A DNA stretch of 64,000 bases, taken from Perkinsus chesapeaki. Its lineage: Eukaryota > Perkinsozoa > Perkinsida > Perkinsidae. This document shows positions 1 through 64,000 of this stretch, in pieces. The position numbers were made by a program, and so were the translations under genes. The DNA lies in assembly GCA_013115145.1 (NCBI GenBank), contig JAAPAO010000078.1:24306-88305 (forward strand), written 5' to 3'. The notes under the pieces are model-generated. The model was not told the origin of the DNA, searched no databases, and saw only the letters and a list, made by a program, of their open reading frames with translations. Position 1 is the stretch's first letter; the number at the start of each line of letters is the position of its first letter.

Positions 1-2518
1 CTGTCATCACAAGACATACTACCTGTAAACCACCATATTAATTTAGTGGCGCGTGACTTTTCCCTTACCTCAGTTAGCAGTTCTACATCTTCCTCCTCCT
101 CCCCTTTTTCATCTCCGCCCACAATGTCTGTCATTTCCTTCATCCGGCTGCCAACCGCACCCGCGATGACTCCACCAGGAGATGTCTCTGTCACCTCTGC
201 CACAGGGAGGCCGATGCCACTAGGGGTAGATGCCTGCAGCATTATGATGCCAGAGCATAATATGGAGGATGACCAGGAGACATGCGACACAATTCTAGTA
301 GCGGGAAGGCCACACATTTCTACTTCAAACATGACTCCCGGAAAATCCATTACTCACACAAATAAAAGCATTAGGACACTCAGACCGCAGTCCTAAAAGC
401 TTTCTTAACCACTATGGAAGAAACGGAAAGATTCCCCGCGCAGAAAATGGAAGAAGACCACCACCGCCAAAGATACTTACCAATCGACAGCAGCCATCGT
501 CCTCCCCTTGGCTCTCCTCCTCCTCATCATCATCACTGCTCTCCTCAAGAGCATCATCTTCGCAAAATTTCAAAAAGAATAATAAACTTGTTACGACATT
601 CGCAGCCCCTCCCTTCACAGGGGTATCTTTCGGCAGCGTCCCCGACACTATTCGACCTATTAACCTATCAATCTCATCAAGGAGGCCATTCGCCAACTCT
701 GGCACATACACTTGGTGCACATCCTCCGACGGGGAGCGATCTGATAATACCGACAACACTGTTAAGGATTGCTGTATCGATTAAATCAATAATCAAATTT
801 GATTTGGTATTCACTGAAGTTCTATCCATTCACAACATCTTATAATATCGTCCTCATCTCCACCTCGGATTCCCCCCATACTCCAAAACCGAGGCAAATG
901 GCACGGCTACGGTGAGTTACCAGCGAACTTCAAGTACAACCACAGATGGGCTCCAGGTGTTTATGAGAAGACCGCGCGCCCCAAAATCTCTCCATCTCCA
1001 AGGTACGGGCTTTGGTACCACGAAGAGAGTTTCATGCGAGTCTTGAACCAACCAATACCGGACTGAATAACGCCAAAGAACCGAGACACATCCGCTCAAA
1101 ATCGATTTTATACAAAATAGCTGTCACGTTATACTTACAGCATAACAGTTTCTGCAACAGCTCAGCACAGTTACGGGACACTTCTTCTCTGCCAGGCGCT
1201 TTGTCACAAATAACATCCACAAAGTCACGCGCCGTTAAATTACCAAATGGTACCTACGAAAGATACGCTCTTTAAATTCTTCCGAGTGCGCACCTACCGC
1301 ATTTTTATCCGAAGTTAAAAGCAAGTTGTATAGCATTTCGCAAGTAGACATATCATAAAGCAACGAGAGCAACGACGGTTTCAAGGATTCCTCCATGCCC
1401 CCTAAAGCACGGGTCAACCTAAGATACGTCCAAACCTCCTACTGCATATTTTCGCCACATCTACCGGTCGCTTCTCAAAGATTGCCTGACAAGAAATATT
1501 TTCCCGCCGAAATTGCATCTTACGCTGATCGCTCGGGACATGTAGCCTGCAATGACACAATTGAGAGCCTTTCCGGTTTGTGACGCCGTGACGTACTGAA
1601 ACAACAACAAGTCACTCGACGACCATCGGGACAATTCTGATGAGGAGAGCCGAACTGATCGACCGCACTAAAATCTAGGGTTGAACACGAGGGAATGGTG
1701 ATTCGCGTTTGGACGGGATCTTAAGGATGAGCCTCAGCCGACCCTTTCGTGACACGAGTCTTGTGCGCATCGCCGTCGAGTACGATGTCACCTGTAGGAT
1801 CCGCGCACGAGATGGCGCGCCGCGCAACCAATTTTACAATGTCCATATGACAGTGAAAGACGTTTAATGAAGTCGGTAAAGCAAAGAGAAAGCTACGCCG
1901 TCTCCTAGTAGTCCTCCTATAGAGCAACCTTCTTCTTACCGCTTTAAAAAGATTTCCCAATGCTGACTCTCCAGTGGAAACATCTTCATGGACCCATGCA
2001 TCCAGAAACGTATCATTTTCGCAACTTATAAGCTCAACGCATATATACGGGAGAACGTACTTTCCTGAAAGTGACTTTAGCGAAGCGAAGCGTTGCATGT
2101 TTACCGATTTTACGATCCAGACCCACCCCCTACCTACGAGTGTCGGACGCTCCATCTGGCGGCATTTCCGTTAGTATTTTAACCATACTCTGCAGACTAG
2201 ACTGAAAAAATATCTTTTCCGACCTCTCACAGAAAAAACCTGCTTCAACCTAAGATACCCCCTACTACCTTTTCACACAATCTGTCTACCAGCTTGCTAG
2301 ACCCTGCTCTGAGCTCCTGAACGACTTCATCTGAGCTCAGTATTTCCTAACATTTCCATAACCACTCATCATTTTCCATCCACTACTTCAATTGATGATT
2401 TATTTCCTTTATCCAGCAAATCATCCAGCCTGCTGAAGGATGACCCGCAACCGTGCAGCCAGCTGTTACCCCGGGAAGCTTTAGTCGAGAAAAACGATCC
2501 AGCCCCGACGTACTCCAT
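1..2518 (-). CDS. SAPS-domain protein (PP6/Sit4 phosphatase regulatory subunit-like), multi-exon, cut by the left edge
   Basis: Minus-strand spliced gene; members of this family bind the PP6/Sit4 catalytic subunit in the cytoplasm. Proposed exons spell family blocks in order: SRLDDLLDKGNKSSIEV near 2400, then SSDEVVQELRAGSSKLVDRL near 2300 (matching the LDKE..TLEEL and QECK..NSKLVEFLC region), then KYVLPYICVELISCENDTF near 2040 (the P..ACELL block), then KPSLLSLLYDMS and EEVSRNCAELLQKLLC around 1200-1400. An acidic serine-rich stretch (EESSDDDEEEESQGEDD) lies near 500. Introns I place at 23-68, 1199-1243, 2065-2137 and 2202-2268; three of the four contain repeat families described below. The start at 2518 is a guess, and the C-terminus lies outside the window. 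The identification rests on pattern similarity from memory, so I am fairly but not fully confident. Confidence 0.6.
23..68 (-). repeat. GCG-TIR introner arm filling a SAPS intron
   Basis: 46-nt candidate intron (minus strand GTAAGG...TTTACAG) that contains GTCACGCGCCACTAAATTA, one arm of the GCG-rich inverted repeat seen intact at 26208-26340. Confidence 0.6.
1199..1243 (-). repeat. GCG-TIR introner arm filling a SAPS intron
   Basis: 45-nt candidate intron on the minus strand. It begins GTAATTTAACGGCGCGTGAC, so here the repeat arm itself supplies the 5' splice site. The next exon would start at CGCCTGGCAGAG. Confidence 0.55.
2065..2137 (-). repeat. Intron carrying the GCGAAGCGAAGCG repeat
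   Basis: Candidate SAPS intron on the minus strand with AACGCTTCGCTTCGCT, the repeat that also sits in introns of nudC (61555-61596), GlnRS (54601-54654) and the mitochondrial carrier (before 48625). Confidence 0.5.
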
Positions 2519-2985
2519 AGAAGAGGAGGAAACAACAAAAGTAACGACAACTACAAATAATACTATTATTTACCAGGGCTCAGGATGTATCACCACTAAT
2601 TGAAAGCCCAGGCCTGATGACACTTTTTTGACAGGGTCGCGGAGGCTACACCACATAGACGACTTCAAAGTGCCCCCGTCCACTGTAGCAAAGACGCCAC
2701 AGTACTTTTCAATATATCTAAAGGAGTAATAAAATATTATTTGTCAAACAAACCGGGTGAAATAGCAAACCACCGACACATTTAGAAGAACGAAAAAGCG
2801 TTAACGTGAATGCAACGGCAAGTCATAATAAATAAGTTGATAGGCGGAGGGTCAAATGTTATAATAAGATCACTCTATAGAGGATTAGTTCCAAAAACAA
2901 AAACTGTGGACCGCTTAAGTATCTACGAAAGACTCAACAAAACATCTGCCTTCTCGAGAAACCAAATAATTGTAGGAATCAATCT

Positions 2986-4296
2986 CTACGCCGCCTTGAC
3001 CATTTTCGGTTCGTGTTTTCCGGTCTTGCATTTCGGTAGTGCCATAAAATCATCCCAATCATAGCTCCGTGCACCGCAGCATGACCACTCCTTCTTCAAG
3101 TCGTGGAAAACTGGCCTAAAATGCACCCCATGGGACTCGAACCCAAGCCAGTGGCTTCCCGTAAAGCGGCTGCATGCTCTACTGCTCCACTATTCCTCCA
3201 GTAGATTACTTCCCATCATGATAGTGGCAGCAACCTTCCACGTTATCCTCTGGATCATACTCCTTTCCGCAGCCAACGTGACAGCAGCGATATTTACCAG
3301 ACGGTGTAACCTAAGCCACATTCTTCACAGTGCGCAAAAGACTCCACCACAAATTATTCACAGTGCGCAAAAGATTCTACCACAAATTATTCACAGTGCG
3401 CAATCCTCCGAAGATCCCCCCATTACAAGCGGTTTCATTTCGACCTGCGGCTTTTCCTCAACCTTCTCCACTGACAAGGCCGGAGCTGGAGTATCTAAGG
3501 TCGAAGCCATCCGTCTGGACTATGAGCTCACAAAGATACTCTTGCTCTCCTTCTCAGTTGTGTCTATTCTAACAGGTGCAGACGACGGCATGGTCACCAA
3601 GCCGCTCGAATTAGTATCTATCCGTTGTGGGGTAGATGACTGTACTGATGCTGCCTGATCCTCAGCTTTGGCTTGACCAACACCTGAAATGCATCCACTG
3701 GGAATCGAACCCACGACCTTCAGCTTGTAATCCGCATTGCACACAGAAAACTTCGGCCTATGTTTTTGGATCCCTCCTCTGCGTTCCCGTACATATTCAT
3801 CGAGCAATTCGCGCAGCTCAGCCGAGGACGCTCCCTTCGTACAACACAATCGGATTGTGTTGTTGTGTTGTGACAATCCCAACACTAGCCAGTGGCTAGT
3901 AGCCACCAATTCTATGCGAATTTAATAACGAAACTTCACAGCCCCACTGCTGAAAGATATTCCACCCTATTACCCGGCTTCACTGGTTTAACATCCGTAT
4001 GCTCCCCAACTGCACACCCCGGAATCTGCATGAACTCATCCCAGTCATACTTTACTGCCTGCCATCCACAAATCTTACACTAACCTCGCTATAACCCCAC
4101 CTACCCCACAGCACGTCCATGTCTTTTTTATATCTTGGAACACGGGCCACCCTGGATGATACCGACATGCCTCAGGACCGTTGGTCGCATCAGTATACCT
4201 ATTCACCACATCACCAAAGCTCACACAACCATCCTATCACTTTTTACCGCACCCGTGGTGCCGACATGTCTTAACAACTTCACTGCTATCAGTCAT
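2986..4296 (-). CDS. CHORD-domain protein with two CHORDs (RAR1/CHP-1 family, HSP90 co-chaperone type)
   Basis: The ATG at 4296 opens MTDSSEVVKTCRHHGCGKK; splicing gives a first CHORD with CRYHPGWPVFQDIKKTWTCC, then AVKYDWDEFMQIPGCAVGEH near 4000. A linker with Ser/Thr-rich and Glu-rich exons follows. The second CHORD reads CCHVGCGKEYDPEDN, CCHYHDGK then PVFHDLKKEWSCC and YDWDDF..LPKCKTGKH. The stop is at 2986-2988, ten residues after the last His. Each CHORD normally binds two zinc ions through these Cys/His residues. No CS domain follows, so the architecture is closer to plant RAR1 than to animal CHP-1. The intron splitting CHORD2 (3116-3209) is a complete tRNA-like unit; another tRNA-like unit ends at 3684. 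The exact exon borders around 3400-3850 are not resolved. Confidence 0.85.
3116..3209 (-). mobile_element. Complete tRNA-like (SINE-like) element forming a 94-nt intron in CHORD2
   Basis: On the minus strand the intron runs GTAATCTACTGG...GCATTTTAG. It contains an A-box-like GTGGAGCAGTAGAGCATG, an anticodon-arm region, then the B-box GGGTTCGAGTCCCA and a short tail GGGGTGCATTTTAG that supplies the acceptor AG. Splicing it out joins YHDGK to PVFHD inside the second CHORD in frame, which fixes the boundaries. Confidence 0.8.
3311..3405 (-). repeat. Three-copy ~33-bp tandem repeat in a CHORD-gene intron
   Basis: Three copies, about 33 bp apart, of a unit containing TTGCGCACTGTGAA (minus strand). 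The unit matches the core of the ten-copy minisatellite in the GlnRS intron at 54754-55094. The intron ends GTGGCTTAG before the CHORD2 exon; the donor is not fixed. Confidence 0.6.
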
Positions 4297-4313
4297 TATT
4301 CAACAGGAACTGT

Positions 4314-4357
4314 AAAACCCGAAACCCAAAACCCGAAACCCGAAAATAAAACCCGAC
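4314..4357. repeat. Short AACCCG-type direct repeat
   Basis: Imperfect repeats of ACCCGAAA / ACCCAAA just upstream of the CHORD gene start. The unit is loosely telomere-like, but the array is short and interstitial. Confidence 0.6.
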
Positions 4358-4464
4358 AAGTGATCCATGAGTAAGAAACCGTAAACTGGACACGTCTCTT
4401 GCCTATGACGCCTCATCGGTTAGTGGTAAAGGAGACAACAACAGCAGCAAGCGAGGACCGCTTT

Positions 4465-6592
4465 TCAATTTTCAAACTTAGAGTTAGGAGTCTTCGGACT
4501 CGCCATTATTTTCATTCTTTCCTCCCCCATGCTATCCCCACTCTTTGGTGCGCTCAACAGACTCTCTGTGAACGTGAATTTCTCCTCTTTTGGGACCTGA
4601 AAAATACCTTTACCAGGATTCGAACCCGCGACCTCTTACCAATTTCAACAACGGTAATCGCATGACCAGTGCGACCAAATAAATATACGCCGTCACCACA
4701 AACGTGTAACGATAATCATGATTATCCATCAAATACCCCCCAATAACAGCCGAGCCAGACCAAGTCATCGACGACAGAGACTCCAAAGCATTCCACCTGC
4801 CACGTTGATGAGATGGCACGAAGTCCATAATAATCGATCTATCTACCGGATAGATAGCATTCTGCACCGCACCACGGATCAGAAAAGTAAAGACGACCGC
4901 CGGCAGCCATCTGACCCAGGCCAGACAGAACAGGCATATCACACCCATTGACGAGAAAAGTATCCCAGCTTGGACTCGACCGATGTGATTAGCAACTTTA
5001 TCACAAAACCAAGTGAACAAGCCAAATGTTAGGCCGTAAAATGCCCACAGTAGCTGCACTTGAGTTGGACTGAAATTGTAGTCGTTCTTGAAGAATAGAG
5101 GGAAGAACTTCACTGTCATTCCAGCTCCTATACAAGTGATAAAATCATTGGCACACATCAGATAAGGAATCGTCCATGTCCATTTAGACGTAACTTTCCT
5201 GTGCACGCGTCCACCTAAGATTCATACAGCTTCTCAACAATCTATGTAATATTCCCTATCACCTTCACGGTTGCCGCTGTTGCCGCCGAGGCCATCCTCA
5301 TGGCTCACATCTGTCCATCCAAACAAGAATAAATTAGCCGGTATAAAGCCCAGGAAGCCAATAATCAACACCGTATGCAGCACACTGAGCCTCCATGCAT
5401 TCCCAAAGTAAACAAACAGGAAGAGCCCGATGAATGGACCGATTCCCGAGGCTAGCTGATTCACCACAGAGGCCCAGGTCAGCCACTTGGCTCTGTGGCC
5501 TTGAGGGATCGAGTCCGCGAAAAGGGAATATGTTGCGCAGTTTTGGGTGGCGAAATAACCACCGGCAACGGCGAGTGCAAAACATAAAACTATAATCTGA
5601 AGAAGATATCTTCTGGAGGTCTTATGTGCACGCTTCGAGCTAAGATGCCATGATCATCCCCGTTATTACGTTATCGAAGTGTATTCCGTATATTGATAGA
5701 GCAACCATCACCAGTGATGCCCATCCGCATAAGCGACAAATCCGAGCTCGAGAGAATCTTTTAAAAAATATCCGACCTAAGATACCATCTGCATTAGCCT
5801 ACTTATCAACCAAGATTCCTGCGGGTATGGCCGCAATGACCTGACTCAACCCAGAAATAGATTCAGCCCAACCGACAGCTTTATTGGAATCACCAGCCAT
5901 CACGTAAAGGTAGGCGTCAAATATACCCATTTGGGCGATAGCTTGACAAATACCTTGAAGAGCTGAGAACCTAAAGAGTATCTATGTCGACCGTGCAAGA
6001 TACAAAATAGGTTGATGTCTACATCAACATGTGATAAATGTTCTTCTTGCATGCCTTTTCAAAGTCCTCTTTATCTGTTATTGGAGATAAGACTTGATGT
6101 CCCAGATGATTGGTAGTGGGCATCCTCACAGAGAATTATAGATACACTGCAAGAATAACAACAACCCCGATTACCCAACGCGCATGACTAGCAACAAGCA
6201 GTACCGTGTCAGAATCGCTACGCCCCGGTAATCGATTATGGTTCGTGCCTGCTGCTGCACTGTGACAGCTAGAGAACGTGACAGTTGAATTGTCATAGGC
6301 CAAGCGGACATCGTTCCGCTGATCGAGAATTATAGGTCTCACCGTATGCGGTAATCAACGAACACATCGTTCAACACTCACGGCATATACGCGACAGTCC
6401 AACTTCCTTCTTAAATGGAGACACATTGTACACATGCCAACACCATGACTGCCTTATCAAGCATGAACAAACAGCTAGAAAAGGCGTGATCCATAAAATG
6501 GGTATTACCCTGAGAGTAATTGAAAACTGTCCGAATTTACGTATATTCCATATATCAGCAAAACCTCGTGGGCCCAGTGTGTTCATGTTCAT
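4465..6592 (-). CDS. Major facilitator superfamily transporter, multi-exon
   Basis: Integral membrane transporter; substrate unknown. Exons on the minus strand give hydrophobic blocks in order: VIGVVVILAVYL near 6150, then ALQGICQAIAQMGIFDAY and SGLSQVIAAIPAGILVDK with FSRARICRLCG near 5750-5960, which together form the DK-x-SR-x-R loop motif of MFS carriers. Next come CFALAVAGGYFATQNCATYS and NQLASGIGPFIGLFLFVYFG, then a C-terminal half from 5206 with about six helices (for example SPTQVQLLWAFYGLTFGLF). The last helix ends LPLLKL and is joined across the intron 4597-4639 to a tail VPKEEKFTFTESLLSAP...; stop at 4465-4467. The N-terminal exon and start (6592 used here) are uncertain. The CHORD gene starts 168 bp further on, same strand. 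Confidence 0.75.
4597..4639 (-). mobile_element. 43-nt intron made of a tRNA T-arm/acceptor-end fragment
   Basis: Minus strand: GTAAGAGGTCGCGG, then the B-box GGGTTCGAATCC, then a tail ending GGTATTTTTCAG. Removing it joins LPLLKL to VPKEEK in phase 0 in the MFS gene. The helicase intron at 23493-23538 has the same plan and the same ATTTTTCAG end. Confidence 0.8.
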
Positions 6593-6599
6593 TTTGAAT

Positions 6600-8200
6600 T
6601 TATAAATCTAGCGTGGGCGCAATCGGCAAACAACCTTGAGGTGACATGGTACAAGGAAGTCTCACTGATGGTGATCATAATATCAATCCAATGCTCTCAA
6701 TGGCAGGAGAGATAACGGTGACAATGGGCAGGAGAACAAAGCGAGGTACGCCTATGATGCCGCTCTTTGCAATTCCGAGACAGGCCTGCCGCCGTGTCAG
6801 TATCACCACCCGCCACCACGGTGTCACGGCCTTACTGGGTGATACTGTGAAGAAGGGTCCCAAGGGCTCTATACGATTTAGTGATTTTCGGACAGCCAAT
6901 ACAGGTCCGTAATAGAAATATAATCTTATACATCTGGTCCGGTTGTGTTCGTCATTACGTGCCAACTACAAAACGTCCCGCGGAAAAATGTAAGGATCGA
7001 GGAATGGCAGAGTGGTTATGATCTCGCGACCGCTACTTACCCTACTAAATCTTTTTACGCCCAGTGGTTGTCACCCACTGCGATGTCACAAGGTACGCAG
7101 TCGGTGGCACCGACTCGGTGCTGCATTCATACGAGGAGCTGAGACATATTTGCCAACATTTGTATTATCCAGACTGTGACTGTCGTTATTCCATGCCTCC
7201 TGGTATCAAAGAAAGCCAACAAGGGGTGACAGCCGATCACCCATTCTCGATGCCGCGAATGACAACACAACGCGCCTTTGTGAATGCTTGATAGGCTTCT
7301 CTAAGGCGTCGCTTCAGAGGAGATGTTCAGGCATTGGTGTGCAACAGTAGCGATATTCTTCCGAACGACCGGACTACAGAAGACATCAGTTTCACAATGA
7401 ATCATTCACTAAACCCAACTTCCAGACACCTAAGGTTCCCTCACTTCAAGAGCGCGACTGTGACTACTTTTCCCTCAGACTTGGAATTGTCCTGCCAAGG
7501 TATATTTTACTGGAACATGCATCGTTATACCGCTGGACTTTGTTGGGCTGACTCTTACTTGGCGAGCAGGGATTCCAGACAAAAGCTACATCGTCATCAA
7601 TGATAACGTATCAATTCTGGCATCTTCAGGGAATTGTAAAAGTTCGGTGCCATTCCTTAATTCGACAGTCGGCTTCCAGTGCTCTCCCGAGAAAAAGGCT
7701 CCACGCAGTTCTCAGTGGAGAGGAAGCTGTCACACACATCTTCAATAATCATCAACCCCCATAATCATTGCGCGTCTGCGAGGTGATACTCGCGGTATCA
7801 TTCTTGACCGTCGTGATTAAGACGGGTTAAAGGGTTAGAGGTTGGGTTACGGATCACTCGTCTTCGTCCACGTAGAGGAATTCCGAAAAAAATACCACGG
7901 AGCACTGGGAATGGTTCCCGCGGCTCCCACCCGTATTGTGGTCTTAGGCTAAGACCACAATATTAAGTCGCAGTTAAGCCATTTTACTGCGAAGCTTGGA
8001 TGCCTTCTAGAAAGAAGGGCGATCGACACGGTACATCATAGAGCCCGGGTATGGAAGATGAAACTTTCGTCATGAAAGGCCTATTCCCCGAGAGACAAGA
8101 TCTCCGGGACCCTGAATTCTACACGAAGTTCTCGTCAGGAACCACAGCCCAGGTTACTCTCGAGCTTCAATCCACTCACCAACTCAAGCTTTCGGCCTAT
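6600..8200. other. About 1.6 kb with no supported gene; one tRNA-like 5' fragment
   Basis: No frame here shows a recognisable family, signal peptide or consistent splicing. Around 7003-7040 the plus strand reads GGAATGGCAGAGTGGTTATG followed by ATCTCGCGACC, similar to the D-arm (A-box) region of a Ser/Leu-type tRNA, but no matching B-box follows, so I read it as a fragment rather than a tRNA gene. Confidence 0.4.
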
Positions 8201-8202
8201 CA

Positions 8203-8946
8203 ATGAGATCTACATCAACTTGGTTATTGGCAGCTGCTTATATTATCATCGCCGCTGCAGCTCAGCCAGTGGGAAGATATGTTTATGCTGAAGAAAACGG
8301 TGCCTACACCCTCGCCTTCGACATCGATGAGGATAAGCGCGCCAGAATCAATTTCACTTCCCCTTTCGGTAGTTACTCCGAGGGTTCATACCCGTTGGTG
8401 AAGGAAAACTCAAGCGCGTATACTATAAACTTCACCGGCAGAATCGAAGGAGCGGGCTACTGGTACCTACGAATCGGGTTACTCTACGAGGACTACGCCT
8501 ACCAACCTGGTGACTTAAGGACTTTGACGTTCACGGGCAGAAATTCTCTGTATGTTATATTTGGTGGTAAAAGACTCAACTTGGTTAGACAGGCCTTCGG
8601 CGTGCAACAGGGTACTTTTATCTACAGTTCTGAGGGTCTTCATATGAACTACACAATCCAGCAAATCCCCTTACTACTGCCATTCCGTTTGCTTTATGTA
8701 CAATTTCATTGTGATAACACTGCGATGCCACCTACGCCGTTCTTCCTCTTTGAGAACAATACGGCTCGTCCCTACAAATCCTACACTCTTTTTCCACCGC
8801 CTGCCGGCTTACAGAGAGACGTCTCGAGGTTCTGTCTCAGAGACCGCCCTCTACTACCAAATGATCTGAGCTTCATCGTTTTTGCCACCGAGAAGACGAT
8901 TACCATCAACATGATCGGCACGTACCTTTCGCTCACCAAGGTGTGA
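8203..8946 (+). CDS. Secreted protein of unknown function, 247 aa, single exon
   Basis: Uninterrupted reading frame. The N-terminus is a clear signal peptide (MRSTSTWLLAAAYIIIAAAA, cleavage likely just before or after QPVG). The mature part is rich in aromatic residues and holds several N-x-S/T sites (NFTS, NSSA, NFTG, NYTI, NNTA), fitting an exported glycoprotein. Two or three cysteines only (FHCDN, RFCLRD). I do not recognise a domain; the alternating hydrophobic/polar pattern suggests beta structure. It heads the plus-strand island that also holds the four small secreted paralogues, so a shared role at the cell surface or outside the cell is possible, but this is inference. Confidence 0.75.
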   Translation: MRSTSTWLLAAAYIIIAAAAQPVGRYVYAEENGAYTLAFDIDEDKRARINFTSPFGSYSEGSYPLVKENSSAYTINFTGRIEGAGYWYLRIGLLYEDYAYQPGDLRTLTFTGRNSLYVIFGGKRLNLVRQAFGVQQGTFIYSSEGLHMNYTIQQIPLLLPFRLLYVQFHCDNTAMPPTPFFLFENNTARPYKSYTLFPPPAGLQRDVSRFCLRDRPLLPNDLSFIVFATEKTITINMIGTYLSLTKV

Positions 8947-9773
8947 ACAATACGTCTTGATGGCCTAGACACTTGAACTGCAACTCACTTGCGCGGCTGC
9001 TGTTCTATCACTTATTAGATACAACGCTGTAGAAGGCTCTATTCTTTTGTTGCCATGAGATCTTTATCTTCTTAACTAACTGAATCCAGTGCTTGCGTCG
9101 TGTCAATGTTTTGTCGTTCAAAGAATCAGCCATATATTCCTCCTATGTCATCGTAGGTTTTCCACACTCCCTCAAAAGCGAATCATCGTCAGGTTACTGG
9201 CATACAAAATAAGTGGGTTTTCTCTTAGTTCCCCATAGACTCGTATGGGCTAAACGACGAGTCGTGATCTGTACACTTAGTCCGCTCCTGGGCATCACCC
9301 GTTTCCCTACTATTGTGTAAATGGCTGTCTGGCAACTAGACTCCAACGGGGGGAAATTCCGGCCCGTCAGGCGGCCGCCAGTGACGTGACATTATTGGAC
9401 CAATCCAATAACACGGTGTCTCCGGCACTCCAGTCCCCAAGTTTGTCTGGGAGCCTGAGATTTCTTGGGGTAAGCTAGATTATTATCACTTAAGTGCGAC
9501 TGGAATAGATACATCGCTATGAGCCATTCCTGTCGGTACTGGGTGAATTGTACCGATTATCACAACACACATTGTCTATATGAAGATTATCCTGTCATAA
9601 GTTGTGACTCACAACGTTGCAGTTGCCCTGTTACTGGTGTAACGCAAAAGAGTATCTTAGGTGAAGAGTACAGAACAGAGAAGTGAACGACAGATACTTC
9701 TTACACCAATGTGCGGAGTCTTACATTGGTTTTCCAGCCTCTTTCACGGATAAACAAAGAGCATGCGTACAGA

Positions 9774-9841
9774 ACTGTGACAGCATGCTGTCACAGTGCT
9801 CAGAGCACAGTGCACAGTAGTCAGCAGTGCTAGCACTGCTG
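9774..9841. repeat. Cluster of three perfect palindromes
   Basis: A 24-bp perfect palindrome (9774-9797, half-site ACTGTGACAGCA), a 13-bp one (GTGCTCAGAGCAC, 9796-9808) and a 20-bp one (9822-9841, CAGCAGTGCTAGCACTGCTG) within 68 bp. They lie about 135 bp before the first small secreted gene. Confidence 0.9.
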
Positions 9842-9974
9842 TCTACTTGCTTATTTGCTCAATGACTGCCAAGACTATTTTGTCCTGGGGGCTATATGAG
9901 GATAGCCAATGCGATACCTGTAGAAACCATACTCTGGTAGTGTTCATAAGATTTGACGACTTGTTACCTCTTTA

Positions 9975-10364
9975 ATGAGATATCGTCTGAACTTCATTTC
10001 CTACCTGGCCGTGATTATAATCTATGCGAAGTGTATATGTAAGGTTTATGGAGTGGCTCCGAACGGGAAGTATTGTAAGAAAGTTCCCCTAGTCTGCAAA
10101 GTCGAACTAACCTTTCATGGAAACACCTTCGATGTATCTGCTACTTATGGGCTCAAGAAAGGATCGGCTATGGGTATCCCTTATACCATGCCTAACCCGG
10201 AAGTGGTGGAGATACCCATAAAGAACGAAGCTATTGTGAAGCTGTTTAATGATTTAAAGCCACCGGTGAAACTAGAGGAGCTACGATCCCTCGAGTATAC
10301 TAAGAATAGATTAAAAGCTCACACGAGCAAAGGCAACATAGCCTTCAAGAAAGAGAGTTGCTGA
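9975..10364 (+). CDS. Small secreted protein, paralogue A (129 aa)
   Basis: Single exon. Hydrophobic leader MRYRLNFISYLAVIIIYAKC, then a mature core shared with three paralogues downstream: NGKYCKK, a beta-like stretch VELTFHGNTFDVSATYGL, KKGSAMGIPYTMPNPEVVEI, PIKNE, a LF..L.PP motif, LEY and a C-terminal Cys as the last residue. The conserved pair YC...C(end) could form a disulfide. Subtype A is marked by GIPYTMP.PEVVEIPI; its closest relative is the copy at 14647. Function unknown; not recognised outside this window. A palindrome cluster lies upstream and a hairpin just downstream. Confidence 0.8.
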   Translation: MRYRLNFISYLAVIIIYAKCICKVYGVAPNGKYCKKVPLVCKVELTFHGNTFDVSATYGLKKGSAMGIPYTMPNPEVVEIPIKNEAIVKLFNDLKPPVKLEELRSLEYTKNRLKAHTSKGNIAFKKESC

Positions 10365-10390
10365 AGGCTTGTCCGCTAGAGTCCTTAACC

Positions 10391-10407
10391 GCCTTCTAGT
10401 AGAAGGC
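10391..10407 (+). other. Hairpin downstream of secreted paralogue A
   Basis: GCCTTCT-AGT-AGAAGGC followed by TTTT, 27 bp after the stop codon. Possible 3'-end or RNA-stability structure; role not established. Confidence 0.5.
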
Positions 10408-10409
10408 TT

Positions 10410-12660
10410 TTAGTATATCAGTCGCGTAACTGAGTACACATTGTCAGAGTGTAATTTCAGTGGGACTCACCGGTGCTCCACCATTGGTGCAAGTTCTCAA
10501 CTGAGGAGAATACGTGGCTGAGATGTATTCTTGTGTAAATCCACCGGCTTTTTGATTCCGTGTACATTAGTCACCTCAGTAACATCCAATCCACTTCAGG
10601 GTGCCTACTTTAGTGGGTGCTCCCAAGTTGCTAATGCTGCTGCGGTATTATAGACTTGCGTTAATTCGCAGTGAGCCAGCAACAATCAGTAACTTTGCCA
10701 ACCCAAACTAGCCAGCGCTCGAAGTTATACCGACTACACGTCTTGGCGATGAAGAAATATTTTCAATCCCAGCACAATAATTGTGCCACAATTTTCCTTG
10801 AACTCTTTCTGGGGAGTTTCTCAAATACCCTGTCACCTTATCCTAGCACTTGAAGCATCGATACCCTGCGGAGCGATGTAATCGAGAAGCCGTTCTTCGC
10901 GAACTTGCTCTAACTAGTGCCATGTCCGGGACATTGTTATGATTGTAGGCCCTTTGGATGCAGCCGATACGTTCTAAGTTTGTGTTGTTTTATGTCCCAT
11001 TATGTCTGTGTAAACTTTTCCACTTAACCTTGTTCCGTTTATGAAGCTAGTGGATCGAGTGTAAACATATACGAATTACGTCAAGTTTTTATTTATTTCA
11101 ATATGATCAATCTTTTGAGTTCCAGCGCAAACGGTACGGATCACAACATATAACGTTGCTTATTCTGGGTAAGGAGTCGCGGAGCGTATAGGGTCTATTC
11201 CAGTACAAACTTGTTAATCTTAGTTAATATTGTTGATACTGTTAATTGTTGCTAACCCAATAGTCGCGGATGGGGATTTCCCGGGCGGCCTCAACCGGGA
11301 GCCAGCGATGCCTTTGTGGAGGCATAGAAGGATCCCTTCTCTTGTGAAACTTCCACGGCGAAAGTTGTCAAAAGATGAAGTTATGTTTGCAACTCTCCAC
11401 AATATGTCATCAATCTGCTGTTGCAGTGACGAGATGAGCGCTAGTGGCTCCTCGCTAACCCTGGTCCAGGATTCCTGGAGGCGATTAAAGTGAAATGGGC
11501 TTCCAAGTTCCGAGTCCGAGTGGTCGGACCCGAGGCACTTTAATTCGTACTTTTAACCCGAGCTCGGAAAACGACCTTTTCCGAGTACTTGGACTCGGAA
11601 AACCGAGCACTTTGATTGCCTCCTGGATGTTACATCCACAATGCCAATGCCATTGCAGGCTGGGCTGCTCTGTTACCCGTTTTGTAGCTGGATCACGTCA
11701 ACTCGCGTCAAGGAATTCTAATGATTGTGGATTGACCAAAGAAAAACTAGCCTCCACCATAAGAAAGCGTGACAATCAGACTAAGTGTGGAAAACTCCAC
11801 TACTTCAAACAAAGGAGAACCCCACCGACGGTCGATGATCGACCAGTCTGTTCAGTACAGCACAGCGACTACAGCGCAGGCTCGAGATCCCAATCATACT
11901 TCCTGGCAGGAGGTTCCTGCCAGACCACCCTGATACAAACGTGACCGTGAAGCGCGGCGCAGTATACGAAACTACATGGAGCCTACATGTATCCCGTCGG
12001 GATAGGTTGGGGATAATCCCGAACCTAGCTAAGAGAAAGGCATCATCATAGTAAACTCTAGGGCGTTGACATAAAAAGGAAGAATGGTAACAGATAAGCC
12101 ACAATGCGTGTGGCGAGCCAGCGGCGTTGTGAGTCACATCCTAAAGGTGGAGTAACTTTTCTGAACAATGCAATGTCCCCTCTTTTACCCTACTTTCTCG
12201 TGCAAGATGATGCCTCCTCGCTACCTTTGGAGGCTTGAAACTGCTACAGTAGCAACTCGCCATGCCGTCTCCGTGTTTTTGTGGTCTTCTGGAGTGTGGC
12301 AGTCACGCGGTTCACTCCTCGCGGTGAGATTTGCAGCGGGCCGCCGCCGTCGCCGCCGGCGGCGGCTGATGCACTTCGCGGCGCCGCACCACCGAGCCCG
12401 CGCGTACTTTTGGTTCCGCGTTCGCATTCAGAATATCACTCTGCAACTACTGCCAGAGTCTGCAGTCTACTATTGCTCATTCCTCGTTCATATGGATGAA
12501 CACAAGACGATAAGGGAGCCAATAAAGGCTTCTTACTCACCTCACACCCGCAAGGGGAATGGGCTACGTGACGTATATACAAGGGAGCGGGCGTCGCACA
12601 ATGAATAATAAAGTAGCAGTTCCTACTAATCTCCTCCTTTGCAGTTGTTGGAAGAACTGT
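10410..12660. other. Spacer without a supported gene
   Basis: Only weak frames. It holds the inverted-repeat element at 11473-11627 and a GCC/GGC-rich self-complementary stretch near 12341-12366 (GCCGCCGGCGGCGGC). Confidence 0.5.
11473..11627. mobile_element. MITE-like element with 20-bp terminal inverted repeats
   Basis: The left end TCCTGGAGGCGATTAAAGTG and the right end CACTTTGATTGCCTCCTGGA are inverted copies with about three mismatches. The 115-bp interior is itself rich in CTCGG/CCGAG inverted motifs, so the whole unit could fold into a long hairpin. No coding capacity. Confidence 0.65.
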
Positions 12661-12664
12661 CCCA

Positions 12665-13063
12665 ATGGTCTGCCTTCTCAACTTCATTTGCTTTCTACTT
12701 GTCGTTACGCTCTATGGAGATACATCGAATAATGTTACGGCTCCATGGCAGCCTGAGGGTTGGTATTGCAAGAAATTCCTCGTGGTGTACAAAGTTAACA
12801 TAACTTTCCGGGACGATACTTTTGATATAAAAGCATCTTATCTGTTGAGGAAAGGCTCTGCTACCAACCTTCCTTATACTATGCCACGTCCGAAGCTGAT
12901 GGAGATGCCAATCGACAACGAAGTCTTCATCAATCTTTTCGCGGCTGTAGATCCACCGTTCCCGATCGATGAGGTAAAATACCTTGATTATGATCATGAG
13001 AAGGAGGTATTGACAGCTTATACGAGAAAGGGTCAAGCGATTTTGACGCACGGGAAGTGCTAA
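12665..13063 (+). CDS. Small secreted protein, paralogue B (132 aa)
   Basis: Single exon. Leader MVCLLNFICFLLVVTLYG, then NNVTAPWQPEGWYCKK, YKVNITF, FDIKASYLLRKGSATNLPYT, MPIDNEVFINLF, a PPFPIDE segment and a C-terminal Cys. The central ~100 bp (from LLRKGS to INLF) is almost identical in DNA to the copy at 16624 (only a few differences), while flanks have diverged, so the two are recent duplicates or are being homogenised. Function unknown. Confidence 0.8.
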   Translation: MVCLLNFICFLLVVTLYGDTSNNVTAPWQPEGWYCKKFLVVYKVNITFRDDTFDIKASYLLRKGSATNLPYTMPRPKLMEMPIDNEVFINLFAAVDPPFPIDEVKYLDYDHEKEVLTAYTRKGQAILTHGKC

Positions 13064-14640
13064 AACACTTAGTGAGGGTCCCTTACCGTTAACTATGAGT
13101 GCCGCTTTCTATGAGGTTACTGGGATGCATTGGTATTCAGTTGCCTAGATTTAGGTGGTAGTATATACATTTCCTACTGCCCGTAGTGTACTCATTTCAT
13201 TGCGATGGCACTTTGGATTCATTAGTACTACCCTGAAGCTCATATCAGTTCAGCTCTTTCTAAGAGCTTTTCATTTGCCTATGCAGTAACGACTTGTGTT
13301 GCATTCAACGTTTGCTATTGATGTGTGTGAGCTCATAGTCCAGCGCCGAAATGTCATAGTTACATCAACTAGTCCTTATGATACATTTCATGCGACTTCC
13401 AACAGGGTCCGATGCCTAGCCACGGAATTACGCAACAGAGAGCATGTGTACAACTACCTAAACACAGTAGCTCCAATCACTAGAGTCTACTGGTGCGACA
13501 GCACAAGCTTTATTTCTAGGCCACCAAGTATTCAGTCTTAGCATGCAGGAACACTCTTTTAGGGTCCCCAATATGAACCCAGTCACATCAACTCGAACAA
13601 ATTGTTATTTCCGTTCCGTTCTCATCTAGAGAAGGAGGCCAGAACGTAACCGATGATTTGGTCGCTTACAAATGAGCAGTAGATGTGAGCTATCATCCTC
13701 CACTCCACGGTAGTTCCATGAGCCGCAGCATCTATGCCACGGTGGTACTATACCGCCGAGTGTACCACCGGGCATTCAGCAGGCGAGAGAGTCTCGATAA
13801 TACTGTGAGAACGCACCGGTTCTCCACTCTACACAACGCGCTGTAAGAATTCCCTCGGCCTCGTGTTCCGAAGGGGTTCTAAAGAACAGAGTTAGGATCA
13901 CATTCACGGCTTATATAAAGTGCAGCGATAATAACACTGTACAAAAATTGTACTACTGTTAATTTAACAGTGTTAAATAGCATCGTGGTACTACAGACTG
14001 AGATATTATGTGTATGTCTTCTGTCTACGAGAACGCATGAGCAATATCAATCTGAGTCTCTGATCAGCAATTACCCTCCCAAATCGATTTTACGGGCTGG
14101 ATATCAGAAAAGAATCATGCAGCGAGGGCAAACTGAGGTTTACGACAACAAAGCTATAAGAAATTGAATAGCATATCTGATTAAAAATGCCACCTCTGAA
14201 TGGAAATGAACTATCAGAGTCACCATAGTCTGTCATTGCTAGTTTCACACGCAAATGTTTGAGTTAGATCACATCACATAATCCACCAAATGAAGCATTA
14301 TGCACTCAGAGCGCAGCACTCTACGCTTACATAGAGTACTGGTCCTCTTTCGGGCATTTTCCCACCCAATGTCCTGACAACATTGTTGTCCGCCGCATAA
14401 CCGGCGACTTAAGTTCAATACACAAAACGCCCGCTATTATCACGTCTGACAGATTGACTCAATCCCCGTGACACACACATGATACATTCTGTGACAGAAT
14501 TACTGTCCCCATCTTGCCTTTACCCTGTTCCACAAAGCTAACCATATTTATAGTGAACTGTAAAAATTATCTATTAAAGGGGCCCCTTCGAATATCTTTT
14601 ATCCTTGTGTTGTTCGTAATACTGCACGCCCGCAGCTTAT
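13064..14640. other. Spacer with palindromes and a dispersed short repeat
   Basis: Contains TGTGAGCTCATAGTCCAG at about 13327-13344 (also in the CHORD gene, minus strand, near 3525-3545) and, overlapping it, a motif ATAGTCCAGCGCCGAAA that recurs with one change near 16171. Short palindromes GTACAAAAATTGTAC and CTGTTAATTTAACAG lie near 13940-13970. A frame at 14514-14720 begins with a hydrophobic leader and NPNGLYEC, resembling the start of a family member, and may be a decayed copy. Confidence 0.4.
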
Positions 14641-14646
14641 CCCAAA

Positions 14647-15048
14647 TTGAGAATCCCAATGGGCTCTACGAATGTCAACTGCGCTCGCTGGTTGTTGGTT
14701 TGGATATATGCCGAGTGTGAGTGTTTAGCCATTACCACGGTTCCACATGGTATGTACTGTAAGACGGTTAGGCCAGTGTATAGTGTTAACCTTACTTTCC
14801 ACGGCAGCAGCTTTGATATAGAAGCGAGCTACTGGGAGCACAGAGGGTCGGCTACAGGTATGCCTTATACCATGCCTAGGCCGGAAGTCGTGAAGATCCC
14901 CATCGGGAATGAGGACCTTCAAAAGCTGTATTATGCCTTAGACCCGCCAATAGTACCATTTCAACTAGAGTATGCGGAGTACATAAAGGATAGATTGAAG
15001 TTCTATACCAGCGCAGGTAACCCCGTTTTGACGAAGTACAATTGCTGA
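14647..15048 (+). CDS. Small secreted protein, paralogue A' (133 aa)
   Basis: Single exon. The segment ARWLLVWIYAECECLAITT aligns with the leader of paralogue A; MRIPMGSTN precedes it, so the true start could be internal or use another exon. Core: GMYCK, YSVNLTFHGSSFDIEASY, RGSATGMPYTMPRPEVVKIP, IGNE, LDPP, LEY and a terminal Cys. The motif PYTMP.PEVV.IPI places it in subtype A. An overlapping frame at 14514-14720 looks like the 5' part of a further copy. Function unknown. Confidence 0.7.
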   Translation: MRIPMGSTNVNCARWLLVWIYAECECLAITTVPHGMYCKTVRPVYSVNLTFHGSSFDIEASYWEHRGSATGMPYTMPRPEVVKIPIGNEDLQKLYYALDPPIVPFQLEYAEYIKDRLKFYTSAGNPVLTKYNC

Positions 15049-16620
15049 GGCTTGTGATGAAGATGCACTTTTATTCATCTTGTCTTAAATGTACTTAATT
15101 TATTGATGCCCTCGCTGGGAAAGCTTTGCAATTAACCTTGTTAGCAAAGCGCAATGATTTGCTACTAGCAAAGGTTCATACTCGCGAGTATAACCTTAGT
15201 AATTGTTACACCAAAGGTGTTTTGCGTTCCGCGCAGTGTATTATCTCGCGCCAACTCTTCCAGTTGAACTAACTCAACACGCTTGCTTCATATGTCTCAA
15301 CAGTCACCAGCATTCAGTGACGGCTACCCACCAACCATCATTAATGGAAGACTCATTATGAGACTAGGGGTATTGCTGTCGCACCACGAAGAAGGTGTGT
15401 AAGGGCACGGGTTCCATCGAGAATCTTAGTTTGAGAAGGCGAGGAAAATTGGATAGTATCCAAGTAATCGTTGATCACTCGGATACTAGCTAATTGCTAG
15501 TAGCAATTACTAATCGATTACTAATCGAGTTCTTCACAATATATGTGACTGATCCATCCTACATAGTGTAAGGCTACATTAGCCTCCATGACGGAGGATT
15601 CAGTTGGGTACTCAAATGTTGGTACATTGTGCGCTAGATGACATGTCTTCCTCCCTCGCCAGTTAGTGGGGACTGCATACTATAAGCGAGATCTACATAC
15701 AATGTACATTGCAAATAGGTTGTCCGCAATTATGGCGCGCCACTGGGATTTACTCACCAGTCTTTTTGGAACCACTAGCAGTCATGATACATGTGCTGCC
15801 ATGCTTGCTGCCCGTGGTAAAGCGTCCTCAATCACGGAAGGTCTGCCCACCGAGAAGTCGGCCCTGCAGCACTGGGCGGTTACGGGTCGAGGTGGTAGAC
15901 AGCCGACTCGCCACGAGAAACTCTCTCTTGTCGCTTAACATGAGTGTTGTGAAAGTAAGTTTCAATTTAGGGCAGGGATTTCACGTGGAATACGCCCAGA
16001 ATCTGTATGTCTCATAGAGCAGACTCTGCTCAGCAAAGAGTTATTCAGGAGAGGGCGCTTAAGGAGCTTCACTATGCTGGTGTCCCATCGTACCATTCTT
16101 GCACCGCGTTCTCAGAGAGAACCATGAATGAAAAATATACTATATGGAGAGTGAGCATTTGTGTGGGTTTATAGTCCAACGCCGAAAAGGCCATGATCGG
16201 ACTATTCATTCTATGGTTGAGTCGGGTACGAGTACAAGAAGATAGATGTAGATGTGTATGCGGCTTGACACAACAGACCGTCCCCAATGGAGACTCTCCA
16301 TAGTTCCATTCGCACGTGTATACAAAAGTTGAAAGCTTTAAAATAAAATCTTGAATATAATATTAAATTTATATAATTTTAAGCTATATATGCTCAGAAA
16401 TGAAGCTTAGCAGGAATAAAGGGATCTCGTCACACGGTGTGAGTCAAACCTTCAGGATCGATTTGCTTATAGTGTCGCGTACCAGCAATTCTCGAGTCGA
16501 TCGAGTGTTTGCCGTCGTCGACCAGCGGGCCCCGGTGACCGGGGAAAAGCAGTGTTTTTTCAGCTCTCAACTCGAGAATCTCAATTCGACAGTTGTCGGT
16601 TAACCTTGTCGGAACTCACT
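15049..16620. other. Spacer with hairpins, no supported gene
   Basis: Several short self-complementary stretches: AAGCTTTGC...GCAAAGC near 15120-15150 and CCTCCATGACGGAGG near 15583. An AT-rich patch lies at 16340-16390. Two overlapping frames near 15666-16017 show no family features. Confidence 0.4.
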
Positions 16621-16623
16621 CCA

Positions 16624-17022
16624 ATGCTGTTCGTTGTCAACTCAATTGGCTTCCTGCTCATCGCTATGTTCTGTGGGAGCTGTTCGGAATGCGTTACATC
16701 TCCATGGAAACCAACGGGGTCGTATTGCAAGAAGGTGCTCTTGGTGTACAAAGTCAACGTAACTTTCGGTGACAAGACCTTTGATATTAAAGCGTCTTAT
16801 CTGTTGAGGAAAGGCTCTGCTACCAACCTTCCTTATACTATGCCAAGTCCGAAGCTGGTGGAGATGCCAATCGACAACGAAGTCTTCATTAATCTTTTCA
16901 GGACCCTAAATCCACCCTTTCCGATAGATGATTTGAATTATCTTGAGTATGATCATGAGAGGGAATTTTTAGCAGTCTATACGGGCAAGGGTGCCATCAA
17001 CTTGACGCGTGCGGATTGCTAA
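16624..17022 (+). CDS. Small secreted protein, paralogue B' (132 aa)
   Basis: Start chosen at the ATG that gives the leader MLFVVNSIGFLLIAMFCG and the same length as paralogue B; an upstream in-frame ATG at 16552 would add 24 residues before the leader. Core: SPWKPTGSYCKK, YKVNVTFGDKTFDIKASY, LLRKGSATNLPYTMPSPKLV, IDNEVFINLF, NPPFPIDD, LEYDHE and a terminal Cys. Very close to paralogue B. Function unknown. Confidence 0.8.
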   Translation: MLFVVNSIGFLLIAMFCGSCSECVTSPWKPTGSYCKKVLLVYKVNVTFGDKTFDIKASYLLRKGSATNLPYTMPSPKLVEMPIDNEVFINLFRTLNPPFPIDDLNYLEYDHEREFLAVYTGKGAINLTRADC

Positions 17023-17870
17023 AATGCTTACCGTCAACTGTAAGCGTCACTCTCGGCATTGGTATTCAGTTGGAAACTAATAGTTGCCTTCATTTAGTTG
17101 GTCGTAGATACATTCCGTACTGCCTGTATTGTATTGCAGTGCACTCATTTCATTTCGGTTATTGGTCTCAATTCTACTTAGAAGTATCTATTCAGCTATT
17201 AGCATTTGATCTAGTATTCAAGTGTTGGAGTTCAAATGTGATTGATTAAATCTTAAATGCCAGTTGATTAACGGTTAAGCCGGTATAAAAGCTCCGGCTG
17301 TAATAGTCAAACTCCAGTGTTGGGCTCAACGCTTTTACATTTCGAGTACCCTTTGATGAAGGCATCAAACCAATACAACAAGGCTTCAAGTTCTTATCTC
17401 CGTGGTTACTTATAAGTTATAAAAACGAGTGCCGGTCTTGCTGTGGATGGGAATGACAGAATTGTTTCCATGAGGAACTCTTGACTGGAGCCCGGCTGGC
17501 TCCAGTCACCAGTCTTGATAGCCGTAACTCCGCCAGCCTCGTTCATCGAACGAGAAACCGAGGACGGAGGAATCAATCTAGGGCCCATCGGTGCAGCTGA
17601 CGGGATTGCGTGACTCTAGGTGCACATAGGACCCGGGTAAGGGTAACCAATACCATTCGTTGGAATCGGCCAGTTGTTATTAACACTCAATATGCTATTC
17701 ACACGAGACAGTAGAGACAGTAAAGTGTATCATACATATACAAGCATCGTCTATTGTACATCATAACCCTCAGCAGCACTGAGGATTCCTCTCATTGCTG
17801 CCGTAGCTGTTCCTGACAAAAGTTAGGATCATACGGTACCAAGGTCATTGAATCGATTCCTACTACGTTA
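17023..17870. other. Spacer between the secreted island and the coiled-coil gene
   Basis: No supported gene. Hairpins AGCCGGTATAAAAGCTCCGGCT (17278-17299) and CCTCAGCAGCACTGAGG (near 17769). Confidence 0.4.
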
Positions 17871-17874
17871 TATA

Positions 17875-20770
17875 CTACCTTTGCGCCGTAATATGCGTCT
17901 TCGGATACATTTGCCTATCACCACCACGCGGAGGTTTATTGATCAATGGCTTGAAACTGCATTCGGCCATCTCTAGAGCCTCCTGCTCTGCCTCCCGTAG
18001 CCTCCGTGCCTGCCTCAACTTTTCATCCCATCTTCATTGGACCCCTTACTTCATCGCGTCGTTCTCTCTCTTTTGCCACTCGTCTCATGTAATCGCTTCC
18101 AGAATCAATCTCCAACCTCAGCCGCGATGGCACCTGTACCGTTGCTGCTCACTATGTAAGCAGCAGTCTTCACTTCGCTAAACAGTCGTCCCGCCTCCGA
18201 GGCCTTGGCCGGTGTTGATGCCATCATATTGGCTTCCTTCTCCGCCTTTCTCTTTTTCAAGTCAATTGACAGTCGCTCGATATTCTCCTCCTTCTTCCGA
18301 AGATCACCATATGATCGCTCGAATATCTGAGACTCTATCTGAGGCTTGGCCTATTGATGCCTATTCCGGTACCGTTCTTGAAGGAGCACTCTTGGCCTTG
18401 GCTGTTACCGTTGGTGTCTGATCACGTTCGAGTTCGAACTCATAAAGAGTTGGATATCTTTACAAACGGTTGACTCCTGTTTATCTCCCTCATCATCGCC
18501 TCTCTTGAAAGAGATCGTTTGTGTGCCATTTTTCGGGCGACTTTTGATCTTGACACTCGACGAGAGCGGCTGGGCGCAGAACGCTCAGTGGTGGGAGCTT
18601 CGGCATATACCCCAAGCCTCACTCGCATATCCTAGGTTCATGCGTGCACTCTGCTCGTGCCTTCCTCTCGGCATTTGCCAGATGTTCTTTCCTTCGTGTC
18701 TCCCGCTCTTCTTGGCGCTGTAGGAAATTGTGCCTAGATTGACTCCGGAATTTCATCAAAGGTCTCCGCTACATTATTTTCTGTATTTGCTCTTCAGAAA
18801 GGCCTCCCACGCGCTGTTCGATAGACTTCTTTTTTTCTTCTAATCTTTTCCCACCATGCGACGCCAGTCGATGAAATACCTGTCCCACGGTTGGTGGAGG
18901 TGGCAAGGGCATCAGCTACCCACATTGTTGTTAGTGTACTGGCGGGCATGTCTCATGCTGTGCCTTACGGGATTGGTCGATGGCTTGAATGTATTCTTAG
19001 TGGCATCCTCTGCCGCAAGAAGTAGTGCCGAGGAGCCTGTCAACTGGTACGTGAAGACTCCCAATTTAGGATCTGTCTTCACTCCGGCGGTCCTCAAAGA
19101 TTCTACTGCTGCCCTTCCTCTTTCTCTGAGATTTCCCTATATCCGGCTCGAAGGTACCTTGTATGCCAGGTATTGCCAAAGTTGCAAGACTAGCTTACAT
19201 GCTGCAATTTCTTGCTCTTCTTTAGCTTCCTCCCTCTCTCTTTCACGTGCCTTTCGACGTTGTTCCCATTCCTTAGTCTGACGAGGACCACAAGCTATCA
19301 ATCGGAAAGGTAGTTGGGCGAGACCCTTCCCAAAGTTCGTATCAAATTCATAACACATTGAAGCAAGAAACCAACCCGGATTCATCGGCTTGGTAGTTTT
19401 TCACTGTTTGGTTATTATCCGCCCCGTACAGCGGAGACCATCCCTCACCTGCTGCGGTCCTATTCTTGTCTTTATCTCACTATGATGAGTGGTGCGCGGT
19501 TTGAAATGACAATCTTGCATTGACCTGTCTTCCTTCTCTCTTCGTCTTTCCTCTATCTTTTGCCTTCTTTTCATCGCCCATGCCTCATGACGGTCGTAGA
19601 GCGACGAGAAGGAACGCGATGATGATGAGGTATTCATGGCATTCACGCTTCTGCTAGAGTTTCGCCGGAGTCTCTGTTGGGAATGAAGGAGAGCTGGTGT
19701 CGATGCCTTCGGCTCTGAGGGGGTATCAAGGATACCGACACGTAGACGTTCTACTCGCTCTGGGCAATAGCTCTGGGGCCACTAGATCAAACAAACCGAA
19801 AATTAAACTTCATTATTCCCGATCGAACTCGTTGGGGGATCGGGAACGTGGGGAACGTTAGACTAATTAATTCACGTTCCCTGTGTATGATAACTTATCG
19901 TTGATACGATTTTCATCGTCACATGCCGTCGTGCCTTCTGAGTTGATGGTTTCCTCACCAGTCTGCCACCGTGTGCCCATGTCTCGTTCACTGTGGTCGA
20001 CGGCATCTCCAATGTAGGAAGACGTGAAGCTCTCAGAGTAGAGTGAAGATGGTGTGATGCTTGGTGATGAAAGCAAATCAGTGCTGGAGAAGTAGCTAAC
20101 GCTCGTTAAGGCTCCCAAATCAGCTGCGGTGACTCTATGTTCATAAGCCTCGGAACTGATGGTCTGCATCTTCGACCGGGGGTTGGCTATCGTACATTAC
20201 TTCCTAAGAGTATCGTTTGGCATGCCTCTATAGCGTGCTGCGTATTGCCCCGCTGCCACAGTGGTTGCCCCACTTGATGAGCTTGTCTTAGCTGTCAATG
20301 GTGCCGATAGCGGACGGTACGATGTATGGTACACCCGACTGAAGAGGAGCAGCCACTACCAGCCGTGCACGTGAACTATGCAAATCGCTGACGCTCTCCA
20401 CTGAAACTTTTTGTCGCAAATTTTTTAACCCTCACAGTGTGCACGATGAACTGGGGACAAGCTATACAGGGAGCCCAATGTTTTTAAATGACACGAGAGC
20501 TCACCTTGGATCACCCGTAGGTGGTGGCCTCAAATAGGACCAGTCTGGCCTATAGACGCCGTCACTAGGCTCGTGGCTAAATAGATGGTGACTTCTTTCG
20601 TATGCTGCAGTTGCTAATCTATTTGCTGTATCGAGTGACTCAAGCAATATGTCATCTAACAATAACCACGCCTGTCCCTTTGACCAATCCGAAAGCAACC
20701 AGTCAGCAGCGATCATTTTAGACTCTTCGTTTAACCGCGCCAGTTTGCTGTAGCTTTGCTCTGAGCCCAA
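17875..20770 (-). CDS. Coiled-coil protein with repeated C-x-FKP-type motifs, multi-exon
   Basis: Unidentified. Exons from the 5' end: MGSEQSYSKLARLNEESKMI (20770), a Ser/Thr-rich exon (20169-19867), then charged helical stretches each closed by a similar signature: YDRHEAWAMKRRQKIEERRR ... CHFKPRT (19600-19500), LQRQEERETRRKEHLANAER ... CTHEPRI (near 18700-18640) and KLRQARRLREAEQEALEMAE-CSFKPLI (near 17950). This layout of basic/acidic coils ending in C-x-F/H-x-P is common in alveolate cytoskeletal proteins, so a cytoskeletal role is plausible but unproven. The stop is placed at 17875-17877. Exon borders are not resolved, and I could not close the frame cleanly near 18040. Confidence 0.5.
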
Positions 20771-21099
20771 CGCTAGCAGCTTAACTGTGCAATTACTTCT
20801 AGAACTAATTAAGGCACAGTTAAGTAGTTACTTGTCAGATTTCTTTACAGTGCGAATGGATTCATCTAATGTGCAGGCTCTTGAACGCCTGTGGTTTGGT
20901 GATTCACCAATGTGGAAAGCCGGTATTTTATCTTAATACAAAATACATCGAAAACCCGTTGCTTGCTGATAACGCAAGTGAATTTCGCATCTTTATTGAC
21001 CCTGTCAAAGATACCAAATAGGTTCATCATCACCTGTATCTCGTGTCATAACATGCCCATAGACGACCCCATCTCGCTGTTCCTACACTCCAACAGTCC

Positions 21100-21959
21100 A
21101 TGAAGAAGCCTCTAGTGCTCTCCTTACCAGAAGTCTCTCTGCTGCTTCTGGTGTTAGTAGTTTGGGAACTATAGGAGATGCTTCATTAAAACTCATCGCC
21201 GTATGGGCGCCTATACAGCTGATGCACTGCAACGCAACCAAAGCGTCGATGAGATGTAATGTACGATATCAATTTTGCGGAGCATTGTCGAGCTCCGAGA
21301 GATGCTTAGCGTACTTGTTATATAATTCTGGATGCTCCTTTTCCAGCTACATGCCCACAGTTGTGTCGGTAAGAGGTTGGATGTATCTTACTTTAGGGTA
21401 GAGGTCGCTCCATGGGTCGATGACCATGTCATCTTGAATGAATCGTTCAATCGGTAATTCTCGCAAGGATTCGGCGTCATTATTCCATCGGTGACCTTTG
21501 CCTTTACCTGATTATGATACCACTCTTCGCTGAAATCGCGCGTCAGATTACCCTTCCTGCCGCCTTTATTGTAGCTGCGATACGCTGGTTGTGTCCAATC
21601 ACCGTACCAAGACCCTTTACCTCCGTTCAACCTATTAAGGATCTTACCAGGTTGAAGCTGAGATACTACCTCTGAGCAGGCTGATAACCTCCACCGTACT
21701 GTTGTTGCTGTTGCCAATAGCCGGCTCCTTTACCATACATCACAACAACTACCTTCCACCTAGTAAAGATTCCTTCGAGGTTGATTCGCGTACCATCCTC
21801 ACATGGCGCTTCCTCCCATTCAACCCAAAGTAACATTGTACCCCCAAAAAGAATTTTCGAGATCTTATTATTTTTTGACAAATTGCTGTGCAAAGTAGCG
21901 CTCGCCCACTTAATCGTTGAGCGCACTGTCGCCGCCTCCGCCTCTTCTGCATTCACCAA
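21100..21959 (-). CDS. Unidentified spliced gene
   Basis: Minus-strand frames suggest exons: one from 21959 (MVNAEEAEAATVRSTIKWAS...), a Gln/Gly/Tyr-rich one (GAGYWQQQQQYGGGYQPAQR, near 21690) and LNGGKGSWYGDWTQPAYRSY ... DFSEEWYHNQVKAKVTDG (21640-21470), joined across an intron starting GTAGTATCTCAGCTTCAACC. A further exon may read PKLLTPEAAERLLVRRALEA (near 21130). No family recognised; extent and gene number are uncertain. Confidence 0.35.
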
Positions 21960-22153
21960 CTAAGAGACTAGTTCCCAACCTTCTTTGTATCTTTCAGCGA
22001 TGAGCTTGAGATCCTTGCAACTCTAAGCTTCGAGTCACCGTCTTTTAGCCTCTCCTATAGGAAGGTCCTTGAATGTACCCTAGGGACGGGAATGGTTTCG
22101 GCAGGGTTGTTGTGGAGTACTGTTGGTAGTAGCCCTGAACGTTTCATTATCCA

Positions 22154-23870
22154 ATGCCAGAAGTAGAATCAAAAAAGAGATCTTTAGATTCCGACAAGGT
22201 TAAGTCGAGCACACCCGAAGTTATCTTTGGTGATTCCAAAATCGAAGTTGCCGGTAAAATATCTATCTCACATTAATGCACAGTCCCCATCAGGTTTATC
22301 GGACCCCACAGAGGTCCCTCTTGCCCGGACGTTCGACGAGTCTGGTCTGAGAAAGTCTCTTAAGGAGTATCTTAGCTCCAAGTTTTCCACTCCTTCCGCC
22401 ATCCAAGCTGCCTGCTGGCCCCTCTTGCTTTCTGGTCTCGATGTCGTCGGTGTCGCTGAGACCGGCAGCGGCAAGACCCTCGGTTTCGCATTGCCTTTCA
22501 TGTCGAAGGCTATGAATAAAGGAAATGACGGTATGATGATGGTGTTATCTCCCACTAGAGAGCTGGCGAGGCAAATCCACGAGGTTATCGTTGACGTTGA
22601 CAAGAAGAAGCAAAAGTTGCCTTCAATTTGCCTGTACGGCGGCACTCCTAAGTGGGAGCAGCAGAAACAGTTGAAGGCTGATAAGCCTCGAATAGTGATT
22701 GGCACCCCCGGAAGGGTCTTAGATCTCCTCCAGGACGGCTCATTGGACTTCTCTAAGGTTAACTATGCAGTTTTGGACGAAGCTGATCGAATGCTCGACA
22801 TGGGGTTCCTACCGAGTGTCACGCAGATCTTCGGATATCTTCCATCGGCTGATAAGAGACAATCTCTTATGTTCTCAGCTACGTGGAATAAGGAGGTAAT
22901 AAGGTAATTTCGTGGCGAGTGAGGATTGGTCACAGGTACGAAGATTATCTAGAAAGTTGATGAAGCGTGAGCGCATTACTGTTACTGTTATGGGCAGCAA
23001 TGAGACCAAAAGCAACCAGGATGAGTTGACCGCCAATACTCGTATCACCCAGATGATCGATGTGGTCCACGATAGGAAGCCTAAGATGGACCGTCTATGG
23101 CATCATCTTGGTAACCTATGCCCTAATAAGGGAGTGTGGAAGGTAATATAAAGGGGATCGGAAGAGGAGGACTCAGCAATCGCCGGGATGTTGGAAATCT
23201 GTCACAAAGTCTATTTTTATACGAAGAGTGTTGGCTATCAGGTTATTGTGTTCGCACTGTATAAGAAGGAGGCAGCCCATCTCGAGCGATGCCTCAGGGA
23301 CTACTATGATGTAGTGGGTCTTCATGGCGACATGACACAGTCCGCTCGGGAGGCCTCTATTAAGCGGTTTACCGAGGGGCAAAATCTTATATTAGTAGCT
23401 ACTGATGTAGCAGCTAGAGGCTTGGATGTTAAGGACGTCACTGGTGTTATTAACTACACTTTCCCTTTGGTTATTGAAGATTACGTTCATAGGTGAGAGA
23501 GCGACGCAGGTTCGAATCCCAGGGAGGGCATTTTTCAGGATTGGCCGTACTGGACGTGCAGGGCGGACGGGCAAGGCTGTTACCATCTTGAATGCTGATG
23601 AGGAGAAGCAGTTCGCCTTCGATCTTAAGGGACTTCTTGAGCGATGTGGCCAGGAGGTAACTTCGGTAGCGGTTGATGGGGAGTACTTGGTATGGCCAGG
23701 TACCTGAGGCTTTGAGTAAGTTGGCAAACCAGACGGGTGGGTTCAAGGCGAGCAAGAAGAAGGTTCATCCCATTTATGGGGCATTCTTCAAGGATGAAGA
23801 GGAGATGGCAAAGTTAGAGGCGAAGAAGACTCATATTACCTTCTCGGATGATGATGAAGATGACGACTAG
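22154..23870 (+). CDS. DBP3: DEAD-box RNA helicase, Dbp3 type (ribosome biogenesis)
   Basis: ATP-dependent RNA helicase; the yeast relative acts in the nucleolus on pre-rRNA for the 60S subunit. Motifs in order: Q-motif region STPSAIQAACWPLLLSG, motif I AETGSGKT, PTRELA, GG, TPGR, DEAD in VLDEADRMLDMGF, SAT, then ELTANTRITQM and VFALYKKEA (both Dbp3-like), ATDVAARGLD, and HRIGRTGRAG restored by splicing. Introns: 22896-22935 (40 nt), 23143-23241 (99), 23493-23538 (46), 23657-23699 (43); all phases close. The acidic tail ends SDDDEDDD. The first exon is uncertain: MPEVESKKRSLDSDK from 22154 needs a short intron (ending 22283) to reach the helicase frame; otherwise translation starts at 22227 (471 aa). 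Confidence 0.9.
22896..22935 (+). repeat. 40-nt intron holding one GCG-TIR arm
   Basis: GTAATAAGG-TAATTTCGTGGCG...GTCACAG between WNKE and VRRLS of the helicase, phase 0. The arm is in the forward orientation; a PH-domain intron of identical length (26772-26811) carries it inverted. Confidence 0.9.
23493..23538 (+). mobile_element. 46-nt intron made of a tRNA T-arm/acceptor-end fragment, inside helicase motif VI
   Basis: GTGAGAGAGCGACGCA, then GGTTCGAATCCCAG, then GGAGGGCATTTTTCAG. It splits the codon for Arg in H-R-IGRTGRAG, one of the best conserved motifs in biology, so both borders are certain. Confidence 0.92.
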
Positions 23871-24318
23871 GCGTGCTGCGATTTTACGGTGGTCGAAACT
23901 GATAGAAAAACAGTAAAATGATGACCATCGTCTTCATTATCTAGTCCTAGAGATTACACATCGCTTATGTATTAGTTACTAGTTTCATTATTGGATAATT
24001 CGCCACTAAATTACGTCTGAGGGCTGATGATGATGATGAGCTACAACGTTCCTGTTAAATATATAACAGCCACCACCACCTCCACACATGGTGGTGGTGG
24101 CTGCCTACGTACTGGAACCTGCGTCCGAAAGGATGATATCGTAACTGTCCTATTATACGCGGGTTTCAAGAGGCTTTGCTTGTGTAGAGTGACGGGGTGG
24201 TGGGAAGTTGAGCTGGAATGTATCTTACCTGGTTGAAGCTAAGATACCATATCACCAGTTGTTATTTAATTTTAAGTTGGCTGCTCTTGCCGCCTTCACT
24301 GCTACATCAAACTAGCAT
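23871..24318. other. Intergenic region between helicase and PITP gene, with hairpin and a TIR-B remnant
   Basis: AACTGATAGAAAAACAGTAAAATGA at about 23898 matches the arm of the second inverted-repeat family (see 50223-50288). A perfect 12-bp-stem hairpin, GCCACCACCACC / GGTGGTGGTGGC, lies at 24069-24101. Confidence 0.6.
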
Positions 24319-27300
24319 ATGCCTAGAGTCCAGGAGTATCGAATAGTCCTTCCAATGGAGGTCGAGCAATACCATGTTGCCCAGCTCTACATGGTCGCCA
24401 AGTCTAGCCTGGAAGATACTACTGGCGGGGCTGGAGTGGAAGTGGTTACAAACGAACCATATGATGATGGTAGTAGTGGTTTGGTGTAGTGGTTAGTATG
24501 TCAGCCTTTCTCAGGGGAGACCCAGGGTCAATTCACTCATAAGCGCATTTCTATCGCACCGTATTTGCCGTCTTGGGTAACATCATTGGTGAATCCTGAT
24601 TGGCTGGTATTCGACGAGAAGAGTTGGAATGCCTTCCCTCGGTGCCGTACGGTCTACTCTTGTCCGATGCTTAGTGAGTTCTCGATGGAGATTGATAGTA
24701 TGCATATTGAAGGCAATTGTACAGATGATAACGCTCTTAAATTGGATGGTAACAAGCCGACAGTTTTTACGCTTTTTCTATCAGTTTTTGCCAGATGCGG
24801 ATCTTGCTAAGCGTAAAATTGACTTCATCGATATCGTAAACGATCACATATCCAGCAGGGATTATAATGAAGAAGAAGACCCGTCAAAATGGCATAGCGA
24901 GAAGGTAGATGGAGACAAGCGTTCGGACGGGGAGATGCTGTTTGCAGCTCGACATGGGACCTTTGGAGTCTGACTGGATGCAGACGACTCAGCCGATCAT
25001 GACGTGTTACAAGGTACTAAGGGGAAGGGGGTTTGGTCACCTGGGGGCGGCGTCGGCGGGGGGGAGGTGTTATTACGTGCTGCTGCGATGTGATAATACG
25101 ATTTGATTGTCGATTCGGTGCTTAATAGTGCGGAGTGGAAGAAGCATGGAATAGTTACATTCGTTGCATGTGGACGTAGTTTATATCGAGTGTCATTCAT
25201 TTGAGTGGTTATCAGGTTATTCATGTTACCTGTAATCCTGGGTTTATGATGCAGAACAGAGTTGAAAGTTTTATAGTTAAAGCGACTAAGACAACTCTAT
25301 TCAAGTAGTAAGGGGATGGATACTTGATAAAGGGGCGAATCCTGCCCAGTCGAGAGGACATGACAATAATGCCAATGTAGAGTGTATTCAGCGATGGTCT
25401 GAAGCTGAATAACTGAGTTGAGTAGTTCAATTACTAACCATTATTTCCTTCGCCACATTGAGGCCGATATCAATTGGTTTCGATTGCCGTCGTTGGAAGG
25501 CTGTCGTTGGCCTTGCCGTTTTTAACAGCGTACATCACCATTTCTCGAAATTTACGCATTCTCTGTTGGCGTGGAAAGCATTGGTATTAAAGGACGTATG
25601 GGCTCCATAAGCAGCAGGAGTCGGATTGATTATTACCGTGGTTGGCTACCTTTACGCTACGTAGCTGGGGGGAGCAGGGTGGAATCTCGAACCTCGCAGG
25701 TATCATCGAAAATGTGTGTGCTGGGCGGATGAATGGGCCGATCTGACGATGGATGATATTCGATTGATGGAGGATAAAGTCCAGAAGAAGCTGCGGAAGT
25801 TCTGGAGGGACAAACGGATTGAGGAAGGCTTGGAAGTTGCCAGCGATTCTGACGCCAGCGAAGTGCAGGGGGAGCTGGAGGGCACCCCTACTGCGGATGA
25901 GGATGCCTCACCCGGCAGCGCAACTGGCCGCCGATCTCGAACTGCTAGTCGAGCATCAAGCAAAGATACCACCGGGTTGCTAACAGTTACGGCATCACCG
26001 GTGGATCCGGCTAGGACTAGTGTGAGTGCGAGTGTTAATAATGACATAGCGGCGAGCGGTAGAGTTGGGGCTAGCCATAAGTGCAGCAGCATCACTGGTG
26101 GAGGAAGCGGTGTGGAGGTTATGAGGGCTGGATCGCTGTTTAAATTGGGGGATGGTATTATAAATACCAGCTGGAATGAGAGGTAGTAGTGGGGGGAGGG
26201 AGGGTTGGTAATTTCGTGGCGCGTGACAAGGAATTGGGAATACTGTTGTAGGGAGGTAGTATGGGAATAGGATTTAATCTATTTTGTTACTCGTTGATGG
26301 GGTGCATGTTCGATCTTTACGTCGCGCGCCACGAAATTAGTTGGTGACGTGAACTCTGCTCTTCAAGGTTGGTGAAAAAGCATTTAGTAGGGTTATGATT
26401 TTGAGAATATCGTCGAATAGGTGGAGAGTCATCTCAATTACGATAATGCCGATCGGTGTTCGATGACCGAGAGGTGGGCAAGCATGCAGTCTGGCAACTG
26501 CTGCTGCTACCAGCTTATCGATCGAGAAAGGAAGGGGCGTAGTGCGTAAACAACTGCGAGGTGTTACTGCTTTTGGCATTCAAACTAGCACTGATGTGTT
26601 GTGAAGTGGGGCCTTGAATGATGTATGTTTAGATACTTTGTGCTGTCGGGATCTGTCCTGAGCTATTATAGAGATTCGAGGGAAGTACGACCGAGGGAGA
26701 GTATACCGATGAAAGGGGCTGTAGTGCAGTGGTGTGGCTCACATAAGGGAAGAGAGCATGCCTTTATAGTCGTAATAACGTCACGCGCCATGAAATTGTA
26801 CGGTTATTCAGATGCCCAAGGACCATCGCAGACAGGTTGTTGTGTCTGGTGGAAGCGAGGGCGAGACGCGTCAGTGGATGCTTTGGTGTCAGGAGGCCGC
26901 AGATAGGGCTACGGCCTCAACGACACCTGGGCCAACCATGGAGGCATCTCCTAAGGTGGCTATGGTAGCTGAAGGAGAGCCAAAGGGGGGCGAGGGAAAG
27001 GTGAGTGGCGGTCTTTGGAGGGAAAAAGCAGTGTCTATCTTAGGTTGAAGCGCGCTCTTCGGGTGGTGGAGTAGTTCGCGAGAAGTCTGTTGATAAGGCT
27101 GGGCCGTCGGTGTCGTCTTCGTCAGGGGGCCTTCTGCCAGATGCCTGTACGCGGTATTTGCCTAAAGACCCTTTAAGAGGAATGGAGAGCCTTCTGAGGT
27201 TTGCTAGATGTGGATATCAAAGGAATGATATGTGTATGGTGTAAGTTGCCGGGGGTGGGGATCGAACTCGGGTGGGATGCCTCTGAGCAGGTCAACTGAT

Positions 27301-28377
27301 CGAGGGTTGAGGATTTGGCGGCAAATGGACCCTGTTGATGAGGAGGCCGGTTTGACGGTTTTTCTATCAAAAGTGTGGTCTGAGGCTACCAGAGTGGATT
27401 TCTATTCCGTCCCTTTGTCTATCGCCTTTGCAATAACTACCCTCTCCGTTTTCGTCATCCTCACACTCGGTGCTTTACTGACACCTCTAGCTGCATTCAT
27501 CCTCGTAGTGTGGTCCAAATGCCTGCTGGAAGTGTTCCCTATTGCCGAGGCCGTCAGGGAGGGTACTTCCAGTGGTGTTGTGATCGGTGAGGTTGTTGTG
27601 CCCACCACCGACAGCAGCATGGTCGAAGCCGCTCTTTTGGATGTATCCGAGTGGCATCGTTGGAGTCCGGCGCTGAAGTCTGCCGCTGCCTACAGGCTGT
27701 CTACTACTGGTCTGGGTCTTGTTAAATACGGCGGAGCGGAGCTTACTGAGCGAATTATTCGTCCTAGAGAGGAGGGGCCACCTAGCGTAGGTCCATGCCA
27801 GGAACAGCAAGCTTGCCTGCCATCACTAATAGTGTTGCATTACGATAGCAAGGCAAATGAGAAGTACTTTTGCTGGGCGGTGTTCCCGGGCCCTAAGTCA
27901 GTGTCGGTGCTGATGCTGAGCGCTGGTGGCCCCGGGAGAGCCATAAGGGGCCTGAGGTTTGTGCGAGAGTATCTTAGCTCGCTGCAAGTTGCCCCTGTAG
28001 TGTGGCCGAGACCCTTGCCATCACTACCGGATATGTTTATGCCACGAGGGAGCCAACATGTTCATGCGAGAAGGAGAGGGTCTGGTGGATGGGTGGAGCT
28101 ACCGGTGCCTTATGGTGTTAAAGGCCTCGACTCGGCATTAAAGAGGGCATTGTTGCACAACTCAGAGGAGGCTATTGTTGGCGGTAGGGTAATGGCTGAT
28201 GAAGATGACCGTGGTGGAGCGGACGTGATGCCGACTCTTATGGGTGGGAGAGGAGGCGGAGCGAAGTTTTTTTATGGTTTTTGGTTTCAGCGTTGTCGCA
28301 TCTATTCATCCAATCGAGTGCGTATATGCCAAGAGCGAGCACGGCTATTGTTAATAACGATAGTTGCCGAGCGGTAG
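24319..28377 (+). CDS. Phosphatidylinositol transfer protein fused to a PH domain and a membrane-anchored C-terminal region (~915 aa)
   Basis: Ten exons in this model (24319-24483, 24526-24748, 24795-24904, 24948-25013, 25216-25304, 25700-26182, 26633-26771, 26812-27000, 27044-27240, 27291-28377) sum to 916 codons with all phases consistent. Residues 1-~245 are a class I PITP domain: EYRIVLPMEVEQYHVAQLY, GVEVVTNEPY, SWNAFPRCRTVY, NRVESFIVKATKTTLF, CWADEWADLTMDDIR. A Ser/Thr-rich linker leads to a PH domain (~365-455: LFKLGDGI..., RYFVLSGSVLSYYRDS, GETRQWMLWCQEA). Residues ~580-620 form one or two membrane helices (SVPLSIAFAITTLSVFVILT), followed by ~300 residues of unrecognised sequence that could be another lipid-binding module. 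Likely acts in lipid transfer at a membrane. The 3' end may extend by further splicing. Confidence 0.85.
24484..24525 (+). mobile_element. 42-nt intron made of a tRNA 5' fragment (A-box region)
   Basis: GTGTAGTGGTTAGTATG...GGGGAGACCCAG resembles the D-arm through variable loop of a tRNA of Asp/Glu type. Removing it joins GSSGL to GQFTHKR in phase 0, matching the PITP family (G-Q-Y/F-T-H-K), so the borders are secure. Confidence 0.85.
24749..24794 (+). repeat. 46-nt intron with a TIR-B arm
   Basis: GTAACAAGCCG...CTTTTTCTATCAGTTTTTGCCAG between LKLD and DADLAKRK of the PITP domain. Shares TTTTTCTATCAG with the intron 55638-55678 and with one arm of the two-armed element at 50223-50288. Confidence 0.8.
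26208..26340. mobile_element. Intact two-armed GCG-TIR introner, nested in a longer PITP intron
   Basis: Left end GTAATTTCGTGGCGCGTGAC and right end GTCGCGCGCCACGAAATTAG are inverted copies (one internal mismatch over about 18 bp). The ends read GT...AG, so the 133-bp unit carries its own potential splice sites. It lies inside the 450-nt intron 26183-26632. No coding capacity. Confidence 0.85.
26772..26811 (+). repeat. 40-nt intron holding an inverted GCG-TIR arm
   Basis: GTAATAA-CGTCACGCGCCATGAAATT-...TTCAG inside the PH domain, between HAFIV and MPKDHRR, phase 0. Confidence 0.9.
27001..27043 (+). repeat. 43-nt intron of the TATCTTAG family
   Basis: GTGAGTGGCG...GTGTCTATCTTAG followed by GTTGAAG. 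The join TATCTTAG|GTTGAAG recurs around 2243-2258 (inverted) and 45868-45885. Confidence 0.7.
27241..27290 (+). mobile_element. 50-nt intron with a reverse-orientation tRNA T-arm
   Basis: GTAAGTTGCCGGGGGTGGG-GATCGAACTCGGG...GAGCAG. The exon phases (GT|G) keep the PITP-PH protein in frame into the membrane segment. Confidence 0.75.
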
Positions 28378-28440
28378 GTTTGAACCGGGGTCTTTTGGAT
28401 AGCAGTTGGGCGCTTCCCCCGCTGGGCTATAAATGTGTAT
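28361..28440 (-). mobile_element. tRNA-like element, minus strand
   Basis: Minus strand: TAGCCCAGCGGGGGAAGCGC, then ACTGCTATCC, then a B-box CCCGGTTCAAACC. It lies just past the end of the PITP-PH reading frame, probably in an intron or 3' region. The A-box is poor, so it is not called as a tRNA gene. Confidence 0.5.
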
Positions 28441-28449
28441 TTCAGTTAC

Positions 28450-30460
28450 AACTGGTGGGAGCGTGCATAGTGGCCAGTCTACAACGTCTTCTTTGTGCCC
28501 TTGAAAGCAGTGATGCCTTCCTAACCACATCTGCAGCAGCTGCCCGGACCCCTGGTTACCGAGCCATCATAACTCCTGGAGACACATGCCAATGCAAGAC
28601 GATCCCTCGAGCTGGTCGAGGCCATGGAGCTGATATTTGCTGGGAGGCAGTGGCGCCCGATTGTGCTCATTATTTAGTGACAGAGGAAGAGGGCTGCGGG
28701 AGATGGACGCAACGAGGCACGATAAAGTGAGAAAAATACCCTCGGTGGGATTCGAACCCGAGTCGTGCTACTGCAGGTTTGGTGTATCATTATTGCCTCC
28801 TACATTGAAGTACAGAACTACTGGGATAGCTCTCAACCTCACCGGAAAGCACTATATCGACTTCCTCAGTAGTGAAGTCAAAAATGCAGCGGAGCGGAGC
28901 TCTAAGAGAACTGCAAATAAAGGCATTACCGCCTTCGTGACAGAGCTACCACGGCTGGTAAAAATGCCTGTTGCCGGAATCGAACTCGAGACCTTCTTCC
29001 TCTCGTAGGTCTGTCGCCCATTGAGTGGTTCCTCCAAGCATTGCTTGTTACGTTGGGAGGGCAAAGTATCTATCAACATTCCCGGAGCCAACGGTGGCAT
29101 TTGCGAGCTCTCCATTGTGGATCCATCCAGCGGTAAGTTATCTCGCTGTTCTTGTTCAACCCGGATGAGGGAGGATTCAGGCCGAGTGGCTGGAGAAGTC
29201 CGAAACGGTCGTGGTGGCCTGCATAGTGTTGGAGAGGGCAATATATTCGACCGTGTGTGCTTCGATGGCGAGCCACTTTGGGTTAGCGGCCTGTGCCCCG
29301 AGGATTTAGCGGCGTCTTCCGAGCATGCCGCTGAAGCCTTCCCTCCAACGTCCCCAGTTGTCGAGATAAAGGTAGGGTGCCGGGATCGAACTTGGGACCT
29401 TTCAATCGCATACTTCAGGTTGAATCTAGCAAGCGTCTCTTGCCGACTGATTGTCATACTCATCGATTGATTGGTCGCCGGCGCCGGGTCCAGTCGACCA
29501 AACCATTACAGGAATAATTGCCTCTATCATCCACTGCCTTATTGTAGCATTTCTACCACTTTTTTCAACTCCTTGGCATTTGAGTTAACCAAGTGGGAGG
29601 GGGTCGGGCCCGCTGCAGTCCCTAATTCGCTCACTATGCTCCTCACCGGCTCACTCCTCTTTTTTTGCTCGGTGTACGGAGCACCCTTGTGGGACTCTGA
29701 GACTTGTCTGGAGGAATGCCCCGAGCTGGCTCAATCCGTGGCACTGCTGGAAGCTTTGGTTCTATCTCCTAAACTAGCCGCGGCCGCTCTATCGGGGAGC
29801 TATCAAGCCGGGTGGGAGGAGTATTTGACGCTTCGATCAGATTGATTGCCGTGTGTAGGTATAAGGCGGTCCGCGAGGACAAGGTGTACTCATGTGTGGC
29901 GGAAAAGCTATGTGGAACGTGTTTAGAGGTGAGCAGGGATCGAACTTGGGACCTTTGGATGAGGATTAATAAGTTTGTTGCTCTACCGTTCGGCCAGGAA
30001 TCCACGTGCACGATTGGGCGATGCATTGTCGAGAATGTCGCATGTCGGGCCTTAACCGATTTCACCTCGGATCTAGTTAAGATATGTTACTGCTCGATTG
30101 GTGAGCCACGACCCTACCCTTCCCTCTCAACCATCACTTCAGGTTACAACATCGCTGTCTTAAATGGGATGGTTGACCCCCAGTGGTCATCAACTGACCC
30201 TCCCTTCTGCGAAGGTGGTGTGAATGCTCCTCAAGGAACAGCAGAGACTGTTCAGGAATCATGCAGAGGTCGGTCACCTCGTTGGTTTAAGTATCCAGTA
30301 TTTTGCATTGTTGGACAGCGCCGCAGTGTTGGCTATATGCGGCCGTTGCCACTCGGCTGAGAGGGAAAGGAAGTTCCAGAGGAATAATTTGCCTAATTTT
30401 TTCGCGAAATTTGTAGATACTTGTCAGAATTCCGGTAGACTTTCGGATAGGATATGAATC
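28450..30460 (+). CDS. Unresolved spliced coding region, possibly a lipid-binding (OSBP-like) protein
   Basis: Exons are visible between clear introns. One reads CIIIASYIEVQNYWDSSQPH (after 28776). The next, after 29008, reads LRWEGKVSINIPGANGGICE, then across a probable 53-nt intron RVAGEVRNGRGGLHSVGEGN and FDGEPLW. This spacing (GKV.I...C.L...V.GEV...G...LW) is loosely like the C-terminal half of oxysterol-binding proteins, but I do not find the EQVSHHPP signature, so the assignment is weak. A later exon ends YQAGWEEYLTLRSD near 29845. It could be a separate gene or the 3' part of the PITP-PH gene. Confidence 0.3.
28727..28776 (+). mobile_element. 50-nt intron with reverse-orientation tRNA T-arm
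   Basis: GTGAGAAAAATACCC...GGGATTCGAACCCGAG...CTGCAG. Here the tRNA 3' end (inverted ATTTTTC) supplies the donor. Confidence 0.65.
28958..29008 (+). mobile_element. 51-nt intron with reverse-orientation tRNA T-arm
   Basis: GTAAAAATGCCTG...GGAATCGAACTCGAGACC...CTCGTAG; same plan as 28727-28776. Confidence 0.65.
29372..29418 (+). mobile_element. 47-nt intron with reverse-orientation tRNA T-arm
   Basis: GTAGGGTGCC-GGGATCGAACTTGGGACC-...ACTTCAG. A near-copy of GGGATCGAACTTGGGACCTT recurs at about 29935-29955, where more of a tRNA-like unit can be read on the minus strand (GGCCGAACGGTAGAG ... AGTTCGATCCC). Confidence 0.65.
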
Positions 30461-30559
30461 GCAGCCACTCGATTGGTAAATATTAGGCCACGGTGACGGA
30501 AGGCGGAGAAGAATCCAAAGGATACAATCGGGATACAGTCCGTTCAGTTGTTGCATGTG

Positions 30560-31080
30560 TATTGTTGATGCGCATTACGTCGCCAACCTAAGGCTGTGGT
30601 TGGGGTCAGAGGCCCCATTTATTTTCCTGTTGTCATGTCACAACAGCCAGTTCGACTCGATAACCTTATGTAGCGACACACCTATACTGTCGACTATCTC
30701 CAATACAACAGCTGCTCATAATGTTAATTTCGAACCGGCTGCGGCGGCGGTGGTCCTATGGCTACGCCATGACTTATATGGTTGAATTTTAAACCGTAAA
30801 TAATTCCATGTGTGTGAAACATATCCGTAGAGACAACAGCTTCTCGCTCGCTTCCCCTTCAGATTTCAGTATTTCCGACTTCATCGGTGGTTCACCGCAG
30901 ACAGAGGAGCCAACCGAAAATGCCAAGGGGAGTTCAGCGGAGCGAAGCAGCAGATTACGCATATACCTGATATCACTCTTCAGCTTCCTGTGGGGCGTGT
31001 TCATGCTTTTATAGCTTTGATGTTGTTACTTACTATCTCGAGTTCTGCGGGGCACCGCGGTATGGTATTAGCCGTTTGTA
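30560..31080. other. Gap before the SIN3-like gene
   Basis: Short frames only. Contains GCGGAGCGAAGCAGCAG near 30938, the GCGGAGCGAAGCG repeat. Confidence 0.35.
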
Positions 31081-31081
31081 A

Positions 31082-34000
31082 ATGTCATTCAACGGCAGCC
31101 CGATTCGGCAACAACCGGAGGAGGCAGCCCTCCCCGTCATACCACAGCAAGGGGAAATACACCACCCCATAGTGCTCCAGCAGCAGCAGGGGACAGATGC
31201 CGCACCACAAAGCCCAAATGAATTGGTCATCGGTTCAGTGGCAAGCAATAGTCCTTCTGGAAGCCCACTGCCACCTGCCCCGCCTCAACACCCACAGATT
31301 CCAACCCCAGCCACTAGTAGCAGGCCGGCCAGTGCTGGTACCAGTACGATGAGCACACAAGGGGGCAGCAGCGGTATAAGGCTGCAAGTGGAGGAAATGA
31401 AGCAGTACCTCGATCAGGCTAAATGCATGTAAGGTTGGATGAATAAAATATTATATAGTTGGAAGTAAATTCTTCGGAAAGTGGTACCGGCAACCGCGCT
31501 TGGGCGGAGTTGTAGAAATAGGAGATAACTTCGGAAGAGGCGCTCTATTATAATTATGAGGCTTCTGGGCTTCAACCCACGCGAGTTGCGTTCTTTGTGT
31601 GTTTTTCGAAACAAGTTCTTTTTCAGGTTCGCAGATTCTCCCGATAAATACGAGCAGTTGCTAGAGGTCATTGCCGGTAGCAATGACAACTGCTCCCTTA
31701 TAATTACTACCTTGTAGGTATGTCTAAAAGAACCCGTCCGCATCAGCCGGCCCCACCAAGCACTGCAGCCTCGACTCCCTCTGGTACAGTGACCGGCATC
31801 GGGGCACTAGTGGGGCAACTTCAACAACTCAATCACAGTCCTGACCAACAACAGCAACAACCCGCGGCAGCAGGCGTCCAGATGATACAGGCTCTGCAGG
31901 GTCTGATGCAGCATCAATCACAACAACAGCAGCAACAAGCAGTGGTGCCACAGCCAACACCTATGGATATTGCCAGACAGGAGGATGATATATCGGAACT
32001 GTGGGGCTTGCTCTATTTCACTACCGCCAATTTCACTTGTGTGTTTTAGGGACAACTTGGATGTTGGTGGTCTTATCGACAGGCTACTGGAGATCTTTGA
32101 GGGCCAAGGCGCGGCTAAATCCATGGTGAGGACGGGAGGGTATAGAAAGATCGACTTAGTCGATTCATCGCACGAGCTGCATGGGGCGTAGTTGATCTCC
32201 CTCCTCGAGAAACATTAAGAAGTGGAGATATAATAGAAACCCTTGTTCGCGCTCAACATTTAATATTGCAGTGTGTGAGCGCCATGCCGCCGGTTTGGTT
32301 AATCTACTAGGGATTACTTTAATATTAGTTATCAATCTCCATTGTTCTATCGCTCACTGATAATATTGTTAGTATCTAGCACGGCACCTGTCCAGGTCAT
32401 GGTATAGTCCCGGATGTTTTGAGATTCATTATCATCCTTGCAATCAGGTCCTATGCTTCCTACAACTCTGTCGGCTATCAAACCATCCAGCAGCCAGTTG
32501 GCTATTCGAAGAAGCTGAGAGACTTCGAGAAGCAGAAGTTAAAAGGCAAAAAGAGACCGAGGAGAAAGAAGCGGTAAATTGATTTAAAATGCCGCGTGCC
32601 GGGTTCGAACCCACGCCATTTTAGTTTGCAGCAGTCAGTGCAGCTGCTCGCGCTACTGCTGACGTAATAGGGCCTCCTGGACCGCCAATCTGTCTGGACC
32701 GCGCGGCCACTATGGCGTTTTTGACAGCAGGTGAGCGTCACTCTGCCAATCGATTGATGTCACTCATGTCGTTTCAGTTCTTCCAACTCTTCCGAGCAAC
32801 GTCTATGCGGTAGGCATTGACTCGGGTTCGATCCTCGGCAGAGGTGTTTCTTTTATCAGGTTCTTAGCTCTGGTGTCTACCAAGGCCTTGAAGCTGGTAT
32901 AGTTAATAGCAACTTCGATGAGGGTATGAGGAGGGTCCTGCAGAACTATGCCATGGCTACCTCAGTGTAAGACACATATCGCCATTCTCAAAAGTACGGG
33001 CATTTGAAAATAAAATGCCGTACCTGGGATTCGAACCCGAGATCTCCGTCCCTGTACAAAGGGTGTGGCAAGAATGATGGGTTCTGATGGTAGGTACCTG
33101 GCTCACCGTAAATCGATGATAAGGGTTCATGGGACTAACGAGTCGGCGTTCCCAAGTAGATCCACTGGAACCAGACGAGCTCCGGCTGCAAAGGGAAAGA
33201 GGAAACGAGCAACAACAGGAAGAGGAGCAGCAGCAGCCAAACAAGCTTCTACTAGCTCTGAGGAGGTATGTGAGAGATAACGGCTGATAATTATACCAAA
33301 TTTCCGTCGAATCTACGGGCATATCCCTGTCCTAGCTGACATTAGTTATACCACAAGTGTTGCCATGATTTCCTGAAGAGCGCGCGTTGTCCTAGAGTGT
33401 GACGTGGGAAGATTTCCTGAGGGAGATTCGAGGCAGATTTCCGAGAGCAATGTCAACACCCTAAAGAGAGTGAAGGGTAGTTATTGCGAAAATATTTCAG
33501 AACGGTCAAGGTTCGAGCGAGGAGGCCAGCGTTGAGGCTACAACACCTGAATCGGATGAGAGTACTGAGCTATCAAGGCAACCGGTTCGGCAAGCTAGGA
33601 AGAAAAGGGTAACTTTTGACGGAAAAAACGTAAAAACTGTCTCGTTAAGGCGAAGGCGTCTTCATCCTCCGAAGTATCTGATGACGATGCGGCGGTGCCA
33701 AAGAGACGGTCAACTCGCCGGACTCGTGCAGCTGTGAAGGTAAGTAAGGTATTTCTGGACGCTCCTATGCAGCATTTAGACCGAGAGAGGAGCATCATCA
33801 TCTGAAGCTGAGGAGCCAGTTGCTAAGCGTGGTCGAACAAACAGGAGAAAAGGCAAATCAGCTGGCAGCGCGGGGGACAGCTCGGTGGTGAGCGCTACAC
33901 AAAGACTAGGGGAGGAACCGACAATGGAAGGCCGAGAACGAGTTGCGCTTGAGATGCTGGTGGAGATTCTACCCCCTACACTTGCACATGAGATGTAACC

Positions 34001-37000
34001 AGCCAACACACGAGACTTAGTCGTGTTTAACCGTTTGGCCATCAGGTTCAAGACTTTGTCCATCTGGCTTGATGGAGGGTTCGAAGTCTCCACGGTCACC
34101 AGCTTTTTCGAGTAGACCGGAACAGGGAAGTCTGTCATCATGATTTATAATTTTAGGAGGATTATCGGTCATTTAAGGGGCTGCGCTACAGTACCGATGC
34201 CAACTGATGGCGAACAAGATGATATAGATATTCACAAGGAGCACAGTGCCTTATTTGATACTTATACTGAACAGGAGCGTAGGGCGGAGCGAAGCGTTTC
34301 ATGTTTACACATTTGCCCTTAGGCACAGTGCTCTTTAATAGGCTGTATGATTTGGACCGTGCCGTTATGGAGGTATGCAATCGGCATCTGACTGACCTAA
34401 TCAGTGGAATACTTCTCAAACGGGAAGGTTCCAAGCAGCGGAAGGTGAGGGACGCTCCTTCCTGATGGGAAAGTATTGGATTCATCTTTCGGTGGGGAAA
34501 ATCAAGCGTAAATAAAAGATTCTATGTTCTGCGGTGGCTCATTGTGCGGCGCAATAGTGTACCGCTGTCAATTCTTGTGCCAGGTCATCAGCCAAGCGCC
34601 AAAGGCTGAAGGATGTAGAAGTTATGTTAGCCATTTGTAGGTTGAAAAGATACAATCAGTTTGTACTGGTCATTGTGTTAGATGCTTCCCATGCGAGAGC
34701 GCGGAGGCAGCAGTCTGCAAGGAGAGGCTTCTGAGGACGCCTCCTGGGATAATAAACAACACATGGTTGGGCGTGTCACTTGGTAAGCTGTAATTCATAC
34801 CGTATTTCCCTCGCATTCTCGTTCAATAAGGCACAGAGGAGGCACAAGACTTTAAGTATTTCCGTCGAAATCATAACGAGGAGGCTTTGTTCAATAATGA
34901 GGATCATAAATACGCTACCACTCTCACGGTGAAGTGTGTCTCATTGACGGTAGGCTCTCATGCGCATGCGTGCGCATTTTTCATACCGTATTTTCGTAGG
35001 TTCGTCGTCTAGAGAAGCTCCGAAAGAGGTTGGATGGGATGTCGCAGGAGCAAAAAGAAGCTTATCAGCTTAAAATGCCTGGCGACATCACAAGCCAGTA
35101 TATCGAACAAATCATTAATAGGCATGTATCTTATTCCGCTGTGGAATGCATGCTTCAACCCAGTTACGCATCAACAGCTATGGGTCAGAAGATGGCGGAA
35201 GATCTGATGAAGCATCCTGCCAAGTTTTTGCCCCAACTCGTGCGTTCCTCGCCCCACCGAAGATCGGTATCCATTACTTTAGATATCACGATTGAAAGAC
35301 ACACAGGCGTCGCTGACATCACCTTCAACGGGGCTTATTGCCGCAGCATCTAAGGCATGGCTAAAGGTGGACAAGAGAAGCTTCCTACCTGGCTTGGACC
35401 ATAGAAGCTATTATTTCCGAGGGCACTGTAAGACAATGTCGTACTCCTTGATGAGCGGATTTTTATCAGGTCTCAAGAACTCTACAAGTAGAGCCTTCCT
35501 CAGTAATTTACAAGCTAGTGCCCCAATTGGCATAGTCGAGGAGGAAAGAGAATGGGCATCCTGGGGGTAGGCGCTCTACATTAGCAACAGCAGCTACTGC
35601 AGAGGTGCCTGTGTTAGGCCTCACTGGCTCGCCAGCAGCACCAATGGCCGCTACCCTCTTACGGTCATTGGTGATGATGCTGTGACCTTTGAGGACGCCA
35701 TAAGTGAGGAGACGAATAGTGCAGCTGCGGCAAGTGGTGAGGATACTATTAAGCCGTCACCTGTTCTTTTGTGCATGCCGGATCCTAAGGTACCCTGTAG
35801 GATATATATTGTGTCACAGTCTCGGACAGGTACATGAATTGGCACTCGAAGTGGTTCGGTGTAAAGTTGAAGGAACGTTCTCCGAAGAGCCACCGGAGGG
35901 GGTATCCGCTGGAACAGCCATGGAGGAGCTCGAGAAGGTGACCCTGGACGTTGCGATCGTATGGCATTCTCTCCTAAAGGTTCTTCGACCATTCTTACCA
36001 TCTACTGTACTGCCATCAGTTCACAGCTCGTCGACAACTACAATTCAGCAAGGAAATCATACCACTCGTTTGTTTGATGATGTCACCAACGACGCGGCGG
36101 ATGCAGCCACTAAGCCTAAACCTGTGTTCCTGACCCAGACTCAGTAGGTGTAGTCGTTGGCAAGCGTCGAGATACATCACTTCCTTCTCTTAGATACTTC
36201 CTGCTGCGCTTCTATCATATAGTCTACTCACGCTTGGCCAGAGCTTCCTCGGACATCACTCGTTTACAGAAACAGTACAAGCAACACAAGGAGGGACATT
36301 TCAGCAATGACGGCGGTCGAGGATGTGATCGAGACGGCCCCGTCTCGGTGCCCGACTCTCCTGAGCAGCCCCCTCCGGGTAAGCCCTTGGTGACTCTCGT
36401 AGCCCACAGTGGGCAGAAATATCTCACGTGGTTGACTAGTTACCGTCTTGTCAGATACGACGCCATCGACAGATAGTATGAACGGTGGGAATGCAATAGA
36501 ACCTGGCAGCAGAGGAATGGACTCCTTAGTATCCCAGATGGCACAGGTCGGAGGTCGTTCACCCTCGGCCTTGTATGAAGTACTACCTCAGATATTCTCT
36601 TCATCACAGGACTCCGCATCACAGCCAGCGGCGGGCTCCAATAGCACCCCGGCCCCGAGCTTCAATAATATCGTTCGAGAACACTTGGGCTTCAATAGAG
36701 GTTATTATCTCTATACCATGCCGAAGGTATGCCCAAGCCTCCCACTGCTGCTTCATTTAGCAGTCGTTTCAGGTGCTAGCTCGCATGGCCGATGTCTTGC
36801 ATCTTGTCTGTCTGGGTCGAGCCGATATCGTCGTAAAACGGAAAAGCGTCGACTCTGGTGAGCAGCAAAGACCAGATGTAGGAGTTTGATACCTTCCGCT
36901 AGGTGGCCCACGAACACCCAGAAAAGATGCGGTCACCGAACGTATACTGGCATTGAACCAATCGGTGCAAAGTGTCGGTTTGAGCCATGAAACCGCCAAA

Positions 37001-39243
37001 GAGCTTGCCTCCCTTGGCCTAGAGTGGTAGGCTATCATTGCTATGTCTTAATTAGGGTTTTAACTTAGCTATCGGCACTACAACTACTATGACGCTGGCC
37101 CAGATCCTGAAGGCCTTGGTGGATCTATTATTGCCGCCAGTATTCATAATAATGGATGGTTTGCATGCTGCGAGTTGAAGGCGGTCTGACGTATATCTTA
37201 TTAGAATCGTATTAGAATCAGTTTTCACTGTTAATATTTTACTCCCTCGACTACTTGTACACTTGTTGTTGTTAACCATCCTATCATCAAGTCGGCTATC
37301 TTTTGCTGCTGTTGTTATCATTGTCGCTATACAGGGGCGTACATTGACCAAAGTTATTACCCCAACGTGATGATGATACTAGCACAATATTCCATACGAA
37401 ATCTACCACCGTTTGTGTTGTCAATGATGATGATGATGATGATGCTGAGTTACCCCTCCCACCGCGCTACGCCCCGACGTCTCCGTCCTCGAGCGCCCAC
37501 AGATTCCACCACCACCTCACAGGAGTCCCCTAGGATATTCCTCGACATTTCCGCGCTTTAGCTTTTGGTTCATACAGTATTAGCATACCCCCATTTATGA
37601 AATCTCGACTAATTGTCGTTAATGCGTGTGTGGCTGTCGGACTGAGCGCCGGAGCTTTTATCCGGAGTATCTCTCCTGAGGCTGGCGGATCTCGGCTTTG
37701 TGATTGGATTGCTAAACTCCTGTGTGAATATATCACTCGAGGAGGGAACAATAAACCTGCTGAGGTAAATTAGTTAGAGGCCGAAGAAGTGCCTTCTTCG
37801 TTTGCCGCGCTTATGCATTTGTTTTCAGCTCCCGCTTACTGTCTGGGGGGAGAGGCAATGGGTAAGTAGAGTGGTATCTAAGCTGCTGCCCCCTGCGTTA
37901 CTGCCACCACTCTTGACATTCACTCATATCTAGTTCATTCTGCTAAGATTCAAGCCAGCATTGGAGTTGATAAATTCGGCCGTTCAGAGTTGCGTGAAAT
38001 AGCACGCTTCTCCAGCGGTGTTCCGGAGGGGAAGTAAGTGAAGAAGCCAGTGGCGAGATAATCACCATCTTCATAATAATGACTCATCTTAGCCTCGATC
38101 ATTTGAGCATCATCACCGATGATCCTTTGATGAATAAGTGTCATGAGGGTTCCATCAAGGACTTCTGGAAGGATAAAGACACTATTAAAAAATGCAAGGA
38201 AATGAGGTCCTTGCAGGGCATAATTCTTGATCAAATTTGGGATGGAATTGATGAAGCGGTGGCCAAGCAGTATCAGGTTATGTGTACGTTGGAAACTGCT
38301 GCTAGGCCGGCCATGGTGAGCTCATGCTTCAATGCCTCCGAATAACTTTGTCGGTATTGTTGTTGCCGCCTATTGCAGGGCATCGCATACCACTTTAATC
38401 TCGCTTGGGACGCAAAGCAAAGGCGGTTTACGCTCAATCAACTCATTGGAGGTGACAGGAATAACAGTATCACTATGTAAGCTCTTGTCATCATCATCTC
38501 CTTCTCACAGCTTCGGTATAGCAGGCTGCGTCGTCGATGCTATCTGTCGTTTTAGTTTGGTATACATGGTTTCTGCATGAACCACTTTATCGACGTATTG
38601 AACCGATAAGTTATACAAATCGACCAGCCTTCTAGGCACCACGTTCGCGCGTTGACCATCCCCCGATAACTTTGAGTTCAATGTGTTAGACCCCTCATAC
38701 CCTACCTCTTACCATCATTCGGGTCTGATCGATATCTCGGAGATGGGTTTGAGCGAGTGTGCTTGGTGTTCACACGATCAGCTTTTGCCCTTTACCCCTT
38801 GCTGTTTTATCAAGGTGGCTACCACCACCACCATCACAGTATGTTCATCTCTGCATCCTTCTGTTGTCATATCGTCATACCACGTGAATGATATTCTATT
38901 ATATTTCAGGCTCAAGTATGGTATCGTCAATATCGATAGACTGCGGCGCATGCTATCTGACTCGAGGAAGGAAACTCTCGGGTATTTCCAAAGAGGAAAT
39001 GAAGCCAATCTGCAATCCTTGTGCATAAAGCAAGTCGAACGCTTTGTCGAATATGTTATGGGTGTTAGTGGTGAAACATTGCCAAGTCCAAAGTTGGCGT
39101 ACGTTCCGAAGATATTCAGATGGCTGACAAATGGCAAATTTATGATTTATGATAACAATGAGCTGGGGGAAACCTACGAAAGACACGAATATCCGCCGTT
39201 CGCTCGAATCGATTATCAGAGACGAGAACAGCCACCATACTGA
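31082..39243 (+). CDS. SIN3-type transcriptional corepressor, many exons
   Basis: Nuclear scaffold that recruits histone deacetylase. The first exon (MSFNGSPIRQQPEE...) is Pro/Gln/Ser-rich and ends in VEEMKQYLDQAKCM, joined to FADSPDKYEQLLEVIAG and, further on, DNLDVGGLIDRLLEIFEGQG: together the helices of a PAH domain, with a Gln-rich insertion (31720-32000) between them. Around 34740-35240 spliced exons give INNTWLGVSLG, then VRRLEKLRKRLDGMSQEQKE and DLMKHPAKFLPQLV, matching the Sin3 HDAC-interaction region (LNDTW..., IRVLEAIQKKLSRLS, GLRKNPSIAVPIV). The last exon ends PKIFRWLTNGKFMIYDNN...QPPY*. Exons 36448-38400 are less clear, and I cannot exclude two genes here. Many introns carry the repeat families described. 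Confidence 0.6.
32574..32624 (+). mobile_element. Intron with tRNA T-arm sequence in the SIN3-like gene
   Basis: GTAAATTGATTTAAAATGCC...GGGTTCGAACCC...CATTTTAG. A second unit, TAAAATGCCGTACC-GGGATTCGAACCCG, sits at about 33010-33040. Confidence 0.55.
34783..34830 (+). repeat. 48-nt intron of the ATACCGTATTTCC family
   Basis: GTAAGCTGTAATTC-ATACCGTATTTCC-...CAATAAG between the WLGVSLG and TEEAQDF exons of the SIN3-like gene. Related to 34950-34999 and 55383-55424. Confidence 0.6.
34950..34999 (+). repeat. 50-nt intron of the ATACCGTATTTCC family
   Basis: GTAGGCTCTC...TTCATACCGTATTTTCGTAG between KCVSLT and VRRLEKL, phase 0. Also holds a GCGCATGCGTGCGC-type palindrome. Confidence 0.65.
37424..37445 (+). 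repeat. ATG/GAT trinucleotide microsatellite
   Basis: About seven uninterrupted ATG units. Confidence 0.9.
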
Positions 39244-39785
39244 TAGGTTTAACTTATTGTTGGGTTCATGATGTTTGACATGGAACCTTGTTAAGATGTT
39301 AAGTCAATCTTGTCGCGTTTTGAGTTTACTTTATTCATCCACTTTTGTCTGACGCTGCCAGCCGTGTTTCTGGCCGTCGAAAAACTAGTTCATTGAGACG
39401 GCAACTAGCATGGGCTGTTACATGTACCTCCTCCTCCTCCTCTTTCTCATCCTTTTGTCATTATTCTCCCGGAAAGCCACGTCGATCTGTCGGATGCATT
39501 TAAAAGTGTCACCACATCTACTAAATAAAATTGAACACAAACGATGCCAGCTTGGAATGTCCACAGTGTACATGTCCAAAATTATTGGCTGAATGAAATA
39601 CTGTAGTTTCCCGACATATGGTGGTTGGTGATCCGAGTGGTAGAGTTCCTCGAGTTCAAGACTAGTAACGCCGGCAGGTCTGGGGAGTAGGTCTCCACCA
39701 AGTTAGATTATACTACTATATAAGACTTCCTTCTCGTGGAAGCAGTTTATGGTGTAACTATCAATCACGCAACACTTAACATACC

Positions 39786-40432
39786 TTAAGAAAATGCCAA
39801 TGGTAGTGAGGAATACTGATGCTTGCTTTGTAAAAACTGCCGCAACCTCGGCGCGAAATTTGGGCAACTTTTGCCGTCTATTGGCATGCCTGAGGGGAGT
39901 GTTGCTCCTCGGCAACGGTGAATCAACGACATCTTACCTCTATCGTACAAAGGATTCTTCAACACTAATTCCACGAAGAAATCTGAATAAATAGCCCCTA
40001 GGACTTCCTGCATGTCCTCTACTGTGGGATCGGTGGTAAGGATGAACATGTACCTGACATTTACACGGTAACGGAGCGAGAGGTATGCATACCACCCTGT
40101 TTGGGATTCGCAATGGTGCAGTTTGTATTCCGGTGTAGAAAACCTTGAAACAATATAGCAATAACGAATTAACAGCTACGCGCATTTACGTGTTGAATCC
40201 AGACGGTCCAGCACCGGCCTTCAAAGGGCTCATGGCTTGCCCGAAGGATTTCATCGTGGCCACCATTCCCCATAGGAGTCGTTGCTCGTGCTGAAGGAGG
40301 AGGGAACATTATCGCCTTAACTGGTGGGGAGTGCCTCCTTACATGCATGTTGCCTACCGACCTACTCCGATGGAATGCCTCATAGTAGACGACTTTACCA
40401 CCGGGAGCGTAAATGTAGAGGGTGTATATCAT
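39786..40432 (-). CDS. TRAPPC1: TRAPP complex subunit 1 (Bet5/TRAPPC1)
   Basis: Core subunit of the TRAPP tethering complex (Rab1/Ypt1 exchange factor, ER-Golgi traffic). The start at 40432 gives MIYTLYIYAPGGKVVYYEAF, the first longin strand pair of the family (YNLYLFDR.G.C.YY.EW). Spliced exons then read STPEYKLHHCESQTG, YMFILTTDPTVEDMQEVL and IYSDFFVELVLKNPLYDRG, matching S.YKLHYFETPTG.KFV.NTD and HIYS.LYVE.VVKNPL. The last exon MPIDGKSCPNFAPRLRQFLQ...LAFS* follows a 47-nt intron (GTAAGATG...CCTCAG). The exon between 40190 and 40110 is not fully resolved. Starts 148 bp downstream of the triple-RRM gene on the same strand. Confidence 0.85.
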
Positions 40433-40579
40433 TAGGAAGTATTCTTTCAACTCAGAACTGTAACCCCAAAATCGATCTCCGGTGAACTTGACGTCCTGGT
40501 TCGCGGGACTGATAGGTAAATGCCAGAATAATGATGAGGGCAACACAATTCAGCAACTAAGTAGCGTCAAGCTTTTCCG

Positions 40580-42666
40580 TCAATCTGACTCCTCGCTATC
40601 GGAGATGTCGCTAGGGTGCTCGCTAACAGCATCGCTGTCGTCCTCCTCGATAACCGCTATCGGTTTTTTGACCGTCTGCTGTTGCTCGGCGGAGGGTTCT
40701 TTCCCTTCCATCCTGTTTTCCATCATGTCAAAGGTCTTCCGTAGCCACTCCTGCCGGGTGGCAGCTGACGGCGGCTGGTTCAACTCTGCTTGGGGGCGTT
40801 CTCGCCTTCGCCGTTTCTGAGGCTTCATCGACTCGTAAAACTCCGCGCTCCGGCTGAAAGGAGTAGCTGCCTTCACACACCAGTATTGTTCCTTACTTCT
40901 CTGTGTCCCGAATACCGAAGGTCCCTGAGCGGCGGAGGGCTGAGTCGAAATTGTCAGCGTTATCGTCCTCGCCCGGCCTCCTCCGAAAAACGTGCCATGT
41001 GAGCTCCAATGGTTTGTCGTTGAATGGCACGCCTGAACAACAACCCATCTACACCTTGGTGAATATTGCTGAGATCACCACCCTGCAAATGTGACAGAGC
41101 TCCAAGGGCATTGACGTGGTCGACGAAGGTTACTCTAGCCCAGGCACCTCGGGGGGATACAAATATGCCCCTGCAGGAAGGAGGAGGAGAAAAATATTAT
41201 CGACGGTGGTTCGAGCAGCAGCAGCACCTGTCAGGGTCGAGTTTACCGAATCTGGAGAAGAGCTGCCTTAAGCCCTCTCTGGAGTCGGGCCGCACTCCAG
41301 CAACATGGATGCTGGTGGCCTGGAGGATAGCCTCCCCTGATAGAACAGTGGTGTGTTGAAGGAGGAGGGGCATGAGCTCACCCATCTCAGAGTCCTCAAC
41401 GTCACCTGGTTGGTAGACGGGGCGAATGACTAGACCTTTAGAAGGACCAAGTGGTAGGGGAAAAATACAACTAAAGAGGGAGGAAAGGCTACGGCCTCAT
41501 CGGAAAGGCTTACGCTAGATCAACCAGCTTCCGGTCCTTCGATGACTTCTTCACTGCTGCCTCGACCTCCTCTAAGCACGAGTAGCTATGAGCTGATGAG
41601 TCGAACGCTACCTGTGGGATAAACGCGTGCGAAGGCGCAAAGGGTCGACGTTTTAAAGAGAATGTTCACGTAGTGAATCCATGGGCGATCAGTCAAACTC
41701 GAGGGGGGCCAGGGAGCATTCCGAGAAGAGGGGCAGCACTTACAAAGCCATAGCCGAGGGAGTCTGAGTGGCCCTGGTCATCTGGTGGAGTTCTGATTAC
41801 TCGGGCCGCCCGAACACCTTCGTACTTGGCCTTGAATACCTCCGTGCTGAAACATAAACTCCCGGAAGGCCCCAAAGGGGATCGCCTACAGCTTATCTGA
41901 ATCGATAATGGGGAATAGGTTACCGATGTAAATCTGGTAGGAGCGATCGATACAGGCGCCCTCAGTGATAATGCCAACGGTGTCAGGTGTGGCACTCATT
42001 CTCACCTAAACCCAACAAGAGGTCGGTTTGACGCGCGGAGGACGGGGCTTAGCGCATCTAGCAGTCCCATGGATACGTGCTGTTCGGGGGTCAAAGATTG
42101 TTACTATGTGGGAAGATAATAGAAATCTTGACCCTGCTGGCACGAGCGTTTGAGGCTTCCGTATGACTCCCTGGGAGCGATCGGCATCAACAAAGGGGGC
42201 ACAGACGATGAGTGGAGGCCAGGAGGTATCGATTATACGGACTCTCCCTCGTTGTATGCCCGGCCAAGTTTCCTATACGATTGTCAATTGAGACTCGATG
42301 AGCCCTCGAATGGGGCACGGATGACCATTCCCAGGAAAGCGGGGTACTAGGAATTAGTTTTAGATTTGAAGAAGGATGAAATATTTGGTATAACATACCT
42401 GCCAACCTTGACTGTTATACGCAGACCGTCGCTTCTCCAAAGCCTCAGCTGCCATCGTTGATGAAGGAAACCGAATGAAGGCGTATCTAATGAGAGTGCA
42501 ACAATGGGCACTCTGACGGACGTGGCCGAGCTCACCCTGTCGGCCGCTGAGTCTCGGCATCTCGGTCAAGTCGAACGTGCAACAGTCCAGCGCCTACGAA
42601 GATCGATCGTATCTCATCTTCATCGGTCGCCCTTGGTAGGCCGGTAATGAGGAGGGTATCGGACAT
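40580..42666 (-). CDS. Triple-RRM RNA-binding protein (TIA1/Nam8/RBP45-like)
   Basis: Minus-strand spliced gene starting MSDTLLITGLPRATDEDEIR. RRM1 has RNP2 LLITGL and RNP1 YAFIRF (joined across a 49-nt intron GTGAGCTC...CATTAG). RRM2: QIYIGNLFPIIDSDKL, VFKAKYEGVRAARVI, LGYGFV, ending KKSSKDRKLVDLA. RRM3: TSIHVAGVRPDSREGLRQLF, FGKLD, WARVTFVDHVNALGAL. The tail (RSAEFYESMKPQKRRRR...) is basic then strongly acidic (DISDSEESD*). Three RRMs in this order with a YPSV-like helix in RRM2 fit the family that binds U-rich RNA, in splicing or mRNA turnover. One intron near 42350-42402 starts GTATGTTATACCAAATATTTC, the ATACC repeat family. The stop codon of tfb4 lies only 83 bp upstream. Confidence 0.8.
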
Positions 42667-42748
42667 AATTAGGCAGGCTGAGGGAGGAGCGGTAGTAGGA
42701 ATGTCAAGTTGACATTGTCAACCCAACGCTGGGGTGGATGTAAATAGT

Positions 42749-43873
42749 TCACGTCAATGCGTCCTCCTGTTTTTTAACCGGAGTTGCAAACGTCATATGC
42801 CTGAGATGGGGCGCCTGGTGCATTTGACCGCCAGCTTGAGGGGGGCTGTCGAATGGCTGCTCGGCCAGAGGGAGCTCGCTGGCGGCGGTTCGCTTGAACC
42901 TCGCTCCGCACTTGCGACAGACGCCGCTCTTATCGTTGCAGTAGATACAGAGACAGACACTACAGACATATCCCCGGTCGACTGGGAGACCATGGCAGGC
43001 GCAGAGGGAACCCATCTCGAGTAGACGGGCGCTAGGACGGGTCTTTAGGACTTCTCTTTCGGCGAGACTGGGCACCGAGAAGTGGAACATTAGCGACTGG
43101 AAAAGACCGCCAACGGAACTGCACCGCTTTGATGGGATGTGAACCCCTCGAGTTGACTCACACAACTGCACCAACAGTGTAGCCGAGGACGCTGCCGCCG
43201 GAGGAAGAGGAGCTGACGTGTTGGATCCGTTTGGGGTTGGATTGATGCCTCCAGGGCAGATGCTACAGAGGTCGATAGGCACCCGGAGGTCCTGGGCAGC
43301 CCAACCACAGTTGGCCAGAGGTACGGCTTCTGAGGAGTAGTTGGGGTCACCGAAGCTGCTAATAGCTTCAACGATACAACAACGAGCTCTGCCGGGGGTG
43401 GTGAGGTTCTTGTTGATGTAGCAGAGCGCCAGGGAAAGGCCGCTGGCCACCAGGGAGCATGTGGCGGTGTGAGCGCGGGATCTGTCTGCAACCGAACTCT
43501 GAATGAAGTCCACCATTGCAGACCATAGGGTGCTGCGGTCCATATCTGGCCACGGACCTTTCGTGAGAATCTTAGCCTTACTAGGAGACACACCGACGAT
43601 ACACACACTCAACGGGTCACCGGTGACACAGGCTGCAGAGATAGCACCAACGGTGAGGAGTAGGGCGGAGAACAGAGCCTCCAGGGTCACCGAACCGGCC
43701 TTCTCGGCAGGCTGCTGGGCCGGGGGCACCTCAGACTTGGTAAGGGAGGAGCTGGACCATACCCACGGGTTGAGATCGACCACTACGGTGACTATGTCGG
43801 TGCCGGTGATGTCGACCGAGGCCTCTCCTGTCTGGCCCGAAGCCGCATCTTCAGTGATACCCCTGTCGTCCAT
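42749..43873 (-). CDS. TFB4: TFIIH core subunit p34 (Tfb4/GTF2H3), single exon
   Basis: 374 aa, uninterrupted, exceptional here among conserved genes. Component of the TFIIH core for transcription initiation and nucleotide excision repair. N-terminal vWA-like domain opens IVTVVVDLNPWVW (family: VVVDTNP.WW); the internal segment DRSRAHTATCSLVASGLSLA...NK follows the family plan of cataloguing strands and helices. C-terminal zinc region (~residues 290-330): CACHGLPVDRGYVCSVCLCI, then YCNDKSGVCRKCGARFKR, matching the C4-type finger of p34 (SVCLSI.C...P.C..C...F). Start at the first ATG of the frame. Sits between a small unknown gene and the triple-RRM gene. Confidence 0.9.
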   Translation of the reverse strand: MDDRGITEDAASGQTGEASVDITGTDIVTVVVDLNPWVWSSSSLTKSEVPPAQQPAEKAGSVTLEALFSALLLTVGAISAACVTGDPLSVCIVGVSPSKAKILTKGPWPDMDRSTLWSAMVDFIQSSVADRSRAHTATCSLVASGLSLALCYINKNLTTPGRARCCIVEAISSFGDPNYSSEAVPLANCGWAAQDLRVPIDLCSICPGGINPTPNGSNTSAPLPPAAASSATLLVQLCESTRGVHIPSKRCSSVGGLFQSLMFHFSVPSLAEREVLKTRPSARLLEMGSLCACHGLPVDRGYVCSVCLCIYCNDKSGVCRKCGARFKRTAASELPLAEQPFDSPPQAGGQMHQAPHLRHMTFATPVKKQEDALT

Positions 43874-43937
43874 GGGGAAGTGTCTGCTGCTGACAGTATA
43901 CTAGATGAACTCATAACACAACACAAAAGGGGACATC

Positions 43938-44284
43938 TCAAACCACATCCTCATAGAAGCTCACAGGCACACCGACACGCAGGCACAGGGGGAGAGTATG
44001 CTCAGATTCACGCCACACCATATCGACTGGTTGATTGAAGACAACATGCCACATGGCTTCAATGTCACCGCTCAGGTCACCTGACGGTCGGGATAACGCT
44101 CTCCGGGCCGAACTCGAGGCCTACCTCTATTGAGTTCGGTGTCGGTGCGTAGGCGCTCCCAAAACTGTCTGGGATGGACGTGGGCAAAGTCTCGTCGAAC
44201 TATGTATTGACCGGCCTCGTAAAAGCTTAGAGTGTCCTCCCAATCCTTGGGGAACTCTGAACCTGATCCAGGAACGAGCTTCAC
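43938..44284 (-). CDS. Small protein of unknown function (two visible exons)
   Basis: Exon one MKLVPGSGSEFPKDWEDTLS...FWERLRTDTELNR is joined across a 44-nt intron (44081-44124, GTAGGCCTCG...CCGTCAG) to GDLSGDIEAMWHVVFNQPVD...VSFYEDVV*. The joined frame is clean and ends 65 bp before the start of tfb4. About 100 aa in this model; the 5' end may lie further upstream. Family not recognised. Confidence 0.5.
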
Positions 44285-44639
44285 ACCGTGAACGCCTCTG
44301 GTCGAGATTTCTTCTATTATGCCTCCTCCGCATCACCAGTAATATATTCCTTATCTAACCTTAGGCTCATTGCAGGCACTATACCACCCCGAATAACAAT
44401 CGCCAGGAGCCGCGATGGCCTCTATGAACATAACAGTTACCCCAAATTCTCCTCCATGCCCAACGGAACGGCTCCAGCCTAATCCGCTTCGGTCGGAATA
44501 TGAACTGCTGCGACAGGGGCTGAATCACAGGCTTGTGATCAGCGGCAGCTTGCTGGCAGGAGGAGGAGTATTCTTACATAAACGCCAAGGGACTCAACGG
44601 CAAAGTCACTTCCTCTACTGATGAGCTTAAGTGCTCGTG

Positions 44640-45220
44640 ATAAAGCTATGAAGTCGTCACCTGAAGAAATCATTATACCATATTTCCGTCAGATGATGCT
44701 GCTGCTGCCTTGATGCTCATCTGAATCTGGATGCATAAATAGTAGCCAGTCGGACAGGGCATAATAGTACCTATACCAAATATGACCCAGAATGAAAGAA
44801 TACTTTTCGCGTATCAGTGGTCACCTGGTAACTCTTAACCAGGATACTGGTAACCGAAATTAATCGATAACCCCGAAGCATCGTGGGCACCACCGTTACC
44901 ACGTTGCTTCCACAGTCACCTTTAAGGCCCCCTTTCGGAAAGCTCCAGACGAACTACTCAAGAAGCGCGGTTTTATCCTGGTAGGCGGACGCATAGGAGG
45001 CAAGGGACCCTGGTGCAGACGTGGTAAGATTTTGAATTTGGAAATGACAAGCTGGACACAGGAGCCGAGCATGCTCGCTGATAGTTAGGGAATCCGCTCC
45101 TAGGCGACGTAGACATGGTAGTAGTGTGTGGAGCTACTTAGCTATATGATGGAAGTAGGCTGATTGCTCCTCCCTACTAGGACCGCCTGTGAAGTACTTC
45201 TCAATATGAACTGACCTGAC
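44640..45220. other. Stretch with no supported gene
   Basis: Plus-strand ATTATACCATATTTCCGTCAG at 44676-44696 belongs to the ATACC repeat family and looks like a 3' splice site of an unresolved plus-strand gene; a weak frame at 44415-44621 (hydrophobic LVISGSLLAGGGVFL) could be its upstream exon. Confidence 0.3.
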
Positions 45221-45870
45221 TTAAGTACTGCAACAACAACACTCTCCCACCACCGCCACTGACCGGAAGTCCAAGCCTGCCAGCAGCTTCAGTATGTGAT
45301 CCATGGCATCCTTGTCGCAATGTGGTTGCTGTACCAGATAGATATGGACATTAACAAACCCCCAATAAGGCATCAGTGCTGGGGACCTACATAAGGGATT
45401 GGGGATGGAGGTCAAGTGGGAGCAGCTGGGGACCTGAGCCACTTCATCGGTTGTGTCATATTCCTCCAATCAACGCTCTGGCAGTAATTAAGGATCATAT
45501 CACCCGACAGGTCCCGGGTTCGAACCGACCGACTTTCAATTTCTAATAGTCGCTGCACTAAGGGACATGATATCCTCTTCCCCACAAACCGACGGTGACC
45601 TCTACGCCGGCCGCCACTGGCCAGGTATCGATGTCTCCGCTCGTGATGGCGCTGGGGTCTCCAAGGAACTCGAGAGATGTGCTCAAGTAATGTGCAGTCA
45701 TTTTCGCGTATTGCTCTTGGTCGAGGGGCGCTGTCTGTTCGAGCTTCAAGAGAACTGCCTAATATCGTGGCGCGCGGGAAAATCCAAAGGGTGTTCAGGC
45801 TACTTGAAGGATGGCAACGGTGCAGTTACGTTTAATGTTCCAGCTTTCGTAGACGGTAGTTAACATGGTG
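45221..45870 (-). CDS. Unidentified spliced gene
   Basis: Minus-strand exons: LKLEQTAPLDQEQYAKMTAH...DIDTWPVAAGVEVTVGLWGR (45757-45590), then, beyond a tRNA-like intron (45490-45575), SPALMPYWGFVNVHIYLVQQ...ILKLLAGLDFRSVAVVGE. The first exon is preceded by the 45-nt GCG-TIR intron 45759-45803. Family not recognised; the 5' exon is unclear. Confidence 0.4.
45490..45575 (-). mobile_element. tRNA-like element in an intron
   Basis: Minus strand: TATCATGTCCCTTAGTGCAG...GAAAGTCGGTCGGTTCGAACCCGGGACC. B-box clear; the 5' part is only roughly tRNA-like. Confidence 0.5.
45759..45803 (-). repeat. 45-nt intron with inverted GCG-TIR arm
   Basis: Minus strand GTAGCCTG...CCCGCGCGCCACGATATTAG; the arm supplies the 3' splice site. 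Confidence 0.65.
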
Positions 45871-45942
45871 GTGTATCTTAGGTTGAAGTAGGAAAGATAC
45901 AAAATAGGTTAGATTAGGTGCGCATTCGAAATCACTGGCTTA

Positions 45943-46216
45943 CTACTCGGCCTCCATCTCGCCAGTGCGATAATAGTAATGAGCATGATCTCTGACTTCC
46001 TCTAGAAAACCGCCGTCCAGACAAAACTCAGTCGGAGGCCCCGATTGCACCTTTCCTAAATAAGACACTAGAGCCGTAACAGAAGCAGCCTCGTAGCCAA
46101 AGCTTGCCTTCGATGGCCGAGACGATATCTCTGACACCAACCGCCATGGCGAAAGCAGCAGTGATGAGAAGGAGGGATAGAGTGGCAAGGAGAGGACGGC
46201 TATGATGAGGGTACAT
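45943..46216 (-). CDS. Small membrane or secreted protein, unknown
   Basis: MYPHHSRPLLATLSLLLITA begins a hydrophobic leader continuing AFAMAVGVRDIVSAIEG. The alternative frame EVRDHAHYYYRTGEMEAE* overlaps its 3' part, so a short intron or a different frame is possible. Not recognised. Confidence 0.3.
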
Positions 46217-46410
46217 TGATATGAATTACAGAACAATAAACAACATTAACGTGTGAAATACGATTGGTGCTATTAGGTGGAAGATTCCTTGCGCACTATA
46301 AAGAATGATGATCGTACCATACGAGAATCAAAGGTGTGTTAACTCAAGGTCGGTTAGGTTGTAAAAGATACCAGCAATTTTATAAAACAAGTTAAACTTG
46401 ACAACAGCCA

Positions 46411-46960
46411 TCAATCGCTGTTCGCTTTTTGTCGACGCAAGAAGTCGTCAATAACATCTCGGCAATTACGAGCATCTTCCGGCCGGTGCCGAGCGCCGAT
46501 CGGAGCATCCTGATCGCGAAGCTCTCGGAAGGCTTGCAAGAAGTCCGCTCTCGGAAGATTCCTCGCTCCAAGATCTCTCTTGTATCTAAGGGAACGAAAG
46601 GTTCCGACAGACGGATTCATACGGTCTACTCGATGTCCATGCCAAGATCCCACATTTTGGCCAGACCCTCGGTTGCCAGATACGCTCCGAGAGCCGCCAT
46701 CTGAACAGTGCCGGAGCCGGGGTGATCAGGGCTGAAAAAACCAGTGAGAGAGGTGTAACTGAGAAGGAGACCAATCACACAGTTACTGCCGACGTCATGT
46801 CTCACCATGCTCCCACCAGACAGCCCAGCTCCCCGGCAATAAGCTCATTGGTATCGAGGGAACGAAGTTCGATAGAATGCAATGTGACCTTAGGATCTTG
46901 AGATGACTGGGCATCTGATGAGGATGACGATGCCGTGGACTTGTCCATATCAGAGCCCAT
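46411..46960 (-). CDS. Unidentified spliced gene
   Basis: MGSDMDKSTASSSSSDAQSS from 46960 leads into LHSIELRSLDTNELIAGELG, then after an intron PDHPGSGTVQMAALGAYLAT-EGLAKMWDLGMDIE. A final exon may read RDLGARNLPRADFLQAFREL...QKANSD*. Family not recognised. Confidence 0.4.
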
Positions 46961-47399
46961 CCGTGGCCGCTGCTGTGAGCGCTCAGTCAGGCTCCGCCTC
47001 AGATGGATCGCCTCTGACCAAGCCAGTCCATGAACACCTAGTCCTTAGCAGCTTACTCAAGGAGCTCACAATAGGAGGGTAAAGCCAGGCGACACCGTGT
47101 TGTTTCTGGCAATGCTGCACGACACCATCAAAGTCAGTGTCAATAGTCAAAATATACCTGATGGTGATGGTGACCGCGCGCCACAAAATACTCGAGGAAC
47201 AACTGTTGCATCGTCGCTCAGGTGTTCCAAGTAGAGTCCAGTTAGAACTTTATACTCCCACGCAGAAAAATCATTTCTAGAGTTCGCGAACGCTTGCCCC
47301 ACTTGCGGACTCGATAGAGCACAAAGGCGGAATCAAACCGAAGTCGTCGACTAGCTTAAAAAACGACACTCACTTGGAAGCCTTCTTTCGAACTTTTTT

Positions 47400-48469
47400 A
47401 TGGACTCGAAGATCTCGGGTGATATCGGGGATAATACAACGCTTACGATGCAGCTTGGGGAGGAGGATATAAAGGGCCGAGTCCATGATGTCACCGTCCT
47501 CATCGGCACCACCGATGTCGGAACAGATTGGAAGGAAACCCTGAAGAGGTTGAACCTTGCATTTGACGCGGGAAAAGATTCCTCTGAGGGATTGATGAGA
47601 GACATTAGAGCTGAGGCGCTGAACACTGTGGATGTTGGTAGTTAAGGTATATAAATGAAATAATACTTAATAATAGCAACTGAGCAGAGCCCACCATCCC
47701 GCCCATTTACTTAACGTAGTTGAGAGTATAAGGAGACCGAACCTACGGCATAAAGGATCTACCCCAACGGCAATACAAACACATAAGTCAGCTTTTGGGC
47801 CATAGAAGTTCGAGAATTCTGTATTAGCCCAGGTTAATATGCAAAGAAGAAGCCTCCAATAAAAGTTACCTGATAAAATAGATCTGACAGGAAATCGGGA
47901 CGGAAACAGAGTGACCAACAAAACTCGCACATATTCTTCTCAATGATAGCATCTGCCCGGGCCTGAAGTGGTATTTAAAATGACTGTGGACCCGTTACTG
48001 AACCATTACAGCAAGGTCCATACCCGGCATCAATAGCAATCTTGCGCGTGTTGAAGCTTCTGGCATCAACACGAAATTCTGATAGAAAAACCGTTTCCGC
48101 CAACGAGCCACGTTGTTACCTTCATCTGCGTTGCAATCATGAATATTAGCTGGTCAGTCGGTATCCGACAGAACGGCGAAGTCGGTGGGCTGATAGACCA
48201 GAGTTCGTTGTTGACCATAACAATGCCACTTACCATGCCGCAAACTCGTCATTCTCAGAAGATCCCTTCCGTTGACGATCGGTCTTCGGCATTTCTGGGA
48301 CAAACTTAAACCAATCGGAGTAGCAGTTGAAATTCAACACTCAACCTTTTCCGAAACGATCAACTATACAGTAACTCGAGGACCACAGGCGCGAGCGTTG
48401 CTACCCGTGGGCTACTGGAGGGAGGAGGAGGAGGGGACAATGATACGTTTTATGTCAGTACAAGATTAG
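47400..48469 (+). CDS. Unresolved plus-strand gene, convergent with the carrier
   Basis: Candidate exons MDSKISGDIGDNTTLTMQLG...TDWKETLKRLNLAFDAGK (47400-47640) and LRHFWDKLKPIGVAVEIQHS...FMSVQD* (48272-48469), whose stop lies only ~24 bp from the carrier stop on the other strand. The region between contains GAAATTCTGATAGAAAAACCG (48073), a TIR-B arm. Whether this is one gene is unknown. Confidence 0.3.
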
Positions 48470-48492
48470 CAAGAGCTAATTGGCAGCAGTAG

Positions 48493-51007
48493 CTAACTTC
48501 GAATGGGCGAAGAGGAGAAGTATGCAACACCATGTCGACAAAAGGCATATATTTGTGAGCCAAAGGCCATGCCAAGGCCGACACGAACGGAGCCCCAACC
48601 AATACGTAAAGTGGATAATAAGGATCTGAATAAGGACGAGTTAGGAAAATGGAATACATGAATCGCTTCGCTCCGCTAACGGGGAGAATGAATGTTAGTA
48701 TAGAAAAGAGAACAGGATTATTGAACTTTAGTTTGATAATAGGAGTTCATGGCTCGACGGCCGAGACCGTAAATCTGGGAGCTCATGGCCCAACCAAGAC
48801 CGAGTCTTAGAGAGCCCCAACCAAATCGACACGTTATCATTAAGGATCTGAGGAGAAGGAAGTAGTCAGATCATTTCATGGTGTTAGAGAAAAATGCGGT
48901 ATGAGATATTATGAGTTTACGTCCGGCTTCTACGTTGAAAGTAGTAAGATACAACCATCGATATTTAAGAAGTTAGACAAAGATACGGTAGGGGACAAGT
49001 GAGCCGCACAGTAGGGTGTTACCATACATTGTTGAGGTCTTAATGGGAAATACGGTATGGAAGATTAAGCAATATAAACGTCGAAGAGTGATATGAGACA
49101 GACCCAACTGAATACTGAAGTACAGTCGCCGAGAAGTGTACAACTGTAGGCGAAATCCAGTAATCCGTAATGGTTGATAGTTAAGGTGTTGGTGAAGAAT
49201 ACGGTATGAGTAGCCCCCCCTGCCCAATAGTACCCTAATCGCTTGCAAAGCTCCTTAGATGACGCTATAAAGCCATCCCCCAGTGGGCGTGCATTAGCAC
49301 CCATCAAACCTTCGGACTCGAACAATATACGAAGCCATTGGTGAGTGTGACGGGATACCTCCGGCTGATAATAGGAGCTGCTGTGATTTAACCCATCACC
49401 GAGATTGCTTACATTGGAGTATTCTTGCAATCTAACCCAGTTAAATGGGGAGCTCAAAGCTGTAGCCACAATGGCACTGACCATATTACCGAGGAATCCA
49501 CCGGCTTGGGGATCGTTCGAATGAACGTGCCTTATAGAAAATCAACAACATATAAGAAGATAATAATAATATATCAATAAAAGGATATAACAATCAACAT
49601 AGAATAGGTAGTTATGATAATCGGGAAATATATATAACAATATGGTACTTTCGACTACTCCTTTGTAAAGTCCTGTCCTGCTGCCAGAATCTGCTAGAGT
49701 TTGCCTGTATGAGGCTTATATCAAATCATAACTGTATAAGATGTAACCTAGAGGACCTGACCTCTTGCGGTTTCAAACGTCCCAATTTGAGTCAATTTTT
49801 ACCGAGTTCCTGTTCCAACGAGAATGCAGTGTAATTATCCGTATTTTATTGGGCGTATATCCTGTGCCAGTGCACCCTCCCCTTTACCTCATTGAAGCAT
49901 AAGTGAGACAAAACGTGACGTCTCTATAAATCGTAGGCACACAACCACGGAAGAAGCCTTTGAGGCCCTGAGTCTGACGGATATCTGATCCACGATCATA
50001 GAAAGGAGCGGTATGAAATCCCATACTACCTCTAAAAACCTTTAATGAAGTTGCTGGGTTGGAGTACTGTTGAGGAGCGGTTCGCCATATCGAGAACTTT
50101 ACAGCGTTAAACGGCGTAGTGAAGATTCCGTTGGCGAGCCCCGCGAGAGTCCCGGCCAGCCACGCACCACCAGCCTTTTCGACCAGAGGGGATGATAAAA
50201 ACTGACAGGGAAAAGGATATGGAATTTCTGATAGAAAAATAGTAAATTTATTCAAAGCAGGCATTTCACTGTTTTTGTATCAGAAATTACCCACCCAGTC
50301 CCCCGTAGGATTATTACCAATTCCTCCATAGGAAAGTAAAGCCCAAAGCTAACAGCTTTTTGAAGCACTGCTGGCCCAACTCCCTCAAAATATTGACTTG
50401 GTCGCTGTGGCCAATTACGTCGGTCCAAAAAGCGTCGATGGTAGCCCGACGTATCATGACTGTGCTTTACTGTGAGATATAGTGCACGATCTGAAGAGGA
50501 GGATTGAGGTGTATACCAAGGGGAAAGTAAGACGATGAAAGACGCAAGTTATGGATAAATGCCACTTGTTCCCATAAGGCCCAATCCAAACTAGTGATCT
50601 ATTTACTATCAAAATTTTAGCCACATTTTGGCACATGGAAGCCTTTAGACTGTCGAGCAATACCTTCACCTCAACAATGCGGTGAGAAGAATTGGCAAAG
50701 GGAAAATCGTGGTGAATGTTACAATGCTAAAATAACCTTAAATATAAGCTTCCCATAGATCACCCTATTAAATAAACTGCTACCAATAAAGTAACGAGCT
50801 TGTGTTATATCCAGCATTATTATTAGTAGTACCATATGGATTGAACAGTAATGACTGCATTAACCCAGCATTCAGTCCACAGAGCATGAGTCCAATAGGG
50901 TGCTTGCTCTCTCCTGTCTTCGAATATGTATAGTCCTTAGCATACTTCAATAGTGTCCGGTAGACAGAGGAGGAGGAGCTCTCCGAGGTGGTGGTATCCT
51001 GTGACAT
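48493..51007 (-). CDS. Mitochondrial carrier (SLC25 family) with two alternative last exons
   Basis: Inner-membrane metabolite carrier; substrate not determined. Exons: MSQDTTTSESSSSSVYRTLL...GLNAGLMQSLLFNPY (repeat 1), SQYFEGVGPAVLQKAVSFGF-YFPMEEL, then AGTLAGLANGIFTTPFNAVK...QGLKGFFRGCVPTIYRDVTF (repeat 2), GGFLGNMVSAIVATALSSPF-NWVRL...LFESEGLMGANARPLGDGF (repeat 3). The three P-x-(D/N)-xx-(K/R)-type signatures are degenerate (NPYGTT, TPFNAVK, SPFNWVR). For the sixth helix there are two homologous candidate exons, 48718-48847 (GWGSLRLGLGWAMSSQIYG) and 48493-48625 (GWGSVRVGLGMAFGSQIYA), each with its own acceptor (CAG|ATCCTTA) in the same phase and its own stop. Intron 50202-50317 holds an intact TIR-B element. 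Confidence 0.8.
50223..50288. mobile_element. Two-armed TIR-B element (66 bp) inside a carrier intron
   Basis: Left arm AATTTCTGATAGAAAAATAG (50223 on) and right arm (50264-50288), whose reverse complement begins AATTTCTGATACAAAAACAG, are inverted repeats of ~24 bp with three mismatches. Single arms occur in introns 24749-24794 and 55638-55678 and near 23898, 27356 and 48073. Confidence 0.8.
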
Positions 51008-51082
51008 TAAATGGAGTCAATCTTTATCAGATTGTAGGGTAAGACTAACGCAAGACCACCAAAGGAAACATATCAGAAACGG

Positions 51083-52587
51083 TCATGCACTCTTTTTCCA
51101 ATATCGTCGGTCCATGGCATCTATCAAAGCTGCCCTCAGTTCCGGTAAACCATGGCCGTCTTGAGCGCTCACACAATGAACATAAGGCCAGAAGGATAGC
51201 TAAAGAGGGGGAAGTTGCGAACAAAGTTGAGGGAAAATCGGTATGACCCCGCCATCAATAGGGAATCCTCGCTTCCCTATACTGTGGAATAACAGTGTTG
51301 ACCTTAGTCTTCCAAGGAAAGCTTCAGAGTTTTTCAAAGTGTCAGATATCTCAACGACAAGACTTTAGAGCTTAGAAGCAGGAGAATGGCGCGCTCCTCT
51401 CCACCATGGCACGGTGTTCCTTGGTCCTTGCTAAGATACGACGGAAGCATTGCTGGTAAACATGTTCCTGCTCCACAAGGAAGCGTGAGATGGTTTCCTT
51501 AAGCTGTCCGGCCTTCTAAAGTGCCTCTACGACCCCTTGCTCCCCACTGTCGTCCCGTCTACTACGTTGAACTCTTTTTGCCAATATTCAATCCTAGATA
51601 ATATAGATGCGACCTCCTCATGCAGCGCAGTAGGCTTAACTCTATCAACCTTCGTAAGAACTACCATCAACCTAAAAAGTATCTTTTGAATGCCTTGTAT
51701 GCCCCTATGTTACCTCGGCGGTGGCGGGCCTTCATCTAGGATATTCCTATTCTCCATTGACCGCACTATAAGTTTCCAAAGATACTCGTCGGTCGATTTA
51801 ACCCCTTCTATTACATCTACTAAAGATACCTGAGGTCGAAGGATACTATTAAATATCAATTTAAACAAAAGTATGATCATTACCACTAGCCGCAGGTTGT
51901 CAGCTCGCTCCATATATTCCCCTACTAGAGCACGCCATTCAGCCTTCTGTTCAGAATCTATGCCCTTAGCAAAACCCAACCTAAATAGTATCTTTCCATT
52001 TTAACCTCATTTGTATCTTTCTACCCTGGTAAGTCTACTATCCGTAATGGTTTCCCCTTGCCCTCTTTAAGGTGTTCATCTCGGCCCACCTCGAATGTGA
52101 ATAGCTGTCTAGTTCGGCCAGGTGTCTTGGAAGCTCTGGCGACCTACGGGGAAGCCAAGCCAAATGATTTCATAGACTTTCTGGGGAAGGCGAATATGAA
52201 TCGCCAAAGCGCATCCGGTACTATTTTTGGGACAGACGACGCGCCCTGAGTAAATTTACTCACCTGCCGTCCAAAAAGTAGACCGTTAACTAAACTAGAT
52301 TTACCAGCATTGGATCGTCCACAAAAGGCGACCTATAAAATATCTTTAAAGATACTTTTGAGGTCAACTACCGATGGTATCCCATGACCTTGCTGGAGCC
52401 TGTGCAAGCTTTGCCTCACTAAAACTGGATGAGCTGCAATGCTCCTCCAAAAGAACTCATCAGCCCCTTCGACATACCGCAGAAAAGGTGCATCATTCGG
52501 TGGCGGCGCTGTTGGATGGAAATCTTTATAGTGCGCACTAGCGTATCTTATTACCAAGGTTAACCTCATTCCAAAAGATACCTGCAT
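51083..52587 (-). CDS. EngB/YihA-type ribosome-biogenesis GTPase (probably organellar)
   Basis: Circularly simple TRAFAC GTPase acting on ribosome assembly. Spliced exons: VAFCGRSNAGKSSLVNGLLF (G1 P-loop GRSNAGKSS), RASKTPGRTRQLFTFEVG (G2, TPGRT), RIVDLPG (G3), GFAKGIDSEQKAEWRALVGE-YMERADNLR (family GYGYAKV...W..L...YL..R..L), VVLTKVDRV (G4, T-K-x-D), and the C-terminal CVSAQDGHGLPELRAALIDA-MDRRYWKKSA*. There is an unusual charged insertion before the last block (LKETISRFLVEQEHVYQQCF). The N-terminus (from 52587) is long and could include a targeting sequence; its start is uncertain. The 39-nt intron 52333-52371 belongs to the AAAGATATTTT repeat family. Divergent from GlnRS. Confidence 0.8.
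52333..52371 (-). repeat. 39-nt intron of the CTCAAAAGTATCTTT family
   Basis: Minus strand GTAGTTGACC-TCAAAAGTATCTTT-AAAGATATTTTATAG joins GIPS to VAFCGRSN. The core is self-complementary; related copies: 52805, 53215, 56513. Confidence 0.7.
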
Positions 52588-52890
52588 TTATTGGTACGAA
52601 TGGTCTGGCCAGAAAGCTCGGAGGAGAAGGTCGAGCTATCTGCCGGCCTATTGAAGATGCTGCTCGAGATCGCGGCATCACTGCAGTGGCGTAGTAAAAT
52701 CTTGCTCATCTTGCCAGACCTTGCATTATCTCAACGCCCCGGTGCCGTCAGCTGTTAGATAAACCTCTGCGGGCTCCTGTATCTGAGGAGCAGAATATCA
52801 AAGCCAAAGATATTTTTGAGGTTAAGTTACGCGCCCTTGTCAGTTTTGAAGACTCCTATCATTCGCCGTTTCCGGTCTCTTTCCCAGCTT
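52588..52890. other. Divergent promoter region between EngB and GlnRS
   Basis: A frame from 52600 (MVWPESSEEKVELSAGLLKM) is open for ~50 codons but does not join GlnRS in any way I can support. CAAAGATATTTTTGAGGTTAAG at 52804 is a copy of the intron repeat seen at 56513. Confidence 0.4.
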
Positions 52891-55800
52891 ATGTCCACCG
52901 CCGAATCAACCGGTAAAAATTTCATCCAGACGGCCATTGACCAGGATTTGGCCCCTGGGGGCAGGTAACCATGCAAATAGATTACACCGAAAATCTTGTG
53001 AAAATTCCGGGAAAATTCCGGTAAATTTTAGGGGTCTCTGAAAATTTTGGCCAACTTTGATGAAGGTTGTTGATATCTTAGGTGCTATGGAAAGAAGATC
53101 GTTACTCGATTTCCGCCTGAACCCAATGGATATCTGCACATCGGCCACGCTAAAAGCATATGCCTCAACTTTGGCCTGGCCAAGCAATACGGTGGAACCT
53201 GCCATTTGAGGTAGGAGTATCTTTAGGTGGAGTTAAGTGCACGCATGAGGTAGGTTCGATGATACTAATCCGAGTGCTGAGAGCGATGAGTATGTGAGGA
53301 GTATCCAGGAGGATGTTAAATGGCTCGGGTATGCTCTTGCCGGGGATAGAACCTTCGCGGATTCATGCATATTAGGTTTGACTGGGGCGACAATTTGTTC
53401 TTCGCATCGAGCTATTTCGACCAGCTGTAAGCTCTTCACTATTTCCAACCTTAAATGCTTCTATCAGTTACGAGTGGGCGGAATATCTTATCAATAAGGG
53501 TGAAGCTTATGTCGACCTGCAAACCCCCGAACAGATCCGTATCAACCGCGGAAATATCAACACCCCCGGCACTAACTCCCCCAATAGGGATCAAACCCCC
53601 GAGGAGAACCTAAGACTGTTTAGGGAGATGAGGGATGGCAAATTCAAGGAGGGCGAAGCCTTGCTTCGAGCTAAGATAGACATGGCCTCTCCTAATATGA
53701 ATATGAGGGACCCACCGATGTACAGGATACTCCACAAGGAGCATCATCGCACTGGCAACAAGTGGTGCATATATCCTTTGTATGACTTCGCCCATGGCCA
53801 GGAGGATGCTATCGAACATATAACTCATTCCATTTGCACTCTGGAGTTTGAGAATCATCGTGAGCTTTATGACTGGTAACAATCGGGCTGGCTTACCGGA
53901 CTTTTGGGGGAAACAAATTTTCGTAGAAATATTTCCCAGACAAGTAGAGGGGATTTTTCGTTAGCCTTGCACGGGATCCTGCACAGTGTTGGATGCACTA
54001 CTGTAGCCAAGGATCACTGGAATGTCTTAATCGGGTTTGGGGAAGTGTTCCTGCCAGGCAGGAATATAACTAAATAGTAAATATGCTCCTAACCAAGAGG
54101 ATGCATTCCTTCTCCTTTAAGGCCAAGCGTCTGATCTCTCTCCTGTATCATTATATCCTCTTTAGGTTCATCCATCATTTGCCTGTCCCATCGGAGCCTC
54201 ACCAGTATGAGTTTGCCAGGCTGCAGGTCACCAACACCATCATGAGCAAGAGGAAGCTGCTCAAGCTTGTCAACTCACGTAAAGGATATTTCACTGCACC
54301 ACGAAATTGATCTTTAGATTCTGTGAGGGGCTGGGATGACCCTCGAATGCCGACCATCTCGGGTATGCGTCGCCGGGGAGTGACTCCGAAGGCTTTGAGG
54401 ACATTCTGCCAGAAGGTTGGAGTGTCGACCAGTCTCAGCACCATCGATAGCGTACTGTTGGATGAATGCATCAGAGAGGATCTGGAGGTGAGGTATGTGA
54501 ATCAACCTATTTTGAATCTTTCTGTTAGGCTAACTCTAACCGTCGTATGTGTGTTGTTGATCCGGTTAAGATATATATCGAGACTATGTCAGATGATGAG
54601 GTAAGTTGTGCTGCTTCGCTCCGCTAATAAGCAAATATTTGTTACTTTTGTCAGCGTATTGAGGTTGAAGCTCCGAATCATCCGGGTATGCCGGAAGCTG
54701 GTAATATCCTGGGAACAATAACCGCTCTCCTTCTTCTGAAAGATAGAGTGATTACGCACTGTGAAGAATGCTCTTAAGCGTATCTTTGCGCACTGTGAAG
54801 AATGCTCTTAAGCGTATCTTTGCGCACTATGAATAATGCCCTTATGCGTATCTTTGCGCATTGTTTAAGAATGCCCTAATGTTTCTCTTTGCGCACTGTG
54901 AAGAATGCCCTAATGTGTCTCTTTGCGCACTGTGAAGAATGCCCTAATGTGTCTCTTTGCGCACTGTGAAGAATGCCCTTATGAGTATCTTTGCGCACTG
55001 TGAAGAATGCCCTAATGTGTCTCTTTGCGCATTATTAAGAATGCCCTTATGAGTATCTTTGCGCACAGTGAAGATTATTCATTGGTATCTTGTTATATTG
55101 TAGGTTCCCGTAAACTATACCTTCGCAACCATCTTGTTATCGAATCGAGTGATTTCCGTCTGAATCCTCCAGAAGGATTCAAGAGGCTTTCCCTCGGTGG
55201 CAAGGTACACCTGGGAATTCGTCACTGCGCCACGAAATTATCCATAGGTCAAACTGCGATATGGATATGTCATCAAAGCTGAGCGTGTTACCCCGGAGGG
55301 CGTTGTCGTTTGCAGTCATGATCCAGAGTCACTTCATGGAGAAGGAAGCCTTCCTAAGGATGTTAAGGGTGTTATCCATTGGGTAATTATACCGCATTTC
55401 CGTCTGATCGTATGGGTATAATAGGCTGTCGATGCTGATAATACTAACGAGGATGTAGTTAGAGGAACAGTCAACTGGTATGAAAACCTCCTCTTACCGG
55501 AATCCACTCCCACTGGTAGGATTTCGTGGCGCGCGGTCTTTTTATATGTGAAGTTTCAGATGAAGGCGCGACATCGGAGGAGGAGGCGTCTATGGTGCCC
55601 GGCGTTGAAGTTGAGCATCCGAAGGCGGATGAGGATGGTGAGGAATTACTTTTCGGTTTTTCTATCAGTTTTTCTCAGCTTGGTTATCCACGTTGAACCC
55701 CAACAGTCTTAGAGAGTACAAGGCGTACTTCGAGCCTGCTATGGCAGAGGCGAAGGTAGAGTGCTCACTGTGGGAGGTATATTCATTGATTGAACTTGGA

Positions 55801-56189
55801 GGGAAAATGGAAATGTTAACAAGCTTTTCAGAGACAACCGGGACTTGGTAAAATTGGCAGTTTTTTCATTTCCTCACATAGTAGTTTTGGCGAGCATTGG
55901 CATAACTATTATCATTATTTGCATTGGATATGTCAAGCTTGCCAGCGGAGGGTTTATTATCTTTTCCTTCTCAGCCAATGGAGACCTTCCAATTCGAGCG
56001 TGTTGGCTACTTTGTTGTTGATAAGGATTCCACACCTGCTCAGCTTACCTGTAATCTTACAGTAACACTCAAGGAGAGTGGATTAAAGAAGACAGAGGGG
56101 AAGCATGCTGGGTAATGGGGAGGAGAGCCCTCTTTTTGAAGGGTAGACATGTTACCAGTGATACAGAGGAGGAGGAGGAGAAGATATAA
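52891..56189 (+). CDS. glnS: Glutaminyl-tRNA synthetase, bacterial GlnS type, 16 exons (602 aa)
   Basis: Charges tRNA-Gln. Spliced exons sum to 603 codons with every phase closing. Blocks: [20 protein letters not shown], then [20 protein letters not shown] (HIGH), [100 protein letters not shown] (KMSKS), [34 protein letters not shown], then the anticodon-binding beta-barrels ending [20 protein letters not shown]. It lacks the long N-terminal domain of eukaryotic GlnRS and follows proteobacterial GlnS block by block, so an ancestral transfer from bacteria is likely. Introns include 52965-53081, 53211-53253, 53329-53375, 54279-54317, 54701-55103, 55205-55247, 55383-55424, 55516-55559 and 55638-55678. 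The acidic tail ends DTEEEEEKI. Confidence 0.93.
53211..53253 (+). repeat. 43-nt intron of the GTATCTTTAGGT family
   Basis: GTAGGAGTATCTTTAGGTGGAGTTAAGTG...GGTAG, between HLR and FDDTNP of GlnRS. Confidence 0.75.
53329..53375 (+). mobile_element. 47-nt intron resembling a decayed tRNA T-arm unit
   Basis: GTATGCTCTTGCCGGGGATAGAACC...CATATTAG. The block TGCCGGG.AT.GAAC matches the reverse T-arm introns at 28958 and 29372. Joins WLG to FDWGD. Confidence 0.5.
54279..54317 (+). repeat. 39-nt intron with inverted GCG-TIR arm
   Basis: GTAAAGGATATTTCACTG-CACCACGAAATT-GATCTTTAG between KLVNS and the WDDPRMP exon of GlnRS. Confidence 0.8.
54601..54654 (+). repeat. 54-nt intron with the CTTCGCTCCGC repeat
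   Basis: GTAAGTTGTGCTGCTTCGCTCCGCTAATAA...TTTTGTCAG in GlnRS. Confidence 0.75.
54754..55094. repeat. 34-bp minisatellite, ten units, inside a GlnRS intron
   Basis: Unit starts at 54754, 54788, 54822, 54856, 54891, 54925, 54959, 54993, 55027 and 55061; spacing 34 bp (once 35). Core TTTGCGCACTGTGAAGAATG. Two unit subtypes (CTAATGTGTCTC and CTTATGAGTATC halves) interchange. It fills most of the 403-nt intron 54701-55103. Confidence 0.93.
55205..55247 (+). repeat. 43-nt intron with inverted GCG-TIR arm
   Basis: GTACACCTGGGAATTC-GTCACTGCGCCACGAAATTA-TCCATAG between LSLGGK and VKLRYGYV of GlnRS. Confidence 0.85.
55383..55424 (+). repeat. 42-nt intron, ATTATACC family with inverted ends
   Basis: GTAATTATACC-GCATTTCCGTC...GGGTATAATAG. 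The ends ATTATACC and GGGTATAAT are inverted copies. Joins GVIHW to AVDADN in GlnRS. Confidence 0.8.
55516..55559 (+). repeat. 44-nt intron with forward GCG-TIR arm
   Basis: GTAGG-ATTTCGTGGCGCGCGGTC...AGTTTCAG in GlnRS. Confidence 0.85.
55638..55678 (+). repeat. 41-nt intron with TIR-B arm
   Basis: GTGAGGAATTACTTTTCGGT-TTTTCTATCAG-TTTTTCTCAG in GlnRS; nearly the same 3' half as the PITP intron 24749-24794. Confidence 0.85.
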
Positions 56190-56373
56190 GCATCGGATGC
56201 GTTCCTCTTTCTGAAGTCACTATTCGGTCTTCCTCATCCTCCTTTGTGGGTCCCTGGATGAAATAATAAATGCCAATGCTTCGTTAAATCGGCCTAAGAT
56301 TGCTGCCTCGCCTATGCTTTAGTTGGCCGCCGCTTGAATTTAGTTATATTTGATTACTGACGTGTGTAAACAG

Positions 56374-56666
56374 GCAGGTCTATTACAGGCATACGAACGA
56401 GTTCATTCTCAGTCGTTCACGTAAGGAGGCTCAAGCGGCTCAGTTGGCCGAGAAAGAGGCAAAGAAGAAGATTAGACCGGAGGATATGTTTAAAGGTACT
56501 TGGTAGGAGAGCAAAGATATTTTTGAGGTCAAGTTCAGATCAAACGGACAAGTATTCCCAGTTCGACGAGAGAGGTATTCCGACCCATGATGCCTCTGGT
56601 GAGAAGCTGGCAAAGAGCGCTTTCAAGAAGTTGCAGAAAGAGTGGGAAAAGCAGAGACGATTGTAA
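56374..56666 (+). CDS. C-terminal tail of a eukaryotic cysteinyl-tRNA synthetase, without its catalytic body
   Basis: Two exons (56374-56495, 56539-56666) joined across a 43-nt intron of the AAAGATATTTTTGAGGTCAAG family give EAQAAQLAEKEAKKKIRPED-MFKDQTDKYSQFDERGIPTHDASGEKLAKSAFKKLQKEWEKQ...*. The block MF..QTD.YS.FDE.GIPTHD.G..LSK is diagnostic for the end of eukaryotic CysRS. The upstream ~180 bp to the GlnRS stop cannot hold the catalytic domain. Either this is a relict/duplicated tail, or it is spliced to something else, perhaps GlnRS transcripts. The acceptor at 56371-56373 (AAACAG) implies an upstream exon. Confidence 0.75.
56496..56538 (+). repeat. 43-nt intron of the AAAGATATTTTTGAGGT family
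   Basis: GTACTTGGTAGGAGAGC-AAAGATATTTTTGAGGTCAAG-TTCAG; the join MFK|DQTDKYSQF restores the CysRS consensus. Confidence 0.75.
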
Positions 56667-56699
56667 TAACGAAGGCATAGGTGTTATTATTAGTCTGGC

Positions 56700-57894
56700 T
56701 CTGGCAGGTATGAAGGTGGTGGTCATCATTAAAGGGGGAACTGTTGAGTCAGCTTTACATTATTCATACTGAAAGTTTCTACGTTATAGAAGGGATTTAG
56801 GCTGGAAGTTACTCAATGGGGGATTGAGATGTTTTCTGACATCTCTAGCTTTTGATGGAAGGCATTGACGGTGTCGCGCTTTGGTAGGCCTCTTTGGTTG
56901 AATGCTGAGATCATACTTTCTGACACCTCTAGCTGCATCTAGACGGATGTTGGTGGTTGCTGTGATGGGGGCTCGAGGGATGCGTACAATTGATGGAGGC
57001 TTGATGATGGTAAGGCCATGCTTACTTCACTCATCTTGCCGTGTACCAAATTTCCGGGAAATTCTGTGAAATTTTCCCGAAATTTTAGATCTTTGCATTT
57101 GACAGCATCTTTTGGTCATCACCTCCACGCGGCAGTTTCGTGGTTCATCTGGGTGAGCCTGATAAGATAGTCGACCTTACTTGGTTAGGCCGATACGAAG
57201 GTTAATGGTCATCACAACGGAGAGGAGAATGGCTGCTGTCATCTGCCGCCTGTTGAGGATGGAACTGGTAATAGCACGCGCAAGTATTCTTCAAGGAAGC
57301 TCATTGATTGCGGGGCTGATAAAACCGACCCCGATTCGGTATTGCTGATGAAGGCCAGACGATCGTTATGGCGATTGAAGTCCTTGCCGGAGGGTAGGGT
57401 ATCTAAGGTTGGCAATGTTATGAATGATATCAGAAATAAAGGATCCGTGTTGCGATGAGGAGGTGATGCTATGGTACAAAGGGAAGCTGACGGCGAAGGC
57501 GAATAGGAAGGCAAAGCGAGAGGGAGAGAAAGAAGCAGTTGTCAAGCGAAGAGTGATACGTCTTGGTGGGCGCTGGTGTTATAATTTCGTGGCGCAGTGA
57601 ATGTGTAGGGCGGCTGGCTCTTCGACAGCTTGACGTGGGCAGTTTGCGGCCACGGGAATTGGTGGCGAAGGCGCCTCGGTTACGGACGCTGCTTGCTCCC
57701 GGAACGCTGCCCTGTCTGACGGCTGAGGATGATGAAATGTAGTGAAGGGGGGAGGTGTGGGTGGGAGGGAGGTGCCTTTCAGATATGAGTGGTATGAGAA
57801 GGTATGTGAGGCTCTGAGCCCAGATGATCGAACAGGAAATGGGTCAACTCGTGGCCAAGAGGAGAAAGCTGATGCTTTGGCATCAGCTGCCTGA
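56700..57894 (+). CDS. Unidentified spliced gene
   Basis: Exons: RRMLVVAVMGARGMRTIDGG (near 56945-57000), IFAFDSIFWSSPPRGSFVVH...TWLGRYE (57090-57200), GEENGCCHLPPVEDG...SLWRLKSLPEGRVSKVGNVM, LWYKGKLTAKANRKAKREGE, then across intron 57566-57608 GRLALRQLDVGSLRPRELVA..., and across 57739-57782 IYEWYEKVCEALSPDDRTG...ASAA*. The last two joins are clean. Frame changes at ~57200 and ~57440 are unexplained (missed introns or frameshifts). Family not recognised; the start is unknown. Confidence 0.4.
57566..57608 (+). repeat. 43-nt intron with forward GCG-TIR arm
   Basis: GTGGGCGCTGGTGT-TATAATTTCGTGGCGCAGTG-AATGTGTAG; joins VIRLG to RLALRQL. Confidence 0.8.
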
Positions 57895-57997
57895 CCATCA
57901 ATTTATTAAGCAATTCAATAGATAGCAATATTTCCAGCATCCGGAAGGGATAGAGTTTCAGTCATCATCCCTGTCAGTATAGTTTGTCTTATTTCTA

Positions 57998-60503
57998 ATG
58001 TTAACCAGAGCGCTGGGCTCCCCTAAGCCTCCTCTTGTTGGAGTATCATCTGTAAGATCGCTGCTGCATCCTCATCATCATTGCTGTTGCTGCCCTGTAT
58101 GCTCTGGTAGAGGCTTCTCAACGGGGGCCAAACAGGCGTATAAGCCACCATTGGCGCTGGTAGTAATCGTGATGAAGACTCATGGTATTCGATCGTAACA
58201 CTGCGTTAAAGAATCACATTAGCTGCATGCCAAGCATGGTTCAAGCAAGTCCATGACCGCGCGCCTCGTAAATATCTGTGATTCACATGTCGTTCAGAGT
58301 TGTTGATAGCACTGGTCGTTGTCTGTTTGGTTGTGCAGGTTCAAGAGTTGCGTAAGAGGACGGGAGCATCGATAAGCAAATGTCGAGATGCTTTGGTGGA
58401 TGAAGGTAATAGGGGTATTAGTACCAGACGAGGAATGGGCTATCTCAGTGGGGGATGTGGATAAGGCTATGCTATGGCTTAAGAAAAGGGGCATTCAATC
58501 AGCCAGTGAAAAGACGTATCGTGAGGTAGAAGGTCTGGTACGAGGGCTGAGCAGTTAGTAGGCGGTTCTTGTAGGCGGGAGAGGGTGTAGTGGCAGCAGC
58601 TGTTAGGGGACGCACTGGAGCATTGATTGAGGTGATGTTGGGGGGGGGGGGAGATTTAATAGGAAGGGAAAATCTCAGAGTCGGGTGATCAGAGAGTTGA
58701 TAGAGAGTGTGTTAATATGGTATATCTTAATGTAATACCAGTGCCTAAAATGTGGTGTAGGCAGCAACAAGCGAGATATAATAGTCCTGGAAAATTGAGT
58801 TGTAAAATCCATGGGAGCTATGTGGTATCCTGAAGGACGTGCCGAGGGCTGTCGAGTGATATCTCTCCTGCGCATGGATCTATACGCGACTTGCAATCTC
58901 AGAATTTACTTTTTTCACAGTACCACTCTGTATGAGAGTAATTGGTTATTATCAATGTAGATAATCTGATATTGTTATATACCCCGTGAATGCCCATGTA
59001 GCAAAAGAGAACCTTGAGATGACTGAGAACTTTTGTAAACGGTAAAAACTGCCAAACTGTTGTTTAGGTTTGCTGATCGTTAGTAGTGACTCATTACTAG
59101 TAACATATATCCGTTATTATTGTTCCCCGTCGCAGATGTCTTGCGAGACTGACTTTGTTGGTCGAACGCCCCTACTTATCGAGTTTGCTCGGACTGTGGC
59201 TGGTTTGGTGGCGGAGTCATCTAAGCCAAGCTATAGGGATTTAGAGGGCTTCATTGCAGAGGGGATGCTTGAAAGGTGAGAAAGATACGCCGGAGCTTGA
59301 TTGGAATGCCTCGCTGTCGATAGGCAAGTTGAGTGTGACGTACCTGCATCCGAAGAGCGTCCCAAACAGCATCAGGAGCTTCAGAGTCTGAAGATCAGTG
59401 AAGCTCTCTTGGAGATGAGTTCGGTGTTGGGAGAGAATGTTGGTATAAAGAGAATAGCTACTATAGGGGAGGAAGGTAGTATGGGCTGCAAGGCTGAGGG
59501 TTGGGTGAATGTGATGGTCATCTGGCTGCTGCATGATAATAATGCTTCCATTAGCATGCGCCAATAGAGGTGATGAATATAGAAATTCGAGAGGTATTGT
59601 GAGGTATTTAAGTTCTATCCGTGAGATGTACCAAAAGCCAGGGAGGATCGCAGTTCACTTTTTTCCGTACTTGAAATTGATAAAATGATTTTATATTCAG
59701 TCAAGTTTTCGAATAAAGATTGACTCTGCAGGACTTTTCCCCAGGTGGTCGTCATCAGAGTGGTCATCTGTTCTCATACGTCCACTCTTTGGCGAATGCT
59801 GGGCAATCACGGGAAGTGGGCAAGATGGGTAGTTTGATAATGCTTGATAAGGTAAAGTTTCGAAATAGTCGTTGGGGGATTGTTATCTAGGCCGTCGCCG
59901 GTGATGATGAAGTGGACGCGGAGTCGATTGGGTTCCTAGGCAAAGTGCTGGCGATGCAAGTGGTAGCTAAGCGACCGAAATACGTTACAGTGGAGGACAT
60001 ACCGACGGGTAAAGGCAAGCTGGGGAGGGAGGATGGAGGCATCGTGGAATTGATAGACGTTTTGGAATCGGAGAGGCAGATTGCGAGGGCGGCACATGTG
60101 GCGTCGATTGGAGGAAAGGAATTGGCGGATAAAGTGATGGATAAGATTGTTGATGGTAATGAAACCGTAAGATATTCTTTCGAGTGCGCACAGGTAAGAT
60201 GGGCAAGTTGCGGGCGGATGATACGCTGTATGAGATGGAGATATTATTGCCACCTTCGGCAGAGGAGAACAGTGGCAAGGTCGAAACTGTTGGTAGGAAG
60301 TGCGGTGCTGTAAAGAAGGGGACCTGAGGTATTGGTTGGCTTCCCCTGTCAGGTGAGAGGCTGCGAAAGTCCGGTCTGGTTGTTCGGGATTTCCGTTTCA
60401 TGGGCGTAGGGTTGCACTGATAGTGAAGTACCATGCAGCAGTGGCGAAAAAGTTTCTGTTGAGGTCAGTGTTTGTTGAGTTGCTGCCGGTTCCTTCTGAT
60501 TGA
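57998..60503 (+). CDS. TSFM: Translation elongation factor Ts, mitochondrial
   Basis: Guanine-nucleotide exchange factor for EF-Tu. The first exon MLTRALGSPKPPLVGVSSVR...GFSTGAKQAYKPPLAL is a typical mitochondrial presequence. Across 58160-58338 it joins VQELRKRTGASISKCRDALV (N-terminal UBA-like domain), then across 58406-58448 VGDVDKAMLWLKKRGIQSAS. Later exons: GRTGALIEV joined to MSCETDFVGRTPLLIEFART (family E.N.ETDFVARN), EALLEMSSVLGENVGIKR, SPGGRHQSGHLFSYVHSLAN...GSLIMLDK, and ESIGFLGKVLAMQVVAKRPK-YVTVEDIP...LADKVMDKIVDG. A ~500-nt intron (58628-59134) contains a run of 12 G (58640-58651). The last exon (VALIVKYHAAVAKKFLLRSV..., stop 60503) is tentative. Confidence 0.88.
58640..58651 (+). 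repeat. Poly-G tract (12 G) in a TSFM intron
   Basis: Uninterrupted run; possible assembly or length-variable site. Confidence 0.85.
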
Positions 60504-60794
60504 TGATCACGTCGTCAGTTGTATTCTCTGGGGGCCTATTAGTGGGCGGTAGGCGGGTATTCAGTTGAATCCAGTTGGTCAGGCTAGGGGTGAGGGTTTT
60601 CTATTCGTGACTACTTGTTACCACACTGATCTTGTCACTGACAAGGTGGGGACAGATTGTAGTTCGCTGAGGAGCATCGCTCTCGCTGACTATGACGGTT
60701 CACATCGTCCTTACCAATTGCTGTGATGTCTGGTAAAACTTTTAATCGATTCCTTTCCCGTCAGTAACTACTGGTTGTTGTTCTTTTTGCTATT

Positions 60795-62399
60795 ATGTCG
60801 TCTGACGATATGAGTCGCTACGATGGGGTGTATCTGTCGGTGGCGCAGCAAATTGGGGCGATCGAGCCACTGTTGGATTCCTTCTTCAGCTTCCTGGAGA
60901 GAAAGACCGACTTCATGACGGGTAATTACTTATCCCTCTTCCGGTATTCGCCAACTACGGCCAAAATGATGGCGATATCTTATTCTTGTCCTTGGTTCAG
61001 GCGAGGCGACTTCGGGTGCGGCGAAGGAGATGGTATTGAAGAGCTTTGATAAATATTATCAAGTAGCTATGCAGCGGAAAGTGGATGAGGCCGAGAAGAA
61101 CAGGTAAGATGAGGAATGGTTAGAGGAGCTTTGTTATCTTGGTGGTCGTGTGAGACCTGAGAGTGGAGTATCGATCACCGGCTTGTTTGAACGCGATGGG
61201 GGAATCAGGCAGTGTGGCTATTTGCAAAGGTGTCGGCGAGGGATGAAAGGGTTTTTACGATATATCGGTCGATTTCTGCGACCACCAGCATTTGGGATTG
61301 TTCCTTCCCGAGAGATTTAGGCGTTGGTGAGATGTTTTGATTGTAGGAGGGCCGATGAGGAAAGGAAGGCTCGGGCTGAGGCACAGAAGAAGGCTGATAT
61401 GGAGGAGTATGAGGCGAGGAAACGACAACAAGAACAGGAGGAGGAACCTAAGATAGTTGAGGTAGCTGGATAGTTGGATGGATATTGGTTAATGGAGAAC
61501 TACTTGTAGATCACAGAGGAGGAGGAACCTAGTAAGGATGAGCCAATGAAGGAGGTAAGGAGGCGAAGCGAAGCGATTCATGAATACAGATTTCAGGAGG
61601 CCGCTGCTGATGAGAAGGAGAATACGGACGAGGAGAATACAATAGATGTTGACGATGATACTCCTCCTCCACCTGGAAATGGCGGCGCTACCGACAAGTA
61701 CACTTGGACTCAAACGCTTAGTGTAGCCGATCTCCATCGAGATATCCAGGTGATAGCAGTTTGGATATTATCAGGCCGTGGAGGTATATATTCCAGTTAA
61801 GCCCGGCACGAGAGCTAAAAACGTGAAGATTACTATGACTGCTGATAAGGTGAAGGCAGTATTGGGGAGTGCATGGGAAGATGTTGTTTGGTAGGTTAAA
61901 GTGGCAACGGATGCTGATGGTGAAATTATCAATGGAGAGTGGAGCGCTCGAATTAAGCCGGATGATTCTATGTGGACACTTGAGGACAATAAGACCATTC
62001 ATGTGAGGGCTTGCTGGACTGTGGTGGTGGTGTTGGGTGGAATGGGCGTTGGTAGTTGTCGCTGGACAAGTATGATGGGATGAAGTGGTGGCCGTGTGTG
62101 GTTAAAGGAGATAAAGAAATTGATACGAAAAAGATTGTTCCGGAAAACTCGAAGTTGAGCGATTTGGACGGAGAGACGAGATCTACGGTGGAAAAGATGA
62201 TGTAAGATGATGATGGCTGAATAGCTAGAGGTGTCGGAATAATTGCGTCAGGTACGATCAGCAGCGAAAGCAGATGGGCTTGCCAACTAGCGATCAACAA
62301 AAGCAAGCGGATCTCCTGGAGAAGTTTAAAAAGGCTCATCCCGAGATGGACTTCTCCAACGCGAAAATCAATTACGGCGGCGGTGGAATGAATCTTTAA
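60795..62399 (+). CDS. NUDC: NudC (nuclear distribution protein C), nine exons, 330 aa
   Basis: HSP90-associated chaperone of the dynein pathway. Exons 60795-60921, 61001-61103, 61347-61461, 61510-61554, 61597-61722, 61775-61849, 61895-62002, 62056-62201 and 62252-62399 sum to 331 codons; human NUDC is about the same length. N-terminal [11 protein letters not shown]...[16 protein letters not shown]; a charged coil ([20 protein letters not shown]); an acidic linker; the CS domain [50 protein letters not shown]-terminal [69 protein letters not shown]. Intron 61555-61596 carries GGCGAAGCGAAGCG; intron 62202-62251 carries CTAGAGGTGTCGG, also present (inverted) near 56838 and 56933. Confidence 0.95.
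61555..61596 (+). repeat. 42-nt intron with the GCGAAGCGAAGCG repeat
   Basis: GTAAGGAG-GCGAAGCGAAGCG-ATTCATGAATACAGATTTCAG in nudC. ATTCATG next to the repeat is shared with 48655-48680 (inverted) and roughly with 34285-34305. Confidence 0.85.
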
Positions 62400-62550
62400 A
62401 GTTTCTATAGGCTGCGCGATTTTAGATTTCTCATTTGGTAGAACACTTGAAAGAACAGACAGACACCCTGACAGACGAACTGAGGAGTTGTGTTATTGAT
62501 GAGAGTTATGGCTGAGTTCAGAGGTTGTTGTCACTGATTCTACTTCGAGA

Positions 62551-63466
62551 ATGCCGGCCAGACTTCGGATGCCGGCGAATAATTATATGTCAACGAGCGC
62601 AACGCTGCAGACACATGGGATTTGGGTAGGTTGGGGGAAGAAGCGGAGTGAGGGTTTAATGTGATTGTTTGACAGAAACATACTATTAAATATGACCCAC
62701 ATGCCTCGGAGGAGGAAAAGAGGAAAGAGATAGGGAGAGAAGAGGACCTCAAGCACGGTGACGATTACAATGCTCAAGCGAGGTGGGCAGCAGTATTATT
62801 GTTGAAGTTATATTTGCTTAAGTGTTTGAATGTCGAGTGCAGTATACCAGAGATAGATTGCATTTTATATATGCGGTTGTACCACATTCACTTTCGACCC
62901 TTTGACTGTTGTATCGGGCAACGATCCATTTTCTCTTTACTATTGTTAGATCACTATTCCAGCTGGCAGCAGTCCAAATGGAAGGTCGCGGAGGCCATGA
63001 GCCGGGCTACACTCCTGGCGCATGTAAACATTGTGGGCAAGGTAAGAGATCACACAGCTGAATGGATGAGCCAGGATACATTTATTTGCGTAGTCGGGCA
63101 TTTGGCAAAGCAATGTATGAACTTGATAGACATAGACGACTTGGACAATCCCAATCCTAGAAAGAAACCTAGCACGTTCTCCTCTGAAGTTGCACAGCGA
63201 CCTAAGGTTTACGATAAAGTCGAGATTAGCTCTGAGGCGTCTGATAGCGATAAAAGGAAGAAGAAACATCATCACCATCATCACGTGAAGAGGCATCTCA
63301 GAAGGCGGGATGAAAGTAGGCAATCAGTTTTGTGGGAATTTAGTCATCAAACTTGTCAGGTGGGTCTCGGTCACGGTCTCGCTCGAGAGATAGAAAAGAT
63401 AAGAAGAGGAGAAAGAGCTCGTCTAAGAGATCATCCTCGCATCGGCATCGATCACGTAGGAGTTAA
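62551..63466 (+). CDS. CCHC zinc-knuckle protein, CXIP4/SREK1IP1-like (splicing-associated)
   Basis: The start at 62551 gives MPARLRMPANNYMSTSATLQ-THGIW, matching the N-terminus of plant CAX-interacting protein 4 (RMPANN...ALQTHGIW). Across 62626-62675 it continues KHTIKYDPHASEEEKRKEIG, then GHEPGYTPGACKHCGQ and, across 63042-63093, VGHLAKQC: a perfect C-x2-C-x4-H-x4-C knuckle. The tail has a KKKHHHHHH stretch and, after another intron, an SR/RS-rich C-terminus (SRSRSRSRDRKDKKRRKSSS...RHRSRRS*). Such proteins bind RNA and splicing factors in the nucleus. The borders of the intron ending near 63359 are uncertain. Confidence 0.8.
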
Positions 63467-63770
63467 AGTATATTATTACTCGGTGGTCGTGTTCTCGAGT
63501 TGTTAATATGTTATCATGTATCACCGATAGCTCTCTCTCGAGTAAAAAGCCATTCACCACATGGCTATGATGCATCCTCCCTGTGAACTAAACGGTCTCA
63601 TAAGTTCTCACAGCTAAGCACTTTGGAGATTTTTTGTGTAGGAGTGTAGGCTCTTTTTACGCCAACTCAAAAAACTGTACTTGAGTATGTGGATAAATAA
63701 TCTCTCTGAAAGAAATGATCACTATATCGGGCCTTGCTCGGAGTCTAGGCCATGCTACATCTCAGCAGAT
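63467..63770. other. Spacer, no supported gene
   Basis: Nothing recognised between the CCHC gene and the right-edge gene. Confidence 0.4.
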
Positions 63771-63771
63771 A

Positions 63772-63984
63772 CTAAAAGCACGTATACACCCTGCAGATGC
63801 ACCAGCGAGAGTTTGTGCAGCCAGACATGTAATTGCATCTCTGACCACTTCCTCCGCATCTGCCAAACATACAGGCGCATCTTTCCCCTGACGGACAGTC
63901 ATCATCGTCCACGCATATCTCCAGTGAGCCACCAATAGTAGAATGAATGATGAAGTTTATAACGAACAGCCACCAGGTGGACAT
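63772..63984 (-). CDS. Small cysteine-rich secreted protein (70 aa)
   Basis: MSTWWLFVINFIIHSTIGGS is a signal peptide, followed by a mature part of ~50 residues with ten Cys in a regular pattern (CVDDDDCPSGERCACMFGRC...CNYMSGCTNSRWCICRVYTC). The C-x6-C-x5-C-x-C-x4-C spacing is knottin/EGF-like. Stop at 63772. Upstream exons beyond the window edge cannot be excluded. Function unknown. Confidence 0.5.
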   Translation of the reverse strand: MSTWWLFVINFIIHSTIGGSLEICVDDDDCPSGERCACMFGRCGGSGQRCNYMSGCTNSRWCICRVYTCF

Positions 63985-64000
63985 GAGGAAGGATTACTTC

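Follow-up and report, generated by a model that had tools for sequence, protein, structure and literature searches.

The predicted DEAD-box helicase gene of this locus is interrupted, within the codons of its motif VI, by a 46-nt stretch that looks like the 3' end of a tRNA, which raises the questions of whether this stretch is a true intron, whether it is one of many, and how a tRNA-like sequence could have come to make up a whole spliceosomal intron. All positions refer to the window, that is, to the whole 64,000-nt stretch of Perkinsus chesapeaki DNA that was analysed. The features at the helicase gene are:

22154..23870, + strand: predicted DEAD-box helicase gene with five predicted introns, the module intron included (self-trained gene finder)
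23493..23538, + strand: module intron, 46 nt, sense, inside the R codon of VHR/IGRTGR; intron-support score 25.4
23500..23535, + strand: tRNA-3'-end-like module in the helicase intron; position weight matrix (PWM) score 44.7; member of the module alignment
23509..23519, + strand: exact B box GGTTCGAATCC in the helicase intron

The helicase product matched a PDB entry with an E value of 1.1e-78. The intron reads GTGAGAG...GGTTCGAATCC...GCATTTTTCAG, with GT and AG at its ends, and the module copy in it is laid out as a V-loop-like GGTC/CGAC, the B box, 10 nt, an A and TTTTT. Excision of 23493-23538 gave VHRIGRTGRAGR and restored the motif VI flanks VHR-IGRTGRAGR, and in the single alignment inspected the spliced product crossed the junction gaplessly against DBP2 (8ark). 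Judged by this homology, the 46-nt stretch is a true intron, removed in frame at a conserved site as the preliminary description of this DNA had maintained. Of 36 DEAD-box matches in the genome, at least 18 continue through the same junction without a stop, so the intron position is not general in the family. A DNA search with the helicase region returned the self-match only.

The plan of the helicase intron recurs elsewhere in the window, at the end of an unrelated gene:

4597..4639, - strand: sense-oriented module intron of 43 nt that lies at the end of an MFS transporter gene; support score 21.3, gene finder

This intron reads GTAAG...ATTTTTCAG and follows the same layout, so that the plan earlier proposed as common to the two introns was indeed seen in both. 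The further proposal that both are removed in frame at conserved positions holds in full for the helicase; for the MFS gene the frame stays open after splicing, and a conserved position could not be assigned because the exon downstream of the intron is without a supporting homologue. Pfam MFS_1 backs the upstream exon, its match stopping near the 4597-4639 junction.

Across the window, the box with at most one mismatch was matched 9 times against 1.18 expected (two of the matches being both strands of one site), and a weight matrix of the module recovered about 11-12 copies at a score of at least 12, against at most 0.4 expected (0.0 in simulated sequence). The further copies are:

32810..32859, + strand: predicted intron of 50 nt holding a diverged module in sense, its box at 32825; splice score and gene finder, without homology support
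27241..27290, + strand: predicted 50-nt intron with an antisense module body (box at 27258 on the - strand); score 13.2, without homology support; the gene finder picked a different donor (36 nt)
28732..28767, - strand: module copy, weakly supported as a + strand antisense intron (50 nt, score 9.3)
33011..33046, - strand: module copy without intron support (PWM)
3685..3720, - strand: module copy with variant box GGTTCGATTCC (box scan, PWM)
3117..3152, - strand: module copy with variant box GGTTCGAGTCC and an A-box-like stretch upstream, tRNA-like over ~90 nt (box scan, PWM)
32585..32620, - strand: module copy whose box GGTTCGAACCC is palindromic; it scores 12.2 when read as a 58-nt antisense intron
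28960..28995, - strand: diverged module copy (PWM 26.7)

The stretch 3116-3209 (- strand) had been put forward as a full tRNA-like version of the element; its end is indeed TGCATTTTAG, and an A-box-like stretch lies at tRNA distance, yet no tRNA was called there by ARAGORN or cmscan. At 29382 the peptide RDRTWDL is an antisense reading of a weak module copy, and the same peptide is repeated across unrelated frames, including the ORFs 29009-29470 and 29773-30360 (+ strand).

We searched the 35.4-Mb assembly (884 contigs) and found 368 exact matches to GGTTCGAATCC against 8 for the reversed control. tRNA genes called by ARAGORN accounted for 23 of 112 distinct exact-box places and not for the other 89, and most of the non-tRNA exact boxes sit in a ~36-nt module, GGTCGYGGGTTCGAATCCCAGnnnGGCATTTT, for which fifty aligned copies gave the consensus AGGTCGCGGGTTCGAATCCCAGnnGnGGCATTTTT. 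The layout of the module is that of a tRNA 3' end followed by a Pol III terminator, with the box and A-TTTT spaced as in a tRNA gene, and similarity between copies ends near -20 and +27 relative to the box. Loci totalling 232 kb contained 21 non-exact copies, which extrapolates to a very rough genome total of ~3,000-3,200 module copies, rough because all sampled loci had been picked around exact boxes. The working set comprised 125 copies outside ARAGORN tRNA calls; at least one of them, at the edge of locus L063, is tRNA-Arg-like and was excluded from similarity and class comparisons. The consensus was identical in sense introns, in antisense introns and in copies without intron signals, all four sequence classes being dependent on the self-trained gene finder. 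ACATTTT was found upstream of the module in 5 of 52 copies against 0-1 in the control.

The gene finder, which was self-trained on ~290 kb of this genome and is conservative in that it undercalls genes, settled on GTRRG as donor and T-rich YAG as acceptor, with intron lengths peaking at 40-50 nt. Intron support was measured with a local splice-and-frame score whose splice matrices had been retrained without module introns. Of the 125 copies, 21 scored at least 14 in sense and 9 did so in antisense, where 3000 random places gave 2.4% per strand; lowering the threshold to 8 raised the counts to 35 and 18, respectively, with 4.8% of random places. Support was wholly absent in 55-57 of the 125 copies. 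Among 118 copies, a strong donor and a strong acceptor occurred jointly in 15 when read in sense and in 5 when read in antisense, with 0-1 in each of eight shifted controls, although the 15 sense cases are only a modest excess over the 9.2 expected from independent sites. In sense copies strong donors clustered 9-20 nt ahead of the box and strong acceptors between +28 and +31; in antisense copies, numbered from the reversed box, the donors fell between -24 and -17 and the acceptors between +28 and +35. This clustering indicates that the intron edges are the module edges on whichever strand is transcribed. The notion in the preliminary description that the tRNA tail becomes the acceptor fits sense copies, in which the T-tract precedes the AG, and misses antisense copies, in which the reverse complement of the tail sits at the 5' splice site. 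That antisense copies are introns as well, as their splice signals indicate, was absent from that description, as was the fact that roughly half of all copies lack intron signals.

In 47 loci and the window together, gene spans contained 28 of 69 copies and 24 predicted introns carried one (13 sense and 11 antisense), introns making up 34.5% of genic bases. The 41 of 69 copies outside predicted genes may include introns of missed genes, the gene caller being conservative. For copies that are not introns, a role as spliced-leader acceptor sites is conceivable. Element introns had a median length of 51 nt (n=24) against 52 nt for 448 others (p 0.36). The idea that all introns contain a decayed module was rejected, weak scores being slightly in excess only and the distribution otherwise bimodal in these loci, which were chosen for an exact box. 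At L034:2460-2530 a module copy is preceded by CAG and directly followed by GTAAG, as if it were a 33-nt exon.

Five module introns were checked by protein homology (46, 44 and 41 nt in sense; 48 and 45 nt in antisense), in genes chosen for their recognisable products, other module genes being unchecked or without a family match. Besides the helicase intron, these are:

Pyruvate-ferredoxin oxidoreductase (L024): sense, 44 nt
MCM4-like (L073): sense, 41 nt
DnaJ J-domain protein (L046): antisense, 48 nt
TBL3/UTP13 (L093): antisense, 45 nt

In all five the module fills the intron and the junction was aligned gaplessly; for the DnaJ gene the gene finder gave a 69-nt intron, and the 48-nt one was set by hand and restores the J-domain HPDKNADNKEEAEKKF. 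Homology across the five junctions supports removal from the mRNA, and that part of the earlier interpretation in which a tRNA-3'-end-like module makes up whole, in-frame spliceosomal introns repeatedly is supported.

The description of the element as SINE-like was not supported. An A box at -75..-38 was present in 16 of 70 copies against 10-14 in controls and, among copies without intron support, in 10 of 52 against 9-15, and with the A-box scan at control level a SINE with A and B boxes was rejected. Outer T-stem pairs were no commoner than with shuffled partners, being equal or worse, and a complement to the acceptor strand (7 pairs) was found upstream in 10 of 119 copies against 13.9 when shuffled; with acceptor and T-stem unpaired, a folded tRNA or minihelix was rejected, L099 alone pairing both arms. 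That copy (L099:300-380) has its 7-bp acceptor-like and its T-stem-like pairs intact and no D arm, and is possibly a truncated tRNA and a candidate link to the module. The cloverleaf and paired T-stem of a tRNA gene were not found in the module, and cmscan made no tRNA calls in the 50 kb searched. A primer-binding site of an LTR element was rejected by reading, CCA/TGG being absent beside the discriminator position.

Among the 70 copies tested for target-site duplications (TSDs), the longest shared words were not above those of permuted pairs, and the junction repeats of module introns equalled those at other introns. Retroposition with TSDs was rejected in general, with L001 and L038 as exceptions: L001:1440-1540 and L038:4750-4880 bear flanking direct repeats of 10-11 nt (TTTTTTGAATT; TTGTTGCTCC), the sole long TSD-like pairs among the 70 copies. 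Near-identical copies were not found: 26 of the 31 variable columns agreed in the closest pair (L087 and L101), and when the helicase and MFS introns served as queries against the genome, in a search coarse in its first stage, each matched only itself. Without recent sister copies, there is no sign of current spread. Moderately similar pairs (at least 22 columns) numbered 45 against 3.6 in column-shuffled sets, an excess that makes common descent of the copies likely, but old. The flanks of the box shared almost no mutual information (excess 0.004), against values of 0.031 and 0.019 inside the 5' and the 3' flank, respectively. The few masters, subfamilies and flanking TSDs of a SINE were not found among the copies, nor were the TSDs, terminal inverted repeats (TIRs) or recent near-identical copies of an introner. 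In L087 and L101 similarity reaches well past the module, which suggests that the B box is part of a longer repeat there.

The most unexpected part of the data is the state of the box itself. Genome-wide, variants at the free position N59 numbered 383 against 80 for the control, a count inflated by tRNA genes, while variants numbered 43 against 29 at C56 and 21 against 29 at A58. Mutants of C56 and A58 are nearly absent while free positions vary, which points to constraint on the B box, as neutral decay would yield many; because the T-stem is unpaired, this constraint looks to be exerted at the DNA level. From these counts the B box looks as if it were kept under constraint as DNA, whatever the cause, and in this the module shows the intact, constrained box of an extra TFIIIC (ETC) site. 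Alternatively, young copies derived from very many diverse B-box-bearing masters could keep the box intact; the scarcity of near-identical copies counts against this, in a sample of 4% only. Reverse-transcription errors at a modified A58 left no sign, A58 variants being at control level.

The association of introns with the module is solid, and the reading we favour most is creation by insertion: a dispersed ~36-45 bp tRNA-3'-end-like element makes up whole introns in both orientations, and its insertion into exons would have created them, a proposition that we regard as evenly poised. That the element generates introns is plausible. The element consists of a V-loop-like GGTC, the B box GGTTCGANNCC, ten bases, a discriminator-like A and a Pol III-type T-run, spread in both orientations, and within protein genes it normally makes up a complete spliceosomal intron of ordinary length with splice sites at its edges. 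The T-run of sense copies acts as the polypyrimidine tract before the AG, with GTRAG 9-20 nt before the box, and antisense copies present GT and then the reversed T-run (GTAAAATGCC or GTGAGATGTC), with AG just past the reversed 5' edge. Insertion into exons would have given birth to introns in an introner-like manner, the terminal GT and AG being taken from the target or shaped there; the copies would be old, and the B box retained because TFIIIC or Pol III binding requires, or once required, it as DNA.

Since element introns are of ordinary length, the element does not lengthen an older intron, as a 40-nt insert entering a 45-nt intron would give a length near 85 nt. The MCM4-like site of L073 was compared in five paralogue places: the acceptor of the L124 intron falls at the identical place and phase and the L123 intron lies one base off, both introns being without a B box, and L125, L126 and L127 have no intron at this position. 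With ordinary introns at or near the site in MCM paralogues, the element may occupy an older intron there, and the pattern could result either from takeover of this kind or from parallel insertion at a proto-splice site. Takeover in general, whereby the element entered or converted pre-existing introns that length selection then trimmed to 40-50 nt, would likewise account for the tight intron-length peak at 40-50 nt and for exon flanks that are like those of other introns. We nevertheless consider it rather unlikely, because element introns are not longer than others, so that a half-trimmed population is not visible, the module fills the intron in 5 of 5 homology-checked cases, and the helicase position is uninterrupted in at least half of its 36 matches.

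The constraint on the box invites a different explanation, in which the copies would be functional B-box DNA sites, putative TFIIIC-binding extended B boxes that genes would tolerate through splicing, so that the introns are the coat and not the cause. The control-level C56 and A58 variants beside plentiful N59 variants agree with it, as do the unpaired T-stem, which places the constraint elsewhere than on tRNA structure, the want of near-identical copies, the immateriality of orientation and the almost zero mutual information shared by the flanks of the box. ETC sites, however, require only a B box, yet the spaced GGYA-TTTT end is kept in every class; young copies from diverse masters could equally show an intact box, and tRNA genes are included in the N59 counts. 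On balance this explanation seems improbable to us. So does the wider proposition built on it, that the lineage has thousands of individually old B-box elements, each kept intact by selection for TFIIIC binding and tolerated in coding regions because it is spliced out, whichever way it points, as a separate intron of 40-50 nt, such that a Pol III promoter element would both found introns and be preserved by them. As for old tRNA pseudogene or SINE debris, with intron-like edges arising by chance and gene models that are artefacts, the few copies that look like full tRNA derivatives (L002, L018+6334 and window 3133) are what one would expect of it; five homology-verified introns, splice signals at the module edges in excess of shifted controls, undecayed core box bases and a set devoid of the A box make it a very remote prospect, and it is strongly disfavoured.

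tRNA-derived SINEs have in common with the module a Pol III B box, a T-run and dispersed copies in both orientations, but the module is without A box, tail, extra body, general TSD or subfamilies, and is shorter than 50 bp. With tRNA genes and pseudogenes it shares the order of B box, 10 nt, A and TTTT and the C48-like, T54-A58 and C61 invariants, and the module matrix gives tRNA-Arg(acg) genes scores of up to 34; unlike tRNA genes, the module has no 5' half, leaves its T-stem unpaired and draws no ARAGORN call. ETC sites, described as B-box loci without Pol III (PMC12409998), resemble it in having an extended B box without other promoter parts, genome-wide distribution and apparent constraint, and differ in that the module, for which TFIIIC binding is putative, ends in a terminator-like stretch spaced as in a tRNA and is removed by splicing.

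Introners are known from Micromonas, fungi, Symbiodinium and Amoebophrya (PMC9860276, PMC7789003, PMC3443670), and the first of these sources links them mostly to DNA transposons, gives median family lengths of 30-654 nt and describes splice-site recruitment that varies and certain families without TSD or TIR (PMC9860276). In introners, as in the module, entire introns at numerous sites consist of one repeated sequence; insertion in both orientations, recruitment of splice sites from the target and families lacking TSD or TIR are described for them. The module indeed provides a whole-intron sequence common to many introns of unrelated genes, through its ~36-nt consensus and without near-identity. 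Unlike introners with near-identical copies, it has a tRNA-3'-end-like body made of B box and T-run, its copies are diverged, and they lack TSDs and TIRs. The main text of PMC9860276 contains none of the words SINE, tRNA and Perkins*, and tRNA-like introners were not described in the titles or abstract openings of the literature searched, which was mostly without subscription journals and preprints. The origin of new spliceosomal introns is an old unsolved question; if true, a B box and terminator serving as intron body in both orientations, in about three thousand copies, would tie intron birth to tRNA-type DNA, and the B-box constraint would separately imply a genome-wide role of TFIIIC-type sites in this lineage.

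Two observations concern the host and the window rather than the module. The 21-base CCGTAGCCATCTTGGCTCAAG, the spliced leader of Perkinsus and dinoflagellates, occurs in the genome 8 times exactly and 17 times with at most one mismatch, against 0 for the reversed control, which on its own indicates a perkinsozoan host, most likely Perkinsus. Perkinsozoan leaders are described as having a consensus ACCGTAGCCA start, the last eight nucleotides in common and AAG ends (PMC9399869). In the window, four tandem related ORFs lie at 9960-17019 (+ strand; near 9960, 12689, 14620 and 16684) and share the pattern YCK..V..V..TF...FDI.ASY; they are probably a duplicated lineage-specific family, perhaps secreted.
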